A DNA stretch of 64,000 nt, taken from Luteibacter sp. Sphag1AF. GTDB taxonomy: Bacteria > Pseudomonadota > Gammaproteobacteria > Xanthomonadales > Rhodanobacteraceae. Positions 1-64,000 of this stretch are shown piece by piece. A program made the position numbers and the translations under genes. Position 1 is the first letter of the stretch. Each line of letters opens with the position of its first letter. The notes beneath the pieces are model-generated. The model was not told the origin of the DNA, did not search any database, and saw nothing but the letters and a program-made list of their open reading frames with translations. The DNA lies in the NCBI RefSeq assembly GCF_014192715.1, contig NZ_JACHYH010000001.1:434001-498000 (forward strand), read 5' to 3'.

Positions 1-1016
1 GCACGTGCCTGCACCGTGCTGCCGTCATCCATCGTCAGCCGGTACGGATGCCGCGAGCAATCCAGCCCCACCACTGCACGCGACACGGCCAGATGCGCAC
101 CGAACTTCATCGCCTGCACCTGTGCACGTCCGGCCAGCGCCTGGCCTGAAATGCCGGTCGGGAAGCCCAGGTAATTCTCGATCTTCGAACTGGTGCCCGC
201 CTGCCCGCCCGGCGCCAGCGCTTCAAGCACCAGCGTATCCAGGCCTTCGGATGCCGCGTAAACCGCCGCGGCCAGACCAGCCGGACCTGCGCCCACCACG
301 GCGAGGTCGTACACGTGGCGGCTGTCCACGTGAATGCTGAAACCCAGTTCGTCAGCCAGTTCGGCATTACCGGGATTGCGCAGCACTTTGCGATCCGGGG
401 TGATGACTACCGGGCACTCCTCGGGCTCCAGGCCGAAACTGTCGATCAGATGCCGGGCATCCTCGTCGATCTCGGTATCCAGCAGCCGGTAGGGATAGCC
501 ATTGCGGATGAGGAAGCTGCGCAGCCGGATGGTATCGGCACCGTGGGCGGAGCCTGCCAGGGTCACGCCACCGTGGCCGTGCTGGATCAGGCCCACACGC
601 CGCAGAATGAAGGCGCGCATGATGATTTCGCCGATGTCCGGCTCGGCCGATACCAGTCGGCGGAAATCGGCAGGCGCCACGCGAATCAGGCGCGTGTCTG
701 CTCCCGCCCGGCTGTTGACCAGGATTTCCCGCCCACTGAAAAGGTCCACCTCGCCGGTGAACTGATGGGGCCCGTGGACGGTGAACACATTGGGCCGGCC
801 TGCTTCATCGAGGTCGTACACCTCGATGCAGCCTTCAAGCACAAACAGATAGTCCACCCGGCGGTCGCCCCGACGGATCAGGAGCGTGCCCTTCGGGACA
901 AACTCCTCACGACCGTAGCTGGCCACCCGTTCGGCCATCTCGTCGTTGAGGTGCGGAAACGTCTGCTCCTGGCGCATGTACGGATCGGACGGATTGGACC
1001 CTGGCGGCTGATTCAT
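1..1016 (-). CDS. FAD-dependent thioredoxin-reductase-like protein with N-terminal cNMP-binding domain (partial)
   Basis: Reading the minus strand from an ATG at 1016 gives an open frame that runs off the left edge (338 codons seen). Residues about 20-140 look like a cyclic-nucleotide-binding (CAP-type) domain, with features such as GEVDLF and an LIRV strand. Residues about 160-230 resemble a thioredoxin/glutaredoxin-like module without a CxxC. From residue 239 there is a dinucleotide-binding motif (G242-x-G244-x-x-G247) followed by GGQAG, typical of thioredoxin-reductase-like flavoproteins. The redox CxxC of that family would lie beyond the edge, so activity cannot be judged. AGGA lies about 10 nt before the ATG. 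The gene is divergent from the CPBP protease gene. Such proteins are usually annotated as cyclic nucleotide-binding thioredoxin-disulfide reductases; the substrate is unknown. Confidence 0.88.
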   Translation of the reverse strand, partial: MNQPPGSNPSDPYMRQEQTFPHLNDEMAERVASYGREEFVPKGTLLIRRGDRRVDYLFVLEGCIEVYDLDEAGRPNVFTVHGPHQFTGEVDLFSGREILVNSRAGADTRLIRVAPADFRRLVSAEPDIGEIIMRAFILRRVGLIQHGHGGVTLAGSAHGADTIRLRSFLIRNGYPYRLLDTEIDEDARHLIDSFGLEPEECPVVITPDRKVLRNPGNAELADELGFSIHVDSRHVYDLAVVGAGPAGLAAAVYAASEGLDTLVLEALAPGGQAGTSSKIENYLGFPTGISGQALAGRAQVQAMKFGAHLAVSRAVVGLDCSRHPYRLTMDDGSTVQAR

Positions 1017-1163
1017 CGGGTAATTTCCTGAAAAGACACGCAAGCCGGCACACCGGCAACCATTCCAGACTAATGATCCCCTCAGCGCCCATCTTGTAAC
1101 GAATGCCCCCGGATTGCGCGCTTCCCTTTAAGCTTGCCCCACATTCTCAAAGGGGGGATACCG

Positions 1164-2105
1164 ATGTCTGTTGCGCACGTCGATGCGATACCGCCGGCTG
1201 CCGAGCCCGCTCCACCTGCGCGCTGGAAGCGCTGGCTCACCTCGCCACTGGCGCGGATCGTCATTTTCTTCATACTGGCTTCGGTATTCGGCGCCGTGAT
1301 GGCTCTCGTCCGGCACGCCATTTACGGCCCCCCGTCGGCGAAGCCGCTCCCGTTCACCGACGTCACGCCACTGCTTGAAGTACTTCTGCTGATTCCCTCC
1401 GTGCTGGCGTACTGGATCCTCGTGCGCTTCATTGAGCGACGCAAGGTGACCGAACTGGCGCCTGCAAAACTGATCCCTCACGTGCTGATCGGCCTGGCCG
1501 CCGGCTTCGTGCTGTTCAGCACAATCGTGGGCGTGCTGTTTGCCTTTGGCGCCTATTCGGTTACCGGCCTGCACCACGACGTGATCTGGCTGGGCCCGGT
1601 GCTGGCCATGGGGGTTGGCGCTGGCGTGATTGAGGAAATCGTCGCCCGCGGCGTGCTGTTCCGCATCGTGGAGGAAGGCCTGGGTACATGGGCCGCGCTG
1701 TTGATCTCAGCCGCCTTTTTCGGCGCCGCCCACCTCGGCAACCCCAATGCCACGGTCTGGAGTGCCATCGCCATCGCGCTGGAAGCCGGCTTGTTGTTCG
1801 GGCTGGTCTATCACGTGACCCGTTCGCTGTGGATCTGCATGGGCTTGCATGCCGCGTGGAATGTGAGCCAGGGCCCTTTCTACGGCATCTCGGTATCCGG
1901 CTTCGATCAGCGCGGCTTGCTGGATTCACATATGCAGGGCCCGGACTGGATCACCGGCGGCGCTTTCGGCGCGGAAGCCTCCGTGGTCGCGCTGGCGGTG
2001 TGCTCCATCGTCATTGCCGGCTGCCTCGCGATAGCCGTCCGCCGCCATTCTATCGTGCCGCCGTTCTGGCGCCTCCCGCACCGTGATGCCACGGACACGC
2101 CGTAA
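1164..2105 (+). CDS. CPBP family intramembrane glutamic endopeptidase
   Basis: 313-residue polytopic membrane protein of the CPBP/Abi (CAAX protease and bacteriocin-processing) family. The family signature is present: E157-E158-x-x-x-R162, H190 in an AHLGN context and H229 in HAAWN, which in this family form the glutamic-protease active site inside the membrane. About seven or eight hydrophobic segments follow a Pro/Ala-rich N-terminus. The ATG at 1164 is preferred over an in-frame upstream start at 1134 because AGGGGGG sits 7-13 nt before it. The physiological substrate cannot be told from sequence. It stands alone, with 67 nt before the next gene. Confidence 0.88.
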   Translation: MSVAHVDAIPPAAEPAPPARWKRWLTSPLARIVIFFILASVFGAVMALVRHAIYGPPSAKPLPFTDVTPLLEVLLLIPSVLAYWILVRFIERRKVTELAPAKLIPHVLIGLAAGFVLFSTIVGVLFAFGAYSVTGLHHDVIWLGPVLAMGVGAGVIEEIVARGVLFRIVEEGLGTWAALLISAAFFGAAHLGNPNATVWSAIAIALEAGLLFGLVYHVTRSLWICMGLHAAWNVSQGPFYGISVSGFDQRGLLDSHMQGPDWITGGAFGAEASVVALAVCSIVIAGCLAIAVRRHSIVPPFWRLPHRDATDTP

Positions 2106-2172
2106 CCCCATACTGGCTTCACAAGGCATGGACGCCTGACGCTTTTCTCTTCCCCAGTCTTCCGGTATCCGC

Positions 2173-5100
2173 ATGCCTTCCATGAAGAAGCAATCCTGGC
2201 TGGCCCACCAGCCTCTTCAGCGCAAAATTCTCCTGGCGATCGTCGCCATGCTTGCCGTCTTCATGGTGGCGAGCATTGCCAACCTGGTGTCCCTCGCCCG
2301 GGAGAAAGAAACGCGCGCCTGGTCGAATCACACCTACCAGGTGATCGTCGCGCTGGACGACGTGCAGGCCAACGCGCAGGGACGCCAGGTTGCCGCGCGC
2401 GGGTTCCTGTTGAACCAGTCGCCAGCGGAATTTGCCGACTTTGTGAAACAGGACGAGGAACTGAAGAAGAGTGTCGCCGTCATTCGTCGACTGACCGCCG
2501 ACAATCCGCTTCAGCAGGCACGCATTGATCGCCTGGAGCAGATGCTGGACCGCTGGAAGACCGAGGTATCCACCGGAGGCATCGATCCGATGCGCGCCAT
2601 CGGCAACGCTGCCACGCCGGAAGCCTCGGTCGCGCGCGACTCCGTGCGCCGCTCGTATCTCGATCATCGCACCGTGCTGATGGTCGACGTGCAGACACTG
2701 ATCGAGCAGATGTCCGACACGGAGAACTTGCTGCTGGTGGAGCGCAACGCCACGCTGGACCAGACACTGCACACCGTTCGCCTGCTCAACGTTGCCTCGA
2801 TCATCGTGGGCCTGCTGGTGGCTGCGCTGGTGATCATGATGACGTTCCACCTGATCACCCGCCCGATTGTGGGCATGACTGAACTCATGACGCGTCTGGC
2901 CTCGCACGATCACGACGTTGAAATCCATCAGCTGGATCGTCGCGACGAGATCGGCGAGATCGCGCGTGCACTGCATGTCTTCAAGGAAATGGCCATCGAG
3001 ACCGCCGGCCAGACCTGGCTCAAAGGCAGCATATCGGCCATCTCCAGCAAGTTGCAGGGCGCCACCAGCTACCGCGACTTCGCCGACGTGCTGACTGGCG
3101 AGTTGGTGCCGCTGCTCCACGCGGGCGTCGGCGTGTTCTATGCCTGGCGCGAAGACGGCAACAAGCTCGAACTGATGGGCAGCTACGGCTATCGCGAGCG
3201 CCGCCACGTCACGCGCGATTACGCGCTGGGCGAGGGGCTGGTGGGACAGGCCGCCATCGAGCGAAAAACCATCGTGCTGCAAGATGTGCCCGAAGACTAC
3301 GTACGCATCCACTCAGGCACGGGCGAAGCGTCGCCGCGCTCCGTCGTGGTCGTGCCGGTCTACTCGCGCGAGACGCTGCTGGGCGTTATCGAGATAGGCA
3401 GCTTCAACCACCTTACCGGCATCCAGGAACGGCTGCTCGAAGAACTGATGCCCATCGTGGCGCTGTCGCTGGAAAACCTTGCCCGCGCCATTCGCACCCG
3501 TGCCCTGCTGGACACCACCCAGCAGCAGGCCGACGAACTGCGCGCCTCGGAAGACGCGCTGCGGGCGCAGCAGGCCGATCTTCAGGCGACCAACGCCGAA
3601 CTGGAATCGAAAACGGCCGAACTTCAGGAACAGTCGCAGCGCCTCGTTGCGTCCGAAGAAGAACTGCGTGTGCAGGCCGAAGAACTGCACGCATCCAACG
3701 AAGAACTCCGCGAGAAAGGCACGACACTCAACCAGCAGAAGGATGCGCTGGAAGCGTTGCAGCGCGACACCATGGACAAGGCCGAGGAACTGGCACGGGC
3801 CAGTCAGTACAAGTCCGAATTCCTCGCCAATATGTCCCATGAGTTGCGCACTCCGCTGAACAGCCTGCTGATCCTGTCGCGCAGCCTCGCCGACAACGAC
3901 GAAAACAACCTCACCGGCGAGCAGGTGGAGTCGGCACGCATCATCCATGACGCAGGCTCCAACCTGCTACGCCTCATCAACGACATTCTGGATCTGTCGA
4001 AGGTGGAAGCCGGCAAGATGGAACTGATGGTCGACGAGTTTGCCATCGCCGATCTCGCCCGCACACTTGGCCGCACGTTCAACCATGTGGCGCAGGAGAA
4101 GAAGCTGGCCTTCCGCATTGATGTGGAACCGGGCTTGCCGGCCACCGTGCGTACGGATGCCTCCAAGCTCGAACAGGTCGCCAACAATCTGCTGAGCAAT
4201 GCGTTCAAGTTCACCGCTGAAGGCAGTGTCGTGGTCAGCATTGCGCGCCCCGATGCATCGCTGGCACTGCCGGCAACGATGCATCGCGCATCGACCATTG
4301 CCATCGCCGTCACCGATTCAGGCATCGGCATTCCCGAGGAAAAATTCCAGCGCGTGTTCCACGCGTTCGAGCAGGTCGATGCCAGCACCAGTCGCCAGTA
4401 CGGTGGCACGGGCCTCGGCCTGGCCATCTCGCGCCGCATCGCCGAACTGCTGGGCGGCGACATCCTGCTGGCCAGCGAGGCGGGCAAAGGCAGCACGTTC
4501 ACCATCCTCATTCCGGAGAATGCTCCGGAAGATGGCACACGACCGGAACCCGTGCGGCAGCAGCAGGCCGCCGCAGAGGCCACCCTGCCACTCAGCCCGG
4601 GCCTGATCGCCGACAGCATTGATGATGATCGCCACGTGGTGTCGCCCGGCGACACAATCATTCTGGTGGTGGAAGACGATCCCGCGTTCGCGCGCATTCT
4701 TGCCGACATGGTCCATCGCAAGGGTCACCGCGTGCTCGCTGCCGCCGATGGCGAATCCGGCCTGCAACTGGCCCGTCAATACCAGCCCACCGGCATCCTG
4801 CTCGATGTGATGCTGCCAGGCATGGACGGCTGGTCGGTGATCGAACGACTGAAAGCCGAGCCGCGCACCCGCCACATCCCCGTGCACTTCATCTCCGCGA
4901 CCGACGATGCCACGCGCGGCCTGGAACTGGGTGCCGTGGGCTTCCTGACCAAACCGGTGAGTCGCGAGGCCATCGCCAACGCGTTTGAACGCCTGCTGCA
5001 TTTTGCCGAAGGCCGCACCCGCCATCTGCTGGTGGTGGACGACGATGCCAGCGCGCGCACAGCCGTACGCACTCTGCTGCGCGATGATTCCGTCGACATA

Positions 5101-5808
5101 GATGAAGCCGCATCCGGTGAAGACGCACTCATCATGGCGGCAGACAAGAACTACGACTGCATCGTGCTCGACCTCGGCCTCCCCGGCATCTCCGGCATGG
5201 AATTCCTGGAGCGCCTGTCCAAAACCGGCAACGTGCCGCCGGTCGTGGTTTATTCCGGCCGGGATCTTAGCCGCGAGGAAAGCCTGAAGATCCGCCAGTA
5301 CACCGACAGCATCGTGGTGAAGGGCGCACGCTCGCCCGACCGCCTGCTCGATGAGGTAAGCCTGTTCCTGCACAGCATACGCAACGGTCCTGCGCGCGTG
5401 GAGACGAACGATACGCCGTCCGGCGAAGTCGGACTCAATGGCCGCAAGGTGCTGCTGGTCGATGACGACATGCGCAATCTTTTCGCGCTGTCGAAGGTGC
5501 TGCGTGCCAAGGGTATCCAGGTAGTGATGGCACAGGATGGCCAGAAGGCACTGAAGGCCCTTGACGACGATCACGGCATCGAGCTGGTACTGATGGACAT
5601 CATGATGCCGGTCATGGATGGCTACGACACGATGCGCGAAATTCGCGCTCGTCCGCCGGTGGCCCGCATTCCGATCATCGCGCTCACCGCCAAGGCCATG
5701 CGCGGCGACCGCGAAAAATGCCTGGAAGCGGGTGCCAACGATTACCTGTCCAAGCCCATCGACATTGATCGCCTGCTGTCGATGATCCGCGTGTGGCTGC
5801 CGTCCTGA
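2173..5808 (+). CDS. Hybrid sensor histidine kinase with GAF domain and three receiver domains
   Basis: 1211 residues. Order: cytoplasmic tip, TM helix about 19-39, a periplasmic helical CHASE3-like domain to about 200, TM about 204-226, HAMP about 227-280, GAF about 290-440, a long Glu/Gln-rich coiled coil to about 540, HisKA with phospho-acceptor H556 (HELRTPLN), an HATPase domain (G boxes about 720-775), then three receivers with phospho-acceptors D878 (DVMLPGMDG), D1000 (DLGLPGISG) and D1142 (DIMMPVMDG). Receiver 2 is the most divergent. It is the first gene of a tight operon with cheR-, cheB- and GGDEF-type genes (5 nt gap, then two overlaps). An ATG at 2182 is an equally possible start; neither has a clear ribosome-binding site. 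The signal sensed is unknown. Confidence 0.93.
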   Translation: MPSMKKQSWLAHQPLQRKILLAIVAMLAVFMVASIANLVSLAREKETRAWSNHTYQVIVALDDVQANAQGRQVAARGFLLNQSPAEFADFVKQDEELKKSVAVIRRLTADNPLQQARIDRLEQMLDRWKTEVSTGGIDPMRAIGNAATPEASVARDSVRRSYLDHRTVLMVDVQTLIEQMSDTENLLLVERNATLDQTLHTVRLLNVASIIVGLLVAALVIMMTFHLITRPIVGMTELMTRLASHDHDVEIHQLDRRDEIGEIARALHVFKEMAIETAGQTWLKGSISAISSKLQGATSYRDFADVLTGELVPLLHAGVGVFYAWREDGNKLELMGSYGYRERRHVTRDYALGEGLVGQAAIERKTIVLQDVPEDYVRIHSGTGEASPRSVVVVPVYSRETLLGVIEIGSFNHLTGIQERLLEELMPIVALSLENLARAIRTRALLDTTQQQADELRASEDALRAQQADLQATNAELESKTAELQEQSQRLVASEEELRVQAEELHASNEELREKGTTLNQQKDALEALQRDTMDKAEELARASQYKSEFLANMSHELRTPLNSLLILSRSLADNDENNLTGEQVESARIIHDAGSNLLRLINDILDLSKVEAGKMELMVDEFAIADLARTLGRTFNHVAQEKKLAFRIDVEPGLPATVRTDASKLEQVANNLLSNAFKFTAEGSVVVSIARPDASLALPATMHRASTIAIAVTDSGIGIPEEKFQRVFHAFEQVDASTSRQYGGTGLGLAISRRIAELLGGDILLASEAGKGSTFTILIPENAPEDGTRPEPVRQQQAAAEATLPLSPGLIADSIDDDRHVVSPGDTIILVVEDDPAFARILADMVHRKGHRVLAAADGESGLQLARQYQPTGILLDVMLPGMDGWSVIERLKAEPRTRHIPVHFISATDDATRGLELGAVGFLTKPVSREAIANAFERLLHFAEGRTRHLLVVDDDASARTAVRTLLRDDSVDIDEAASGEDALIMAADKNYDCIVLDLGLPGISGMEFLERLSKTGNVPPVVVYSGRDLSREESLKIRQYTDSIVVKGARSPDRLLDEVSLFLHSIRNGPARVETNDTPSGEVGLNGRKVLLVDDDMRNLFALSKVLRAKGIQVVMAQDGQKALKALDDDHGIELVLMDIMMPVMDGYDTMREIRARPPVARIPIIALTAKAMRGDREKCLEAGANDYLSKPIDIDRLLSMIRVWLPS

Positions 5809-5812
5809 TCGT

Positions 5813-6640
5813 ATGGATATTGAAGATATCGAAATCGAGCTGTTCGTCCGCGCCATGCAGCTCCGGCATGGCTATGACTTCAGCGGCTATGCACCCGCGT
5901 CACTGAAGCGGCGCGTGCTGCAACTGGTGCGTACGCAGGACGTCAGCGACATCAGCGAACTGAACCGTCGCGTATTGCATGAAGAGGGCTTTCTGTCGAA
6001 GGTGATCGAAGGTCTCTCGGTGCCTGTCTCGGAAATGTTCCGCGACCCGCAGGTATTCCGGGCCCTGCGCGACAAGGTGTTTCCCGTGCTGGCGTCCTAC
6101 CCGCAGATCAACATCTGGCAGGCCGGCTGCGCGCATGGACAGGAGATCTACTCGCTGGCCATTCTTCTTGAAGAAGCCGGTCTTTACGAACGCTCGCAGA
6201 TCTACGCCACCGACTTCAACGATGCCGCGCTCGCACTCGCCCAGGAAGGCATCTATGCCACGCGCGACGCGCGCGACTGGTCGCGCAACTATCAGGAAGC
6301 CGGTGGTCAGCGGTCGCTCAGCGACTACTACAGCGCACGCTACGACTTCATCAAGCTGGACCACCGGTTACGCCGGAACGTTACGTTCGCCAATCACAAC
6401 CTGGTGACCGACGACGTGTTCTGCGAGGCGCACCTTATCCTTTGCCGCAATGTTCTGATCTATTTCTCCAACCCGTTGCAGGACCGCACGCTGGGCCTGT
6501 TCCGTGACAGCCTGGTACGTGGTGGATTCCTGTGCCTGGGTACGCGGGAAAACATTGACTTCGCCCCATCGGCTGTCGATTTCACGAATGTGGACGGCGC
6601 GCTGCGCATCTACCAGCTCGGAGGCCGGCAGACCCGATGA
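5813..6640 (+). CDS. CheR-type protein-glutamate O-methyltransferase
   Basis: 275 residues, the usual CheR length. It has the helical N-terminal domain (YDFSGYAPASLKRR) followed by a SAM-dependent methyltransferase fold: the SAM loop IWQAGCAHGQEIYSLAI, the acidic YATDFND segment and HLILCRNVLIYF, all family hallmarks. CheR enzymes methylate glutamates on chemoreceptors using S-adenosylmethionine. No receptor, CheA or CheW gene lies nearby, so the substrate here may be the hybrid kinase encoded just upstream, or a distant receptor (inference). It starts 5 nt after the kinase stop and overlaps the CheB-like gene by 4 nt. Confidence 0.92.
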   Translation: MDIEDIEIELFVRAMQLRHGYDFSGYAPASLKRRVLQLVRTQDVSDISELNRRVLHEEGFLSKVIEGLSVPVSEMFRDPQVFRALRDKVFPVLASYPQINIWQAGCAHGQEIYSLAILLEEAGLYERSQIYATDFNDAALALAQEGIYATRDARDWSRNYQEAGGQRSLSDYYSARYDFIKLDHRLRRNVTFANHNLVTDDVFCEAHLILCRNVLIYFSNPLQDRTLGLFRDSLVRGGFLCLGTRENIDFAPSAVDFTNVDGALRIYQLGGRQTR

Positions 6641-7203
6641 ATACGTGGAGCGCAGTCACTATGGGATGCAGTGCGGGTGGGCTTACCGCGTTGCAGGAAG
6701 TGTTGGCACAGGTGGATGCGCGACTGACCCAGCCGGTGATCGTGTGCTGCCACACCGGTTCATCGGACGTATCGCTGCTTTGCGAGCTGCTGGCCCGTCA
6801 CTCGCGACTTCCCGTTGAAGAAGCCAGTGAACGCGCTCCCGTACGTGGCGGCGTCGTGCATGTAGCACCATCGGGCTACCATCTGCTGATCGAACCTACG
6901 CTGCGCTTCGCACTCAGCGTGGATGCGAAAGTGGCCTATTCGCGCCCCTCCATCGACGTACTGTTTGAAAGCGTGACGGATGCCTATCGGGGACGCATCG
7001 TCGCCGTGCTGATGACCGGCGCGAATGCCGATGGTGCCGAAGGCCTCGCTTATGTCCGCGCCCATGGCGGCTATGCCGTCGTGCAGGACCCCACCACTGC
7101 CGAAGCTGCCGCCATGCCACAGGCCGGCCTCGACATCGCAGGCGCTGACGCCTGCGTCCCGTTGAACGCCATTGCCGGAACGCTCAATCAATTATGTCTT
7201 TGA
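6637..7203 (+). CDS. CheB-type methylesterase domain protein without receiver
   Basis: 188 residues forming only the C-terminal catalytic domain of CheB. The catalytic triad can be placed as S12 (GCSAGG), H39 (CHTGSSD) and D132 (GANADGAEG). Classical CheB is about 350 residues with an N-terminal receiver; that receiver is absent, so activity is not switched by phosphorylation in cis. Overlaps of 4 nt with the cheR-like gene and 10 nt with the GGDEF gene show coupled translation. It probably removes methyl groups added by the CheR partner; the target protein is not identifiable. Confidence 0.9.
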   Translation: MNTWSAVTMGCSAGGLTALQEVLAQVDARLTQPVIVCCHTGSSDVSLLCELLARHSRLPVEEASERAPVRGGVVHVAPSGYHLLIEPTLRFALSVDAKVAYSRPSIDVLFESVTDAYRGRIVAVLMTGANADGAEGLAYVRAHGGYAVVQDPTTAEAAAMPQAGLDIAGADACVPLNAIAGTLNQLCL

Positions 7204-8204
7204 ATCCCACTATCCGTCCCAAGATCCTCGTCGTCGACGATACGCCTGCCAATCTGGTCGCCATGCGCCGGTTGCTCGCACGTGCCGAAGCGGATGTGTA
7301 CGAAGCAGAAAGCGGCAACGAAGCGCTTGCGCTGTGTCTCGATCATCAGTTCGCGCTGGTGCTGCTGGACGTCAACATGCCGGAGATGGATGGCTTTGAA
7401 GTCGCCCAGCTGATTGCGGAAACCGATCAGCTGCGCGAAACGCCCATCATCTTCGTCACTGCCGCTTATGGCGATGACGTCAATCGCATGAAGGGCTATA
7501 CGTCGGGCGCCGTCGACTACATCGCCAAGCCCATCAACGACGTGATCCTGCAATCGAAGGTTCGCGTATTCCTTGAGCTCTATCGTGCCCGTGCACTGCT
7601 TCAGCAGGCGCTGGATGAACTGTCGGTTCGCAATGAGCAGCTCACCTCCGAAGTAGCCGAGCGCACGCGCATGGAAGAACTCGTCCGGCACCAGGCCACG
7701 CACGACGCGCTGACCGGCCTGCCGAATCGCGTTCTTTTCCGCGACCGCCTGCTGGCAGCCATCGACCAGGCGAACGGGGACGATACGAGTTTCGGTCTGG
7801 CGTACATCGACATCGACGGCTTCAAGGGCGTGAACGATCAACACGGTCACGGTGCGGGCGACGCCCTGTTGCAGGCGATTGCCTCACGGCTGGGTGCCCG
7901 GACGCGCGGCTCGGACACGGTCGCCCGTCTGGGCGGCGATGAATTTGCCGTGCTGCTGAATGACGCCTCTGACCGCGAAGCCGCTCTGATTCGCTGCCAG
8001 GCGCTGTGCGATGCGATTGCGGAACCCTACACGCTGACCGTACAGGGCGAACGCATCAGCGCCCATGTGGGCGCCAGCATTGGCATCGCCATGTTCACCC
8101 GCGATCCTGACGGCGACGGATATGACCGCCTGGTCGCGCGCGCCGATACGGCCATGTACGACGCCAAGCGCGGCGGAAAGAATCGCTGCGTAATGGCCGA
8201 CTGA
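7194..8204 (+). CDS. Response regulator with GGDEF diguanylate cyclase output
   Basis: 336 residues. Residues about 5-125 are a receiver with phospho-acceptor D59 (DVNMPEMDG) and the conserved K in AKPIND. A short coiled coil leads into a GGDEF domain (about 165-336) with an intact active-site motif at 247-251, so it should make c-di-GMP from GTP. No RxxD inhibitory site is evident immediately before GGDEF. It is the last gene of the kinase-CheR-CheB operon and the obvious candidate output: phosphotransfer from the hybrid kinase to D59 would control c-di-GMP (inference from operon position). A strong terminator follows. Confidence 0.93.
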   Translation: MSLNPTIRPKILVVDDTPANLVAMRRLLARAEADVYEAESGNEALALCLDHQFALVLLDVNMPEMDGFEVAQLIAETDQLRETPIIFVTAAYGDDVNRMKGYTSGAVDYIAKPINDVILQSKVRVFLELYRARALLQQALDELSVRNEQLTSEVAERTRMEELVRHQATHDALTGLPNRVLFRDRLLAAIDQANGDDTSFGLAYIDIDGFKGVNDQHGHGAGDALLQAIASRLGARTRGSDTVARLGGDEFAVLLNDASDREAALIRCQALCDAIAEPYTLTVQGERISAHVGASIGIAMFTRDPDGDGYDRLVARADTAMYDAKRGGKNRCVMAD

Positions 8205-8234
8205 AGCATCCGGAGGGGAGCCTCGCCAGACATG

Positions 8235-8265
8235 AAAAAGCCCGCGTTTTTTCTGCGGGCTTTTT
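8235..8265. terminator. Bidirectional Rho-independent terminator
   Basis: The stem AAAGCCCGC/GCGGGCTTT with a T-rich loop is flanked by A and T runs, so it can stop transcription of the GGDEF operon (+) and of fadE (-), which converge here. Confidence 0.9.
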
Positions 8266-8285
8266 GCTATTCAGGCGAGGACTGC

Positions 8286-10757
8286 TTACGCAGCCTTGAC
8301 GCTCTTGGCCGGCTCTTCACCGCGGACAACGGCGGCTCGGAGTTCGGAGGTATCGAAGTCATCCACCGAGATGAATTCGGCCACGCCGTCGCGGACGCGC
8401 TGGAGCAGTTCACGCTCAGCCGCCGTGATGGCACCCAGCTTCTCTGCTTCCACCAGCTGGTCGTTGTACTCGTGAGCCTTGATCTGACCGCTCTTCTGCG
8501 CCTTCACCAGCTTGCGCTCCACCGGCTCGGCGGCGATCACATCGGGAAGCAGCGCGTTCATGCGGCCCACCGTGTTGTTGGCCGTGGGGGTCAGGTAGGT
8601 CCACGTGGTCAGGCGATCACGCGCTTCGCTGGGCGCGGTGATCAGCGCGGCAACGCGACGACCCAGGCGATCCGACGGCGGCACTTCGCGGCGACCCAGC
8701 GGGAACACCAGGGCACGCAGCAGCCATGCCACCGGACGGACGGGGAAGTTGCGGATCACGCCATCCAGCGCTTCCTGCATGCGATACACGCACTCGTGGA
8801 AAGCCCACGCAAGCAGCGGACGATCTGCTTCCGGACGGCCGGTATCCTCGTAACGCTTCAGCATCGAGCTGGCGATATAGAGGAAACTGAGCACGTCACC
8901 CAGACGCGCCGACAGCTTTTCCTTGAACTTCAGCTTGCCGCCCAGCACGCCCATGGAAACGTCAGCGCACAGTGCCAGCGCTGCCGAATAACGGTTGAGC
9001 TTGCGGTAGTAGCGGCGGGTGTAGGCATCACCGGCCGTTTCACCGATGTGCGACGCGGTGATACCCAGCGTGAAGCTGCGCACCGCGTTGGAAATGCCGA
9101 AACCGATATGACCGAACAGCGCCTTGTCGAAGGTCTTCACGCGCTCGCGGTAGTCCTCGATGCTGAGCGCCTGCATTTCCTTGAGCACATAGGGATGGCA
9201 GCGAATGGCGCCCTGACCGAAGATCATCAGGCTGCGCGTCATGATGTTGGCGCCCTCCACCGTGATGGCGATGGGCACGCTCTGCCAGCCACGACCCATG
9301 TAGTTCTTGGGACCGAGGATCACGCCCTTGCCACCATGCACGTCCATCGCATCGCTGGCGATCTGACGGCACCATTCCGTGGCGTGGTACTTCGCGATGG
9401 CGGACGGCACGGCGGGCTTCTCGCCACGATCCACGGCCGCAGCCGTAGCGCGCGACAGCGCCTGGGTGGCGTAAGTCAGACCACCGATGCGGGCGAGCGC
9501 TTCTTCCACACCTTCAAAGCGACCGATGGCCAGGCCGAACTGCTTGCGCATGCGGGCATAGGAACCGGTAGCCGACACGGCCATGCGGGCTGCGCCCGTG
9601 GCGTTGGACGGCAGCGAGATCGCGCGGCCGACAGACAGGCACTCGACCAGCATGCGCCAGCCCTGACCGGCCATGTGCGGCCCGCCAATGAGCGTGGACA
9701 GCGGAACAAAGACATCCTTCGCGTGAATGGGACCGTTCTGGAACGGCGTATTCAACGGGAAGTGGCGACGACCGATTTCCATCCCCGGCGTTTCGCGCGG
9801 CAGCAGTGCCAGCGTGATGCCCAGGTCTTCCTTGTCACCCAGAAGCTTGTCCGGGTCGTACATGCGGAAGGCAAGACCCACCACCGTGGCGACGGGCGCC
9901 AGCGTGATGTAGCGCTTGTCGAAGGTCAGGCGGATACCGACGGTTTCTTCGCCGTTCCACATGCCGCGAGTCACGATGCCGTAGTCGGGAATCGAGGTGG
10001 CGTCGGAACCGGCATACGGGCCGGTCAGCGCGAAGCAGGGAATTTCGCGGCCATCGGCCAGACGCGGCAGATAGTGGTTCTTCTGCTCATCGCTGCCGTA
10101 GTGCATCAGCAGTTCGCCCGGTCCAAGCGAGTTGGGCACGGCAACGGTGGAAGCCAGCGTCTGCGACATGCTGGAGAGCTTCTGCAACACAGCCGAATGG
10201 GCCAGCGCCGAGAAACCCAGACCACCGTAGCTCTTCGGAATGATCATGCCGAAGAACCGGTTCTTCTTGAGGAACTCCCACACGTTCGGCGGAAGGTCGG
10301 CCAGTTCGTGGGTGATCTGCCAGTCGTCGACCATGCCGCAGAGTTCTTCGACGGGGCCGTCGAGGAACGCCTGCTCTTCCACGCTGAGTTCGGGCTTCGG
10401 CTGCTTGAGCAGTTCGGACCATTCCGGCTTGCCGGAGAACAGCTGGCCTTCAAAGCCGACCGTGCCGGCTTCCAGCGCCGTCTGCTCGGTAGCCGAAAGC
10501 TTCGGCGTGACCTTGGCAAACATGGCCAGAAGCGGAGCGCTGATCTTCTTGCGGCGGAAGTCGATCATCAGCAGCGGTGCCGCCACGAGGGCGAGCACGA
10601 TCAGGAGAATCACGGTCGTGAAGGGCGCGCGGGCAATGAGACCGACGACCAGAACAGTGACCGCCGTTGCCACGACCCACGTACGCAGGCTGGTGCGGTG
10701 GTAGGCACACGCGCCGGAGGCGATGAGCGCCGCCAGCACAACAAGAATCGCAGACAT
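8286..10757 (-). CDS. fadE: Acyl-CoA dehydrogenase, FadE type
   Basis: 823 residues, close to E. coli FadE (814). Two hydrophobic segments at the N-terminus (about 3-50) anchor it to the inner membrane. The central acyl-CoA dehydrogenase fold shows LTGPYAGSDA, the flavin/substrate loop, and DVHGGKGVILGP. The long C-terminal extension is the one specific to FadE-type enzymes. It catalyses the first, FAD-dependent step of fatty-acid beta-oxidation and passes electrons to ETF, whose genes (etfBA and ETF-QO) lie elsewhere in this window. The ATG at 10757 is preferred to an upstream start at 10805 because GAGG precedes it by 8 nt. It lies 72 nt behind the hydrolase gene, possibly in one transcript. 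Confidence 0.94.
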   Translation of the reverse strand: MSAILVVLAALIASGACAYHRTSLRTWVVATAVTVLVVGLIARAPFTTVILLIVLALVAAPLLMIDFRRKKISAPLLAMFAKVTPKLSATEQTALEAGTVGFEGQLFSGKPEWSELLKQPKPELSVEEQAFLDGPVEELCGMVDDWQITHELADLPPNVWEFLKKNRFFGMIIPKSYGGLGFSALAHSAVLQKLSSMSQTLASTVAVPNSLGPGELLMHYGSDEQKNHYLPRLADGREIPCFALTGPYAGSDATSIPDYGIVTRGMWNGEETVGIRLTFDKRYITLAPVATVVGLAFRMYDPDKLLGDKEDLGITLALLPRETPGMEIGRRHFPLNTPFQNGPIHAKDVFVPLSTLIGGPHMAGQGWRMLVECLSVGRAISLPSNATGAARMAVSATGSYARMRKQFGLAIGRFEGVEEALARIGGLTYATQALSRATAAAVDRGEKPAVPSAIAKYHATEWCRQIASDAMDVHGGKGVILGPKNYMGRGWQSVPIAITVEGANIMTRSLMIFGQGAIRCHPYVLKEMQALSIEDYRERVKTFDKALFGHIGFGISNAVRSFTLGITASHIGETAGDAYTRRYYRKLNRYSAALALCADVSMGVLGGKLKFKEKLSARLGDVLSFLYIASSMLKRYEDTGRPEADRPLLAWAFHECVYRMQEALDGVIRNFPVRPVAWLLRALVFPLGRREVPPSDRLGRRVAALITAPSEARDRLTTWTYLTPTANNTVGRMNALLPDVIAAEPVERKLVKAQKSGQIKAHEYNDQLVEAEKLGAITAAERELLQRVRDGVAEFISVDDFDTSELRAAVVRGEEPAKSVKAA

Positions 10758-10829
10758 CGGGGTTACCTCGTTACTGTCATCAGGCTTCGTTGCAGCCAGG
10801 AACATGCCCTGGCCGATTGGTACTAAACG

Positions 10830-11705
10830 TTACAGTGCTTCTGTGAATCGAACGATTTCACGCGTGAAGTCGTCGTTGGCATCCCCCGCCACCATGTGGG
10901 TTGCCTCGGGCAACGTCACGTGGCGCGCGTGGGGCACCAGTTTGAGGAATTCGTTGACGGTCTCGTGTGAGACCACGTCGCTGCGTCCACCGGAAAGCAG
11001 CAGCACCGGCACACTGACACGCGCGGCGGCGGCAAACAGCCTGGGCTGATAGCGCTCGCTTTCCGAAACCACGCTGTCGAGCATGGCCGGGTCCCAATGC
11101 CAGCGCAGGCGGCCCTGCGCGTCTTCGCGCATCAGCGGCTTGAGCTGGGATTCGGTCTTGCGCTCGCGACGATGCGGCAGGTACACCTCGATCGCCGAGG
11201 CGGCCTCTTCGTAGCTGGCGAATCCGTCCGGGTGCGCACGCATGAACCCGAGAATACGTTCCACGCCACGGGTTTCCCATCGCGGCGTGATGTCCACGAG
11301 AACCAGTGCCGAAAAAGGATGTGCCTCATCCGCCTCCCCCGCTGCCACCAGACCCAGCAGGCCGCCCATGGAAGCGCCCACCAGCACGGGGGCCACGCCA
11401 TCGGCCGCAGCGCGGCGACCGGCAACGGTCAGCAGGTCGGAGACAAACTGCGGCATGTGGTAATCCCCACCGGCCACATGGTCGCTTTGTCCGTGCCCGC
11501 GGGCGTCGAAGGTGGTGGCATCAAACCCCAGCCCGGCCAGCGTGCGGGCCGAACCGGCCCACGCGTGTCTTGTCTGGCCGAAGCCATGTGCGAAGATCAG
11601 CGACGGGCGGCGGCTTCCTGGCCAGCGTTCCGTGGCAAGCGCAATGCCATCGTGGGCAACGACGGTTTCGTGGACACTCGTGCTGGTGGTGGGATCAATG
11701 ACCAT
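10830..11705 (-). CDS. Alpha/beta hydrolase
   Basis: 291 residues. The alpha/beta hydrolase fold is clear: oxyanion HGFGQ, nucleophile S112 in GASMGG, and catalytic H270 (EATHM), with an acid residue probably in the GGRSD loop. No transmembrane segment is seen. The substrate is unknown; proximity to fadE suggests an ester or thioester of acyl chains (inference). The ATG at 11705 is preferred over a TTG at 11741 because the TTG is part of a good -35 box. The start codon lies 7 nt after the -10 box and no ribosome-binding site precedes it, so the mRNA may be leaderless. It is divergent from the TetR gene. Confidence 0.88.
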   Translation of the reverse strand: MVIDPTTSTSVHETVVAHDGIALATERWPGSRRPSLIFAHGFGQTRHAWAGSARTLAGLGFDATTFDARGHGQSDHVAGGDYHMPQFVSDLLTVAGRRAAADGVAPVLVGASMGGLLGLVAAGEADEAHPFSALVLVDITPRWETRGVERILGFMRAHPDGFASYEEAASAIEVYLPHRRERKTESQLKPLMREDAQGRLRWHWDPAMLDSVVSESERYQPRLFAAAARVSVPVLLLSGGRSDVVSHETVNEFLKLVPHARHVTLPEATHMVAGDANDDFTREIVRFTEAL

Positions 11706-11741
11706 ACGCCCGAGTATGTAGCCCCGACAGACCTGCGTCAA
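11706..11741 (-). promoter_or_regulatory. Promoter of the hydrolase gene, possibly leaderless
   Basis: On the minus strand TTGACG (11736-11741), a 17-nt spacer and CATACT (11713-11718) form a good sigma-70 promoter. The ATG follows the -10 box by only 7 nt, so transcription would begin at or next to the start codon. Confidence 0.55.
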
Positions 11742-11759
11742 TACGCCTCCGTACGGTCA

Positions 11760-11773
11760 TTCAACGCGTTGAA
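11760..11773. promoter_or_regulatory. 14-bp perfect palindrome, candidate TetR operator
   Basis: TTCAACGCGTTGAA is a perfect palindrome in the gap between the divergent hydrolase and TetR genes. Such sites between a TetR gene and its divergent neighbour are usually the regulator's own operator. It lies upstream of both proposed promoters rather than across a -10 box, so the mechanism is uncertain. Confidence 0.5.
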
Positions 11774-11811
11774 AGTCAAGGTCTTATGCAGCATGACGCT
11801 GCACGTCCCGA

Positions 11812-11839
11812 TTGCATTGCTCCGCTGGTCAGCTACCAT
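11812..11839 (+). promoter_or_regulatory. Possible promoter of the TetR gene, leaderless geometry
   Basis: TTGCAT (11812-11817), a 16-nt spacer and TACCAT (11834-11839) precede the ATG at 11846 by 6 nt, with no ribosome-binding site between. The -35 match is modest. Confidence 0.4.
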
Positions 11840-11845
11840 GCGCCG

Positions 11846-12430
11846 ATGAATGCAGGTGCTAAAAACGAACGAGTCCGCCTCTCCGCTGAAGATTGGGAAG
11901 ATGGCGCCCTGGCCCTGATCGCCGAGCAAGGCGTTGGCGCACTGGCCGTGGAGGCCCTGGCCCGTCGGCTGGGCGTCACCAAGGGCAGCTTCTACTGGCA
12001 CTTCCGCACCCGCGAAGCGCTGCTTCAGGCGGCGCTGGAACGCTGGGAGGAATACGGCGAGCGCGAAGTGCTGGGCAAGATGGAGCTCATCAGCGACCCC
12101 CGCCAGCGCTTGCCGGAGCTGTTCCGCCGCGTGGCGCACGAGTTGCAACCGCATCGCGTGTATGCCGCACTGCTGAAGGCGCTGGATCACCCGCAGGTGG
12201 TGCCGGTCATGGCCCGCGTGTCACAGCGGCGCATGGACTTCCTCAACACCATGTATCGCGAGGCGGGACTGGAGCCGGTCACCGCACTGCATCGCGCACG
12301 CCTCACCTATGCGGCGTATGTGGGTTTCCTTCAACTGAACTTCACGCTGGGTCTTCCGCGCCTGAGCCATGACGAATTCGACGCGTACGTCGAACATGTC
12401 ATCACCACGCTCACGCCTGAAAAAGCCTGA
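11846..12430 (+). CDS. TetR/AcrR family transcriptional regulator
   Basis: 194 residues. The N-terminal helix-turn-helix of TetR regulators is clear (residues about 15-60: ALIAEQGVGALAVEALARRL, then VTKGSFYWHFRTREALL). The C-terminal ligand-binding domain is all-helical with no recognisable ligand pocket. It is divergent from the alpha/beta hydrolase and fadE genes and separated from them by a 14-bp palindrome, so it probably controls itself and those genes, perhaps in response to an acyl-CoA (inference). An in-frame ATG at 11786 is less likely because it adds residues before the typical N-terminus. Confidence 0.9.
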   Translation: MNAGAKNERVRLSAEDWEDGALALIAEQGVGALAVEALARRLGVTKGSFYWHFRTREALLQAALERWEEYGEREVLGKMELISDPRQRLPELFRRVAHELQPHRVYAALLKALDHPQVVPVMARVSQRRMDFLNTMYREAGLEPVTALHRARLTYAAYVGFLQLNFTLGLPRLSHDEFDAYVEHVITTLTPEKA

Positions 12431-12530
12431 AAAATGAACACATACGGCGTGCGATGCTGCGCCGTACCTTGCCAATACCAGCGACCGCAAACTACTGTCA
12501 CTTCATGTTTTTACATGGAGACCACGAAGG

Positions 12531-14327
12531 ATGCGCGACATGGCAAGCTCTCTGGAATCGTTGAATCGCTGGGTGGCAGATGTTGCCCGGCTCACTCAGC
12601 CTGACCGGATTCACTGGTGCGACGGTTCGGATGCGGAATACGACAGCCTCGTAGAAACCATGCTGGGCACAGGCGATCTGATCGCCCTGAATCCCACCAC
12701 GAATCCGCGCAGCTACCTGCACCGCTCCCATCCCTCGGATGTGGCGCGCGTTGAACACCTGACCTTCGTGTGCACGCCGGAGGAAGAGGACGCGGGCCCC
12801 AACAACCACTGGATGGCGCCTGCCGATGCGCACGCGAAGATCGACGCCCTGTTCGAAGGCGCGATGCGCGGCCGCACCATGTATGTGATCCCCTATTGCA
12901 TGGGCCCGATTGATTCCCCCATCGCGCGTTGCGGCGTGGAAATCACCGACAGCCCCTATGTCGTTGCCAACATGCGGATCATGACCCGCATGGGCGCACC
13001 GGCACTCAGGCGTATCGAGCGCGAAGGCTCCTTCGTGCGCGGCCTGCATTCCACGGGCGATCTTGACCCGGAGCGCCGCTTCATCATGCATTTCCCGGAG
13101 GAGCTGTCGATCAAGTCGATTGGCTCCGGTTACGGCGGCAACGCGCTGCTGGGCAAGAAATGCCACGCCCTGCGCATCGCCAGCCATCAGGCACGCAAGG
13201 AAGGCTGGCTCGCCGAGCACATGCTCATCGTCGGCGTGGAAAACCCCAAGGGCGAGAAACACTACATCGCCGCAGCGTTTCCCTCGGCATGCGGCAAAAC
13301 CAATCTGGCCATGCTCATTCCGACCGAAGGTCATCGCAAGGATGGCTGGAAGATCTGGACCGTCGGTGACGATATCTGCTGGATGACCCCGGGCGACGAT
13401 GGAAGGTTGTGGGCCATCAATCCGGAAGCCGGCTATTTTGGCGTGGCGCCGGGCACCGGCCCGGGCACCAATCCCAGCGCGCTGTCCACGCTGGGCCACG
13501 ATGCGATTTTTACCAACGTCGCTCTCACGGCAGACAATCGCCCGTGGTGGGAAGGCCTGGGTGAAGGTGAGCCAGTCACCGACTGGCAGGGTCGTCCCTA
13601 CGACAAGGCCAATGGCCCTGCCGCCCATCCGAACTCCCGCTTCACCGTCAGCGCGAAGCAGTGCCCGAGCTGGGCGCCGGAAGCGGAAGACGCACGGGGC
13701 GTCCCCATTTCGGCCATTGTCTTCGGTGGCCGCCGTCCGTCACTGGTTCCCCTGGTATTCGAGGCCAAAGACTGGGCGCACGGCGTACTGGTCGGTGCAG
13801 CCATGGGCTCGGAAACCACCGCTGCTGCCACGGGTGCCGTGGGCGTTCTGCGTCGCGACTCCATGGCCATGAAGCCGTTCTGCGGCTACAACTTCGCGGA
13901 CTACTTCGCGCACTGGCTATCGTTCGACAAGCCCGGCGCGCGGCTGCCGAAAATCTTCCACGTGAACTGGTTCCGCAAGGACAGCGATGGCGGTTTCATG
14001 TGGCCGGGCTACGGCGACAATCTGCGCGTGCTTGAGTGGATGATCGGCCGGGTCACCGGCTCTGTGCCGGGCGAGAAAACCCCCATCGGCACCGTGCCCG
14101 CACCGGGCGAGCTCAACCTGCACGGACTGAACCTCAAGGACGGCGCGCTGGACGCCCTGCTGCACGTGGACCTTGAAAGCTGGCAGGTCGAGCTGGACCA
14201 CATTGGCGAGTATCTGGACGGCTTCGGCCAGCGCATGCCCGAACGCCTGAAGGAAGAACGCCGTCGCGTCAGCGACGACTTGCTGGCCGCCCTGGCCGGC
14301 ATGGAAAAGGAACGCGCGGTCGGCTGA
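12531..14327 (+). CDS. pckG: Phosphoenolpyruvate carboxykinase (GTP)
   Basis: 598 residues, the normal size for GTP-dependent PEPCK. It converts oxaloacetate and GTP to PEP, GDP and CO2 at the start of gluconeogenesis. Visible motifs: the P-loop FPSACGKTNLAML with the reactive Cys at 254, the metal/nucleotide loop VGDDICWM, the PEP-binding region with RRIEREG and YGGNALLGKK, and the C-terminal FRKDSDGGFMWPGYG. A second in-frame ATG at 12540 is 9 nt after GAAGG and is an equally good start; 12531 has GGAG 10 nt before it. It is a single gene with its own terminator. Confidence 0.97.
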   Translation: MRDMASSLESLNRWVADVARLTQPDRIHWCDGSDAEYDSLVETMLGTGDLIALNPTTNPRSYLHRSHPSDVARVEHLTFVCTPEEEDAGPNNHWMAPADAHAKIDALFEGAMRGRTMYVIPYCMGPIDSPIARCGVEITDSPYVVANMRIMTRMGAPALRRIEREGSFVRGLHSTGDLDPERRFIMHFPEELSIKSIGSGYGGNALLGKKCHALRIASHQARKEGWLAEHMLIVGVENPKGEKHYIAAAFPSACGKTNLAMLIPTEGHRKDGWKIWTVGDDICWMTPGDDGRLWAINPEAGYFGVAPGTGPGTNPSALSTLGHDAIFTNVALTADNRPWWEGLGEGEPVTDWQGRPYDKANGPAAHPNSRFTVSAKQCPSWAPEAEDARGVPISAIVFGGRRPSLVPLVFEAKDWAHGVLVGAAMGSETTAAATGAVGVLRRDSMAMKPFCGYNFADYFAHWLSFDKPGARLPKIFHVNWFRKDSDGGFMWPGYGDNLRVLEWMIGRVTGSVPGEKTPIGTVPAPGELNLHGLNLKDGALDALLHVDLESWQVELDHIGEYLDGFGQRMPERLKEERRRVSDDLLAALAGMEKERAVG

Positions 14328-14355
14328 TCTTCACCGCCCCTTCGCACACCAGAAT

Positions 14356-14383
14356 CGCCCGGCCACGCCGGGCGTTTTCTTTA
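14356..14383 (+). terminator. Rho-independent terminator of pckG
   Basis: An 8-bp GC stem (CGCCCGGC/GCCGGGCG) with a 3-nt loop is followed by TTTTCTTT, 28 nt after the pckG stop. Confidence 0.88.
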
Positions 14384-14438
14384 TGGGAAACGCAAAGGTC
14401 TAAACCATTGCGCGCGAACCGGCATCCAAGGTGGCAAG

Positions 14439-15017
14439 ATGAGCGCCTTATGCCTGGTCACCGAACCCTACATGCAGCCTGAGCTGCCAGCGGAATCGAC
14501 CGACGACGACGTCGTGCGCGCCGCCGTGGCCGGTGATCGCAAGGCGTTCGAGACGCTTTACCGCCGCCATTCCGACCGCGTGTATGGCGCCGTGCTCCGC
14601 CTTGCCGCCTTCGATCATGCCCGGGCGGAAGACCTGGTGCAGGAAGCGTTCGTCAAGGCGTGGCAAAAGCTTGAGAGCTTCCGGTTTGAAAGCGCGTTCG
14701 GCACGTGGATCTACCGGCTGGCGGTGAATACGGCACTGATGTCCATACGTGCCCGCAACGCCGACCCGGTCACGATCATGGACGAAGAGCATCTGCCTGA
14801 TCCCGCTGACCGGCCGTTCTGCCCGGCCGAGCGCGAGGAACTGGAAAAAGCGATTGCCTTGCTGCCTCCAAGGGCGCGGGCGGTACTGGTACTGCATGAC
14901 GTGGAAGGCTGGAAGCACGAAGAAATCGCCATTGAACTCGGGATGGCGGTGGGTTCGTCGAAAGCACAATTGCATCGCGCGCGGGGATTGCTCCGGCGCG
15001 CGCTGGGAGAAAAGTAA
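14439..15017 (+). CDS. ECF-type RNA polymerase sigma factor
   Basis: 192 residues with the two-domain layout of ECF sigma factors. Sigma region 2 is around 30-100 (AEDLVQEAFVKAWQKL and FGTWIYRLAVNTAL). Region 4 is around 130-185 (ALLPPRARAVLVLHDVEGW, then HEEIAIELGM and SSKAQLHRARGLLR). AAGG lies 7 nt before the ATG. The stop overlaps the next start by one base (TAATG), so translation is coupled to a small membrane protein that is probably its anti-sigma factor. The stress signal is unknown; the third gene of the operon encodes an exported beta-strand protein. Confidence 0.95.
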   Translation: MSALCLVTEPYMQPELPAESTDDDVVRAAVAGDRKAFETLYRRHSDRVYGAVLRLAAFDHARAEDLVQEAFVKAWQKLESFRFESAFGTWIYRLAVNTALMSIRARNADPVTIMDEEHLPDPADRPFCPAEREELEKAIALLPPRARAVLVLHDVEGWKHEEIAIELGMAVGSSKAQLHRARGLLRRALGEK

Positions 15018-15433
15018 TGAACGACCTCGATTACCTGCGCCAGATGCGCGCCCTCAACCGGCCGGTAACTCCGCGCCGGGATCTGTGGGCCGACATCGAC
15101 CGGCAACTGGAACTCGCCCCTGTGGCAGCCGCCCGGCGACCACGCGCCCGCCCCTGGCTGAGGGCCGCCGCCATCGCAGGCGTGGCCGTGCTGGGCGGCA
15201 CACTGGGTCTTCATCTCATTGCTCCGGTCCAGACACCTGAGTTTGCATCCGCGCCAGCGTGGAAACCCAGTGATCCGCGCCTTGCAGGTGCTGCGGTCGA
15301 ACTGGATGCCGCGCGCATGGAGCTCAGTCAGGCCATGCAGGATTCCCCGAATTCCCCGGCGCTTCAGCGCCTGCTTGAACGCACCGAACGTCAACGTGAT
15401 CGCCTGCGTCATCTCGAACAGCAAGCCGGCTAA
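15017..15433 (+). CDS. Small single-pass membrane protein, probable anti-sigma factor
   Basis: 138 residues: a short cytoplasmic N-terminus (about 1-45), one TM helix at about 48-68, and a periplasmic part with a Leu/Arg/Glu-rich helix at about 105-138 that looks like a coiled coil. It has no zinc-binding HxxxCxxC motif of ZAS anti-sigma factors. The role is inferred from the one-base overlap with the ECF sigma gene and from its topology. It may hold the sigma factor at the membrane. Confidence 0.75.
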   Translation: MNDLDYLRQMRALNRPVTPRRDLWADIDRQLELAPVAAARRPRARPWLRAAAIAGVAVLGGTLGLHLIAPVQTPEFASAPAWKPSDPRLAGAAVELDAARMELSQAMQDSPNSPALQRLLERTERQRDRLRHLEQQAG

Positions 15434-15454
15434 GCCCCGCAGAAGAGACCTCCC

Positions 15455-16360
15455 ATGAAAATGCTCTATCTCACTCCCCTGCTGCTGGCTTTCTCTATCG
15501 GACATGCCATTGCCGGCACGCCGATCAACCTCAGCCGTGACGTGCGTCCCAATGCACACATCAACATCAACAACGTGAAAGGCGAAGTGACCGTCACCAC
15601 GTGGGATCGCAACACGGTGCAGGTGTCGGGCACGCTCGGCGATGGCGCGCGCCCCCTTGAACTGGGCGGCGATGATCGCGAGGTCGACATCAAGGTAGAA
15701 GCCAACGGCAAGAACGGCTTCTTCAACTGGGACAGCGATACCCGCATGCAGGGCACCGTCCTCAATGTGCGCGTGCCCAGATCGGTCGATGTGGATATCA
15801 ACGTGGTGAGCGCACCGCTCAGCATCGATGGCCTCGACGGCGGGCGCGTCAGCATCAATACCGTGAGCGGCAAGGTGCGCGCCAACGTGCGCACGCCGAA
15901 GATCGAAGTGCAAAGCGTCAGTGGCAGCATCGATCTCTCAGGCCGGGCCACGAAGGCGGAATTGCAGACGGTCAGCGGGGACATCACGGCGCCCAGCGTG
16001 GTCGAAAGCGTGGAGGCACAGACAGTATCCGGCCGCATGACCATCGGTGGCGGCCCGTGGCGCGAAGCCTCCTTCAGCACCGTATCCGGCGACATCCTGA
16101 TCAACGGCGGCCCCGCCCCGGGCGGCAAGCTCGACGTGGATGCCATGAGCGGCGACGTGCAATTGCAGCTGCCTGCCAATACCGGTTCACGCCTCAACGT
16201 GTCCACCTTCAGCGGCGAGATCCGCAGCGACTTCGGCACGCCGTCCCGGGATGAAGACGGCCCGGGCAAAGAGCTGAAGACAACCATCGGTGACGGCAGC
16301 GGCTATGTCCACCTCGAATCGTTCAGCGGCGACATCCGCGTCCGCAAGCAGGATCGCTGA
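15455..16360 (+). CDS. Exported DUF4097-type beta-strand repeat protein
   Basis: 301 residues with a signal peptide (MKMLYLTPLLLAFSIGHAIA, cleavage about residue 20). The rest is almost entirely short beta strands in a repeating pattern with recurrent VSG turns (INTVSGKV, QSVSGSI, QTVSGDI, STVSGDI, STFSGEI). This is characteristic of the DUF4097/putative adhesin beta-helix family. Its function is not known; the family often sits behind ECF sigma/anti-sigma pairs and may act in the envelope. GAAGAGA lies a few nt before the ATG. It is the third gene of the sigma-factor operon. Confidence 0.85.
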   Translation: MKMLYLTPLLLAFSIGHAIAGTPINLSRDVRPNAHININNVKGEVTVTTWDRNTVQVSGTLGDGARPLELGGDDREVDIKVEANGKNGFFNWDSDTRMQGTVLNVRVPRSVDVDINVVSAPLSIDGLDGGRVSINTVSGKVRANVRTPKIEVQSVSGSIDLSGRATKAELQTVSGDITAPSVVESVEAQTVSGRMTIGGGPWREASFSTVSGDILINGGPAPGGKLDVDAMSGDVQLQLPANTGSRLNVSTFSGEIRSDFGTPSRDEDGPGKELKTTIGDGSGYVHLESFSGDIRVRKQDR

Positions 16361-16371
16361 CGGCAGATGTG

Positions 16372-16414
16372 AGAAGGGCCGGTAACGCATCGCGTTACCG
16401 GCCCTTCTTTTTTG
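16372..16414. terminator. Strong terminator between convergent genes
   Basis: A 17-bp perfect stem (arms 16372-16388 and 16392-16408) with a 3-nt loop is followed by a T run. It ends the sigma-factor operon and can also serve the converging membrane-protein gene. Confidence 0.93.
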
Positions 16415-16444
16415 TTCGGTCAGAGCACGCGCACCGCGCGCAAC

Positions 16445-17401
16445 TCAGAGATCCTGATGGTACTGCACGTACGGCGTGCGCCCCTGATCCGGTTCCGGAC
16501 CTGCGGCCGGTGTGGGCGCATTGCCCGACGACCAGACGTTCTGTGCACCCACGCTCAACTCGCCGCGCCACGGCAGATGCCAGGTCACGCCCAGGTCGAT
16601 GGCGGACCAGCGACGATCCGCGTTCAGGCCATTCACGATGGCCGCTTCCGGCTGCATGGTGCGGCCCGTGATCGAGCCACTGAGCGGACCACGATCCACG
16701 CCGAAACTCAGTGCTTTCTGATCGACGGCGCCCAGGCCCAGCAGATTGCCCGGCAGCAGACGGATGCGGCCCATGCTGGCACCGAGATCAAAACCACTGC
16801 GCGCATCAATATTCACGCGGCCGTGTGCATTGAATTCCGTACTGGAACCAAACGTGCCCAACGGCAGACCCGCGACCGTGGACAAACCCGGCACCACGCG
16901 CGGAAGCACGGGACCGGCGGTCGACGGACGGGACGATCCGATGCCCACGCCCACGCTATAAGCGTCGCCACGGAACGTGGCGCCGACTTCGCTGCCTACG
17001 ATGCGCGGCGGCGCGCCAGGCGTGCTGCAAAGATCAGTGCGGGTGGAAACAGAACTGCCGCAGGCTTCGGTGGAATTGAGCCACTGCTGGCCACTGACTT
17101 CGGCATGCGCCTGAATGCGCGGGCCCAGGTCATACTGCAAACCGGAGGAAAACGACGGTCCACTCAGCACGGGGCTCACGGCCAGCGGCGAGAGCGTATC
17201 GGGGCGCGAAGAATTGCGAATCGACAACGTGCGGCCATCAGCGGCCTGCCACAACGGCGTGGTGGTGACACCGGGAGTCGAAGGCAGAAGCACCGGCGAA
17301 GTCAGCAGACGTGAGCTCTGCGCGTCGTTTCCACCAGACGCAACTTGTCCGGCCGCAGCGAGCGGCAGCATAAGCAGCAATGTGGAGAGCGATCGGCGCA
17401 T
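16445..17401 (-). CDS. Putative outer-membrane or exported protein of unknown function
   Basis: 318 residues. The N-terminus is a signal peptide (MRRSLSTLLLMLPLAAAGQ). The mature part is rich in Gly, Ser, Thr and Asn with alternating polar and apolar residues in short strands (for example SGSITGRTM and GELSVGAQNVW), which fits a beta-barrel or beta-rich surface protein. I do not recognise a named family. The start at 17401 is chosen because the signal peptide begins there; an in-frame start at 17500 adds an implausible polar leader. One Cys pair (residues about 158 and 168) could form a disulfide. Confidence 0.7.
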   Translation of the reverse strand: MRRSLSTLLLMLPLAAAGQVASGGNDAQSSRLLTSPVLLPSTPGVTTTPLWQAADGRTLSIRNSSRPDTLSPLAVSPVLSGPSFSSGLQYDLGPRIQAHAEVSGQQWLNSTEACGSSVSTRTDLCSTPGAPPRIVGSEVGATFRGDAYSVGVGIGSSRPSTAGPVLPRVVPGLSTVAGLPLGTFGSSTEFNAHGRVNIDARSGFDLGASMGRIRLLPGNLLGLGAVDQKALSFGVDRGPLSGSITGRTMQPEAAIVNGLNADRRWSAIDLGVTWHLPWRGELSVGAQNVWSSGNAPTPAAGPEPDQGRTPYVQYHQDL

Positions 17402-17663
17402 AGGTATCTGTGTCGACAGGAATTGGCTGGCTTCCCCGTTCGTCCCGACCCAGCCCACCGGAACGATTTGAGTGTACCCCGTTTTACGTTTTACTAACAC
17501 CCCGTGGTTACCACTTCAGGAACGGCGTTTACTGCCGTTTAACGTTCCGGAACGGGCTTCGCCCCAGTCTCGCCGGCTCTGCGACTGCTTGTCAAAAACC
17601 ATCACCGCAAGCCGCCGTACCCATATAAACTGCCATCAACCCGATCCGGACAGCCGCCAGCGA
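17402..17663. other. Intergenic region between divergent genes
   Basis: 262 nt between a minus-strand exported-protein gene and the plus-strand GGDEF-EAL gene. It contains a TATAAA (17624-17629) that could be the -10 box of the GGDEF-EAL gene, but no matching -35 box at normal spacing. AT content is higher around 17480-17500. No other gene was seen. Confidence 0.4.
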
Positions 17664-20561
17664 ATGACCATCGCGTCTGAACACAGCACGGCCCTGACAG
17701 AGTCCTTTCCGGGGGATGACGAAGCCCTGCACGGGTCGGTGGAACGGCTGTTCCGCGCCCCGGACGCGGAAGCCGTCACTCGCGAATGCCAGACGCTGGC
17801 TGCCTGCTTCCTGCCCGACGCCGTTGTTCAATGGCGCGACGGCGAGGTATCGGGACTCGATTCAGGTCCGCACACGCTTATTGAGATGGCCGTGGAACCG
17901 CGCACGCTGCGGGTCCTGGAACTGCGCACCGGCGCCACCGAGCGCCACACATGGCAGGACAGCATTGCCTGGGTGGGTCGCCTGGTATCGGGCCGTCTGC
18001 GCCAGCTTGCCGAGACGGCGAACCTTTATGAGGCCATCTCGCGCCTGGCGCTGGCCGAACGTCTTCAGCGTGCGCTGTACGCCATTGCCGAGCAGGCAGG
18101 CGCCGAGCACAACATGAAAGACATGATGAGCTCGCTCCACAGCATTGTGGGCAGCCTCATGTACGCAGAGAACTTCTTCATCGTGCTGTTCGACGCTCAG
18201 GCGCGCACGGTGCGTTTCCCGTATTTCGTCGATTCCCAGGACCCGGACATTCCTGATCCGGAATGCATCCGTCCCATCGACGAAATCGAACACAGCCTCA
18301 CGTGGTATCTGCTGCACGAGGGTCGACCGATGATGGGCGCCAGCCACGAGCTGGAACGCCAGATTCCCGGCCCGCACCGCCGCGCAGGCCCGCCCAGCGA
18401 AGACTGGCTGGGCGTGCCGCTGAAACGTGGCGACGACGTGGTGGGCGCACTGGTCGTGCAGAGTTATCGCGACGACACGCACTACACCGACAACGACCGC
18501 GAGCTGCTGACCTACGTGGCCCAGCACGTGCAGACGGCGCTGGAGCGCCGGCAGGCGCACGAAGAACTGGAACGTCGCGTCACCACCCGCACGGCCGCAC
18601 TGCGCGAAGCCAATCGCGTGCTGCGCCAGCAGGTGTTGCAGCGCCAGCGCGGCGAACGGTTGCAGGCTGCCCTCTTCCGCATCGCCGAACTTGCCAACAC
18701 GTCCGACAGCATCGAGAACTTCTACGCTGCCGTGCATCGGGTCATCGGCGGCCTGCTGTATGCGCGCAATTTCTATATCGCGCTGCTAAGCGAAGACCAG
18801 AGCACCCTCACCTTTCCGTATTCGGTGGATGAAGTGGACGGCTCGCGCGAACCGCGCGAACTCGGCCGTGGCCTCACTGAATTCGTGCTGCGCAATGGCA
18901 AGGCGATGCTTGCTGACCGCAGCGAAATAGACAAACTGAACGACGAACAGATTCTCACCACCAGCGGCGCCCGCTCCCTGCACTGGCTGGGTGTGCCGCT
19001 CATCTGGAACGAGAAATCCATGGGTGTGCTGGCGGTACAGAGCTATTCGCCCGAGCACACTTACAGCGCGCGCGACCAGGAACTGCTGACCTTCGTCAGC
19101 TACCACATCGCCAACGCACTGCAACGCAAATACACCACCGAGTCATTGAAACAGGCTTACGCCAGCCTCGAACGCCGCGTTACCGAACGCACGCGTGCAC
19201 TGGCTCTGGCCAACCGTGATCTGCGCGAACAGATCGCCGAACGCGAGCGCGTCGAGCGCCGGCTGAAGTATGAAACGCTGCACGACTCGCTGACCGGCCT
19301 GCCCAACCGCACGCTGCTCCTGCAACGTCTGGAACAGGCACTCGCGCACTATCAGGAAGACCCGGCATCGCTGTTCGCTGTCCTGTTCATTGACCTGGAC
19401 CGTTTCAAGGTCATCAACGATTCGGTGGGTCACCTGGTGGGCGACGATCTGCTGTTCCAGGTCGGTGGCCGCATCCGCGCCTGCCTGAAAACACGTGATG
19501 TCGTCGCACGCCTGGGCGGCGACGAATTCGCCGTGCTCGTGGAAGGCATCACAGACCCGGCCGCCGCCACGCAGATCGCCGAGCGCATCATCGACCAGTT
19601 GCAGACGCCATTCCGCCTGGGTGCAAAAGAAATCTTCACGTCCGCTTCCATCGGCATCGCGTTGCCCACGCCGGAATACACGCGCCCGGAAGAACTGCTC
19701 CGCGATGCCGATTCGGCGATGTACCGGGCGAAAGCCGAAGGTCGTCACCGCGCCGCCGTGTTCGATGATCGCCTGCGTCGCGAAGCGCTTTCGCTGCTGG
19801 AACTGGAAGGCGACCTGCGCCGCGCGCTCACGCGCAGCGAGTTCGTGCCTTATTACCAGCCCATCGTGGAACTTGCCGAGAATCGCGTCGTTGGCTATGA
19901 GGCGCTGCTGCGCTGGCGCCATCCGGAACGCGGCCTGCTTTCGCCTGCCGATTTCCTTGCCGTTGCCGAAGATACCGGCTGCGCGGAAGCCATCGACTGG
20001 CAGATTTTCCAGCAGGTGTTCGTCCAGGCGCGCGCGCTTGCCCGCGATGAGGGATTCATCAGCATCAACGTGTCCGGCAGCCATTTCCGCTCACCGGACC
20101 TGGATCAGCGGCTGCTCGACCTGCTGGCCGAACACGACGTGCCCGCACGCCTCATCCGTGTGGAAGTCACCGAGCGCGCGCTTCTGGAAAACCCGGCACA
20201 GGTGAAGCGCATGCTGGACAACCTGCGCGCCCACGGCGTGGGCATCGCGCTGGACGACTTCGGCACCGGCTACTCGTCACTGAGCTATCTGCATCAGTAT
20301 CCGATTGAAACCCTGAAGATCGACCGCTCATTCGTGGTCGAGCTGCCCGATGAGGGTGAGGGTCACAGCACGGCGGTCGTCCGGGCGATCCAGGCGCTGG
20401 CCAATTCGCTGCGCATGCAGGTCATTGCCGAAGGCATCGAAACGGAAGCGCAGAAGGCCGCGCTGCAACGCGTGGGTTGCCGCTTTGGCCAGGGCTTCCT
20501 GTTTGCCCAGCCTGCGCCAGCCACCAAATGGTTGCGCGCCCCACTCAGCCTGAGCCTGTGA
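17664..20561 (+). CDS. GAF-GAF-GGDEF-EAL c-di-GMP turnover protein
   Basis: 965 residues, no TM helix. An N-terminal domain (about 1-135) is followed by two GAF-like sensor domains (about 140-310 and 330-510), each bounded by coiled-coil linkers containing the near-identical phrase LERRVTxRTxAL. Then come GGDEF (about 535-700; intact GGDEF at 618-622) and EAL (about 715-960; E746 in YEALLRW, plus DDFGTGYSSLSYL and AEGIETEAQ). Both catalytic signatures look intact, so it may make c-di-GMP, degrade it, or switch between the two. The start at 17664 is chosen because the upstream in-frame extension from 17472 has no family-like features. Confidence 0.93.
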   Translation: MTIASEHSTALTESFPGDDEALHGSVERLFRAPDAEAVTRECQTLAACFLPDAVVQWRDGEVSGLDSGPHTLIEMAVEPRTLRVLELRTGATERHTWQDSIAWVGRLVSGRLRQLAETANLYEAISRLALAERLQRALYAIAEQAGAEHNMKDMMSSLHSIVGSLMYAENFFIVLFDAQARTVRFPYFVDSQDPDIPDPECIRPIDEIEHSLTWYLLHEGRPMMGASHELERQIPGPHRRAGPPSEDWLGVPLKRGDDVVGALVVQSYRDDTHYTDNDRELLTYVAQHVQTALERRQAHEELERRVTTRTAALREANRVLRQQVLQRQRGERLQAALFRIAELANTSDSIENFYAAVHRVIGGLLYARNFYIALLSEDQSTLTFPYSVDEVDGSREPRELGRGLTEFVLRNGKAMLADRSEIDKLNDEQILTTSGARSLHWLGVPLIWNEKSMGVLAVQSYSPEHTYSARDQELLTFVSYHIANALQRKYTTESLKQAYASLERRVTERTRALALANRDLREQIAERERVERRLKYETLHDSLTGLPNRTLLLQRLEQALAHYQEDPASLFAVLFIDLDRFKVINDSVGHLVGDDLLFQVGGRIRACLKTRDVVARLGGDEFAVLVEGITDPAAATQIAERIIDQLQTPFRLGAKEIFTSASIGIALPTPEYTRPEELLRDADSAMYRAKAEGRHRAAVFDDRLRREALSLLELEGDLRRALTRSEFVPYYQPIVELAENRVVGYEALLRWRHPERGLLSPADFLAVAEDTGCAEAIDWQIFQQVFVQARALARDEGFISINVSGSHFRSPDLDQRLLDLLAEHDVPARLIRVEVTERALLENPAQVKRMLDNLRAHGVGIALDDFGTGYSSLSYLHQYPIETLKIDRSFVVELPDEGEGHSTAVVRAIQALANSLRMQVIAEGIETEAQKAALQRVGCRFGQGFLFAQPAPATKWLRAPLSLSL

Positions 20562-20581
20562 AACGCGCGACCGTCTGAGGT

Positions 20582-21493
20582 TTATTGCAGCGTGCCCGGG
20601 TTTTCCGACGGATCGGCACTGAGCAGGACTTCGGCATCCACACGGTCAAACACGTAGCGGGCAGCGCAGAACTCGCAGACCACCTCGATCTCGCCTTCGC
20701 GCTGATCCAGCGTGGATTCGATTTCCTGCCGGCCCAGCGAACGCAGCATCGTACCCACGCGCTCACGTGAGCACGTGCAGCCGAACGCCACTTCACGCGG
20801 TTCGTACAGGCGCACGGTTTCTTCGTGGTACAGCCGGTAAAGCAGTTCCTCCGGATGCGTGCCCAGCATTTCGGACGATTCCAGCGTAGCGGTCAGCGCG
20901 CGCACGCGATCCCAGGCATCTGCGTCGTCTTCGGCCGCGCTATGGCCACCTTCGCCGGGAATCGGCTGCAACATGAGGCCCACCGCCTGATCGCCATCCG
21001 CCGCAAGCAGGATGCGGGCGGGCAACTGCTCGGATCGTTCAAAGTAGCCTTCAATGGCATCGGCAACCGACCCGGCATCCAGATCCACCACGCCCTGATA
21101 ACGGCCGCGCTCAGGGTGACCGATGGTGATGGCCATCATCGCGGCGGGCAGGTCCTTGAGGTCCAGCGGGGTCGGCAGGTCGCCCTCCCAGCGGGCGATG
21201 CCGCGCAGCCGGCCCTTGTCGGTGCACTCGGCGAACATCAGACGCAACGGGCCATCGCTGCGGAATTCGAGCGACAGCGAACCTTCAAACTTGATATTGC
21301 CGGTCAGCAGCGCGCTCGCGGCCATGGACTGGCCCAGAAGGTCACGCAACTGATCGGGGTAGTCCGCGCGCGATGAGATTTCGCGCCAGCTCTCGCCAAG
21401 GCGCACCAGCACGCCACGCACGCCGGCACGCTCCAGCATGAAGCGGTGCAGCACGTCGTTGACGGGTACCTGTTGGACGATGGGCTCAATCAC
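20582..21493 (-). CDS. hslO: Hsp33 redox-regulated chaperone
   Basis: 303 residues. Hsp33 is a cytosolic holdase that is activated by oxidation. The C-terminal zinc switch is present as CxC (FGCTCSRERV) and CxxC (CEFC). The N-terminal domain contains VNDVLHRFMLERAGVRG and the typical GNIKFEGSLSLE segment. The GTG at 21493 is chosen as start because GGAG lies 7 nt before it and the protein then begins as expected; the open frame upstream to 21748 has no support. It is divergent from mtgA. Confidence 0.95.
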   Translation of the reverse strand: MIEPIVQQVPVNDVLHRFMLERAGVRGVLVRLGESWREISSRADYPDQLRDLLGQSMAASALLTGNIKFEGSLSLEFRSDGPLRLMFAECTDKGRLRGIARWEGDLPTPLDLKDLPAAMMAITIGHPERGRYQGVVDLDAGSVADAIEGYFERSEQLPARILLAADGDQAVGLMLQPIPGEGGHSAAEDDADAWDRVRALTATLESSEMLGTHPEELLYRLYHEETVRLYEPREVAFGCTCSRERVGTMLRSLGRQEIESTLDQREGEIEVVCEFCAARYVFDRVDAEVLLSADPSENPGTLQ

Positions 21494-21558
21494 GATAGTT
21501 CTCCAGGGCAAGCCGCGGAAGATGGGGGCTGAGCAACACGGGAGCAAGAGCGCCCCCG

Positions 21559-21564
21559 TATACT
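21559..21564 (+). promoter_or_regulatory. Possible -10 box for mtgA
   Basis: TATACT lies 27 nt before the mtgA start. No convincing -35 hexamer is found at 16-18 nt. Confidence 0.35.
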
Positions 21565-21590
21565 GCCGCATCCGCCCCCATACCGACACC

Positions 21591-22325
21591 ATGAGCCACG
21601 AGACCCGCTCGATTGCCCGCCGCATTGCCCGATGGCTCGCCATTCTCGCCGTGTCCTGGCTGGCCCTGAGCTGCCTGATGGTGCTGGTGCTCCGGTTTGT
21701 GCCGCCCTGGACCAGCGCCACCATGATGGAACGGCGCGTGGAAGCCACCTTCTCGGGCGAGAAAGACTTTCACCTGCGCTACCGCTGGGTGCCGTGGTCG
21801 GCCGTGACACCTCAGGTGCCGCTGGCCATGGTGGCTGCGGAGGATCAGAAATTCCCTTTCCATCACGGATTTGACGTCGACGCGATCCAGGATGCGCTGG
21901 ACGCGGCGGATGAGGGCAAGCGCCTGCGCGGCGCCAGCACCATCAGCCAGCAGGTGTCGAAGAACCTGTTCCTCTGGAACGGCCGCAGCTTTGTCCGTAA
22001 AGGGCTGGAAGCGTGGTTCACGGTGCTGATCGAAGCGCTTTGGCCCAAGCAGCGCATCCTTGAGGTGTACATGAACATCGCCGAGCTGGGCGATGGCGTG
22101 TACGGCGTAGGCGCCGCCAGCGACACCCTTCTGCATGCCTCACCCGCGCAACTTTCGCCCACGCAGGCCGCGCGTCTGGCCGCCGTGCTGCCCAATCCCA
22201 AAAAGCTGCGGGTCGATGCACCCAGTGCTTATGTTCAGCGGCGCACCGCCTGGATTCTTCAACAGATGGCGCATCTGGGGGGCACCGACTATGTTACCCG
22301 CCGTCCCGCTCCACGCCCCCGGTAA
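21591..22325 (+). CDS. mtgA: Monofunctional biosynthetic peptidoglycan transglycosylase
   Basis: 244 residues: one N-terminal TM helix (about 12-34) and a GT51 transglycosylase domain. The catalytic Glu is in AAEDQKFPFHHGFD and the second signature is GASTISQQVSKNLFLW; KQRILEVYMNIAELG follows. It polymerises lipid II into glycan strands on the periplasmic face. There is no transpeptidase domain, as expected for MtgA. The upstream in-frame region (from 21438) overlaps hslO and is not used. It ends 9 nt before the next gene. Confidence 0.95.
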   Translation: MSHETRSIARRIARWLAILAVSWLALSCLMVLVLRFVPPWTSATMMERRVEATFSGEKDFHLRYRWVPWSAVTPQVPLAMVAAEDQKFPFHHGFDVDAIQDALDAADEGKRLRGASTISQQVSKNLFLWNGRSFVRKGLEAWFTVLIEALWPKQRILEVYMNIAELGDGVYGVGAASDTLLHASPAQLSPTQAARLAAVLPNPKKLRVDAPSAYVQRRTAWILQQMAHLGGTDYVTRRPAPRPR

Positions 22326-22334
22326 AGGCCCGCC

Positions 22335-23258
22335 ATGCAGTCGCTGACCGTCGTCGTACCCGCGTATAACGAAGCCGCCGTACTTCCCGCTTTCCATCAG
22401 CGCATCATGGCGGTCCTCGACGCGTTGCCGCTTGCCGGCCGCGTGCTTTATGTAGACGACGGCAGTGCGGACAACACCTGGTCCATGATCGACGCGCTGG
22501 CTGCTGCTGATCCGCGGGTCACGGCGCTGAAGCTTTCGCGCAACTTCGGCAAAGAAGCCGCCATGACCGCCGGACTGGATCGCGCAGACGCCGATGCCGT
22601 GGTGGTGATTGACGCCGATCTCCAGGACCCTCCCGAGCTCATTCCGGCATTGCTTGAGCGCGCCCGCGAAGGCTACGACGTGGTTTACGCCACCCGCGCC
22701 GAGCGCGACGGCGAATCCCGCGTGAAACGATTCACTTCTGCCGCGTTCTATCGCGTGATGGAACGGCTGTCCGATACGCCCGTTCCCCGCGACACAGGCG
22801 ACTTCCGCCTGATGTCACGCCGGGCCGTGCTTGCCCTGCGCTCGCTGCGCGAACGGCAGCGCTTCATGAAGGGCCTGTTTGCCTGGGTCGGCTATCGGCA
22901 GACCGCCGTCATCTATCGTCGCGATGCGCGCGCAGCGGGCCAGACCAAATGGAACTATTGGCGCCTGACCAATCTGGCCATTGAAGGCCTGACGTCGTTT
23001 TCCACCGCACCGCTGCGCCTGGCCACCTGGGTGGGCATGTCAGCAGCGCTTCTGGCGTTCATTTACGCCATCTGGGTGCTGCTGAAGGTGCTGGTGTGGG
23101 GCGACCCGGTGCGCGGCTATCCCACGCTGATGGTCGTGATCCTGTTTCTCGGAGGCGCCCAGCTGATGGCGCTCGGCGTCATCGGGGAATATGTGGGCCG
23201 CACCTATTCAGAAAGCAAACAGCGCCCGATCTACTTCATCGACGAAGAGCGCGGCTGA
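22335..23258 (+). CDS. Family 2 glycosyltransferase, GtrB/DPM-like
   Basis: 307 residues. An N-terminal GT-A domain (VVVPAYNEAAVLPAFH; DADLQDPPEL with the metal-binding DxD) is followed by two C-terminal TM helices (about 232-255 and 265-290). This layout is typical of polyprenyl-phosphate hexosyltransferases (GtrB, DPM1-like, ArnC-like), which load a sugar from an NDP donor onto undecaprenyl phosphate. The sugar cannot be read from sequence. It follows mtgA by 9 nt, probably cotranscribed. A second such protein lies at 46543-47502. Confidence 0.9.
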   Translation: MQSLTVVVPAYNEAAVLPAFHQRIMAVLDALPLAGRVLYVDDGSADNTWSMIDALAAADPRVTALKLSRNFGKEAAMTAGLDRADADAVVVIDADLQDPPELIPALLERAREGYDVVYATRAERDGESRVKRFTSAAFYRVMERLSDTPVPRDTGDFRLMSRRAVLALRSLRERQRFMKGLFAWVGYRQTAVIYRRDARAAGQTKWNYWRLTNLAIEGLTSFSTAPLRLATWVGMSAALLAFIYAIWVLLKVLVWGDPVRGYPTLMVVILFLGGAQLMALGVIGEYVGRTYSESKQRPIYFIDEERG

Positions 23259-23354
23259 AAGCATCCATTTTTCACCTGATTGTTACCCTGCCCACGCCCG
23301 CCAGCGGTAGACTCGCCACGACAGCGTTTCCAAGACCGTCTCGGGAGGGAAGCA

Positions 23355-23783
23355 ATGCGCCAGGTGAAACATCTGCTGGAAACCAAGGGCAGCGGGGTGT
23401 ACTCCATCGCTCCGGATGCCCCCGTACTGGATGCAGTCCGCCGCATGGCGGAACACGGCGTCGGCGCACTGCTGGTGCTGCGCGGCGAGCAATTGGCCGG
23501 CATCATTTCCGAGCGCGATTACGCGCGCAAAGTCATCCTGAAAGACCGCTCATCGGCTAACACGCCGGTGGCCGACATCATGACTTCCTCGGTTCTGACC
23601 GTGGACCGTGATGCGTCGGTAGAAGACTGCATGCGACTTTGCACCGACAGCCACATCCGCCACCTCCCCGTGGTGGACGGCGAGCGGGTCATCGGGGTCA
23701 TCTCCATTGGTGACCTGGTCAAGGCGGTGATCGACGAGCAGGCCGAACAGATCGGCCAGTTGCAACGCTATATCGCTAGCTGA
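23355..23783 (+). CDS. CBS-domain pair protein
   Basis: 142 residues made of two CBS motifs (about 12-65 and 78-132) with typical strands such as GVGALLV and HLPVVDGERVIGVISIGDLV. CBS pairs bind adenosyl nucleotides and usually regulate a partner; this one has no attached output domain. Its partner is not evident from the neighbourhood. GGGAGG lies 6-7 nt before the ATG at 23355, which decides the start. Its stop overlaps the end of the converging transporter gene by 8 nt. Confidence 0.9.
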   Translation: MRQVKHLLETKGSGVYSIAPDAPVLDAVRRMAEHGVGALLVLRGEQLAGIISERDYARKVILKDRSSANTPVADIMTSSVLTVDRDASVEDCMRLCTDSHIRHLPVVDGERVIGVISIGDLVKAVIDEQAEQIGQLQRYIAS

Positions 23784-25059
23784 GGTCGTCTTCCGGTTCG
23801 AGGTCGGGCGCACGCGACGCGCGGTGCGCCACGACCGTGGCCAGACCCGACAGCGCCGCGCAGATAAGCCCCAGGCCGGCGATGGTCACGCCGAAGCCGC
23901 GCAGTATCTGCAATCCGCTGGTGATCACCATGTCGCCGAAGCGCCAGACGGTTGTCTCGATGAAATTCTTGCCCTTGTAGCGCGCTTCACGGGGCATGCG
24001 TGTGTACAGCGCATCGGACGCCGGCTTGGTCATGCCATAAGTCAGGCCGCGCGTGCTGATCTGCACGATTGTCAGCAAAGAGACGGAAAAGCCCAGCATC
24101 GCCAGATCCGGCGTGCCGAACATGGCGACCATGCCCAGCAGGATGAAATTCACCACTGAAGGCAGCACCAGTCCCCACCCGGCACCGAAGCGCCGCAGGA
24201 TATAGGGCGTCAGCGTCAGCTGAAGACCTGCACCCAGCACGTTGATCGCAAGATCCAGATGCGCATAGAAGGCCGTGCGCGCCTCTTTCATCGGGTAGTG
24301 CGTCTGGGTGTAGTCGGCCATCAGGGCGTAGGCCATGGTCGCGATGCCGTCGCTCAACAGCATCAGCAGCGCCATGTTGCGAAGGAAGGGCTTGCGCCAC
24401 GCCGACTTCACACCTTCAAGCAACGAGCCGCCAATCGCGTTCTGCTCGCTGGCATGCGCACCGGAAGCTTCGTCGTCCCGGGCCAGCACCAGCAGAAGCA
24501 CCAGTGCCAGCAACAACACGAATGCGGACACTACCAGCAACGGCGCGACACCGATGCTCGCCACCAGCGCTGAGGTGAGTGTGGGGCCGAACAGCGCACC
24601 GCCCATGCCGCCCAGCGCGATCAGCGAAAACAGCCGGCGTGCCTGCCCGCTGTCGTAAATATCTGCCATGAAGCTCCAGAACAGCGACACGACAAACAGG
24701 TTGAACACGCTGACCCAGACGAAAAACACGTTGCCCAATACGCGCGCGCCAATCTGATCCTGATGGACGAAGGCGGGCACAAAAGCGGCAAGGCACGCGG
24801 CAAAAAACACGTAACTGACGACCAGCACCCGTCGCCGCGCGAAGCGCGACACCACCCAGCCGAACACGGGCGTCAGCAATAGCATCACCACCAGGGTGAT
24901 GGCGTAGAAACCGGGAAGCCCCGCCGATCCGACCGCACCGCTCAGCTGATCGCGCACCGGGCGAATGATGTAGTACGAGGTCATCACGAAGAAAAACGCG
25001 AGGGCCGAGAGCGTCAGCGAGCGACCCTCCCCTGAGGCGACTTGTCGACGTGCGTTCAC
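23776..25059 (-). CDS. MFS transporter of the NTP/NDP-exchange-like group
   Basis: 427 residues with about 12 TM helices. The beginning (SALAFFFVMTSYYIIRPVRD) and LVVSYVFFAACLAAFV resemble bacterial MFS proteins related to ATP/ADP translocases (TlcA/Npt family); these are common in free-living proteobacteria, where the substrate is unknown. The GTG at 25059 is chosen because the conserved N-terminus begins there; the in-frame frame extends to 25242 without family-like sequence. It is divergent from the serine hydrolase gene. Confidence 0.85.
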   Translation of the reverse strand: MNARRQVASGEGRSLTLSALAFFFVMTSYYIIRPVRDQLSGAVGSAGLPGFYAITLVVMLLLTPVFGWVVSRFARRRVLVVSYVFFAACLAAFVPAFVHQDQIGARVLGNVFFVWVSVFNLFVVSLFWSFMADIYDSGQARRLFSLIALGGMGGALFGPTLTSALVASIGVAPLLVVSAFVLLLALVLLLVLARDDEASGAHASEQNAIGGSLLEGVKSAWRKPFLRNMALLMLLSDGIATMAYALMADYTQTHYPMKEARTAFYAHLDLAINVLGAGLQLTLTPYILRRFGAGWGLVLPSVVNFILLGMVAMFGTPDLAMLGFSVSLLTIVQISTRGLTYGMTKPASDALYTRMPREARYKGKNFIETTVWRFGDMVITSGLQILRGFGVTIAGLGLICAALSGLATVVAHRASRAPDLEPEDDLS

Positions 25060-25293
25060 GTGAGGTCCGGTAGATAAGGAAGGCGCATGGCGCGCAAAGC
25101 CTAGCATGCTGCACCCGCACACGCGCACGCACGCAAAGGCACTCGCCCCGTGCGTGAAAATGCCCGGTTCAGCGCGTTGTGGGTAATGACGAAGTAAAAG
25201 ACAATGGCCGGGACCACGATCAGCAGTACGATCACGGGTCACCCGGATTCCCTACCGCGGCGTGCCCCCACGCCACCGTGCCGCGAGAACAGC

Positions 25294-26706
25294 ATGTCGT
25301 TTCGTTTTACTTCCCTGCTTGCCATTGCTTTCCCCTGTGCGCTCGCCGCTTCGCCAGCGCCGCCCGTTGCTCCTCCGCCGGCGAAGCCTCCGGTCGTTCA
25401 CGCAGATCCGCAAGCGCAGCACCTTCCTCCGGAACGCGTGCGCGCCACCATCGAGAACTACAAGCGATGGCTCGACGAGGTGGAGGCGCGCGATGGTGCG
25501 CCTGCCCTGGTCACAGCCGTGATCGTCGATGACAAAGTGGTTTATGAACGCGCCATCGGCTATGCGAACGCAAAAACCCGCGAACCGGCCACGCCCGAAA
25601 CGGTCTTCCGCCTCGCTTCGCTGTCCAAGGCATTCGCCACCGGTGTCACCGCGGTGCTGGTGCGTACCGGTGCGCTGAGCTGGGATACCAAGCTCATCGA
25701 CACCATTCCGTACTTCAAGCTCAAGGACATGCAGGCGGCCCAGCAAGCCACCGTGCGCGACATCCTGGGCCAGCGCCTTGGCCTGCCGCGCAACACGTAC
25801 GACGCGATGCTGGAAGCGGATGCCCCGTACGAAGAATTGGTGCGCAAGCTCGATGAGGTGGACCTGTCCTGCAACGTGGGCCAGTGCTACGGATATCAGA
25901 ACGTCGCCTTCAGCATGATTGGCGATGTGATCTACGCCACCACGGGCGATTATTTCTTCCGCCAGGTGGAGCGCCGCATCTTCCAGCCGCTGGGCATGAC
26001 CACGGCCAGCTACGGACGCGACGCACTGGAAGCCAGCAAGAGCTGGGCACGCCCGCATCGCGGCGGCCCGCACAACTGGATTCCCTACGAGCCCAACGAC
26101 AGCTACTACCGCGTCGCTCCTGCGGCGGGCGTCAACGCCAGCCTGCGCGACATGGAGCAGTGGCTGATGGCGCAGATGGGTGCACGCCCCGACGTGCTGC
26201 CAACGCCCTCACTGGACGTCCTGCACGCTCCTGAGGTGGCCACGCCGTCCGAAGAGCGGTCACTGCCCTGGCGTCGTGCGCGCGTTACCGACGCGCACTA
26301 CGCGCTCGGCTGGCGCGTGTTCAAGTACGACAACGAAACCCTGATCTATCACGCAGGCGCCGTGTCCGGCTATCGCACCATGATCGGCTTCTTCCCGAAG
26401 TACCACGCGGGCGTGGTCACGATGTGGAATGCCGCCAGCCCGATGCCGGCCGGCCTGATGCCCATGGTTTTCGACAGCATGCTCGATCTTCCGCATGTGG
26501 ACTGGGCTGGCGTGGAAAGCGCGGCGCCCGCAGTGCATGCCGCACCGGTTAAGGCGGCAAAGGGCAGCAAGGCTGCCGCGAAGCCTGCCGCCACCAAATC
26601 GAAGAAAGCCGCCCCGGCCAAGGCAGCCGCAAAGACGCCCGCCAAAGCTCCGGCAAAAGCAAAGACACCTGCCAAGAAGAAGAAAACCACACCAGCGACG
26701 CCGTGA
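25294..26706 (+). CDS. Serine hydrolase (class C beta-lactamase-like) with Lys/Ala-rich C-terminal tail
   Basis: 470 residues. Signal peptide about 1-20, Pro-rich linker, then a penicillin-binding-protein-like serine hydrolase domain. Its motifs are S109-x-x-K112, Y201-x-N203 and H353-A-G355, which match the SxxK, YxN and HxG (KTG-equivalent) boxes, so it looks catalytically complete. Such enzymes hydrolyse D-amino-acid peptides or esters in the periplasm. Residues 409-470 are an unusual low-complexity tail of Ala, Lys and Pro with about 16 Lys in the last 51 residues, like histone H1. The ATG at 25294 is used because the signal peptide starts there. Confidence 0.9.
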   Translation: MSFRFTSLLAIAFPCALAASPAPPVAPPPAKPPVVHADPQAQHLPPERVRATIENYKRWLDEVEARDGAPALVTAVIVDDKVVYERAIGYANAKTREPATPETVFRLASLSKAFATGVTAVLVRTGALSWDTKLIDTIPYFKLKDMQAAQQATVRDILGQRLGLPRNTYDAMLEADAPYEELVRKLDEVDLSCNVGQCYGYQNVAFSMIGDVIYATTGDYFFRQVERRIFQPLGMTTASYGRDALEASKSWARPHRGGPHNWIPYEPNDSYYRVAPAAGVNASLRDMEQWLMAQMGARPDVLPTPSLDVLHAPEVATPSEERSLPWRRARVTDAHYALGWRVFKYDNETLIYHAGAVSGYRTMIGFFPKYHAGVVTMWNAASPMPAGLMPMVFDSMLDLPHVDWAGVESAAPAVHAAPVKAAKGSKAAAKPAATKSKKAAPAKAAAKTPAKAPAKAKTPAKKKKTTPATP

Positions 26707-26758
26707 GTTGAGCTCGCAGGCAAGCTCGCGACAAGGCACCTGCCAGACACTCAAAAAG

Positions 26759-26786
26759 AAGGCGCCCGACGGGGGCGCCTTCCTTC
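26759..26786. terminator. Terminator between serine hydrolase and TonB-like genes
   Basis: The stem AAGGCGCCC/GGGCGCCTT is followed on the minus strand by CTTTTTGA, so it is strongest for the TonB-like gene. The plus side has only TCCTTCT. Confidence 0.85.
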
Positions 26787-26796
26787 TGCGACGGCC

Positions 26797-27834
26797 TTAC
26801 CGTCCCAGGTTGAACAGAATCCGTCGCCGCAACGTCACCGGCATGGGCTCGCCGTTGCGCATCGCAGGCTTGAACTCCCAACGCCCCACCGCATCCAGCG
26901 CCGCGCGATCAAACACGTGCTTGGGCTGCGAGTCCACCACCGTCACATTCGACACCGCACCCTGCGTGTCCACGGTCAGCTCGACGTCCACCCAGCCTTC
27001 CTGGTTGGAACGCATGGCTGCCGTCGGGTAGCGAGGGCGAATCTGCTTGGTAAGCACCGCGTCACTGATGGCATCGGAATCAGGCGCCGCCGCGGGGCGC
27101 GCTGCTACCGGCTTGGCAGCCGGTGCCGTCACCGCAGCCGATGCCTGCTGCTGTGCAGCCAGACGCGCCGCCTGCTCATGCGCTGCCTGCTGACGCTGGG
27201 TTTCTGCCAGCTGATCAGCGGCCTGCTGCCTGGCTGCCGCTGCGGCATTCTGCGCAACCAGTTGCTGCTGCTTCTGCTGGTCCACTGCTGCCTGCTGCTC
27301 ACGGTCCAGCGTCTTGCGCTGGGCATCGAGCTTCGAGCGAAGAATGGTCAGCGTGTAATTTTCCGGATCGGCCTTGGCCAGCAGGTCAATCTCGCGCTGA
27401 GCTTCAGGGAAGTCACGCTGGTTGATCGTCTGCTCCGCCGCGGTGGCGCCGAAGGGAAAGGTTTCACGCAGGGCATCCGCTGCCACCGGGTGACCTGGCT
27501 GCTTCTCCAGCACCTTCATGTAGAACTCGAAAGCGTTGTTGCCAGCCGGCGCGACGAGGCGCTGCTCGTTCATCGCCTTGCGGGCTTCGGCCAGAAGCTG
27601 GTCCACGCTGAGCGATTCCACGTTGGCGATGGGAGCCGCCGCTTTCTCCGAGCCTGCGGCCGGTGCCGATGCGCCGACGGGAGTAACCGCCTGCGTCGCA
27701 TCGCGATACGGCTTGACGATCAGGAACCAGGCAGCGACGGAGAGCGCCACAACGATGGCTAGCACCGCCAGAACAACGGGACTGACGGCCCCGCGCACGC
27801 TCGCGCGTGCCGGAATACGGGTTTGGGTTGGCAT
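26797..27834 (-). CDS. TonB-family protein
   Basis: 345 residues. One TM helix near the N-terminus (about 17-40) precedes a periplasmic region. An Ala/Gln-rich coiled-coil segment (about 160-230; the bases are strongly repetitive) leads to a TonB C-terminal domain (about 255-345). Its hallmarks are PRYPTAAMRSNQEGWVDVEL and GRWEFKPAMRNGEP. TonB-type proteins energise outer-membrane receptors with ExbB/ExbD; these partners and a receptor are not in the window. Length and the insert are unlike short classical TonB, so a different envelope role is possible. Confidence 0.85.
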   Translation of the reverse strand: MPTQTRIPARASVRGAVSPVVLAVLAIVVALSVAAWFLIVKPYRDATQAVTPVGASAPAAGSEKAAAPIANVESLSVDQLLAEARKAMNEQRLVAPAGNNAFEFYMKVLEKQPGHPVAADALRETFPFGATAAEQTINQRDFPEAQREIDLLAKADPENYTLTILRSKLDAQRKTLDREQQAAVDQQKQQQLVAQNAAAAARQQAADQLAETQRQQAAHEQAARLAAQQQASAAVTAPAAKPVAARPAAAPDSDAISDAVLTKQIRPRYPTAAMRSNQEGWVDVELTVDTQGAVSNVTVVDSQPKHVFDRAALDAVGRWEFKPAMRNGEPMPVTLRRRILFNLGR

Positions 27835-28101
27835 GATCGCTCGCTACAGAAGATTCTTCGATACGCGCGCCCCCTGATGGCTTGAAGCGGCAGACCCCCC
27901 GTCTTCCGCAGCGCGATGTCATGGAAAGGTAACTGCAATATGCCTACGGGTCCAGCGATGGGGACTAGGAGCTTTTCGGATCACCTGCCCCATAAACGAA
28001 GAACCCCGGCCGGGGCCGGGGTCAAGTCTTCGAGTGTCTCCCCGCGCTGGGCACCGCAGGGAGATAATTCGAAACGACAGCTTTTCTTATATGGGTGACG
28101 C
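27835..28101. other. Intergenic region between TonB-like and MetJ/H1 genes
   Basis: 267 nt. It contains the terminator-like hairpin at 28003-28022. No open frame with family-like sequence was found. Confidence 0.4.
27991..28022 (-). terminator. Probable terminator of the MetJ/H1 gene
   Basis: ACCCCGGCC and GGCCGGGGT form a 9-bp stem with a 2-nt loop about 80 nt after the stop. On the minus strand it is followed by TCTTCGTTTA, a weak T tract. Confidence 0.6.
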
Positions 28102-28743
28102 TTACTTCTTGACCTTGGCGGTCTTGGTAGCGCGAACAACCTTGGCGGCGGCGACCTTCTTGGTAGCAGCCTTGCGCGGAGCAGCCTTGCGGGCCGTGAC
28201 CTTGCGGGTGGCAGCCTTCTTGACGGCCTTCTTCACAGCCTTCTTGGCTGCAACCTTCTTCACGGGTGCCTTGCGGGCAACCTTCTTTACAGCAGCCTTC
28301 TTCGCGGCGGCCTTCTTGACCGGCGACTTGCGGGCTACGGTCTTCTTGGCAGTGGCTTTGCGGGCACCGGTACCGGCTGCCTTCTTGGCGACCGGCTTAC
28401 GGGTCGTTGCCTTCTTTGCGGCGACCTTCTTCGTGGCGGCCTTCTTCACCGCAGTCTTGCGGGTGGCCTTCTTGGCCGCGGCTTTCTTGACAGCAACTTT
28501 CTTAATTGTGGCCATAGTTCTTCTCAGCTCCTCATCAGTTGGCAGTGGTTGCCCAGTAAAAGCGTGGAGGAACGCTTCGACCAGCAGATCGCTGTTCGTA
28601 GCGTGCCTCAAATTGTTCACCTGGCGGCGAGTGCGTTCATCGGAAAGCAGACGCAACACGTGAAGCGGAATCGAGACAGTGATCTTGCGTACCGCTCCCG
28701 CTTTAGAACCGTGCTCGACATACGGCCTGATGAATTTTCCCAT
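28102..28743 (-). CDS. MetJ-like ribbon-helix-helix domain fused to a histone-H1-like Lys/Ala tail
   Basis: 213 residues. Residues 1-76 match the core of the methionine repressor MetJ very closely: PYVEHG, the DNA-contacting strand [27 protein letters not shown] and [14 protein letters not shown]. coli MetJ then has a last helix; here it is replaced at residue 77 by about 137 residues of almost pure Lys, Ala, Val, Thr and Arg (KKAAAKK-type repeats) like histone H1. An internal ATG (M77, base 28515) at the junction has GAGAAG 4 nt before it and could start a tail-only protein. GGTGAT lies 6 nt before the ATG at 28743; another ATG at 28749 is possible. DNA binding is inferred for both parts. 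Whether it still senses S-adenosylmethionine is unknown. Confidence 0.9.
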
Positions 28744-28762
28744 TCCCATATCACCCGTTCCC

Positions 28763-28774
28763 CGTCAATTGACG
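28763..28774. promoter_or_regulatory. 12-bp palindrome over the predicted transcription start
   Basis: CGTCAATTGACG is a perfect palindrome that begins 4 nt after the -10 box of the MetJ/H1 gene on the minus strand. A repressor bound here would block initiation. It is not the known MetJ box (AGACGTCT). Confidence 0.5.
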
Positions 28775-28776
28775 CA

Positions 28777-28793
28777 AAAGCTATTCCTGAACA
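28777..28793. repeat. 17-nt imperfect direct repeat, copy 1
   Basis: AAAGCTATTCCTGAACA overlaps the -10 box and spacer of the MetJ/H1 promoter. The second copy (28968-28984) differs at one base. Confidence 0.6.
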
Positions 28794-28806
28794 TACCCGC
28801 TGTCAA
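28778..28806 (-). promoter_or_regulatory. Promoter of the MetJ/H1 gene
   Basis: A perfect -35 TTGACA (28801-28806), an optimal 17-nt spacer and -10 TAGCTT (28778-28783) on the minus strand make this the best sigma-70 promoter seen in the window. Confidence 0.8.
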
Positions 28807-28967
28807 TAAATTTTGGCCATGAAATGAAGGCCTTGCGGGCGGTTTAATGCGCGTCCTCATTACCTTCAAGGGCGCTGCCTGAGGTATCAACGACACCTCG
28901 ATAATCATTTGGATGTCTAAAGAATCAACAGCAACTCACCGCCACTGATGCAGCAAACACCTTAAAT

Positions 28968-28984
28968 AAAGCTATTTCTGAACA
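28968..28984. repeat. 17-nt imperfect direct repeat, copy 2
   Basis: AAAGCTATTTCTGAACA, 191 nt from copy 1 in the same orientation. No TTGACA stands at -35 distance from this copy. Confidence 0.6.
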
Positions 28985-29184
28985 CGCGGCGAAAAAGCCT
29001 GTTTGCCGCACATGCGTTTGCGCATCGCCGCCAACACGGGCGCGAAGGCACCCGCGAGGGGCGCGTTGCGGGCATGAACGGTAGTCGACTGGGGCGAAAA
29101 AAAATTTCTCCGAGCCACCCTTTCAGACCACCCCAAACGCCCCTGAAGGTCATCGAAGCGACAGATGCCGGTCGGCGCGTGGGC

Positions 29185-29217
29185 AAAAAAAGATGCCGGT
29201 CGCGAACGACCGGCATC
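29185..29217 (-). terminator. Rho-independent terminator of gcvH
   Basis: An 11-bp perfect stem (GATGCCGGTCG/CGACCGGCATC) with a 4-nt loop is followed on the minus strand by seven T. Confidence 0.95.
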
Positions 29218-29240
29218 GGGTGTTCGTACTTCAAAATGAA

Positions 29241-29639
29241 TCAGTGATCTTCGCTTTCGAGCAACTCGGCATATGCGTCGGCATCGAGAAGATCATCGAG
29301 CTCCACCTTGTCGCTCATTTCGATCTTGTAGATCCAGCCGGCGCCCCACGCATCTTCGTTGATGGTTTCCGGCTTGTCGTTCAGCATCTCGTTGATACCG
29401 ACGATCGTGCCGGAGACCGGTGCGTAGATATCGGACGCAGCCTTCACCGACTCAACCACCGCGATGCCAGCGCCAGCTTTAACGTCAGAGCCCATTTCCG
29501 GCAACTCAACGTAGACAAGATCGCCGAGCAGCTCTTGCGCGTGGTCGGAGATACCCACGGTGACGGTCTTGCCATCGTCTTCGATGCGGACCCACTCATG
29601 GGATTTCAGAAATTTCAGCTCGCCGGGAATCTCACTCAT
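29241..29639 (-). CDS. gcvH: Glycine cleavage system H protein
   Basis: 132 residues, normal for GcvH. This lipoyl protein carries the aminomethyl group between the P, T and L proteins of glycine cleavage. The lipoyl-lysine is K66 in ESVKAASD, and [10 protein letters not shown] and [19 protein letters not shown] are characteristic. The ATG at 29639 follows GGAG by 6-7 nt, which decides the start over an in-frame site at 29681. gcvT lies 1.7 kb away on the same strand, but another gene of opposite strand separates them, so they are not one operon. gcvP is not in the window. Confidence 0.97.
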
Positions 29640-30007
29640 GGGGGTCTCCAGGGGTGTGGTGTTTTGTGTGGGTGAATCCAATTATGGCGCGTAGTGTACT
29701 GGAGCGGGCGAAGATCGAAAGTGCATGCGCCTTTGAGAGAGGCCACCTGCGTCAAAAGTGCCCTCGTGAGGGAGACGACAAGCCACCCTGGTCCATTGCC
29801 CTCCGCTCGGGCAGTCCCTCCCCGGGCACCGTTACCAGTGGACGACTACGTCAACGTCATCCGTGAAGCGGCAGGTCCGCAGACATCCCGGACAGATACC
29901 CACGGTCTGCGCGCATAACCTTACGACCGCCACTACAACCTACATCCGCAGTGGCGTCACAGCGCCTCCCCTTAAGTGCGCCCACCTCATCGGCCAAGGA
30001 ATGACCC
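29640..30007. other. 368-nt intergenic region upstream of gcvH and the Gly-rich exported protein
   Basis: It is the shared upstream region of two divergent genes. CATAAT on the minus strand (about 29680) may be a -10 box for gcvH, but no good -35 was found. Several short GC-rich inverted repeats lie at about 29755-29840. A glycine riboswitch was looked for and not convincingly found. No gene was seen. Confidence 0.4.
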
Positions 30008-31315
30008 ATGAACAAAACCCTCCGTCGCTCGCTTCTCGCAGCGGCACTTTCCCTCGTTCTCTCGCCCGCAGCGTTTGCAGCCGAGTCGACCCACCTGGAC
30101 AACTCGCCCGCCTCGGTGACCGGCCGCGAGATCGCCAAATCACTCGCCGTTCTTATGAAAGATCCGGACTTCCAGCAGGCCTTCCGCGAGCGCCTGGCCT
30201 CCGGTCCCGTGCAGCTGCACGAAGTGCTGTCGCTGTACGAAGAACGCCACGGCGGGTTCGGGAACGGCGAGATGGGAGCCGTCCATGGAGGTAACACTGC
30301 TGCCGGTACCGGCGGCTTACATGGCGGCAACAGTGCTGGCGGCTTTCAGGGGGGCAATGGCCCTGTCAGCACCGGCGGCATCCGCGGCGGTAATGCAATC
30401 GCCACCGAACTGCGCGCACTGGACAAGTTGATGCTTGAGCGCAAAGGACTGGCAGACGTGCTGCCGGGCGCCTTTGAAATTCGCCTGCACATTCCGGACG
30501 GCGTGAACGGCATACCGAGCATCGCCGGGCTGCCCGTTGCCGCCGCACCCCACGGCCACGTGGACGACCAGACGGAATACGCCGCCTACGATACCTACGG
30601 CAATGAGACATATCTCAACGCCAACGCCGACATCACCGCACCGCTCCTGATCGTGGACATCAACGGCAAGGAAACGGTGCGCGCGGGCATGGAGGTCATG
30701 ACCGACATCCTTCGTGCCAACGGCCTGTCCCATGCGGCCCCTGCGCGCCGCACGACGGCACGCGCTGCCAGCACCACTGACCCGCGCAACAGCGATCTCA
30801 CGATCCTGAGGAAGATCCGTCTCCAGAAGGATCACGAGCCCGCCTCGAAAGGCCCGGCTGAAATCTTCGCGCTGGTGTCGGGCATCAACAAGAACGTGGA
30901 CGGGGCGGAGGTCATGCCGGTCAACCTGCCGTGGCTGCAACACGACAAGACGGTGTACCAGCCGAACATGCCCATTGTGTACTGGTCCAACTTCGCGCTG
31001 GATGCCGTGAACATCCAGCTGATGGAGGACGACGGCAACCTCAACTTCAAGGACTTTGCCCAGGCGCTGGCCAAGTCGGTGACGGCGGGTCTGGTGCTCA
31101 ACCCGATCACGGCACCGTTCGCACCCATCGGCGCGATTGCCGACAAGATCATCGAATCGCTGCCCACCGGCCTGTTTGGCCCGACGACCGATTATGTCGA
31201 CACGTTCTATAACGTGCGGCGCTACAAGACCTACAACAACCTGCCCGGCTCGGTCGTCCTGAAGGAAACCGGTGGCCCCAACGGCGTGGCCACATTTGAT
31301 TACGAGGCCAACTGA
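30008..31315 (+). CDS. Exported protein with GGN repeats, DUF3103-like
   Basis: 435 residues. Signal peptide about 1-24 (ending AFAAES). Residues about 95-130 contain four copies of a Gly-Gly-Asn motif spaced by 7-15 residues (HGGN, HGGN, QGGN, RGGN) in a Gly-rich stretch. The rest is a mixed-fold domain without cofactor or protease motifs. The overall layout reminds me of DUF3103 proteins of xanthomonads and vibrios, but this is from memory and the family function is unknown. AAGGA lies 7 nt before the ATG at 30008. It is a single gene placed between gcvH and gcvT with a terminator behind it. Confidence 0.8.
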   Translation: MNKTLRRSLLAAALSLVLSPAAFAAESTHLDNSPASVTGREIAKSLAVLMKDPDFQQAFRERLASGPVQLHEVLSLYEERHGGFGNGEMGAVHGGNTAAGTGGLHGGNSAGGFQGGNGPVSTGGIRGGNAIATELRALDKLMLERKGLADVLPGAFEIRLHIPDGVNGIPSIAGLPVAAAPHGHVDDQTEYAAYDTYGNETYLNANADITAPLLIVDINGKETVRAGMEVMTDILRANGLSHAAPARRTTARAASTTDPRNSDLTILRKIRLQKDHEPASKGPAEIFALVSGINKNVDGAEVMPVNLPWLQHDKTVYQPNMPIVYWSNFALDAVNIQLMEDDGNLNFKDFAQALAKSVTAGLVLNPITAPFAPIGAIADKIIESLPTGLFGPTTDYVDTFYNVRRYKTYNNLPGSVVLKETGGPNGVATFDYEAN

Positions 31316-31324
31316 TACACAGGC

Positions 31325-31358
31325 CAAAAAAGGGGCCGTCGATGACGGCCCCTTCTCT
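31325..31358. terminator. Bidirectional terminator between the exported-protein gene and gcvT
   Basis: A 10-bp stem (AGGGGCCGTC/GACGGCCCCT) with a 3-nt loop is flanked by six A on the left (a T run for gcvT) and TTCTCT on the right. Confidence 0.9.
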
Positions 31359-31378
31359 AAAGGCGCAAACGTGCCAGA

Positions 31379-32488
31379 TCAGGCGTCGGCGATGCCGGGC
31401 TGGGGCTTGCCGTCACGCACGAACGGGAACTTCACGAGGCGCACCGGCACTTCGCGGCCACGGATATCCACGCGGACATCACCCGGCTCGCCCGCCGGGA
31501 TGCGCGCGAACGCGACCGCACGGTTGAGCGTGGGCGCAAACGTACCGGAAAGGATTTCGCCTTCACCCTGCGCAGTCAGCACCTTCTGGCCGTGACGCAG
31601 CACACCCTTCTCGTCCAGCACCAGGCCAACCATCACACGGGGAACGCCAGCGGCCTTCTGCGATTCCAGCGCGGCGCGGCCGATGAAGTCACGACCTTCG
31701 TCCAGCGAGACCGTCCAGGCCAGCGCGGCTTCCCACGGCGAGACCGTCTCGTCCATGTCCTGACCGTACAGATTCATGCCAGCTTCCAGACGAAGGGTGT
31801 CACGTGCGCCCAGACCTGCCGGTGCGACGCCTGCCGCGTGCAGGGCTTTCCACAGCTCAACAGCGCGGGACTCGGGCACGACGATTTCGAAACCGTCTTC
31901 ACCCGTGTAGCCGGTGCGGGCAATGAACAGCGGCATGCCATCCGGACCTTCGCCCTCAAGTGCCGCGAACTTGCCAAGCTTGCCTGCGAGCTCGCGGGTG
32001 TCTTCGGGCAGCAGGCCCAGCACCTTCTCGCGTGCATTCGGGCCCTGCACGGCGATCATGCTGAATTCCGGACGCTCGCGAACACTGACGCCAAAAGCGA
32101 CTGCCTGCTTTTCGATCCACGCCAGATCCTTCACGCGCGTGGCAGCGTTGACCACCAGCCGGAAGAAGTCTTCACGCAGGAAATAGATGATGAGGTCGTC
32201 GATGACGCCGCCTTCCTCGTTCAGCATGCACGTGTAAAGCGCCTTGCCCGACTTGGTCAGCTTGTCGACGTTGTTGGCCACCAGGTGGCGCAGGAAGTCG
32301 CGGGTACGCTCGCCCGTGAGGTCAACCACCGTCATGTGCGACACGTCAAACATGCCGGCGTCGTTGCGCACCGCGTGGTGTTCGTCGATCTGCGAACCGT
32401 AGCTGATGGGCATGTCCCAGCCGCCGAAGTCGACCATGCGCGCGCCAAGCTCGCGGTGGGTGGCGTTGAGAACAGTCTTGTCGGTCAT
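31379..32488 (-). CDS. gcvT: Aminomethyltransferase (glycine cleavage T protein)
   Basis: 369 residues, the usual length. It transfers the methylene group from the H protein's lipoyl arm to tetrahydrofolate, releasing ammonia. Features: [27 protein letters not shown] near the N-terminus, [22 protein letters not shown] and the C-terminal barrel with [21 protein letters not shown] lies before the ATG. It is transcribed separately from gcvH. Confidence 0.97.
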
Positions 32489-32617
32489 GGCTTTACCTTG
32501 AAAGGGGGAGCGGGCAGCCTCGCATTATCGGACGCTCCTGCCGGCAATCCAAGCGCGCTCGCAGCAAAGGCCGTCCAGGCGTCCGTGATTGGCTTCGCCG
32601 CTGACTTAAAGTCCTGC

Positions 32618-32629
32618 TAGCCTTCTGGC
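32618..32629 (+). promoter_or_regulatory. Possible -10 box of the Mla operon with leaderless geometry
   Basis: TAGCCT (32618-32623) stands 6 nt before the ATG at 32630 and no ribosome-binding site lies between. The -35 region is weak. Confidence 0.3.
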
Positions 32630-33769
32630 ATGACCGAATCGCCACCAGGACGAGCCCAGGTAGTCCGCGACGCGCAAGCGTCCCGCCTGATGATCTCCGG
32701 CGACTGGACGCTGCCCCACTACGTCCAGTTGCAGCACCTCATGGCCACCGTCTCAAAGGATGTGGACACCAACACCGTCATCGACGCGAAAAACCTCGGC
32801 GCACTGGATACCTCAGGCGCCATGGTCATCGCCCAGTGGCTGGGCAGCGCTCGGGCACAGGAGCTGGCGCTGGACGTCTCGATCCCCGCACCCCGTCGCG
32901 CACTGCTGAAGACCGTGGCCGACGCGATGAACACTTACTGCCAGCCCCTCCCCCGGGAGCGACGCTCGACCGCCTCCATTCTTCTGGAGCGCATCGGTCA
33001 GGCCGTGGTGTCGTCATGGAAGCAGACGCTCAAGCTGCTCGGCTTCATCGGCATGGTGCTCCAGGCCATCGCCGCCACCATCTGGCGTCCGCGACGCTGG
33101 CGGGTTACCGCGCTGGTCTCCCACATTGAACAGACCGGGCTGGATGCTGTGCCCATCCTTTCGCTGCTCTCATTCATGGTGGGAGCCGTGGTGGCGTTTC
33201 TGGGCGCCACGGCACTGGCCACCTATGGCGCCAGCGTGTTTGTGGTCGATCTCATCGGCTTCGCGTTCCTGCGGGAGTTCGGTGTGCTTTTGACGGCCAT
33301 CCTTCTGGCCGGCCGGACGGCCAGCGCGTTCACGGCCCAGATCGGCTCCATGAAAGCCCGTGAGGAAATCGACGCCATTCGCACACTCGGCCTGGATCCC
33401 ATCGAATTGCTGGTGCTTCCCCGCGTACTGGCGCTTCTGATCGCCCTGCCCCTGCTTACCTTCATCGCCATGCTCACCGGCATCGTGGGTGGTGCCGTGG
33501 TCTGCCTGAGCGTGTTGAAGATGTCGCTGTCGATGTTCATCTCCATGTTCCGCGATGACATGTCGGTCACCCAGTTCCTCGTCGGCATGGCCAAGGCGCC
33601 CGTGTTCGCCTTTCTCATCGGTGTTATCGGTTGCATGGAAGGTTTCAAGGTAAGCGGCAGCGCCCAGTCGGTGGGCGAGCACACCACCTCCGCCGTCGTT
33701 CAGTCCATCTTCGTGGTGATCCTGATGGATGCAACGGCCGCCCTCTTCTATATGGAGATGGGCTGGTGA
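32630..33769 (+). CDS. mlaE: MlaE-type ABC permease with N-terminal STAS domain
   Basis: 379 residues. Residues about 1-110 form a STAS domain (strand-helix pattern with DTSGAMVIAQWL), which in E. coli is the separate protein MlaB. The rest (about 125-379) is the MlaE permease with about five TM helices and the motif EFGVLLTAILLAGRTASAFTAQIGSM. It forms the inner-membrane part of a retrograde phospholipid transporter that keeps the outer leaflet of the outer membrane free of phospholipid. It is the first gene of mlaE-mlaF-mlaD-lipoprotein, overlapping mlaF by 4 nt. There is no separate mlaB or mlaC in the operon. Confidence 0.94.
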   Translation: MTESPPGRAQVVRDAQASRLMISGDWTLPHYVQLQHLMATVSKDVDTNTVIDAKNLGALDTSGAMVIAQWLGSARAQELALDVSIPAPRRALLKTVADAMNTYCQPLPRERRSTASILLERIGQAVVSSWKQTLKLLGFIGMVLQAIAATIWRPRRWRVTALVSHIEQTGLDAVPILSLLSFMVGAVVAFLGATALATYGASVFVVDLIGFAFLREFGVLLTAILLAGRTASAFTAQIGSMKAREEIDAIRTLGLDPIELLVLPRVLALLIALPLLTFIAMLTGIVGGAVVCLSVLKMSLSMFISMFRDDMSVTQFLVGMAKAPVFAFLIGVIGCMEGFKVSGSAQSVGEHTTSAVVQSIFVVILMDATAALFYMEMGW

Positions 33770-34575
33770 ACGCCATCCACGCCACTGAAGCCGCCCGGCA
33801 GCCGGTGATCGAGGTGCGCGATCTGGTGAACCGCTTCGGCACGCAACTGGTTCACGACCACCTGAACCTGGACGTTTACCGCGGCGAAATCCTCGGCGTG
33901 GTGGGCGGCTCGGGCACCGGCAAATCGGTGCTGCTCAGAACCATCATCGGTCTGGTGCGGCCGGAATCAGGTTCCGTGCGTGTCTTCGGCGAAGATCTTC
34001 TCGCACTGCCAGCGGAACGACGCTCCATGGTCGAGCGTCGCTTTGGTGTGCTGTTTCAAAGTGGCGCGCTTTTTTCGTCGTTGACGGTTGCCGAGAACGT
34101 GGCGCTGCCACTGATCGAGCATGCGGGCCTTCCCCGTCCGGATGCAGAACGCCTGGCAGGCGTGAAGCTCGCGCTGGCAGGCCTGCCCATCGACGCGGCG
34201 GGCAAGTACCCCTCGCAGTTGTCCGGCGGCATGATCAAGCGCGCGGCGCTCGCGAGGTCGCTGGCGCTGGACCCGGAAATCCTGTTCCTGGACGAACCCA
34301 CGGCCGGACTCGATCCGATCAGCGCGGCAGCCTTCGACAGCCTGATCGTCACGCTGCAAAACGCGCTGGGGCTTACGGTGTTTCTCGTCACCCACGATCT
34401 GGACACCTTATATACAACGTGCGACCGCGTTGCCGTGCTTTCGCAGCACCGCGTACTGGCCGCCGCGCCCATCGACGAAGTGGCAGCCACGGACGATCCG
34501 TGGGTGCAGGCTTATTTTCACGGGCCGCGCGGTCGCGCCGCCCTGCAATCCGCCCACGCCGGACGGAAGGACTGA
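33766..34575 (+). CDS. mlaF: MlaF-type ABC transporter ATP-binding protein
   Basis: 269 residues. Walker A is GGSGTGKSV, the ABC signature LSGGMIKRAALARSL and Walker B ILFLDEPTAGLDP; the H-loop is LVTHDLD. The GTG at 33766 overlaps the mlaE stop by 4 nt (GTGA), and this start fits the family N-terminus (VIEVRDLVNRFG). It powers the MlaE permease. The upstream in-frame part to 33631 lies inside mlaE and is not used. Confidence 0.95.
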   Translation: MNAIHATEAARQPVIEVRDLVNRFGTQLVHDHLNLDVYRGEILGVVGGSGTGKSVLLRTIIGLVRPESGSVRVFGEDLLALPAERRSMVERRFGVLFQSGALFSSLTVAENVALPLIEHAGLPRPDAERLAGVKLALAGLPIDAAGKYPSQLSGGMIKRAALARSLALDPEILFLDEPTAGLDPISAAAFDSLIVTLQNALGLTVFLVTHDLDTLYTTCDRVAVLSQHRVLAAAPIDEVAATDDPWVQAYFHGPRGRAALQSAHAGRKD

Positions 34576-34580
34576 TCGTC

Positions 34581-35519
34581 ATGGAAACCCGCGCACATCA
34601 CATCCTCATCGGCTTGTTCACCGTCCTCGTCGTGATCGCGGGGCTGGGCTTCGGCGTGTGGCTCGCCAAGACCCGCTCCGATCAGGAATGGAATTACTAC
34701 GACATTGTGTTCAACGAGGCAGTGACCGGCCTGTCCAAGGGCGGTGCCGTGCAATACAACGGCATCCGCCTCGGCGACGTCATGCAGTTGCGGCTCGATC
34801 CGGAAGATCCACGCCGCGTGCTGGCCAGGGTGCGCGTGTCCGGTGATACCCCACTGCACCGCGACACGCATGCCAAGCTCGCGCTCGCCGGAGTTACCGG
34901 CGTGGCGTTCATCCAGTTGAGTGGCGGTACACCGGGAACGCCGTTGCTGGTGGGACATGATGGCGAGGTGCCCACGATCGTGGCCGATCCGTCCCCATTC
35001 ACCCGCCTGCTTACCAACGGCGAAGATCTGGTCACCAACATCAACCAGGTGGCCGCCCGCGCGAATGATCTGCTGTCACCGGACAACGTGCACCGCATCG
35101 AACGCACACTGGATCACCTGGACAAGACCACCGGCGTCATTGCCGACGAGCGCGAGGACATCCGCGATCTCGTCAAGCAACTGGCCGTCGCCAGCCGCCA
35201 GGCCAACGAAACACTGGCAGAAACGCAGAAACTCGTCCGCAACGCCAACGGTCTGCTGGAAAACCAGGGCAAGCCCACGCTGCAAAGTGCGCAGCGCGCC
35301 ATGGCGTCGCTGGAACACACCACCGCCAGCATCGACCGCCTGCTTGCTGACAACACCGATGCCATCAACGGCGGCGTCCAGAGCCTCGGCGACCTGGGAC
35401 CTGCCCTTCGCGATCTTCGCAACAGCCTCAACTCGCTGCGATCCATCACCCGTCGTCTCGACGAGAATCCCAGCGGCTACCTGTTCGGACGCGAGAAGAC
35501 CAAGGAGTTCACCCCGTGA
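34581..35519 (+). CDS. mlaD: MlaD-type MCE protein
   Basis: 312 residues. A TM helix (about 6-28) anchors the protein; an MCE domain (about 38-120, with AVTGLSKGGAVQYNGIRLGDV) binds lipid. A long helical coiled-coil region (about 170-300) fits a periplasmic tube or tether. It starts 5 nt after the mlaF stop. In E. coli MlaD is 183 residues; the longer C-terminal helix is common in PqiB/Ttg2-type relatives. It overlaps the lipoprotein gene by 4 nt. Confidence 0.93.
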   Translation: METRAHHILIGLFTVLVVIAGLGFGVWLAKTRSDQEWNYYDIVFNEAVTGLSKGGAVQYNGIRLGDVMQLRLDPEDPRRVLARVRVSGDTPLHRDTHAKLALAGVTGVAFIQLSGGTPGTPLLVGHDGEVPTIVADPSPFTRLLTNGEDLVTNINQVAARANDLLSPDNVHRIERTLDHLDKTTGVIADEREDIRDLVKQLAVASRQANETLAETQKLVRNANGLLENQGKPTLQSAQRAMASLEHTTASIDRLLADNTDAINGGVQSLGDLGPALRDLRNSLNSLRSITRRLDENPSGYLFGREKTKEFTP

Positions 35520-36139
35520 AGATCACTCACCTCGCCGCGTTCCTGAGCCTGGGCGTGCTCACCGCCTGTTCCATTCTTCCGAAAGCCGAATCGCCCTCTA
35601 TATATACGTTGCCTGCCAGCCCGGGTGCGCGACCGGCCGGAGGCAACCCGGTAAGCTGGTCGCTGCGCGTTGCAACACCCAACGCATCACGCACGCTGGA
35701 CAGCACGCGCATCGCCGTGGTGCCTGAAGCCAACACGCTGAGTGTCTATGCCGGCGCCCGCTGGAGCGACAACGTCACCCATCTGTTGCGTGACCGCCTT
35801 GCAGATGCCTTCCGCGACAGCGGCCGCATCGCCGCACTCAGCACCGACGACAGCGAACTGCAGGCCGACTTTGAACTGGGCGGCACACTGCGTTCGTTCC
35901 AGACCGAGTACGTGGCAGGCAAACCGGAAGTCACGATCCGCTTCGACGCCACACTGGCTGACACCCGTCAACACCACATCCTTGCCAGCCGCACCTTTGA
36001 AGTCCGCCAGCCAGTGGACGGCAAGGAAGTACCGGCCGTGGTGGCGGCATTTGGCCAGGCGTCCGATTCGCTCGCCAGACAGGTCGTGACATGGACGTTT
36101 GAGCGGAATCCGACCGTACCGCCTGAGGGAGGGCGCTAG
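35516..36139 (+). CDS. ABC-type transport auxiliary lipoprotein
   Basis: 207 residues with a lipoprotein signal peptide; the lipobox is LTAC with C18. The mature part resembles the PqiC/ABC-type transport auxiliary lipoprotein family (VPEANTLSVYAGARWSDNVT and the terminal DSLARQVVTW). It is the last gene of the Mla operon, starting with GTG inside the mlaD stop (GTGA). In related systems such lipoproteins sit in the outer membrane and help pass lipid across the periplasm; that role here is inferred. Confidence 0.9.
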   Translation: MKITHLAAFLSLGVLTACSILPKAESPSIYTLPASPGARPAGGNPVSWSLRVATPNASRTLDSTRIAVVPEANTLSVYAGARWSDNVTHLLRDRLADAFRDSGRIAALSTDDSELQADFELGGTLRSFQTEYVAGKPEVTIRFDATLADTRQHHILASRTFEVRQPVDGKEVPAVVAAFGQASDSLARQVVTWTFERNPTVPPEGGR

Positions 36140-36179
36140 CGCGCAACGGTTGCCAGTCCCGAGGCACGCCAGGCCCGCG

Positions 36180-36788
36180 CTACGAATCAATCTGTCGAAA
36201 CGTCAGATTGATTCGGGGACCATGCGCCCGTGCGCGCCTGGGCAAGTCGTGCCGGTAAAGCGACTGGGTTTGCCCGGCCATGCGCAGCAAGCTTCCGCTT
36301 TCCAGGTCAAGCGCCATCGTATGCTTGCCCGTCGCGCGATCCCGAAAACGGAACGTGCGCGTCGCGCCCAGGGTGAGTGAGCCAATGACGGGGTGCGGAC
36401 CCAGTTCAGGCTCGTCGTCGCTGTGCCACCCCATGGAATCGGTGCCATCCCGATAGAGGTTCGCCAGCACGCTGTTGAAGCGCGCCCCGCATGCCTCCGC
36501 GACACGGTCCCGTAGCAGCGCCAACGCGGGCGTCCATGGCAAGGCGGGAAAGCGCGTGCCCGAATAGGTATATGTCGCGTTCGCATCGCCAATCCATGCC
36601 GAGAGGCGCGGCGAGTCCACCATGCGCCCGAATATGCGGATGCGGTGCACCTCCCAGGGGAGGCTGGCCGTAAGCTCGTGCAGCAGATCATCAGCCCCGG
36701 CCGGATTCATCCAGCCGGGGTGAATCGTCACGTCCGCTCCCGGAAGATCGACGCGCCGCCATTGCGCGGGCTCCGGGAACAGGCTCAC
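36180..36788 (-). CDS. alkB: AlkB-like 2-oxoglutarate/Fe(II) dioxygenase
   Basis: 202 residues. The iron-binding set is visible: HSDDE (H-x-D) and H in SLYRHDLP, with the 2-oxoglutarate Arg in RINLTFRQ at the C-terminus. The signature TFRFR also fits. AlkB proteins repair alkylated bases by oxidative demethylation. The start is the GTG at 36788 that overlaps the amidase stop by 4 nt; the frame extends upstream to 36974 inside the amidase gene with no AlkB-like sequence. The last codons form a perfect 12-bp inverted repeat. Confidence 0.92.
   Translation of the reverse strand: MSLFPEPAQWRRVDLPGADVTIHPGWMNPAGADDLLHELTASLPWEVHRIRIFGRMVDSPRLSAWIGDANATYTYSGTRFPALPWTPALALLRDRVAEACGARFNSVLANLYRDGTDSMGWHSDDEPELGPHPVIGSLTLGATRTFRFRDRATGKHTMALDLESGSLLRMAGQTQSLYRHDLPRRARAHGPRINLTFRQIDS
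36183..36215. repeat. 12-bp inverted repeat in the last codons of alkB
   Basis: CGAATCAATCTG and CAGATTGATTCG with a 9-nt loop form a perfect hairpin overlapping the 3' end of the alkB-like gene, 44 nt beyond the Mla operon stop. There is no T tract. Confidence 0.6.
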
Positions 36789-38188
36789 CCGACCGGTTCC
36801 ACGGGATATTCCGGCTCGGCGTCCAGCGACGACGCGCAAACCGCTGCCAGTTCGAGCAGGCGAAGATCCGAGCCGCGCGCGCCCACCAATTGCATGCCGA
36901 TTGGCATGCCGTTGGGCAACGTGCCCATGGGGATGCTCACAGCCGGACAGCCCGCCAGGCTGGCGAAGCTGCACAGATCGCCCTGCGACGCAGGCACGGG
37001 GCCATCCAGCGGGAACGCCCCCTGCGAGGTGGTGGGCAGCACCAGGACGTCCACCTGAGCAAACAGGCGCCGCATTTTCAGGGTCGCCGCATCCAGCACA
37101 AGATCCGCGGCAGCATACTCAGCCGCACTCTTGGTGGCAGCAAAGTCCACCATCTGGCGGAACTGCGGCGATACCGGATAGGCCTCGTCGTCCAGCTCCT
37201 CGCGGAAGGTGTTGAGCATTTCCGCTTCCATCAGCAGCAAGCCTGCGCGGCGCGTACGGGCGAAATCCCAGTCGGAGAAGTCGACCGTGCGGCGTTCGCC
37301 GAGCTCGCGCGGCAATTTTTCCAGAGCGGCCTCAAAGACGTCGATGACGTCCTGTTCCACGCCAATGGCGGCCAGATCGGGCAGGAAGCCAGCGCGCAGA
37401 TTGCCCGGCTCCCAGTCCGGCGGCGAGAAGGCCACGCGTCGGCGGCGTGATCGGGCATCGTCGGCGTCGTAACCGGCCAGCGTCTGCAAAAGCACCGTCA
37501 GATCATCGACGCCACGCGCCAGCAGGCCCACTGCATCCAGACGACGCGCTGCGGGCACCAAGCCGCGCGCAGAGATTTCACCGTGGGTGGGTTTCAGTGC
37601 ATACACGCCGCAATAGCTGGCAGGAATGCGGATGGAACCGAGGCTATCCGATCCGATGGCGGCCGCCGCAAGGCCCGAGGCCACCGCCGCCGCTGCGCCA
37701 CCGGACGATCCGCCGGCTGTGTAACCCATGCGATGCGGATTGTGCGTTGCGCCATAGTGAGGGTTGTTGGTCGTCATGCCCAACGCGCCTTCGTCCATAT
37801 TTGTCTTGCCCAACAACACCGCACCGGATGCACGAAGGCGCGCGACCGCGTGCGCGTCCTCTTCTGCAATGCGGGTACGGCGACGCATGCCGGCACGTGT
37901 CGGCAAGCCGCCCACGTCGAAATTGTCCTTGATGGCGATGGGAATACCATCGAGCCGGCCGATCACGCCATCCCGGCGGCGGCGGTCTGCCGCGAGCGCC
38001 TGCTCCTGGGTCAGGCTGGGGCGAAGATCCACATAAGCGTTGATTTTCGGGTTAAGGCGCTCAATGGCGTTCTGGTACACGTCGGACAGGGCCTGTGGCT
38101 GAACCCTTCCGCTTGCCAGCCAGTGCAGCATGCGCAACAGCGTGGCGCGGCGCATTTCAGTATCGGCGACAGGTGGCATCGTATTCAT
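36785..38188 (-). CDS. Amidase (amidase-signature family)
   Basis: 467 residues. The amidase signature is clear: catalytic Lys in IPIAIKDNFDVGGLPT, the Gly/Ser-rich GGSSGGAAAAVASGLA and the nucleophile Ser in DSLGSIRIPAS. Substrates of this family range from small amides to aryl-acyl amides and cannot be inferred. GGGAG lies 6 nt before the ATG at 38188. The gene is translationally coupled to the downstream alkB-like gene. Confidence 0.92.
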   Translation of the reverse strand: MNTMPPVADTEMRRATLLRMLHWLASGRVQPQALSDVYQNAIERLNPKINAYVDLRPSLTQEQALAADRRRRDGVIGRLDGIPIAIKDNFDVGGLPTRAGMRRRTRIAEEDAHAVARLRASGAVLLGKTNMDEGALGMTTNNPHYGATHNPHRMGYTAGGSSGGAAAAVASGLAAAAIGSDSLGSIRIPASYCGVYALKPTHGEISARGLVPAARRLDAVGLLARGVDDLTVLLQTLAGYDADDARSRRRRVAFSPPDWEPGNLRAGFLPDLAAIGVEQDVIDVFEAALEKLPRELGERRTVDFSDWDFARTRRAGLLLMEAEMLNTFREELDDEAYPVSPQFRQMVDFAATKSAAEYAAADLVLDAATLKMRRLFAQVDVLVLPTTSQGAFPLDGPVPASQGDLCSFASLAGCPAVSIPMGTLPNGMPIGMQLVGARGSDLRLLELAAVCASSLDAEPEYPVEPVG

Positions 38189-38363
38189 GAAATCTCCCTT
38201 TTGCTGGGTCGATTATGGGAGGTATATGTGAAAAGTTCGCAAGCCCCTGTTCTCAAATCGGGCTGTTTGAAACGCATGATTGCCGCTGCACGGTGTAAAC
38301 CGGACAATGAGCGGTCATGCGTGGTCTCACCGCGCGCCAAAGCCAGCCTTGAGGGAGCCAGCC

Positions 38364-39965
38364 ATGAGCGAACGCGAAACCATGGAATACGACGTCATCG
38401 TCGTCGGAGCGGGGCCTGCTGGCCTTGCGTTCGCCATCCGCCTGAAGCAGCTGCAGCCGGAAACCACCGTCTGCGTGATCGAGAAGGCCTCGACCATCGG
38501 CGCGCAGATCCTGTCTGGCGCGGTGATCGAGCCGGAGCCGCTCACCGCACTACTGCCGGACTGGCAGAAGAATCCACCACCGGTCTGCGTGCCGGTGAAG
38601 CACGATGAGTTCTGGATGCTGCGCGATCACGCCTCGGCAACGAAGCTGCCGACGCCGCCGCAGATGCACAACCATGGCAATTTCATCGTCAGCCTGGGCG
38701 CGCTGTGTGCGTGGCTTGCTCCGCAGGCCGAAGCGCTCGGCGTGGACGTGTTTCCCGGTTACGCCGCCGCCGAACCACTGTTTGACGATAGCGGCGCCGT
38801 CGCCGGCGTACGCATTGGCGACATGGGTGTGGCGCGCGATGGCACGCACAAGCCCGGCTACACCGAAGGCATCGACATTCGCGCAAAGATCACCGTGCTG
38901 GCCGAAGGCTGCCGTGGTCACATCAGCAAGCAGCTGATCCAGAAGTTTGGCCTGGACAAGGACAGCGACCCGCAGACCTACGGCATCGGCATCAAGGAAC
39001 TGTGGCAGCTGCCGCCCGGCCGCGTTGAACCGGGCAAAGTCATGCACACGCTGGGCTGGCCGCTTGCCTCGGACACCTATGGTGGCAGCTTCCTGTATCA
39101 CCTGGACAATGATCGCGTAGCGGTCGGTTTTGTCACTGGCCTTGATTACCCGGACCCGAATTTCTCGCCGTTCGAGGCATTCCAGCAGCTCAAGCACCAC
39201 CCGAAGATCAAGGAACTACTGGATGGCGGAACGATCGTCTCGGCCGGCGCGCGCGCCATTGTCGAAGGCGGCTTTCAGTCATTGCCCAAGGTGGAAATGC
39301 CCGGCGCGATCCTGATTGGCGACTCGGCAGGACTGGTCAACGTGCCCAAGATCAAGGGCACGCATCAGGCCATCCGCTCGGGCATGCTGGCCGCCGAACA
39401 CTTTGCACAGACCGCGGGTGCTGCTGGCTGGGATGCGAAACTGCGCGGCTCGGTTGTGATGAGCGAATTGAAGAAGGTGCGCAACATCCGCCCGGGCTTC
39501 AACAAGGGCTTGTGGGTCGGCCTGATCAATGCAGCGTGGGAAACGGTAACCGGCGGGGCATCGCCCTGGACGCTGAAGAACCACGCCGACTGGTCCTCAC
39601 TGAAGAAACTGGGCGACTACGAAACGCCGAAGCGCGACTACGTCGACCGCACCCTGGCGCCGCGCGATCGTCTGGCCAGCGTGTACTTCGCAGCGACCGA
39701 GCACGATGAAGACCAGCCGATCCACCTGAAGGTCGCCGATACGAACATCTGCATCGAAAAATGCACGGTGGAATACGGCAACCCGTGCCAGCGCTTCTGC
39801 CCCGCAGGCGTCTATGAAATCGTGGATGACGAGGCCGGCAAGCGCCTGCAGATCAACTCGGCCAACTGCGTGCACTGCAAGACCTGCGACATCAAGGATC
39901 CATACCAGATCATCACCTGGGTTACGCCCGAAGGTGGCTCCGGGCCGAATTACCAGAATCTCTGA
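38364..39965 (+). CDS. Electron transfer flavoprotein-ubiquinone oxidoreductase
   Basis: 533 residues. The FAD-binding motif VIVVGAGPAGLAFAIRLKQL is at the N-terminus. The C-terminal ferredoxin-like domain has the Cys set of one [4Fe-4S] cluster (GNPCQRFCPAGVYE and NCVHCKTCDIKDP). It takes electrons from ETF and passes them to ubiquinone at the inner membrane, so it links FadE-type dehydrogenases to respiration. GGGAG stands before the ATG at 38364. A glycosyltransferase gene begins 2 nt after its stop. etfB and etfA are 18 kb downstream. Confidence 0.97.
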   Translation: MSERETMEYDVIVVGAGPAGLAFAIRLKQLQPETTVCVIEKASTIGAQILSGAVIEPEPLTALLPDWQKNPPPVCVPVKHDEFWMLRDHASATKLPTPPQMHNHGNFIVSLGALCAWLAPQAEALGVDVFPGYAAAEPLFDDSGAVAGVRIGDMGVARDGTHKPGYTEGIDIRAKITVLAEGCRGHISKQLIQKFGLDKDSDPQTYGIGIKELWQLPPGRVEPGKVMHTLGWPLASDTYGGSFLYHLDNDRVAVGFVTGLDYPDPNFSPFEAFQQLKHHPKIKELLDGGTIVSAGARAIVEGGFQSLPKVEMPGAILIGDSAGLVNVPKIKGTHQAIRSGMLAAEHFAQTAGAAGWDAKLRGSVVMSELKKVRNIRPGFNKGLWVGLINAAWETVTGGASPWTLKNHADWSSLKKLGDYETPKRDYVDRTLAPRDRLASVYFAATEHDEDQPIHLKVADTNICIEKCTVEYGNPCQRFCPAGVYEIVDDEAGKRLQINSANCVHCKTCDIKDPYQIITWVTPEGGSGPNYQNL

Positions 39966-39966
39966 A

Positions 39967-41244
39967 ATGGATATCGGCTGGAAAATTCGCCGCCTGACTC
40001 ACCTCGTCCGACGCTTCGGAGGCAGTATTGCTGTCCGGGGCTGGCGGGGGACCATGCAGCGAATGCTCCAGGAGCGCAGCAGGGCGCGCGCAGGCAACGG
40101 GTCTGCCCAATCGTGGGCAGACATTGTCGTGGCAGCGCCCCCGGTACAGACAGCACCCCGGCGCATTCTCATTGTCGACAGCATGACGCCGGACGCCACG
40201 CGTGACTCCGGGTCCATGCGCCTCACCCAGATCTTCGCGCTGCTGCACGCCGATGGCTGGACCATCGACTTCTTCCCCGACGACGGCCTGGCGACCCGCG
40301 ACGATGCCGTCCGCCTTGCGGCCATGGGCGTACGCATCTCCCGCGAGGCATTGGCCTCGTGGCTGCCAGCCCATGGGCCGAAGTTGCAGGCCGTAATGCT
40401 TTGCCGCTTGCCAGTGGCAGATCAGTATCTGGACATCACGCGGCGACTGGCGCCTCACGCACGCGTTCTGTTCGACACGGTCGATCTGCACTTTGTGCGC
40501 GAGCGGCGCGCCGCTGCGCTTACGGGCAGTCGATCACTGGCCCGGCAGGCAGCCCGGTCACGTACGCGTGAGCTTCATGCCATCCATCGAAGTGACGTCA
40601 CACTGGTGGTCAGTGATGACGAGCGCGCCGTCCTGGCACGCGAACTGCCCGATGCACGCGTGGTTCTGCTGAGCAATGTGCACGACATCCACGACCGTGG
40701 CATGCCCTTCGAACAGCGCAAGGATCTCCTGTTTGTCGGCGGATTTGGCCACCCTCCCAACGCTGATGCCGTCCATTGGTTCGCTTCGGAAATCCTTCCC
40801 CGACTACGCCAGCACGAGCCCGACATTCAGTTGCACGTGGTGGGTGATATCGACGATGCATCCCGTCAGGCGCTGAGCCGCGATGGCCTGGTGATTCACG
40901 GACGCGTGCCTGATCTCACGCCCCTGCTTGAAAACGTGCGGCTTTCGGTCGCACCACTGCGTTTCGGCGCCGGGGTAAAGGGCAAGGTGAACCAGGCCAT
41001 GAGCCACGGCCTTCCTGTGGTGGCTACCGGCATCGCAGCGGAGGGCATGTATCTGGTCCACGGCGAAAACGCCATGATTGCTGATGCGCCCGCCGACTTC
41101 GCCAGCGCGGTGCTTGCTGCCTATACCGACGCCGATCTCTGGCTGAAGTTGTCTGACGCCGCCATGGAGAACGTGCGCGAACACTTTTCCGTCGAGGGTG
41201 CGCGTCGCTCGCTTCAGCGTGCGCTATCCGGTGACCACGCGTGA
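39967..41244 (+). CDS. Glycosyltransferase, GT4-like
   Basis: 425 residues. The C-terminal half is GT-B family GT4-like: LLFVGGFGHPPNADAVHWFASEILP, VHGRVPDLTPLLENVRLSVAPLRFGAGVKGKVNQAM and GLPVVATGIAAEGM. The N-terminus is amphipathic and Arg-rich, suited to membrane association. The ATG at 39967 is 2 nt after the ETF-QO stop with no ribosome-binding site, so it probably relies on reinitiation. The gene overlaps the next one by 4 nt. It starts a run of surface-glycan genes; donor and acceptor are unknown. Confidence 0.88.
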   Translation: MDIGWKIRRLTHLVRRFGGSIAVRGWRGTMQRMLQERSRARAGNGSAQSWADIVVAAPPVQTAPRRILIVDSMTPDATRDSGSMRLTQIFALLHADGWTIDFFPDDGLATRDDAVRLAAMGVRISREALASWLPAHGPKLQAVMLCRLPVADQYLDITRRLAPHARVLFDTVDLHFVRERRAAALTGSRSLARQAARSRTRELHAIHRSDVTLVVSDDERAVLARELPDARVVLLSNVHDIHDRGMPFEQRKDLLFVGGFGHPPNADAVHWFASEILPRLRQHEPDIQLHVVGDIDDASRQALSRDGLVIHGRVPDLTPLLENVRLSVAPLRFGAGVKGKVNQAMSHGLPVVATGIAAEGMYLVHGENAMIADAPADFASAVLAAYTDADLWLKLSDAAMENVREHFSVEGARRSLQRALSGDHA

Positions 41245-41465
41245 CCGGCCTGGTTCGCCATATCGTTCGCTGGGTATCGCGCCACCCGTCGCTGAAACGC
41301 GCACTGGTCAACACCATCTATCGACTGCCCGGTCTGGACATGGCGTTGCGTCGCGCGGCCAGCCAGAGCAGCCCATCGCAGACGGTTCCCGACGTGGACG
41401 CCGCGCACCTGTCGATTGAATCGCGTCAGGTGTTCGACCGCATCCGGGGCCACACGCCACGATGA
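41241..41465 (+). CDS. Small protein (74 residues) between two glycosyltransferases
   Basis: It begins with GTG inside the preceding stop (GTGA) and its stop overlaps the ATG of the following gene by 4 nt (ATGA), so it fits exactly between two glycosyltransferase genes. This is strong evidence that it is translated. The protein is Arg-rich with an amphipathic stretch at about 5-42 (SRHPSLKRALV, then IYRLPGLDMALRRAA) and a polar C-terminus. No TM helix and no domain recognised. Similar HP-LKR-type helices occur inside some LPS glycosyltransferases as membrane-surface anchors, so it may bind the membrane or a partner enzyme (inference). Confidence 0.8.
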   Translation: MTGLVRHIVRWVSRHPSLKRALVNTIYRLPGLDMALRRAASQSSPSQTVPDVDAAHLSIESRQVFDRIRGHTPR

Positions 41466-44410
41466 AGATCCTGCTCGACATGCAGGGGATTCAGACCGAC
41501 AGCCGCCATCGCGGCATTGGTCGTTACTGCCTTGCACTCTCACGCGCATTTGCTGCGCTGGCGCATGACGATCATGAAGTATGCTTTGCATTCAACGGCG
41601 CCCTTGATACCGGACTTGATGAGGCCATCACTTGCCTGATGCCGCACGCATCCAGCGGTCGCCGCCTGGTCGTCGGCCCGATGCGCCACACGGGAAGCTC
41701 GCTGGCTGCCAACGATGCACGTCGCATTGCCGCCGCGAGGGTCTATGCCCATGCCCTGGATGAAGCCCAGGCCGACATCATCTGGCTTGGCAGCGTCGTG
41801 GAAGGATTCGCCGATGATGCCGTGATGCCCGACGAGTCGTTGCGAAGCTTCACGGTAGCCACGCTCTACGATCTCATTCCACTCCATGATCCGGCGTCGC
41901 TGGGGCATCCGCGTTCAAAGCAATGGTACGAAAGCCGCCTGTCGACACTTCGCCGTTGCGACCTCCTGCTCGCCATTTCCGACTGGGTGCGCGACGATGC
42001 CGTCCGCCATATGGGCATCGACCCCGCGCGCATCGTGACCATTGGCGCCGGCGTCGATGAACGATTCATGCCACCGCAGGACAAGGCGCACGTTGCCGAA
42101 TGCGTGCGGGCACGCCATGGCATAACACGCTCCTTCGTCATGTACAGCGGTGGCTTCGACATCCGCAAGAACGTCGGCGTGCTGATTGAGGCGTTCGCCG
42201 GATTTCCGCATGACGTCACGGCAGGGCATCAGCTGGTACTGGTGGGCGGCATGAGTGCAGAAGTACGTGACCGCATTCAGGCGAGCATCCGCCGCGCCGG
42301 GTTGCCGCACGATGCCGTGGTATTCGCCGGCTTTGTGAGTGACGACGAACTGGTGGCGCTGTATCAGGCCTGCGATCTGTTCGTCTTCCCGTCACAGAAC
42401 GAAGGCTTCGGCCTGCCACCTCTGGAAGCGATGGCATGCGGCGCACCGGTTCTGGTGAATGACGCCAGCAGCCTTCCGGAGGTCGTCGGAAACACTGCCG
42501 CGCTCTTCGATGGCAGCAGCGCTTCCGCCCTGACGACTGCCATGCGCGAGGTGTTGACCTCGCCCGAGCGCGCCTCATTGTTGCGCAAGGCGGGACTTCA
42601 GCGCGCACGCCACTTCACCTGGCAACGCGTGGCGGCCAGGGCACTTCAGGCGATTGCGTCGGCACGTCAGGCCAAAACAGCACCCATCCCCGCACCCGTG
42701 CGGCTTTTGTGCGTGCAGGGTGCGACCACTCCGGCATGGCTTGATGCCCTGCCTGCTCACGATCTGATCGACGTGCGCGGCCGCGAATCGAATCCAGCGG
42801 AACAGCACGGCGACGCGCTCGCCCGGGCACGCGAAATTCTTTATATGGTGGACGCAGACAGCGCCGTTACCGTGCAGGCGCTGCTGCGCCGATGGCCCGG
42901 CTTTGTTGTGTGGATGGGCCCGTTCCCCGCCAATGCCCCCACACATACTGCCATCCGTTATGAATCCGGTGGCTTTGCAGCCGTGGCCACCGCTGGCCGT
43001 GGCGATGATTTGCTCGCGTGGCTCGCCGTCGACGCCGTTGACGTCATGGCCATGGATGCTGCCGATGCGGTGAATCCCCACTTCGCCAGCACGGTCATGG
43101 AGCGCCTGACCGCCAGCTACGCGACGCTCGCCCTTCCGCGGCAATTGGCCGCAGAACATTACATCGCTGAGCACGCGGCCAGCGCGCTCAGCGATGACGA
43201 ATTGGCACAGGTGTCAGATGCCCTTGTCGGTGCTTCGCGCCGCATGCAGCCTGTTCGCTGGCTGGTCGACGTGACGCAGATATCGCAGAACGACATTGGC
43301 ACGGGTGTCCAGCGCGTGGTGCGCTCCGTCCTGCGGCAATGGTTGCGACACCCGCCCGCCGACGTACGTATCGAGCCGGTTGCTTTCCGCGAAGGCCGTT
43401 ATGTGCATGCGCGCAGCTACGCCATGAGTCTGCTGGGCCAGGATGCCCGTACGCTGCCGGACACACCGGTACGTGCACGTTCTCACGATGTTTTCGTTGG
43501 CCTGGACTGGGCCGCCGAAAGCATGGCCGCTGCCCGGCCGCATCTTCGGGCCTGGCGACGGCAGGGCGTGTGCATGCACTTCGTGGTCCACGACATCCTG
43601 CCTGTCTCGCTGCCGCAAACCTTCCACCCCTTTGCCCGACAGCAGTTTCTCGCGTGGCTCGAAGCGATCACCACCACAGCGGACGCGCTCCACTGCGTTT
43701 CCCGGGCCACCGCCCAGGAGCTGACGCAATGGATGCACACAACCACACCGCCATGGCAGTTCGGTCAGCCGCCGCAAGTCGACCATTTCCTGCTCGGCGT
43801 GGATGCACCTGAATCAAACGGGCACAGCGACGACTTGCCTGAAGGTGCACTCAACGATGCGCTGACCGCTCGCGCCACACTGCTGATGGTCGGCACCGTC
43901 GAGCCGCGCAAGGGACATGTGCCCGCGCTGGACGCTTTGGAAGAACTCTGGCGTCGTGACGTTGACGTCAATCTGGTAATCGTGGGGCGGCAAGGCTGGA
44001 TGGTGCAGGAGCTGGCTGACCGCCTCAGCCGCCATGGTGAACTCGGGCGCAGACTCTTCTGGTTGCGCAATGCCACCGACACCACCCTGGAGGCCGTGTA
44101 CCGGCGCTCCACCGCGCTGCTGGTCCCCTCGCTGGGTGAAGGCTTTGGTCTGCCTGTCATTGAAGCGGCGCGGCAAAACATCCCCGTGATCGCTCGGGAT
44201 CTTCCGATTTTTCGCGAAGTTGCAGGGACGTATCCCTTCTATTTCACGGACGACGAGCCCCGCGCGCTGGCCACGTTGCTGGCTCAGTGGCTTACGGAAC
44301 GCCCCTCATCAGGCGAACTTCCCGCATTGGTCGATTGGTCCACCAGTGCCCGCACGCTGGCTGAAGCAGTGTCGCGTACCTCCGCCACCGCCACAAATCC
44401 TTGGCTATAA
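41462..44410 (+). CDS. Large glycosyltransferase with two GT4 domains
   Basis: 982 residues. The first GT-B unit (about 1-400) has the GT4 donor-site motif NEGFGLPPLEAMACGAPV and NAGD-like spacing. A middle region (about 420-580) seems non-catalytic. The second unit (about 590-980) has VGTVEPRKGH and LGEGFGLPVIEAARQNIPVI. So one chain may add two sugars in turn, as in some O-antigen assembly enzymes. It is the last of three overlapping genes. A TATAAT overlaps its last codons and may start transcription of the rfbG operon. Confidence 0.9.
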   Translation: MKILLDMQGIQTDSRHRGIGRYCLALSRAFAALAHDDHEVCFAFNGALDTGLDEAITCLMPHASSGRRLVVGPMRHTGSSLAANDARRIAAARVYAHALDEAQADIIWLGSVVEGFADDAVMPDESLRSFTVATLYDLIPLHDPASLGHPRSKQWYESRLSTLRRCDLLLAISDWVRDDAVRHMGIDPARIVTIGAGVDERFMPPQDKAHVAECVRARHGITRSFVMYSGGFDIRKNVGVLIEAFAGFPHDVTAGHQLVLVGGMSAEVRDRIQASIRRAGLPHDAVVFAGFVSDDELVALYQACDLFVFPSQNEGFGLPPLEAMACGAPVLVNDASSLPEVVGNTAALFDGSSASALTTAMREVLTSPERASLLRKAGLQRARHFTWQRVAARALQAIASARQAKTAPIPAPVRLLCVQGATTPAWLDALPAHDLIDVRGRESNPAEQHGDALARAREILYMVDADSAVTVQALLRRWPGFVVWMGPFPANAPTHTAIRYESGGFAAVATAGRGDDLLAWLAVDAVDVMAMDAADAVNPHFASTVMERLTASYATLALPRQLAAEHYIAEHAASALSDDELAQVSDALVGASRRMQPVRWLVDVTQISQNDIGTGVQRVVRSVLRQWLRHPPADVRIEPVAFREGRYVHARSYAMSLLGQDARTLPDTPVRARSHDVFVGLDWAAESMAAARPHLRAWRRQGVCMHFVVHDILPVSLPQTFHPFARQQFLAWLEAITTTADALHCVSRATAQELTQWMHTTTPPWQFGQPPQVDHFLLGVDAPESNGHSDDLPEGALNDALTARATLLMVGTVEPRKGHVPALDALEELWRRDVDVNLVIVGRQGWMVQELADRLSRHGELGRRLFWLRNATDTTLEAVYRRSTALLVPSLGEGFGLPVIEAARQNIPVIARDLPIFREVAGTYPFYFTDDEPRALATLLAQWLTERPSSGELPALVDWSTSARTLAEAVSRTSATATNPWL

Positions 44411-44411
44411 T
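44406..44411 (+). promoter_or_regulatory. Consensus -10 box upstream of the rfbG operon
   Basis: TATAAT overlaps the stop of the large glycosyltransferase gene. No good -35 hexamer stands at 16-18 nt; an activator may be used instead. Confidence 0.35.
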
Positions 44412-44430
44412 TGAGTAAATACGTGGTTGA

Positions 44431-44447
44431 TGTGACGTAATTTCACG
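44431..44447. promoter_or_regulatory. CRP/Clp-like inverted repeat upstream of rfbG
   Basis: TGTGACGTAATTTCACG carries GTGA and TCAC arms separated by 7 nt; the classical CRP site has 6 nt between its TGTGA and TCACA arms. It lies 79 nt before the rfbG start. Confidence 0.25.
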
Positions 44448-44525
44448 CCTCCATCGCAAAAACGGCCAAAGAACCTGCATTCATCCCTCGGGGGGATGGT
44501 GGTGGCGTCATGACAGGAGAGTTCG

Positions 44526-45620
44526 ATGGATCCTTTGAGCCTTTTGCCTTTTGAGGCGTCGCTGCGCGCAAAGAAAGTCTTTGTGACGGGCCATACCGGT
44601 TTCACCGGAAGCTGGGCATGCTCATGGCTGCTTCGCATTGGTGCCCACGTTTGCGGTTACTCCAGAGCACCGGAAACCACACCCAGCCTCTGGAATGAGC
44701 TGGCATTGTCTTCGAAGATGGAGTCGATCGAGGGCGACATCTGCGACCGGCCGTCGCTGAACGCTGCTGTCGATGCCTTTCAGCCCGACGTAATCCTTCA
44801 TCTGGCTGCGCAACCACTGGTTCGCAAAAGCTATCGCGAACCGTTCGAAACCTTCGATACCAATGTCATGGGCACGCTCAACGTGCTTGAGGCCGCCCGG
44901 CGCGTGGCAGGGCTTGCCGCCGTGGTATGCGTCACCACCGACAAGGTTTACGAAAACCGCGAATGGGCGTGGCCCTACCGCGAAAACGATCCACTGGGCG
45001 GCAAGGACCCTTACAGCGCGTCGAAATCTGCCGCGGAAATGGTGATCCAGAGCTACCTGTACGCATTTCAGACCGCTGACGGCCGCCCGCTGCCCATCGC
45101 CACCGCACGTGGCGGCAACATCATTGGCGGCGGTGACTGGTCCGAAGATCGCCTGGTGCCTGACTTCGTGCGCGCCGTGACCGACGGCACCCCGATCACG
45201 TTGCGTTATCCCGAAGCCACCCGCCCCTGGCAGCATGTGCTGGCATTAGTGCAGGGTTATCTGATGCTGGCCGCGAAGCTGATCGAGTCGCCTGAAAAAG
45301 CATCCCGTAGCTGGAACCTGGGGCCTGCGGATGGGCGCGCGCTCACCGTGCGCAGCGTACTGGAATCACTTGCCGATACCTGGACGCGGCCTGAGATCAA
45401 CTATCTGGACAACCCCGCACCGGAAGCGAAGCTGCTCGCGCTGGACAGCACGCTGGCGCGTGACGTACTTCATTGGCAGCCAGCATGGGACGCCGATGAA
45501 ACCATCGTGCGCACTGCTGAGTGGTATCGCGATTTCTATCTTGCCGCCCGCCCTGCCAGCGACATCACCCTCGACCAGCTGGAAGCATGGCGCAGCGCCC
45601 TGCGGCCTGCCGTCGCATGA
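44526..45620 (+). CDS. rfbG: CDP-glucose 4,6-dehydratase
   Basis: 364 residues, short-chain dehydrogenase fold. NAD-binding motif GHTGFTGSWACSWLL, active-site YSASKSAAE (Y-x-x-x-K) and the family-specific phrase KVYENREWAWPYRENDPLGG. It converts CDP-glucose to CDP-4-keto-6-deoxyglucose and works with the cytidylyltransferase encoded at 47513. GGAGAG lies 6 nt before the ATG. It is the first gene of a seven-gene operon whose genes overlap or nearly touch. Confidence 0.95.
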   Translation: MDPLSLLPFEASLRAKKVFVTGHTGFTGSWACSWLLRIGAHVCGYSRAPETTPSLWNELALSSKMESIEGDICDRPSLNAAVDAFQPDVILHLAAQPLVRKSYREPFETFDTNVMGTLNVLEAARRVAGLAAVVCVTTDKVYENREWAWPYRENDPLGGKDPYSASKSAAEMVIQSYLYAFQTADGRPLPIATARGGNIIGGGDWSEDRLVPDFVRAVTDGTPITLRYPEATRPWQHVLALVQGYLMLAAKLIESPEKASRSWNLGPADGRALTVRSVLESLADTWTRPEINYLDNPAPEAKLLALDSTLARDVLHWQPAWDADETIVRTAEWYRDFYLAARPASDITLDQLEAWRSALRPAVA

Positions 45621-46546
45621 CCCGCGTATTGCTGACGGGTGCTTCGGGGTTCATTGGCCGCAGGCTGCTCGATCATCTGCGCCGCGCGGGCGTTGATGTG
45701 ACGGTCGTCGGCCGAAACGCAATCGCGCACGCTGACGTTACCTGCCATACCGTCGCCACGCTGGACGCTGAACATCTCGCGTCCCTGCCTGCCCATCTTT
45801 CATTCGACGCTGTTATTCATCTCGCTGCTGCCGGCGTGCATCCCAGCGACAGGGACATGGACCGACTGGTGCAGGTCAATGGCCATCTGCCCGCGGACTT
45901 GCTGCGCTTCGCGCAACAACGCGGCGCGCGCGCCTTCGTGATGACAGGCAGCAATGCCGAATATGCAGCGGCAGGCCAGCAAAATGTGGCCGAAGATTCG
46001 CCGCTGGAATCGCTCAAGGCATACGGCGCCACCAAGGCCGCTGGCGCCATCCTGGCGGTGGCCGCAGGCGTGGCTGCGGGTATCACGGCCGTCAATCTCA
46101 GGCTGTTCAATGTCTTCGGCCCCGGGGAAGCTCCACATCGCCTGCTTCCCTCGCTGGTCTCCCGACTGGAGCGTGGCGAGGCAGTACCGCTGTCCGAAGG
46201 CACCCAGTTGCGCGACTTCATCCACGTGGATGACGCGTGCCGCGCCGTCGTCACCGCTCTGGACGCCACCCTGACCGGCGTACTGACCTCGGGGCACTAC
46301 AACGTCTGCAGCGGCACGGGCACCTCGGTACGTGATTTCGCGCTGGCTGTCGCAGCGGCCGTCGGCAGTGATGCGGCCGCACTGCATTTTGGCGAGTTGC
46401 CCATGCGCCCTGACGACCTTCCCCGCGTGGTGGGTGATCCGGAAAAATTTGCTTCCGTCACCGGCTGGCGCCCGCATACCAGCGTTGAACGCGCCATCGA
46501 ACTGGCGGTTATTGAAATGCGCACCGAATCGAAGCCCGAGTCATGA
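45617..46546 (+). CDS. NAD-dependent epimerase/dehydratase, probable CDP-sugar reductase or epimerase
   Basis: 309 residues, extended SDR fold: NAD motif GASGFIGRRLLDHL, active-site YGATKAAG (Y-x-x-x-K). It overlaps rfbG by 4 nt (ATGA). In CDP-dideoxyhexose pathways the SDR partner reduces the 4-keto group to the final deoxysugar. Since no rfbH is present, this enzyme may act directly on CDP-4-keto-6-deoxyglucose, giving a CDP-6-deoxyhexose (inference). Confidence 0.85.
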   Translation: MTRVLLTGASGFIGRRLLDHLRRAGVDVTVVGRNAIAHADVTCHTVATLDAEHLASLPAHLSFDAVIHLAAAGVHPSDRDMDRLVQVNGHLPADLLRFAQQRGARAFVMTGSNAEYAAAGQQNVAEDSPLESLKAYGATKAAGAILAVAAGVAAGITAVNLRLFNVFGPGEAPHRLLPSLVSRLERGEAVPLSEGTQLRDFIHVDDACRAVVTALDATLTGVLTSGHYNVCSGTGTSVRDFALAVAAAVGSDAAALHFGELPMRPDDLPRVVGDPEKFASVTGWRPHTSVERAIELAVIEMRTESKPES

Positions 46547-47502
46547 CCACCCTTCCGCTCATCTCCATCGCCATTCCTGTCTTCAACGAAGAAGGCAACA
46601 TTGATGCGCTTTATGCGCGCCTTTCGGCCCTGGGAGAGGCCATGGCCAGCCAGTGCCGTCTGGAATTTGTCTTCAGTGACAACCATTCCACGGACGCTAC
46701 CTGGCAGATGCTTGAGGCGCTGGCCGCGAAAGACGAGCGCGTCAAAGCCATTCGTTTCTCCAAGAACTTCGGCTTTCAGCGCTCCATCCTGGCCAACTAT
46801 CTGCACACCAGCGGTGATGCGATCCTGCAGATTGACGCGGATCTGCAGGACCCTCCCGAGCTGCTTGAGCAGTTCCTCGCGCTGTGGAAGCAGGGCTATC
46901 ACGTGATCTACGGCGTTCGCCGCAGCCGTCCCGAAGGCCGGGTGCTGCACACGTTCCGGAAGGTGGGCTACTGGTTCATCGACCGCATCAGCGAGCACCC
47001 CATTCCACGCGATGCAGGTGACTTCCGCCTGGTGGACCGTAAAGTGGTGCGCGCACTGGCAGAGCAACGCTCTGCCGAACCGTATCTTCGCGGGTTGATC
47101 GCAGGCATGGGCTTCCGCCAGACCGGCGTTGTCTATGATCGCTCCGCCCGCGTGGCCGGCTCCAGCAAGTTTGGCGTGGGCCAGCTCATTCGCCTTGGGC
47201 TTACCGGCGTGTTCAATCACTCGCTGGTCCCGCTGCGCCTGGCCACCGTGGCAGGCGTGTCGATTCTCTCACTGAGCCTGATTGGCGCGATCTACTACCT
47301 GTTTCTGAAACTGCTCTATCCGGACCTTCCCCGCGGCCTGGCAAGCCTGCACATCCTGATTCTTTTCGGCATCGGCTTTCAGTCGCTGCTGCTCGGCATT
47401 CTTGGCGAATATCTGCTGCGCATTTATCGGCTGCTGCGCAGGGAGCCCATCGCCATCGTCGAGGAATCGCTGAATTTCGCCCCCAACGACATCAAACTTT
47501 GA
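46543..47502 (+). CDS. Family 2 glycosyltransferase, GtrB/ArnC-like
   Basis: 319 residues. GT-A domain with IAIPVFNEEGNID and DADLQDPPEL, then two C-terminal TM helices (about 230-260 and 270-300). It belongs to the polyprenyl-phosphate glycosyltransferases, like the protein at 22335. It overlaps the SDR gene by 4 nt, so the SDR product is a likely donor: the deoxyhexose could be loaded onto undecaprenyl phosphate here (inference). Confidence 0.9.
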   Translation: MTTLPLISIAIPVFNEEGNIDALYARLSALGEAMASQCRLEFVFSDNHSTDATWQMLEALAAKDERVKAIRFSKNFGFQRSILANYLHTSGDAILQIDADLQDPPELLEQFLALWKQGYHVIYGVRRSRPEGRVLHTFRKVGYWFIDRISEHPIPRDAGDFRLVDRKVVRALAEQRSAEPYLRGLIAGMGFRQTGVVYDRSARVAGSSKFGVGQLIRLGLTGVFNHSLVPLRLATVAGVSILSLSLIGAIYYLFLKLLYPDLPRGLASLHILILFGIGFQSLLLGILGEYLLRIYRLLRREPIAIVEESLNFAPNDIKL

Positions 47503-47512
47503 GCAATCCCAC

Positions 47513-48286
47513 ATGAAGGCAGTCATCCTCGCAGGTGGTCTCGGCACACGTATCGCCGAAGAATCCGACTACAAGCCCAAGCCCATGGTGGAAGTGGGCG
47601 GACGACCCTTGCTGTGGCACATCATGAAGTCCTATGCCGGGCATGGCATCAAGGATTTCGTGATCTGCCTTGGCTACAAGGGTTACGTCATCAAGGAATA
47701 CTTCTTCAACTATTACCGGCACACGGCCGACCTGGAAATCAATCTGCGCACAGGCGATGCGTCTGTCCTCAATTCGCAAGCCGAGGACTGGACCATCACG
47801 CTGATCGACACCGGCCAGGACACGATGACCGGTGGCCGCGTGAAGCGGGTACGCCAGTACCTGGGCGACGAAACCTTCTGCCTCACCTATGGCGATGGTC
47901 TGTCGGATATCGACATTTCAGCTGAAGTGGCTTTTCACCGTGCCCACGGCAAGCTCGCCACGGTGGCGGCTGTGCAGCCCCCGGGCCGCTTCGGCGTACT
48001 CAACATGGGCCAGAACGCCAACGTCACCAGTTTCGAGGAGAAGCCGCAGGACGAGATCGGCTGGATCAATGGTGGATTCTTTGTGCTGGAACCTTCGGCG
48101 CTCGATTACATCGAAGACGATAGCACCTCGTTCGAACGTGCTCCGCTGGCCAACCTGGCTCGCGACGGGCAATTGATGGCGTTCCAGCACAGCGGCTTCT
48201 GGCAGCCGTGCGACACGCTTCGTGACAAGCGCGAACTCCAGACACTATGGGATTCGGGCAACGCGCCGTGGAAGCCCACAACGTGA
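47513..48286 (+). CDS. rfbF: Glucose-1-phosphate cytidylyltransferase
   Basis: 257 residues. The nucleotidyltransferase start is LAGGLGTRIAEESDYKPKPM and the RfbF hallmarks are VEVGGRPLLWHIMKSYAGHG, CLGYKGYVIKEYF and CLTYGDGLSDID. It makes CDP-glucose from CTP and glucose-1-phosphate, the substrate of RfbG in the same operon. It overlaps the next gene by 4 nt (GTGA). Confidence 0.97.
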   Translation: MKAVILAGGLGTRIAEESDYKPKPMVEVGGRPLLWHIMKSYAGHGIKDFVICLGYKGYVIKEYFFNYYRHTADLEINLRTGDASVLNSQAEDWTITLIDTGQDTMTGGRVKRVRQYLGDETFCLTYGDGLSDIDISAEVAFHRAHGKLATVAAVQPPGRFGVLNMGQNANVTSFEEKPQDEIGWINGGFFVLEPSALDYIEDDSTSFERAPLANLARDGQLMAFQHSGFWQPCDTLRDKRELQTLWDSGNAPWKPTT

Positions 48287-49326
48287 ATGCACCGGCAACC
48301 GAGCCGTCTTCGGGCTCCAGAGGCGGCATCGCGCGACTGATCGTGGGCTGCGCGCTTTCCGCCATCTGCCTGTACTTCGTGTTTCGCAACATCCATTTCT
48401 CCGACGTGGGACATGCGTTGGCGACGTTCCACTGGCCATACCTGCTGGTAGGCGTGGCATCGCTTGCGGCCGGATATACAGCGCGCATTTATCGCTGGAA
48501 GATGCTGTTGGCCACCTCGGCCCGGCACATCACCACAGCGGCTTGTGCGCCGCCTTTTCTCGCCTCCATCGCGCTCAACAATGTGCTGCCGTTTCGGCTG
48601 GGCGATGTCGTGCGTGCACTGGTATTCCCGGCGGCAATGGGTGTCACCCGCACGGCGGCCACTGCCACGCTGGTGCTTGAACGACTGGTCGACCTGCTGA
48701 CGCTGCTGATCTGCCTGGCGGTCGCTGCATCGTTTTTCCCGAGTGGCGCGCTTCCTGCGGCCGTGGTGGATGCCGTGCTGGCGCTTGCCGTACTCGGCAG
48801 CGTGACACTGCTCGCGGTAATCTTCTTCACCCGTCCCATCGTGCGGCTGCTGCATGCCGTCGCCGACCGGCTGGAAGGGAAAATACCGGCGAAGCTCGTC
48901 AAGGTGATTCATGTCGTGGCCGATCTGGGCACCGCGCTCGGTGACGTTTCCGGCATCCGCACGCTGCTGGCGGCGCTGGCCATATCCTTTGTGGCATGGG
49001 CGGGCGAACTCGGGCTATATCTGTCGCTGATGCAGGGCATCGGCATGACCTTCTCGCTGCCCGGCGGCCTGCTGCTGATGTCCATGGCGACTATCGCCAC
49101 TCTGGTCCCTTCCTCACCCGGTTACGTCGGCCCCTATCATCTGGCCGCCTTCACGGCCGCCCATCTCATGGGTGGCAGCGAAACGCAGGCCATGACGCTG
49201 GCTGTGCTTTGCCATCTCGGGGTATGGCTTCCCACCACGATCGCAGGTGCGGTCGTGATGCTTTTCAATCGAAATCTATTCAAGGCGGCGCGCACCCAGG
49301 CGGTACGCGTCGAAGCGGGAGAATGA
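48283..49326 (+). CDS. UPF0104 / lysylphosphatidylglycerol synthase TM-region-like membrane protein
   Basis: 347 residues with about eight TM helices and the LPG-synthase-TM/UPF0104 signature (RIYRWKMLL, LNNVLPFRLGDVVRALVFP, ATLVPSSPGYVGPYHLAAF). Proteins of this group have been proposed as polyprenyl-linked-sugar or lipid flippases; none is proven here. The GTG at 48283 overlaps the rfbF stop, which decides it over an in-frame site at 48247. A second member lies at 54914. Confidence 0.88.
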   Translation: MNAPATEPSSGSRGGIARLIVGCALSAICLYFVFRNIHFSDVGHALATFHWPYLLVGVASLAAGYTARIYRWKMLLATSARHITTAACAPPFLASIALNNVLPFRLGDVVRALVFPAAMGVTRTAATATLVLERLVDLLTLLICLAVAASFFPSGALPAAVVDAVLALAVLGSVTLLAVIFFTRPIVRLLHAVADRLEGKIPAKLVKVIHVVADLGTALGDVSGIRTLLAALAISFVAWAGELGLYLSLMQGIGMTFSLPGGLLLMSMATIATLVPSSPGYVGPYHLAAFTAAHLMGGSETQAMTLAVLCHLGVWLPTTIAGAVVMLFNRNLFKAARTQAVRVEAGE

Positions 49327-49327
49327 C

Positions 49328-50668
49328 ATGACCCTTCAAAACACCACGCACGACGTTGCCATCGTCGGTGCAGGCTTCACCGGCCTGCTGGCTGCTCTTC
49401 GTCTGGCACAGGCAGGCCGCAAAGTCGTCGTGCTGGAAGGCGATCACGCCCCCGGCGGTCTGGCAGGCACGTTCGAGTTCGACGACGGCGTACGCATCGA
49501 AAAGTTCTACCACCACTGGTTCAACAATGATGCCTACGTGCCCAAGCTCGTCGAAGAACTGGGACTCAGCGATCTGATCCTGACCCTGCCGTCGAAGACT
49601 GGCATGTACTACAACGGCCGCCTGTGGAAGTTGTCCACGCCGCTGGACGTGCTGCGCTTCAGTCCCCTGCCCTTCATCGACCGCATCCGTCTCGGCTGGC
49701 TGGTATTCCAGGTGCGCAAGGTCAAGGACTGGAAGTCGATCGAACACCTCACCATCCGCGAATGGCTTGAGCCGCTGTGCGGCAAGAAGGTATTCAAGAT
49801 CGTATGGGAGCCGCTCATCCGCTCGAAGTTCTCGGTGTTTGCCGAGGATATCAATGCGGTGTGGTTCTGGAAGAAGCTGGTGCTGCGCGGCAGCACGCGC
49901 GACACCAAGGGCGGCGAACAGCTGGCGTATTTCCGCGGCGGCTTTGGCCGGCTGGCAGAGGCCATCGCCGAACGGATCATCTCGCTGGGCGGCGAAATCC
50001 GCTACAACACGCCGGTCACAGGCACCACCGTGACCGACAGCGCCATCACGGCGCTGCAGACGCCTGCCGGTGACGTCACCGCGCGCGAGTATCTGCTGAC
50101 GCCCTCGTTCCACCAGATCGCAGACATGCTCAAGGATGCACCGAAGCCGTGGCTGGACAGCCTGCGCCGGGTAAATTACCTCGGCAATGTGTGTCTTGTG
50201 ATGGAACTGACTCACAGCCTTTCGGACACCTACTGGCTCAACGTCAACGATCCGGGCTTCCCCTTCGTCGGCGTCATCGAGCACACCAATCTGGATGACA
50301 GCTCGCACTACGCTGGCCGCCACATCGTGTTCCTGTCCCGCTACCTCGCGACGTCGGATGAAACCTGGGACATGAGCGATGCCCAGTACCTGGACTACGC
50401 GCTTCCCCATCTGGAACGCATGTTCCCGAAGTTTCGCCGCGACTGGGTCAAGGAGTTCCGCATCTGGCGTGCCGCCTATGCGCAGCCGGTCACTGAACGC
50501 GACTATTCCAGCTACGTGCCCGCCGAGGAAACGCCGTTCAACAACGCGCTCATTTCCACGATGGCACAGATCTATCCGGAAGATCGCGGTACCAACTACG
50601 CCATCCGCGAAGGCAGCCGCATGGCCGAAGTGATCAACAAGCGCCTCAACGAGACGACCCACGCATGA
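49328..50668 (+). CDS. NAD(P)/FAD-dependent oxidoreductase (amine-oxidase / phytoene-desaturase-like)
   Basis: 446 residues. N-terminal FAD-binding motif VAIVGAGFTGLLAALRLAQAG, then GGLAGTFEFDDGVRIEKFYHHWF, and a C-terminal GRxMAEVINKRL. It resembles UDP-galactopyranose-mutase-like and protoporphyrinogen-oxidase-like flavoproteins that are common in polysaccharide clusters; the substrate is unknown. It starts 2 nt after the preceding gene and overlaps the next by 4 nt. Confidence 0.85.
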   Translation: MTLQNTTHDVAIVGAGFTGLLAALRLAQAGRKVVVLEGDHAPGGLAGTFEFDDGVRIEKFYHHWFNNDAYVPKLVEELGLSDLILTLPSKTGMYYNGRLWKLSTPLDVLRFSPLPFIDRIRLGWLVFQVRKVKDWKSIEHLTIREWLEPLCGKKVFKIVWEPLIRSKFSVFAEDINAVWFWKKLVLRGSTRDTKGGEQLAYFRGGFGRLAEAIAERIISLGGEIRYNTPVTGTTVTDSAITALQTPAGDVTAREYLLTPSFHQIADMLKDAPKPWLDSLRRVNYLGNVCLVMELTHSLSDTYWLNVNDPGFPFVGVIEHTNLDDSSHYAGRHIVFLSRYLATSDETWDMSDAQYLDYALPHLERMFPKFRRDWVKEFRIWRAAYAQPVTERDYSSYVPAEETPFNNALISTMAQIYPEDRGTNYAIREGSRMAEVINKRLNETTHA

Positions 50669-52632
50669 GCCCTGGTACCTTTACCGAGTCCGGTACGAAG
50701 CTCCGCGCTCTACCAGGCGAGCGGCTTTTGGCTGGCGTCCTTCTGACCCTGGTTGCCTTCGTGGCGTTCTGGGGCACGACATCAGCGATCTACGGTGCAA
50801 GCGCCGATTTCGCTCATCACTACGCCCTGATCCAGTGGATCTGGACCCACTGGTCGGTACCGGACAGCAGTCCGGTACTGGCCGAAATGGCCATCTATCC
50901 CCGCTACAGCCACGTGTTCGCGGCTGTCATAGGCGGCATTTTCGGCTCGTCCGTCATCGGATTGCAGGTAGCGGCAGGTCTTTCGCTGGTGGTGGCATGG
51001 GGTGTCGCTGCGCTGACGCCACGCCTGCTGCCAGGCATGCGCTCATGGGTTTATACGCTCGCCGTGATCGCACTTATCGCGATCAATCGCTACACGCTGA
51101 AGCTTGACCTTATCGGGCACGAGCTTGTCATCAACTACTTCTATTCGCAGCTGGCTGGCCAGGCGTGTTTCCTTTTGCTCGTTCTGGCAGGTGCGCTCTG
51201 CGAACGGCGCTGGGGCCGGCACGTCGGCATCGGCGCCGGTCTGACGCTGATCGCCATCCTGACTGCGGGGGTGCATCTGCTTCCCGCCATTGAGGGAATG
51301 GGCTACGGCATGCTGCTGCTTGCCACCTCCGCCCTGATGGAACCGGGCAAGCGCATCAAGCGTCTGGCCGTGGTCGCTGTCGTTGGCGTAATCGCTGCCG
51401 GCTTGCTGCTCAAACATCCCGCGTTTGCAGCCATGCGTGCCATCAGTGAAAACAATGGGGGCGCATTCCTGCATTCGTTATCCACGATGCGTGAACTGGT
51501 GATATTCGCAGTGGTATGCCTCACCGCCTCCGTTGCATTGATCGTGATGTCGATGCGCGCAGGCCGTACGGCCAGCCCCGGCAAATATCTGCTGGCACGC
51601 CATCTCGGCTGCGCCAGTGCGGCTATCGCATTGTTGTGCCTGATGCAGATGGTTCTGCTGCTTCACGGCGGCGGCGGTTCAGAATACGCCTGCCGCAAAT
51701 ATGCGTTTGGCATGGCGACGTTCCTCATACTGGACATCGCTGCGCTGATCGCGCTGCTGGTTCCCGAGCGGTTCGCCGGCTCCCGTTCCCACGCTCCGTT
51801 GCGCTGGCTGCAGCCCTCACTGATTCTCTGGGCATTGTGGATTTTCACGCTGGCGCACACGCACAAGAGTGCGGACACCGCCGATGTCGTGCGCATGGAA
51901 TCCATCACACGCCTGGTCAATGATTCGGGTGCACTGGAAGGACCGCTGCCCAAGTACGTCGCGCGCATTCCCATCGGCGAGATGGGCAACATCGTCACTT
52001 ACATGATGTCCATGGGCGTGCTTGAACAGCCCAGAAGCCCTGACCTCATGGCATTGCTGACCAACACCGAGTTTCAGGAACCGGACAAGATCGGCAAGGT
52101 ACTCACTTCCACCTCGGCAGATGCCGTACTGAGCAGCCCCGAGTGCTCATCCGGGCACTATCCCGGCGGATTGACGGTGCTCGATTACGCCTGCGTGCAG
52201 CGCAAATTCAGTGACACCTGCGCCGCTGCTGCCGATTTCACCTCAGCCGGTTTCGTGCCGGGCCGCTCGATCAAGGGCTTCAGCGGAGCAGAGACCGACG
52301 GCCGCTGGACGGAGGGCAACTCATCGGCCTATGCCTGCAAAGGCAATCCGGAGCTGGCCCGGGTGACTACGGCCACGCTTACGCTCGAGCCGTTTGACCC
52401 CTTGCACACCGGCCAGACGGTTGATGTGCTCATCAACGGATCGCAGGCTGCACACGCGGTTCTGCACGACCGTCAGGCCATCGACGTCACGCTGCCTGCC
52501 GGCACTGACGTCGCGAAGGACGGCATGACCGTGGAGCTTCGGCTGCCTGACGCGATCTCGCCGTTGAAAGCCGGGATCAATACGGATGCCCGCGTCCTTG
52601 GCGTGAAGCTGCACAGCATCACCCTGCACTGA
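50665..52632 (+). CDS. GT-C-like polytopic membrane protein with C-terminal beta domain
   Basis: 655 residues with about 11-12 TM helices in residues 20-410. The first extracytoplasmic loop has an acidic motif (YGASADFAHHYALIQ) of the kind found in GT-C glycosyltransferases. Residues about 520-655 are beta-rich and end in DARVLGVKLHSITLH, a pattern shared with the proteins at 52648 and 61506. No named family recognised; a lipid-linked-sugar-dependent glycosyltransferase is inferred. It is the last gene of the rfbG operon, followed by a terminator. Confidence 0.75.
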   Translation: MSPGTFTESGTKLRALPGERLLAGVLLTLVAFVAFWGTTSAIYGASADFAHHYALIQWIWTHWSVPDSSPVLAEMAIYPRYSHVFAAVIGGIFGSSVIGLQVAAGLSLVVAWGVAALTPRLLPGMRSWVYTLAVIALIAINRYTLKLDLIGHELVINYFYSQLAGQACFLLLVLAGALCERRWGRHVGIGAGLTLIAILTAGVHLLPAIEGMGYGMLLLATSALMEPGKRIKRLAVVAVVGVIAAGLLLKHPAFAAMRAISENNGGAFLHSLSTMRELVIFAVVCLTASVALIVMSMRAGRTASPGKYLLARHLGCASAAIALLCLMQMVLLLHGGGGSEYACRKYAFGMATFLILDIAALIALLVPERFAGSRSHAPLRWLQPSLILWALWIFTLAHTHKSADTADVVRMESITRLVNDSGALEGPLPKYVARIPIGEMGNIVTYMMSMGVLEQPRSPDLMALLTNTEFQEPDKIGKVLTSTSADAVLSSPECSSGHYPGGLTVLDYACVQRKFSDTCAAAADFTSAGFVPGRSIKGFSGAETDGRWTEGNSSAYACKGNPELARVTTATLTLEPFDPLHTGQTVDVLINGSQAAHAVLHDRQAIDVTLPAGTDVAKDGMTVELRLPDAISPLKAGINTDARVLGVKLHSITLH

Positions 52633-52635
52633 CCG

Positions 52636-52672
52636 GACGGCGTGAGTTCAATCGGAGCTCACGCCGTCTTTT
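52636..52672 (+). terminator. Rho-independent terminator of the rfbG operon
   Basis: An 11-bp stem (GACGGCGTGAG/CTCACGCCGTC) with an 11-nt loop is followed by TTTTA. It overlaps the last codons of the converging gene. Confidence 0.88.
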
Positions 52673-54933
52673 AGCTCAATGCGGGATAGCGCGATGCCCA
52701 GCACGCGCTCGTCGGGTGAACCGACCAACTGCCTGGGCGACCACGCCGGCGATACCGACACGTTGATGCGATTGACCGGCTGTCCTGTCCGCAAGGGCAG
52801 TGACACGTGCTGCTCGCCGGGGTCGGAAACGCGAACCGCCGTAGCCGGGGCATCAGGATGGTCGGCATCGCTGAAGGTGACCGTGGGCAACCGGTCGCCG
52901 CCCGCACCAAACACGCTGAAGTTCAACGTGACCGAACACATGGCGTCCGTACGGCATGAGGCGGGAACCGGTAGCGAAAGAATCGCGGTGGCACCCGACC
53001 AGGTGAACTCCGCCTCGCCCGGGTACCAGCCGCGTGTCAGCACCATGTCCGCCATGGCATAAGACGAACGCGTACGGATCGGATAATGGATGGAGCCGAT
53101 CGCAAGCGCTTCGGCCGTGGCCTGCATGCTTGCCTTTCGATATTCAGGACGCAGCCGTGCAACGACGAAGTAAGGCGTCTCGTCCACCTGGATGATCGGA
53201 ATGGCCTTCAGTGCAGCGATGGCCGGAGCGAACGCCTTGCGCCGGTCGGCAATGCAATCACCGGGCCTATAGCAAGGCCAGCCGTGCGCGCTCCACAACA
53301 TATCCGCATACGGAACAACGACCGCATCGCCCGTCTTGTCGAGGAGGAAACGGACAATCGCCCCCTCCTGACCCGGTATCGCCGGATCGCCCAGGCTCAG
53401 CATCGACGCAGGCCAATAGGCCTGCGCAAGCGCCACGTTCTTGTCGCCACCCGCGTTGAACGACGGGGTCTTCGCGCGGGCTGCCATGTAGATGCCGAGA
53501 AAGTCGTTTCCATACGGCGCAAACGCGATGGTGGACCCTCTGGGAACCAGGTCCTTCAGTGGCTTGACCATGTCGTGGTCAATCGCCTGGAACATGTCGC
53601 GCTGCGACCTGGCCTGCATGAGCGACTGCCCCAGATGGGGAAGATTGGCCAGGACCAGCGCCGCCATGACCCAGGGCCAGATGCGCCAGCGCGTCGCCCG
53701 TTCATTGGCCAGCGCAAGCACGAGCACACCCCACAGGCAGAACAAGGTCAGTGCCACCCAGCGATACGCAGCACGCATCACATTGAAGCCAGGCAGATAC
53801 ACCGAAATGCGTGCGTTACCCGTATGAATCGGCCCTGCTTCCGGCGGCATCAATTGTTGCGCATCCGCCACGGCAGCTGATTCTACGGTGGGCTTGCGCG
53901 CATCAATTTTCAGCGACGGCCCGAGAGCCATGTAGAACGCGAAGATGCCCACCAGCAACAGACCGGACGCAAGCACGCTGCGGCGTCGCGCCGCCCACCA
54001 GGCGATGACGCCCGCCAGAAGGATCGGCAGGCAGAAGGTGGTCGTCCAGACCGAATAGTCGCCGTAGTAAATCGTGTCGTCGCGGTAGATCGAATAGCCG
54101 ATCGTGTCCCACAGCCATTGCTGCCCCTGCGTAGGCCTGGCAACGAACGACAGATCCACACCCCAGGCGCGGAAGAAGTCCAGCGACTCAGCCGGGAATC
54201 CGTTTCCGTGGATGTAGGCACGGAACAGCAGGTAAGCCACCACAAACCCTGCCACGTGCATGGGCCCGGCAAAGATAAGCAGTTGCTTTCGGGCAGCCGG
54301 CTCTCGCAGGAATACCCACGCCAGCATGCCCGTGCTGCCCACGGCAAACATCATGAACGTGTATCCGTCCATGAATATGGCGATGACCGGACCCACCAGC
54401 GCAAGAACGACCGCCCAGCGGCGACGCACACCATGCGCGGGCAGAAGAGATGCCGTGCACAGGAAATAGAAGGGCAGAAGCGCGATGCCGATACCTACCA
54501 TGCTGTAGCCGCCATGCGCCCAGGCAATCGGCATGCTCAGCCAGAGCACGGCGGCCAGAGTCGCCATGCGCGATCCGAGGCCGACGAACCGGCCCAGCTT
54601 GCGACATGACGCAAACGACACCAGAAGCCACGTGGCCACCATGGCGGAATACGCATCCGCCGGATGCAACCCCAGCGTGATGTACCAGCCGGCAACGCGA
54701 GCCCCGGCCAATCCAAACGCCATGGCCGAAGGGGCCGGCAGGCCAAACATGTGCGAGGTCAGCGCCCAGGGCGACGCATCCGCGAACGCCTGTGCGAACG
54801 CAGAGGTCCATATGGCCTGCCCCAGGGTGGGCAGGCCGAAACCCGGAAGCGCCCCATGCACCATCAATACAAAAACGAACGCCGCAACGACCAGTAACGT
54901 GTTCCCCGGCGTCTCAGTGGAGTGAGTGCGCAT
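52648..54933 (-). CDS. GT-C-like polytopic membrane protein with C-terminal beta domain
   Basis: 761 residues with about 12 TM helices in residues 10-445. An early loop has an acidic pair near the membrane (GLHPADAYSAM). A soluble part follows, and residues about 620-761 are beta-rich, ending in DERVLGIALSRIEL before a short tail, as in the proteins at 50665 and 61506. I recognise no named family. The ATG at 54933 is preferred to a start at 54975; it overlaps the upstream flippase-like gene by 20 nt. It is the last gene of the reverse polysaccharide operon. Confidence 0.75.
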   Translation of the reverse strand: MRTHSTETPGNTLLVVAAFVFVLMVHGALPGFGLPTLGQAIWTSAFAQAFADASPWALTSHMFGLPAPSAMAFGLAGARVAGWYITLGLHPADAYSAMVATWLLVSFASCRKLGRFVGLGSRMATLAAVLWLSMPIAWAHGGYSMVGIGIALLPFYFLCTASLLPAHGVRRRWAVVLALVGPVIAIFMDGYTFMMFAVGSTGMLAWVFLREPAARKQLLIFAGPMHVAGFVVAYLLFRAYIHGNGFPAESLDFFRAWGVDLSFVARPTQGQQWLWDTIGYSIYRDDTIYYGDYSVWTTTFCLPILLAGVIAWWAARRRSVLASGLLLVGIFAFYMALGPSLKIDARKPTVESAAVADAQQLMPPEAGPIHTGNARISVYLPGFNVMRAAYRWVALTLFCLWGVLVLALANERATRWRIWPWVMAALVLANLPHLGQSLMQARSQRDMFQAIDHDMVKPLKDLVPRGSTIAFAPYGNDFLGIYMAARAKTPSFNAGGDKNVALAQAYWPASMLSLGDPAIPGQEGAIVRFLLDKTGDAVVVPYADMLWSAHGWPCYRPGDCIADRRKAFAPAIAALKAIPIIQVDETPYFVVARLRPEYRKASMQATAEALAIGSIHYPIRTRSSYAMADMVLTRGWYPGEAEFTWSGATAILSLPVPASCRTDAMCSVTLNFSVFGAGGDRLPTVTFSDADHPDAPATAVRVSDPGEQHVSLPLRTGQPVNRINVSVSPAWSPRQLVGSPDERVLGIALSRIELKDGVSSD

Positions 54934-55840
54934 GATCCCTGTCCTTCGGATGGTGTGGGCGAATAAGCAGTGCAATGACCCAGGTGATGCCGTCAGCCAC
55001 GATGCCGACCATTCGGGTCAGTACCAGCGCCAGCAACAGGACAGGCTGGCTGACCAGCGCGCCCAGCAACGCGATGAGCACGAGTTCGCGAACACCCATG
55101 CCGGCCGGTGCGCCCGGCGTGACCAGGCCCGCAAGCCATGCGGCCACGTACGCTCCTGCCACGATAAAGCAGGCATCCGTACCCAGCGGCAGCGACGACG
55201 CTCTCACCAGCGATACAAACATGGCACCCGATGCAAGCAGGTAGCCGACGTGCAAGAGCAGCGCTCGTCCAGCCACCGCACTCAGGAAACGCCTTACGAC
55301 CAGAACCCCCACCGTGATGGTCAACCCCAGCCCCACGACCGAAAGCCAAGCGCCGATGCGTGGCACCAGGGAAGGGACGATCAGAGGCATGCACAGCGCT
55401 GCTGCGAAGCAGATGAGGCCGAGCTCAAGCGGCACGGAGCGTGCCAGTGGAGCAGCCGGCAATCCCTCCGACATCCCCATCGCCTGGCGGCTCGCGAAAT
55501 GAAAGATGTTCCCCGGCACGTACTTCGCCAGCTGAGAGCGGCCATACAACGCAAGAGCAAGACGGCGGCGGGTGGGCACGCCCTGTGAAAGCAGCAGGTC
55601 GCGCCAGGCGAGTGCCAGCAACGCATTCATGCCGACGCCCAGCGGAACCAGCACGGCACACCACACCCACAACGACCGGTCCAGCGCTGCCACATCGACA
55701 CTGGCCCAGTAGCCTTTCATGCGAAAGGCAACGTAGACGATGCCGGCTACCGATAACACTCCCCCCACGGCATTCAGCAACGACCGTCGCCACGAAGCCT
55801 TTGTACTCACGGGCGCTTCCGACAAAGAAGCATCGTCCAC
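54914..55840 (-). CDS. UPF0104 / lysylphosphatidylglycerol synthase TM-region-like membrane protein
   Basis: 308 residues, about seven or eight TM helices. Similar in layout to the protein at 48283: LAWRDLLLSQ, QLAKYVPGNIFHFASRQAM and VTPGAPAGMGVRELVLI. The KYVPGNI and PAGMGVRE phrases are the family hallmarks. Possible flippase for a polyprenyl-linked sugar (inference). It overlaps the methyltransferase gene before it by 34 nt and the GT-C-like gene after it by 20 nt. Confidence 0.85.
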   Translation of the reverse strand: MDDASLSEAPVSTKASWRRSLLNAVGGVLSVAGIVYVAFRMKGYWASVDVAALDRSLWVWCAVLVPLGVGMNALLALAWRDLLLSQGVPTRRRLALALYGRSQLAKYVPGNIFHFASRQAMGMSEGLPAAPLARSVPLELGLICFAAALCMPLIVPSLVPRIGAWLSVVGLGLTITVGVLVVRRFLSAVAGRALLLHVGYLLASGAMFVSLVRASSLPLGTDACFIVAGAYVAAWLAGLVTPGAPAGMGVRELVLIALLGALVSQPVLLLALVLTRMVGIVADGITWVIALLIRPHHPKDRDHAHSLH

Positions 55841-56442
55841 GGCAGCGGCTGGCGAACTTCCACGACATCAAAATATTCGCCCACGAGGCGGCGGAAACCG
55901 CTCGCTGACCAATGTTGGAAATGACCGGGCGTATTGCCCAGTTGCCCCAGGTATTTGCCTCGCGCCATGTTGAGCGCGCGCCAGATCGGCTCGCGCGGCA
56001 CGCTGACGATGAGGTAGTCGCTGACAATGCGTTGCAGAGCGGCCAGGCCAGCGCGTGGATCGTCCAGGTGTTCGAGCACTTCACAGCACACCACCAGTTC
56101 GCCGGGCTGCCGTGCTCCGGTCAGGTCGTAAATGCTGGCCACGCTGAACACATCCGGCGACAACCCGCGCGCTACCGCGTTCTCACGAGCCAGCCCGATC
56201 ACAGCGGGCGACACGTCGCATCCGGAAGCGGTCTTGCCTTCTTCCGTCCAGCGAAGCACCCAGTAGCCTTCGCCGCAGCCCACTTCGTAGACGGCACGCG
56301 GCGCTATCGCGGCGACGAGTCCTGCCAGCGCCGACTCGAACCCGCTCATCAGGCGGCGAACGATGATGTTGCGTGATCCGTACTTGTCGTACGCGTTGCC
56401 AACGACCAGCCCGTTTTCTTCCTGTCCACCCGATATTTTCAT
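55807..56442 (-). CDS. Class I SAM-dependent methyltransferase
   Basis: 211 residues. SAM-binding motif I is YEVGCGEGYW; WRWTEEG-like and VCCEVLEHLDDP follow as motif II/III. The enzyme would methylate a small molecule or sugar, given its place in a glycan operon; the acceptor is unknown. It overlaps the neighbouring genes on both sides (4 nt upstream, 34 nt downstream). A second, different methyltransferase is encoded just before it. Confidence 0.9.
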   Translation of the reverse strand: MKISGGQEENGLVVGNAYDKYGSRNIIVRRLMSGFESALAGLVAAIAPRAVYEVGCGEGYWVLRWTEEGKTASGCDVSPAVIGLARENAVARGLSPDVFSVASIYDLTGARQPGELVVCCEVLEHLDDPRAGLAALQRIVSDYLIVSVPREPIWRALNMARGKYLGQLGNTPGHFQHWSASGFRRLVGEYFDVVEVRQPLPWTMLLCRKRP

Positions 56443-57008
56443 GCCGCTGTACGCTCGCGCGCATAAACGGCAATCTGGTTGGCACCGAAGAGGAAGCGGG
56501 AGTATCCGATCATCGCAAGGCCGGCGCCCTGCCCCACTTCAGCGAGACGCGAACGCCCCAGCAGTTCTTCATGCTCGTCGCTGGCATGGCCGGAAAAAAG
56601 GCCAACGCGCGCGCCCGCATCGTGAATCCAGTCCATCGACGGATGCGGCGTGGACACGACAATGCGTGACTGCGCGTCGTCGTTCAGCACACCGCTCAGC
56701 GCACGCAGAAAACCCACCGGGTCAGACACGTGCTCGATCACGGCAAGCGACACCACGGTGTCGACCACCTCGGGCACATCTTCCAGATCGCGCACAAAAC
56801 GGTGACGCGGATATTGCTGCCGGGCCACGGCAAGCGACTCGCTGTCACGCTCGACGCCGACGTAGCGCTCGGGCGGCAGCATGCGCGCCAGCGCACCGGA
56901 GCCGCAGCCAAAATCCAGAACCATGCCTTTCAGATGGGGAATGGCAGCGCGCAGGCGGCGCTCGCGAAGAAAGGGCGACAGCAGACCTTCGGTTGCCTGA
57001 TCAGTCAT
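56439..57008 (-). CDS. Class I SAM-dependent methyltransferase
   Basis: 189 residues. SAM motif I is [31 protein letters not shown] is typical of UbiE/Coq5-like methyltransferases (methyltransferase 11 type). The ATG at 57008 overlaps the GT2 stop by 8 nt and is preferred to an upstream in-frame start at 57065. Acceptor unknown; two methyltransferases side by side suggest doubly methylated sugar or lipid (inference). Confidence 0.9.
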
Positions 57009-57966
57009 GCGGCATTTTCTCCCTTGATGGGTCCGATGCGTGATCGGCAGTACGGTAACGCACATCTTCCAGCAGCTTGCGGTTGGCGGCCAGAAGGTCT
57101 GCCACGAAGGCGATCAGCAAGGTCTGGAAACCGATGCCAAGCAGCACCGCGGCGAGGATCAGCGACTGGATATGGCCATCGCCCTGCCCCAGCCAGAATT
57201 TGAAGAGGAAGCGCACACCGGGAATCAGGCCGGCCACGATGAAAAGCAACCCGATGGAGCCGAAAAACCGGAATGGCCGGTAGATGGCGAAGATGCGGAT
57301 GATCGTGACGATGCTGCGCTGGACATACGAAAACATGCTGCGCACCAGCCGTGACGGCCGCAGATCAGCATTGACGCGTACAGGCACGAACAGGATCGCC
57401 ATGTCTTTCTGGCCAGCCTGGATGATCATTTCCAGCGTATAGGTGTACTCGCTGAAAACGACCAGCCGCTGCGCCGCCTCACGCGCAATGGCGCGAAATC
57501 CGCTGGGCGCATCGGGAACCCGCGTGCCACTGGCAAGGCGCACGACACTGCTGCCCACCCATTGCAGAAGCTTCTTCAGCGGCGAGAAATGGCTGATCGT
57601 GGCAATCGGACGTGCACCCACCACGATTTCCGCGCGGCTATCCACGATGGGCTGGGTCAGCAGGGGGATATCGGCGGCCACATATTGATTGTCGGCATCC
57701 GTGTTGACGATGACATCTGCACCAAGGCGGAGACATTCATCGAGGCCCGTCTTGAAGGCGCAGGCCAGGCCGCGGTTGTGCGTGTGCCGGACGATGTGAT
57801 CGACGCCATGCCGGCGCGCGACCTCCACGGTCTGGTCCTTGCTGCCGTCGTCGATGATCAACCATTCGACAACGTCGAACCCGGGCACCTTGCGAGGCAG
57901 ATCAGCCAGTGCTATCGCGAGGGTCTGCGCCTCGTTGAAGCAAGGAATCTGAATGATCAGTTTCAT
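57001..57966 (-). CDS. Family 2 glycosyltransferase, DPM/ALG5-like with C-terminal TM helices
   Basis: 321 residues. GT-A start [17 protein letters not shown], DxD region VNTDADNQY, and two C-terminal TM helices (about 237-260 and 270-300). It would transfer a sugar to a polyprenyl phosphate. AGGAAAGGA lies a few nt before the ATG at 57966. First gene of the reverse operon GT2-methyltransferase-methyltransferase-UPF0104-GT-C, under the promoter at 58056-58084. Confidence 0.9.
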
Positions 57967-58055
57967 CGGCGATCCTTTCCTAAAACTCACAGCCACAGCG
58001 CCCCCCAAACGCCTGACCGACGAATCCGTTTACTTTTGTGACGATTAGATGACCA

Positions 58056-58084
58056 ATAGTAACCACGTTTGTTAAATAGACCAA
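58056..58084 (-). promoter_or_regulatory. Promoter of the reverse glycan operon
   Basis: On the minus strand TTGGTC (58079-58084), a 17-nt spacer and TACTAT (58056-58061) form a sigma-70-type promoter. Confidence 0.6.
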
Positions 58085-58100
58085 CCCGGAGGGCTGGCCC

Positions 58101-58126
58101 GTGGCGGGTGAACCATGCCCCGCCAC
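58101..58126. promoter_or_regulatory. Inverted repeat before etfB
   Basis: GTGGCGGG and CCCGCCAC, separated by 10 nt, form an 8-bp perfect inverted repeat just upstream of the TATAAT; a possible operator. Confidence 0.4.
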
Positions 58127-58128
58127 GC

Positions 58129-58134
58129 TATAAT
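58129..58134 (+). promoter_or_regulatory. -10 box of etfBA
   Basis: A perfect TATAAT lies 57 nt before the etfB start; the -35 region is poor. Confidence 0.55.
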
Positions 58135-58191
58135 CTCCGGTCACTTTGCCAGGCAAGGCCCTCCCGGCCGCGCCATCTCAAGGATCCGCAC

Positions 58192-58938
58192 ATGAAGATT
58201 CTGGTCGGCTACAAGCGAGTCGTTGATTACAACGTACGAATTCAGGTCAAGCCCGATGGCTCGGGCGTGGTGACCGAGGGCGTCAAGCTCTCCGCGAACC
58301 CCTTTGACGATATTGCCCTCGAAGAAGCCCTGCGCCTGCGCGAAAAGGGCATTGCCGAGGAAGTGATCATCGTGGGCATCGGTCCTGCCGACCTCACGGC
58401 GCACCTGCGCAACGGCCTGGCCATGGGCGCCAATCGCGCCATCCACGTGCAGACCAGCGAGGCCATCCAGCCGCTGACCGCTGCCCGCACCTTCCTGAAG
58501 CTGGTCGAGAAAGAGCAGCCGGGCCTGGTGATCCTGGGCAAGCAGGCCATCGACGACGATGCCAACCAGACTGGCCAGATGCTCGCGGCGCTGTGGGATC
58601 GCCCGCAGGCCACGTTTGCCGGCAAGGTAGAGATCGCCGACGGCAAGGCCACGGTCACCCGTGAGGTGGACGCCGGCCTGGAAGTCATCGAAGCCGAGCT
58701 GCCGGCCGTCATCACGACCGACCTGCGCCTCAACGAACCCCGCTTCATCAAGCTGCCGGACATCATGAAGGCCAAGTCCAAGCCTATCGACGTCGTCGAT
58801 TTCGCTTCGCTGGGCGTCGATGCCGCCGATCACGTGAAGGTCACCCATTACGCCGCTCCGCCCAAGCGCAGCAAGGGCGTGATGGTGAAAGACGCCGCCG
58901 AACTGGTCGCCGCCCTCAAATCGAAGGGTCTGCTCTAA
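58192..58938 (+). CDS. etfB: Electron transfer flavoprotein beta subunit
   Basis: 248 residues, the usual size. Hallmarks: MKILVGYKRVVDYNVRI, NPFDDIALEEALRLRE and GKQAIDDDANQTGQMLAALW. With EtfA it carries electrons from acyl-CoA and other dehydrogenases to ETF-QO. AAGGA lies 8 nt before the ATG at 58192. It begins the two-gene etfBA operon. Confidence 0.97.
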   Translation: MKILVGYKRVVDYNVRIQVKPDGSGVVTEGVKLSANPFDDIALEEALRLREKGIAEEVIIVGIGPADLTAHLRNGLAMGANRAIHVQTSEAIQPLTAARTFLKLVEKEQPGLVILGKQAIDDDANQTGQMLAALWDRPQATFAGKVEIADGKATVTREVDAGLEVIEAELPAVITTDLRLNEPRFIKLPDIMKAKSKPIDVVDFASLGVDAADHVKVTHYAAPPKRSKGVMVKDAAELVAALKSKGLL

Positions 58939-58959
58939 GCAGCCGCACGGGAGAACATG

Positions 58960-59898
58960 ATGAGCAAGATTCTCGTTATTGCAGAACACCTGGACGGCAA
59001 GCTCAACGGTGCCACCGCGCGCGCCGTCAGCGCCGCGCAGGCCGTGAAGCCCGATGCCATCGACGTCATCGTGCTGGCCGACGCGCCGGATGCCATCGCC
59101 GCGGAAGCCGCGAAAATCGACGGCGTGACGAAAGTGCTGACCGTGGCCCGCGCCGAAAACGCGCATGCCCTGGCCGCCATCTACGCACCGCAGATTGCGA
59201 AGGCTGCCGCCGGTTATACGCACGTGTTCGCGCCCTCCACCACGTTCGGCAAGGACCTCGCTCCGCGCGTGGCCGCGCTGCTCGGTGTGGCTCAGGTCAG
59301 CGATGTCATGACCGTGGAAGGCAGCCACAGCTTCAAGCGCCCGATCTACGCAGGCAATGCCATCGTCACAGTCGACGTGCCGGCCGACCAGACGGTCGTG
59401 GCCACCATCCGCACGGCTTCGTGGCCGGCTGCCGCCTCAACGGGCTCCGCCCCGGTCGAGGCACTGACCGTCGATGCCACGCTGCCCACGCACACCCGCT
59501 TCGTCGAACTGCACCAGGGCAAGAGTGACCGCCCCGACCTGCAGGGTGCGCCGAAGGTCGTGTCCGGTGGCCGTGGTGTGGGCTCGAAGGAAAACTTCGA
59601 GATCATCTACAAGTTCGCCGACAAGATCGGCGCCGCCGTGGGCGCTTCGCGCGCTGCGGTCGACGCAGGCTACGTGCCCAATGAAATGCAGGTCGGCCAG
59701 ACCGGCAAGATCATCGCCCCGGAGCTGTACATCGCCGTGGGCATTTCGGGCGCCATCCAGCACCTGACGGGCATCAAGGACGCCGGCACCATCGTCGCCA
59801 TCAACAAGGACGGCGAAGCGCCGATCTTCGAGATTGCCGACATCGGCCTCGTGGGTGACCTGTTCAAGATTCTTCCGGAACTTGAGCAGGCGCTCTGA
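58960..59898 (+). CDS. etfA: Electron transfer flavoprotein alpha subunit
   Basis: 312 residues. The FAD-binding C-terminal domain is clear: [49 protein letters not shown] and [20 protein letters not shown]. It starts 21 nt after etfB. The ATG at 58960 is chosen because GGGAG is 6 nt away; the preceding ATG at 58957 is too close. Confidence 0.97.
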
Positions 59899-59922
59899 TC
59901 GACTGATCAGGTGCCGTACGGC

Positions 59923-59958
59923 TCACATCGTGGCCACGCAGCGTAGGCCACGATGTGA
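59923..59958. terminator. 13-bp inverted repeat after etfA
   Basis: TCACATCGTGGCC and GGCCACGATGTGA with a 10-nt loop form a strong hairpin 25 nt after the stop. There is no T tract, so it may stabilise mRNA, attenuate, or terminate only weakly. Confidence 0.45.
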
Positions 59959-60035
59959 CGCCCCAGGGGGATACAACCACCTATAACCATCGCCAGCACG
60001 CTGACGCTGGTATACACACAGAGATCGACGGCCCC

Positions 60036-61460
60036 ATGGAAACCAATCCGCGACCCCTATGTGTCGACCTTGATGGAACGCTGATCCACACCGATCTGCT
60101 GGTGGAATCGGGGCTGGCACTCATCCATCGCAATCCGCTTTTCATCGTCGCCATGATCTGGTGGCTTTTTCAGGGTCGCGTCGTCCTGAAGCGGGAAATC
60201 GCACGCCGCACGCAGATCCGCACCGACCTCCTTCCTTATCACAAAGAACTTCTCGCCTGGTTGCGGGAGGAGGCAACTCATCGCCCGCTGATCCTTGTGA
60301 CCGCCACCCATCAGAGCATCGCCTCGGGCGTGGTGGACCATATCGGTATCTTCTCCGAACTGATCGCTACCGACGACACCGCCAACGTGTCGGGCAGGGA
60401 GAAGGCACGGCGTCTGGTAGCTCGCTTCGGTGAGCGGGGCTTCGACTACGCGGGCAACCATCGCGTAGACATTCACGTGTGGGAACACGCGCACGAAGCC
60501 ATCGTGATCAGCAATAGTCCCCGACTGCGCGAGGAAGCAGCCCGCGCGGCCCAGACCACCCGCACATTCGACACCCACCAGCTCACGCCGCGTGTCTGGC
60601 TAAAAGCCCTGCGCCTGCACCAGTGGATCAAGAATGCCCTCATTTTCATCCCGCTCCTCGCATCCCATCGGGTATTTGAGCGTGAGGCCGTCATCGCCTC
60701 GGTCATTGCATTCCTGAGTTTCGGCCTCTGCGCGTCTGGCGTGTACCTCCTGAACGACCTGCTGGACCTGGACGCCGACCGCGCGCATCGCACCAAGCGA
60801 AATCGCCCGTTTGCCTCCGGCCGCATGAATCTTCTGTGGGGCATGGTTGCCACGCCGCTGCTCACGCTGGCGGCGTTCGCCCTGGCGTTGACCACGTTGC
60901 CGCCGGCCTTCGCCTGGCTGCTGCTCGCCTATCTGGCCGCCACTCTCGCCTACTCGTTCAAGATCAAGCGAGTGGAAGTCCTGGACGTGATCACGCTTGC
61001 CGCGCTTTATACGGTACGCATCATTGGCGGCACGTTCGCCATCGGCAGCCCGCTGTCCTTCTGGCTGCTGGCCTTCTCGGTCTTCATTTTCCTCAGCCTC
61101 GCCATCCTCAAGCGTTGCGTCGAGCTGGAGGTTGCGCTCAGGAAGGGCGTCACGGCCATCGCGGGACGCGCGTACACAACCGATGACCTGCCGGTGATCC
61201 AGCCCATGGGCGTGGCCAGCGGCTATCTCAGCGTGCTGGTGCTTGCGCTTTACATCAACAGCGCGGCCAGCGAACAGCTTTACCGCCATCCAGCCATGCT
61301 GTGGCTGGTGTGCCCATGCCTCCTTTACTGGGTAACCCGCGCGTGGCTCATCGCCCATCGCGGCAAGATGATCGACGACCCGGTGGTCTTCGCCGTTACG
61401 GATCGCACCAGCCAGATCATCCTGGCCGTCGCCGGGCTTTTTGCGCTGCTGTCGGTCTGA
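60036..61460 (+). CDS. HAD-like domain fused to UbiA-family prenyltransferase
   Basis: 474 residues. Residues about 8-190 are a HAD-type phosphatase-like domain (D11-x-D13-G-T in CVDLDGTLIHTD). The remainder (about 190-474) is a UbiA prenyltransferase with seven to nine TM helices and the metal motif NDLLDLDADRAHRTKRNRPF. UbiA relatives with this fusion resemble decaprenyl-phosphate 5-phosphoribosyltransferase, which makes polyprenyl-phospho-ribose; the HAD domain would remove the phosphate (inference from known separate enzymes). The ATG at 60036 is preferred over a start at 59955. Confidence 0.88.
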   Translation: METNPRPLCVDLDGTLIHTDLLVESGLALIHRNPLFIVAMIWWLFQGRVVLKREIARRTQIRTDLLPYHKELLAWLREEATHRPLILVTATHQSIASGVVDHIGIFSELIATDDTANVSGREKARRLVARFGERGFDYAGNHRVDIHVWEHAHEAIVISNSPRLREEAARAAQTTRTFDTHQLTPRVWLKALRLHQWIKNALIFIPLLASHRVFEREAVIASVIAFLSFGLCASGVYLLNDLLDLDADRAHRTKRNRPFASGRMNLLWGMVATPLLTLAAFALALTTLPPAFAWLLLAYLAATLAYSFKIKRVEVLDVITLAALYTVRIIGGTFAIGSPLSFWLLAFSVFIFLSLAILKRCVELEVALRKGVTAIAGRAYTTDDLPVIQPMGVASGYLSVLVLALYINSAASEQLYRHPAMLWLVCPCLLYWVTRAWLIAHRGKMIDDPVVFAVTDRTSQIILAVAGLFALLSV

Positions 61461-61505
61461 ACGTTTTGCCCGCTTTCCAATCCGCACCTGCGGCACTGTG
61501 AGTCC

Positions 61506-63743
61506 ATGCATACCTTTTTCTTCAGCGCGGCATTTGCCCTGATCTTCATCGCCCTGATCCTGATCGGGTATCCGTTTGCCCGCCTTTCCAGGCTGGAAGC
61601 GAAGCCATCGCGCATTTTCTGGGCCCCGGCCCTCGCCATGGCTGTGCTGATCGCGATCACACGCAGCCTCGCGTACGTCATGCCCATCGACCTTGCCATG
61701 CCCTGGTTGCTGGCATTGCTGGGCCTGTGGTTGATTGCCACATGGACACGCGCCTCGGTACGTGCCGATTTCTGCGCGGACGCCACGGCCACCAGTGGCA
61801 TGACATTCGCCCTGTGCATCCTCGGCATCGTGATGGCGGTCGTGCTTTGCAATCTGCCCATCCCGTTGTACGGCGCCATCCTCTTCGAGGGCACGTCCAA
61901 TCACGACAGCATCTACTACGTGACCAACGCGCGCTGGATGATGGCGCACGCGTCCACCGAGACGCTGGCCTACTCGCCGCTGGACCCGTTCTACTCGATC
62001 TCCCGCTTCTTCTTTGCCGACCACGCTCCGCTGGGCCGCATTGGCAGCGAAGCGCTGCTCGGATTCGTGAGCTCAGTGGCGCGCCGCGATCCGGTGTATC
62101 TGTACAACCCCATGCAGGCGGTGGCCACGGCCACCGGCATCTTTGCGCTGTACGCGTTGCTCCCGCACAACGTTGCGACCATGATGAAGCGCATCTCGCT
62201 GCGCAGCGCATGTGTAGCCATCAGCCTGGCTCTGGCGCCCGCCGCCATGCAGATGGTGCTCAATTCCAATTTCGCGAATGCCTTCGGCACGATCCTGCTG
62301 ACTGCATTCGTCGTGTTCGCCTGCCGCTCGCGGCCTGCGTGGCTGGACCCGATCCCGGCTGTCATCTTCGCGGCGTTGCTGGCCACGTATGCCGAGCTGG
62401 CGCCCATCGGCCTGGGCGTGGTGGGCAGCATCATGCTTTGCACGTGGCTTCTGCGCGAGGCCACATTCACCGAAGCTGTGGTCCGTGGCGTCAGGATTCT
62501 TTGTGTCGTCGCTCTTGGCGCAATCGTGTTTTTCTGGATCAGCTCGTCGGCCATCTGGGTCATCAAGGGCGCGTACTTCGAGGCTTCAACCCAGGGGACG
62601 GCATGGGGTGACCCGTATGCCGGGCTGAAAGGCCCCCGCTACCTCGTGGCGTTCCTCACCACGACCCGTGGCGTGCTTGAGCACATCCCCAAAGGAGCCA
62701 TCTGGCTTTCCATCCTTGTGGTGATTGCCAGCGCGCTTCTCGCCCGGCGCGAGAAGAAAGAAGAACCTTTCTATATCGGTGTGGCACTCGGTTTCCTTGT
62801 GCTGGCCGGCATGATCGTGTTCAAGGAATTCAACTACGGAAAAATGAAGATCGCGGAGTATTTCTCGCTCTTCCTGCCTCCCATGATGCTGTTCGCCGTC
62901 GCACGCGCCCCCGGCACACGGAAGCGCTGGTCCGGTGCGCTGTCCACTCTGGCCCTCGTGCTGATAGCGGGCCTGCACATTTCCTGTGCCTACGCGATGG
63001 TGATGCAGAGCCTGAACTTCGGCGAGAAGAAGCACATCAACACAGACCTGATGACCATTTCCGCCGCCGCATCAGCGCATGCGAATGGCCGTCCGATTTC
63101 GGCCCGATTCACCGAACAGCCGTATTTCTTCTCGATGTGGTTTACCTATTTCGCGAAGACACCTGTCGTGTTCTCCAACGATTTTGGCGGAGGCGGCTAC
63201 CTTGCCAGCTACACCAACGACCACCCGGCCGCGCCGTTTGAAAGCGCGCCGCTCGCCGTAGGCCAGGATGAATACATGCGGGCTGCGTCGTTCCCGGCCG
63301 AACCGGTGCTCACCAGGGGACGCTTCACCGTGATCGACCTCGAACACGGAAGCCGCTTCTCGGTATCGGGCCTGCATGCCAACGAAGGTCCGTTCTCGTG
63401 GATGCCGAAGGAAATCACCATCACGGTCCATGGCGAGCGCGCAAAGTACATCAACGCTGTATTCGCTCATCGGTTCATTCCTGAATCGCCGACGGAACCT
63501 GTCACTATCCGCACGGATGAAAGCACCTGCGAGACGGAGTTCGATGCCGAACGCAATGAGGTGTCGTTCCCGCTGCCACCAGGGAAAAAGCACACCATCA
63601 CCATCACGGCCCGCGGTCGTGCCGAAAGTCCGCAGACACTGATTGAAGGGTCCGGTGACGCGCGCGTGCTGACCTACCAGGTATCGGCGATGTCGCTATC
63701 GGACAAGCCGTTGTTTACCCCGATTCATTGCACGAGCCCCTGA
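61506..63743 (+). CDS. GT-C-like polytopic membrane protein with C-terminal beta domain
   Basis: 745 residues with about 11-12 TM helices in residues 5-500. A large loop contains FEGTSNHDSIYYVTNARW with acidic residues near the membrane, as in GT-C enzymes. Residues about 610-745 are beta-rich and contain DARVLTYQVSAMSL, aligning with the ends of the proteins at 50665 and 52648. I do not recognise a named family. It follows the HAD-UbiA gene and precedes an ArnE-like transporter gene by 1 nt, so it may use the lipid-linked pentose (inference). Confidence 0.75.
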   Translation: MHTFFFSAAFALIFIALILIGYPFARLSRLEAKPSRIFWAPALAMAVLIAITRSLAYVMPIDLAMPWLLALLGLWLIATWTRASVRADFCADATATSGMTFALCILGIVMAVVLCNLPIPLYGAILFEGTSNHDSIYYVTNARWMMAHASTETLAYSPLDPFYSISRFFFADHAPLGRIGSEALLGFVSSVARRDPVYLYNPMQAVATATGIFALYALLPHNVATMMKRISLRSACVAISLALAPAAMQMVLNSNFANAFGTILLTAFVVFACRSRPAWLDPIPAVIFAALLATYAELAPIGLGVVGSIMLCTWLLREATFTEAVVRGVRILCVVALGAIVFFWISSSAIWVIKGAYFEASTQGTAWGDPYAGLKGPRYLVAFLTTTRGVLEHIPKGAIWLSILVVIASALLARREKKEEPFYIGVALGFLVLAGMIVFKEFNYGKMKIAEYFSLFLPPMMLFAVARAPGTRKRWSGALSTLALVLIAGLHISCAYAMVMQSLNFGEKKHINTDLMTISAAASAHANGRPISARFTEQPYFFSMWFTYFAKTPVVFSNDFGGGGYLASYTNDHPAAPFESAPLAVGQDEYMRAASFPAEPVLTRGRFTVIDLEHGSRFSVSGLHANEGPFSWMPKEITITVHGERAKYINAVFAHRFIPESPTEPVTIRTDESTCETEFDAERNEVSFPLPPGKKHTITITARGRAESPQTLIEGSGDARVLTYQVSAMSLSDKPLFTPIHCTSP

Positions 63744-63744
63744 C

Positions 63745-64000
63745 ATGCCTATCATCCTGCTGCTTCCCATCGTCTTCCTCGGGGCTCTGCTCAGCGCGTT
63801 TGGCGGCATTCTGCTCAAGTGGGGCGCTGTTGAACTGACACCCATGCAACGGCCGACCGACCTGCTGCTCATCTTCCTCAACTGGAAGATCATGGCAGGC
63901 CTTTTCATGTATTTCGTGCCCGCGGTGATGTGGATTCTTCTGCTGCGCAAGGTGGAACTGAGCCTTCTCCAGCCCCTGATGTCCATGGTGTATGTCATCA
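63745..64000 (+). CDS. EamA/SMR-like small transporter, ArnE-like (partial)
   Basis: The ATG at 63745 opens a frame that runs to the right edge (85 codons). The protein begins MPIILLLPIVFLGALLSAFG and has at least three hydrophobic segments with LKWGAVELTP and ELSLLQPLMSMVYVI. It resembles short EamA/ArnE-type proteins that help flip undecaprenyl-linked aminosugars. It starts 1 nt after the stop of the GT-C-like gene. Function by context only. Confidence 0.7.
   Translation, partial: MPIILLLPIVFLGALLSAFGGILLKWGAVELTPMQRPTDLLLIFLNWKIMAGLFMYFVPAVMWILLLRKVELSLLQPLMSMVYVI

Follow-up and report, generated by a model that had tools for sequence, protein, structure and literature searches.

Can a single reading frame supply both a specific DNA-binding repressor and a chromatin-like protein? 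The question is raised by a gene of Luteibacter sp. Sphag1AF that lies in the window, the 64,000-nucleotide (nt) stretch of DNA analysed here, and that joins the core of the met regulator MetJ to a long, lysine-rich, histone H1-like tail. The earlier note on this DNA had proposed that the locus encodes the fusion and also a free H1-like protein, a proposal now supported by codon constraint, Shine–Dalgarno pairing and homologous free genes. At a probability of roughly 0.84, the preferred reading is that one locus would yield two products, MetJ–H1 and free H1, and that the final stretch of metJ would double as leader and ribosome site for the nested gene. Sequence comparison establishes the fusion, its met boxes, the codon constraint and the free homologue with its leader; use of the internal start, DNA binding by the tail, S-adenosylmethionine dependence and the order of events are inferred.

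The full-length ORF opens at the ATG at 28749, and a further ATG two codons inside it, at 28743, gives a protein of 213 aa (Table 1). Its amino-terminal part scores 128.8 bits against the Pfam MetJ family (PF01340; cut-off 25; residues 4–90 of the 215-aa ORF) and 132.6 bits against the NCBIfam MetJ equivalog (NF003622; cut-off 110), and a PDB search aligns E. coli MetJ at residues 4–81 with E=1.5e-32. This similarity far exceeds chance, and the resemblance of residues 1–76 to MetJ, on which the proposal had been staked, is significant on all three measures. The remainder matches Pfam HC2 (PF07382) at 43.6 bits against a cut-off of 40, over residues 80–213, and falls below cut-off for the NCBIfam H1-like models (31.2 vs 80; 30 vs 135). 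Since the E. coli MetJ alignment stops at residue 81, where the tail begins, the last MetJ helix appears to have been replaced by the tail; by that alignment and by Pfam, the C-terminal helix is absent from the fused protein. The earlier note had thus correctly described a MetJ core without its last helix, fused to an H1-like tail of about 137 residues. The fused ORF is the only MetJ match in the whole genome. A scan for sigma-70 consensus promoters listed none, including the promoter-like pair seen by eye upstream of metJ.

Table 1. Features of the metJ–H1 locus, in positions of the window.
Feature	Position	Strand	Basis or remark
Full-length ORF, MetJ core plus H1-like tail	28102..28749	minus	215 aa from ATG 28749
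MetJ ribbon-helix-helix core, without last MetJ helix	28516..28740	minus	Pfam, NCBIfam, PDB alignment
Nested H1-like ORF, 137 aa, from conserved junction ATG (putative)	28102..28515	minus	Met in 95/95 distinct fused genes; free homologous gene in MetJ-less families
Conserved putative Shine–Dalgarno GAGGAG of nested start	28528..28533	minus	GAG GAG in 95/95; 12 nt from ATG
45-nt stretch, 15 codons, under synonymous constraint	28519..28563	minus	36 vs 256 changes; homologous to free-gene leader
ACTGGGC box, near upstream end of conserved leader	28551..28557	minus	Comparison of fused and free genes
Terminator-like hairpin 3′ of gene	28002..28023	minus	By scan
Promoter-like TTGACA, 17 nt, TAGCTT, upstream of metJ	28778..28806	minus	By eye

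The fusion is not peculiar to the window's genome. MetJ matches occur in 145 of 398 genomes of the order, 125 of them in the window's family and 20 in three others (f8, f9 and f12). The window's family is taken as Rhodanobacteraceae because of the genera named among the fused loci, namely Luteibacter, Dyella, Rhodanobacter, Frateuria, Oleiagrimonas, Tahibacter, Dokdonella and Mizugakiibacter, to which metagenome-assembled genomes (MAGs) are added. In every genome of this family but one, the MetJ frame spans at least 137 codons from stop to stop, a length that accommodates a tail; the single exception is a gene cut by a contig end. In one genome of the family (G392), an internal stop codon interrupts the MetJ frame. 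The tail was read directly in 95 distinct fused genes. The MetJ genes of f8, f9 and f12 are short (80–106 codons, one 143), and at the loci read they carry no Lys-rich tail. A search for the fusion among Xanthomonadales genomes, which the earlier note had suggested as a check, thus finds it throughout Rhodanobacteraceae, where on these comparisons it is general. A class-wide survey found MetJ in 2 of 185 genomes, one being the window's own, too few to serve as a wider control.

The 95 fused genes come from 131 loci that are not a random sample: the 30 best MetJ matches, 20 picked stretches, the 80 best named loci and the window's own. A motif search returned 115 rows from them, and the 16 loci without a row were tail-less or cut, showed a 10-base slip, or (L042 and L082, from one genome) had an in-frame stop in the core. 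Leaving out 10 rows that lacked a tail, 9 that were duplicates and 1 truncated ahead of the Met gave the 95 genes used; the filter required a junction Met, yet cost no fused row for want of one. Across 89 complete tails, length ranges from 35 to 309 aa, with a median K+R fraction of 0.40 and a median D+E fraction of 0. With its PF07382 match and its cationic Lys/Ala composition, the tail is of the HC2/H1-like nucleoprotein type. Such nucleoproteins, among them Chlamydia Hc2, Bordetella BpH1 and Pseudomonas AlgP, share with it Lys/Ala-rich repeats and an almost complete lack of acidic residues, a likeness that is compositional and no proof of descent; unlike them, the tail is joined to a specific repressor and lies nested within its gene. 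Of 98 loci tested for gcvH, 88 have the gene in the examined flank. In two other families of the order, tail-less MetJ genes (L002–L011, L035, L036) end soon after PTDEEL or PTDEDL and lack the full C-terminal region that E. coli MetJ has; given this early end, loss of the C-terminal helix may have preceded gain of the tail. No separate H1-like gene stands beside tail-less MetJ at 21 short loci in 20 genomes of other families.

The Met at the junction is kept in all 95 distinct fused genes, preceded by Thr, Asp, Ile, Ala or no residue at all. The earlier note had placed a likely second start at ATG 28515, served by GAGAAG 4 nt upstream. Both are present, and the start has held up; GAGAAG has to be rejected as the ribosome site, since the second AGA codon that creates it occurs in only 2 of the 95 genes, and the conserved element is GAGGAG. 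The latter lies 12 nt from the ATG in 85 genes and 9 nt in 10, a spacing that exceeds both the usual optimum and that of the free genes described below (mostly 7 by the same measure). Pairing with the anti-Shine–Dalgarno sequence at the junction has a median energy of −9.1 kcal/mol; the median share of other in-frame positions that pair as strongly is 1.4%. Local structure there amounts to −4.4 kcal/mol versus −10.4 elsewhere in the core.

The codons leading up to this start are strikingly constant. In a parsimony count, for which the tree was built with the first 48 codons and the expectation drawn from codons −68 to −21, the last 15 codons of the core have undergone 36 synonymous changes against about 256 expected among the 95 fused genes, and other 15-codon segments show 0.72–1.28 of expectation. 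The commonest series is GCT TTT ACT GGG CAA CCA CTG CCA ACT GAT GAG GAG CTG AGA CGA, and the window's own reads GCT TTT ACT GGG ... AGA AGA. Arginine before the junction is encoded by AGA at 90 of 90 sites, a codon that makes up 4% of core Arg codons. In eight tail-less MetJ genes of f9, out of the 13 listed, the 13 codons up to EEL have a diversity of 0.60 vs 0.12 in Rhodanobacteraceae, the rest of the core being equally diverse (0.50) in both groups. Because the constraint spans 45 nt, beyond what a Shine–Dalgarno needs, the leader presumably has a further or different function; the CTGGGC box within it is fixed in position in the fused genes. Stable RNA structure was considered as the cause and rejected, as the minimum free energy z-score in the window is +0.74 and the structure is weaker than elsewhere in the core. 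An Rfam scan gave three sub-threshold matches, none of them at the junction. A conserved in-frame start and a putative ribosome site under synonymous constraint are what a nested gene would be expected to display, and together the constraint, the Shine–Dalgarno pairing with low structure and the homologous free genes strongly support the view that the junction ATG behaves as a real start. One Luteibacter MAG (L082, 5237 nt; apparently the genome G392 above) has an in-frame stop in the MetJ core and a tail open for 133 codons from the junction ATG. The core may be broken here and the nested gene alive, or the stop may be an assembly error; such an arrangement is what a separately used start would permit.

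The free genes come from families that lack MetJ. The first of these, with MetJ in 0 of 60 genomes, is taken as Xanthomonadaceae because the gcvH of one of its genomes (G013) is that of Stenotrophomonas sp. SY1 (100% over 131 aa); in the second, f3, MetJ is found in 0 of 3. All four gcvH loci fetched from the two families have beside gcvH a free Lys/Ala-rich ORF behind a junction-like leader. This H1-like gene starts at an ATG homologous to the junction ATG, behind a leader, CTGGGC...CTGAYGAGGAG...ATG, that shares homology with the last part of metJ. A strict form of the leader pattern matches 17 of 60 Xanthomonadaceae genomes and 3 of 3 in f3, and a relaxed form matches 46 of the 60, the pattern read backwards matching none in either case; of the 14 genomes without a relaxed match, one is matched by the strict pattern. 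Invariance within the pattern is built in by the search. What follows it is an H1-like Lys/Ala-rich ORF at 20 of 20 strict loci and at all 30 relaxed loci fetched (of 46), with gcvH in the examined flank at 18 of 20 and 22 of 30, respectively. The best Xanthomonadaceae leader is 90% identical to a Rhodanobacteraceae junction over 70 nt by BLASTN, and in the best matches homology starts about where TTTACTGGGC starts in Rhodanobacteraceae. In 41 distinct free-gene leaders, the CTGGGC box lies 19–51 nt upstream of GAGGA (e.g., L212, L256). Together with the 45-nt reach of the constraint, the box at its varying distance suggests that recruiting ribosomes is only part of what the leader does. Matches to the free H1-like protein in a protein search were mostly compositional and gave no useful names. 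Four X. campestris genes are annotated Histone H1 in Table 1 of PMC8578834. Free Xanthomonadaceae "Histone H1" proteins, those of X. campestris being known from that annotation, have no MetJ part, and the free genes found in the family begin at the ATG homologous to the junction ATG of the fused genes, behind the homologous leader. Also seen by eye in Xanthomonadaceae are GC-rich hairpins (e.g., GCGGGTCCGACTCCCGC) that often stand just before CTGGGC (L224, L233, L248, and others); these may terminate the gene upstream or belong to a long leader.

Which came first, the free gene or the fusion? MetJ is patchy in the order, at 145 of 398 genomes, and the free gene is common in Xanthomonadaceae, a distribution that would suit an older free gene with its leader onto which MetJ was joined by recombination in Rhodanobacteraceae. 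Such a history is unlikely: tail-less MetJ proteins of another family already show the 11 residues encoded by the leader stretch, and a leader native to the free gene would have needed to encode MetJ residues by accident. Because tail-less MetJ has these residues, the leader is most simply explained as old metJ coding sequence.

The free genes also weigh on whether a second product is made at all. Were the fusion protein the sole product, the codon constraint would have to reflect some other role of the DNA or mRNA, such as a folding pause, a binding site or an internal promoter, and its run of 45 nt upstream, past a Shine–Dalgarno, with a CTGGGC box near the upstream end, could be read in this way. 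Yet the same element stands right before the free-gene ATG in MetJ-less families, which have no preceding domain whose folding could call for a pause. The junction Met persists even where its preceding residue is variable or absent, and the stretch forms little structure and can pair with the anti-Shine–Dalgarno sequence. All of this makes a fusion-only locus quite improbable. Two products from one frame, with the last codons of metJ serving as leader, remains the preferred reading.

The MetJ half of the fusion has operators to match. Met boxes were sought as AGACGTCT occurring twice, adjacent, with at most 2 mismatches in 16, the control being the pattern read backwards. Such pairs occur in 58 of 59 Rhodanobacteraceae genomes, at 220 sites vs 32 for the control, and in 0 of 59 Xanthomonadaceae genomes, where the backwards control did match. 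Of the 30 best loci fetched, one per Rhodanobacteraceae genome, 15 are located 173–265 nt before metX, 3 before metJ (158–172 nt) and 1 before metB, and 11 are near none of the genes tested. When four box-adjacent proteins were checked as MetX, three scored above the NCBIfam cut-off and one below. Pairs also occur near genes other than metX, metJ, metB and metE, for example at L149 and L173 (a perfect pair), and at L171 one precedes an aminotransferase gene; the loci away from those four genes are possible further members of the regulon. In the window's own genome, three adjacent octamers with 2, 0 and 3 mismatches (G000:C1:430489-430512) sit between metX and a cysteine synthase gene. At 3 mismatches this genome has 14 met-box places vs 8 for the backwards control, so a weak box standing alone, like that upstream of metE, carries no weight. 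At the metJ promoter, a box pair with at most 4 mismatches is present in 66 of 94 fused genes (94 of the 95 being covered) against 0.8 expected from shuffles, mostly about 160–200 nt from the metJ start. The window's own metJ is without such an autoregulatory box, its best candidate having 6 mismatches, which is chance level, and three other Luteibacter-like loci likewise lack one (7, 7 and 8 mismatches).

The core keeps its DNA-contact residues and most of its pocket residues. In E. coli MetJ numbering, the β-strand DNA contacts are K23 and T25 and the pocket for S-adenosylmethionine (SAM) comprises R42, E59, H63, F65 and L70. By this numbering, K23 is kept in 94 of 95 fused genes and T25 in 95 of 95, as are E59, H63, F65 and L70. 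At position 42 the window's gene has Arg, as do 65 of the 95; the other 30 have His, Tyr or Glu. Separately, position 39 is Leu in 30 of 95. Changes at positions 42 and 39 could alter the response to the corepressor. Judged by the met-box counts, the core is probably a working repressor, and the specific DNA-binder that the earlier note had envisaged is MetJ in sequence, with met boxes in its own family and none in Xanthomonadaceae under the search above. It is accordingly very improbable that the tail protein is the sole product that matters and the MetJ part a decaying leader nearing loss as in Xanthomonadaceae, for however well the MetJ-free tails of related families, the core stop in one Luteibacter MAG and the replacement of Arg42 in 30 of 95 genes might fit that idea, the core is 80–96% identical to the window's in the best 80 named loci, the other contact residues are nearly invariant, and met boxes are distributed 58/59 to 0/59 between the two families.

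How, then, might the two-product locus operate? Translation from 28749 or 28743 would yield MetJ bearing, in place of its last helix, a long and positively charged H1-like tail that is probably disordered. The MetJ core would bind tandem met boxes at metX and, in most family genes examined, also at metJ, with SAM presumably as corepressor of the fusion, and the tail should add unspecific DNA affinity to the repressor. Ribosomes, we infer, also initiate at ATG 28515, guided by GAGGAG (28533–28528) and the leader ACTGGGC...ACTGATGAGGAG, so as to make the tail alone, a 137-aa protein that would coat DNA in the manner of H1. The last 15 codons would then have a double role, coding for MetJ residues while also forming the nested gene's leader. 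Where met boxes are present at the metJ promoter, they would tie the supply of H1-like protein to methionine and SAM status. Xanthomonadaceae and f3 would have lost the MetJ part, with only the nested gene and its leader left behind. On balance, we incline to the fuller account that these steps compose, in which a repressor that responds to a metabolite and a protein that coats the nucleoid share one frame, the last part of the repressor gene is also a conserved 45-nt regulatory leader with a role beyond that of a ribosome site, SAM feedback at the metJ promoter sets the level of a chromatin-type protein, and in related families the repressor was lost, its last codons persisting as the non-coding fossil leader of a released, free H1-like gene.

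The fusion shares with E. coli MetJ its ribbon-helix-helix core, the DNA-contact and most corepressor-pocket residues, and tandem met boxes at met genes, including its own promoter in most family members examined. Unlike E. coli MetJ, it bears a long cationic tail in place of the last helix, and the end of its coding region would be a nested-gene leader. Nested in-frame genes with internal initiation are known from, for example, infB, clpA and mcrB, which likewise give two products in one frame, a long one and a short one that corresponds to its C-terminal part. Here, by contrast, the short product would belong among nucleoid-type proteins, its longer partner would be a repressor that responds to a metabolite, and related families keep only the short gene with a relic leader. 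Nested in-frame genes, MetJ and H1-like proteins are each known; the combination and the fossil leader are new. In a literature search that covered few subscription papers, no paper was found on MetJ with a histone H1-like or lysine-rich nucleoid tail, on MetJ with internal translation, or on histone H1 in Stenotrophomonas in connection with the nucleoid.

In a comparative study of methionine regulation in Proteobacteria, MetJ is listed for none of the 4 Xanthomonadales genomes, and SamR is predicted as a regulator of methionine and SAM genes in that order (PMC4239095). SamR is there SahR-like, SahR being of the ArsR family, and is unrelated to MetJ; its presence could be the reason MetJ became dispensable. 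The main text of PMC4239095 does not mention Rhodanobacter, the best-known genus of Rhodanobacteraceae. The met boxes described here would extend MetJ regulons to this family. If the two-product reading is true, methionine and SAM supply would be linked to a chromatin-like protein via one gene, a C-terminal domain with its own internal start would have become an independent gene after loss of its host domain, and old metJ codons would have been retained as the untranslated leader of that gene. Database records titled "met regulon transcriptional regulator MetJ" are then suggested to hide a second product.

Lysine- and alanine-rich sequence is also found elsewhere in the window's genome. Further such stretches lie at G000:C6:39907-40365 (L250) and at four other places; among them are a second free-looking H1-like ORF (MATTRKSAAKK...) with no CTGGGC in the 80 nt upstream and, by eye, tails on a topoisomerase-like and a Ku-like protein. 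Within the window, a 500-aa serine-hydrolase-like ORF (25204–26706, plus strand; beta-lactamase-type, by eye) ends in a Lys/Ala/Pro-rich C-terminal tail.
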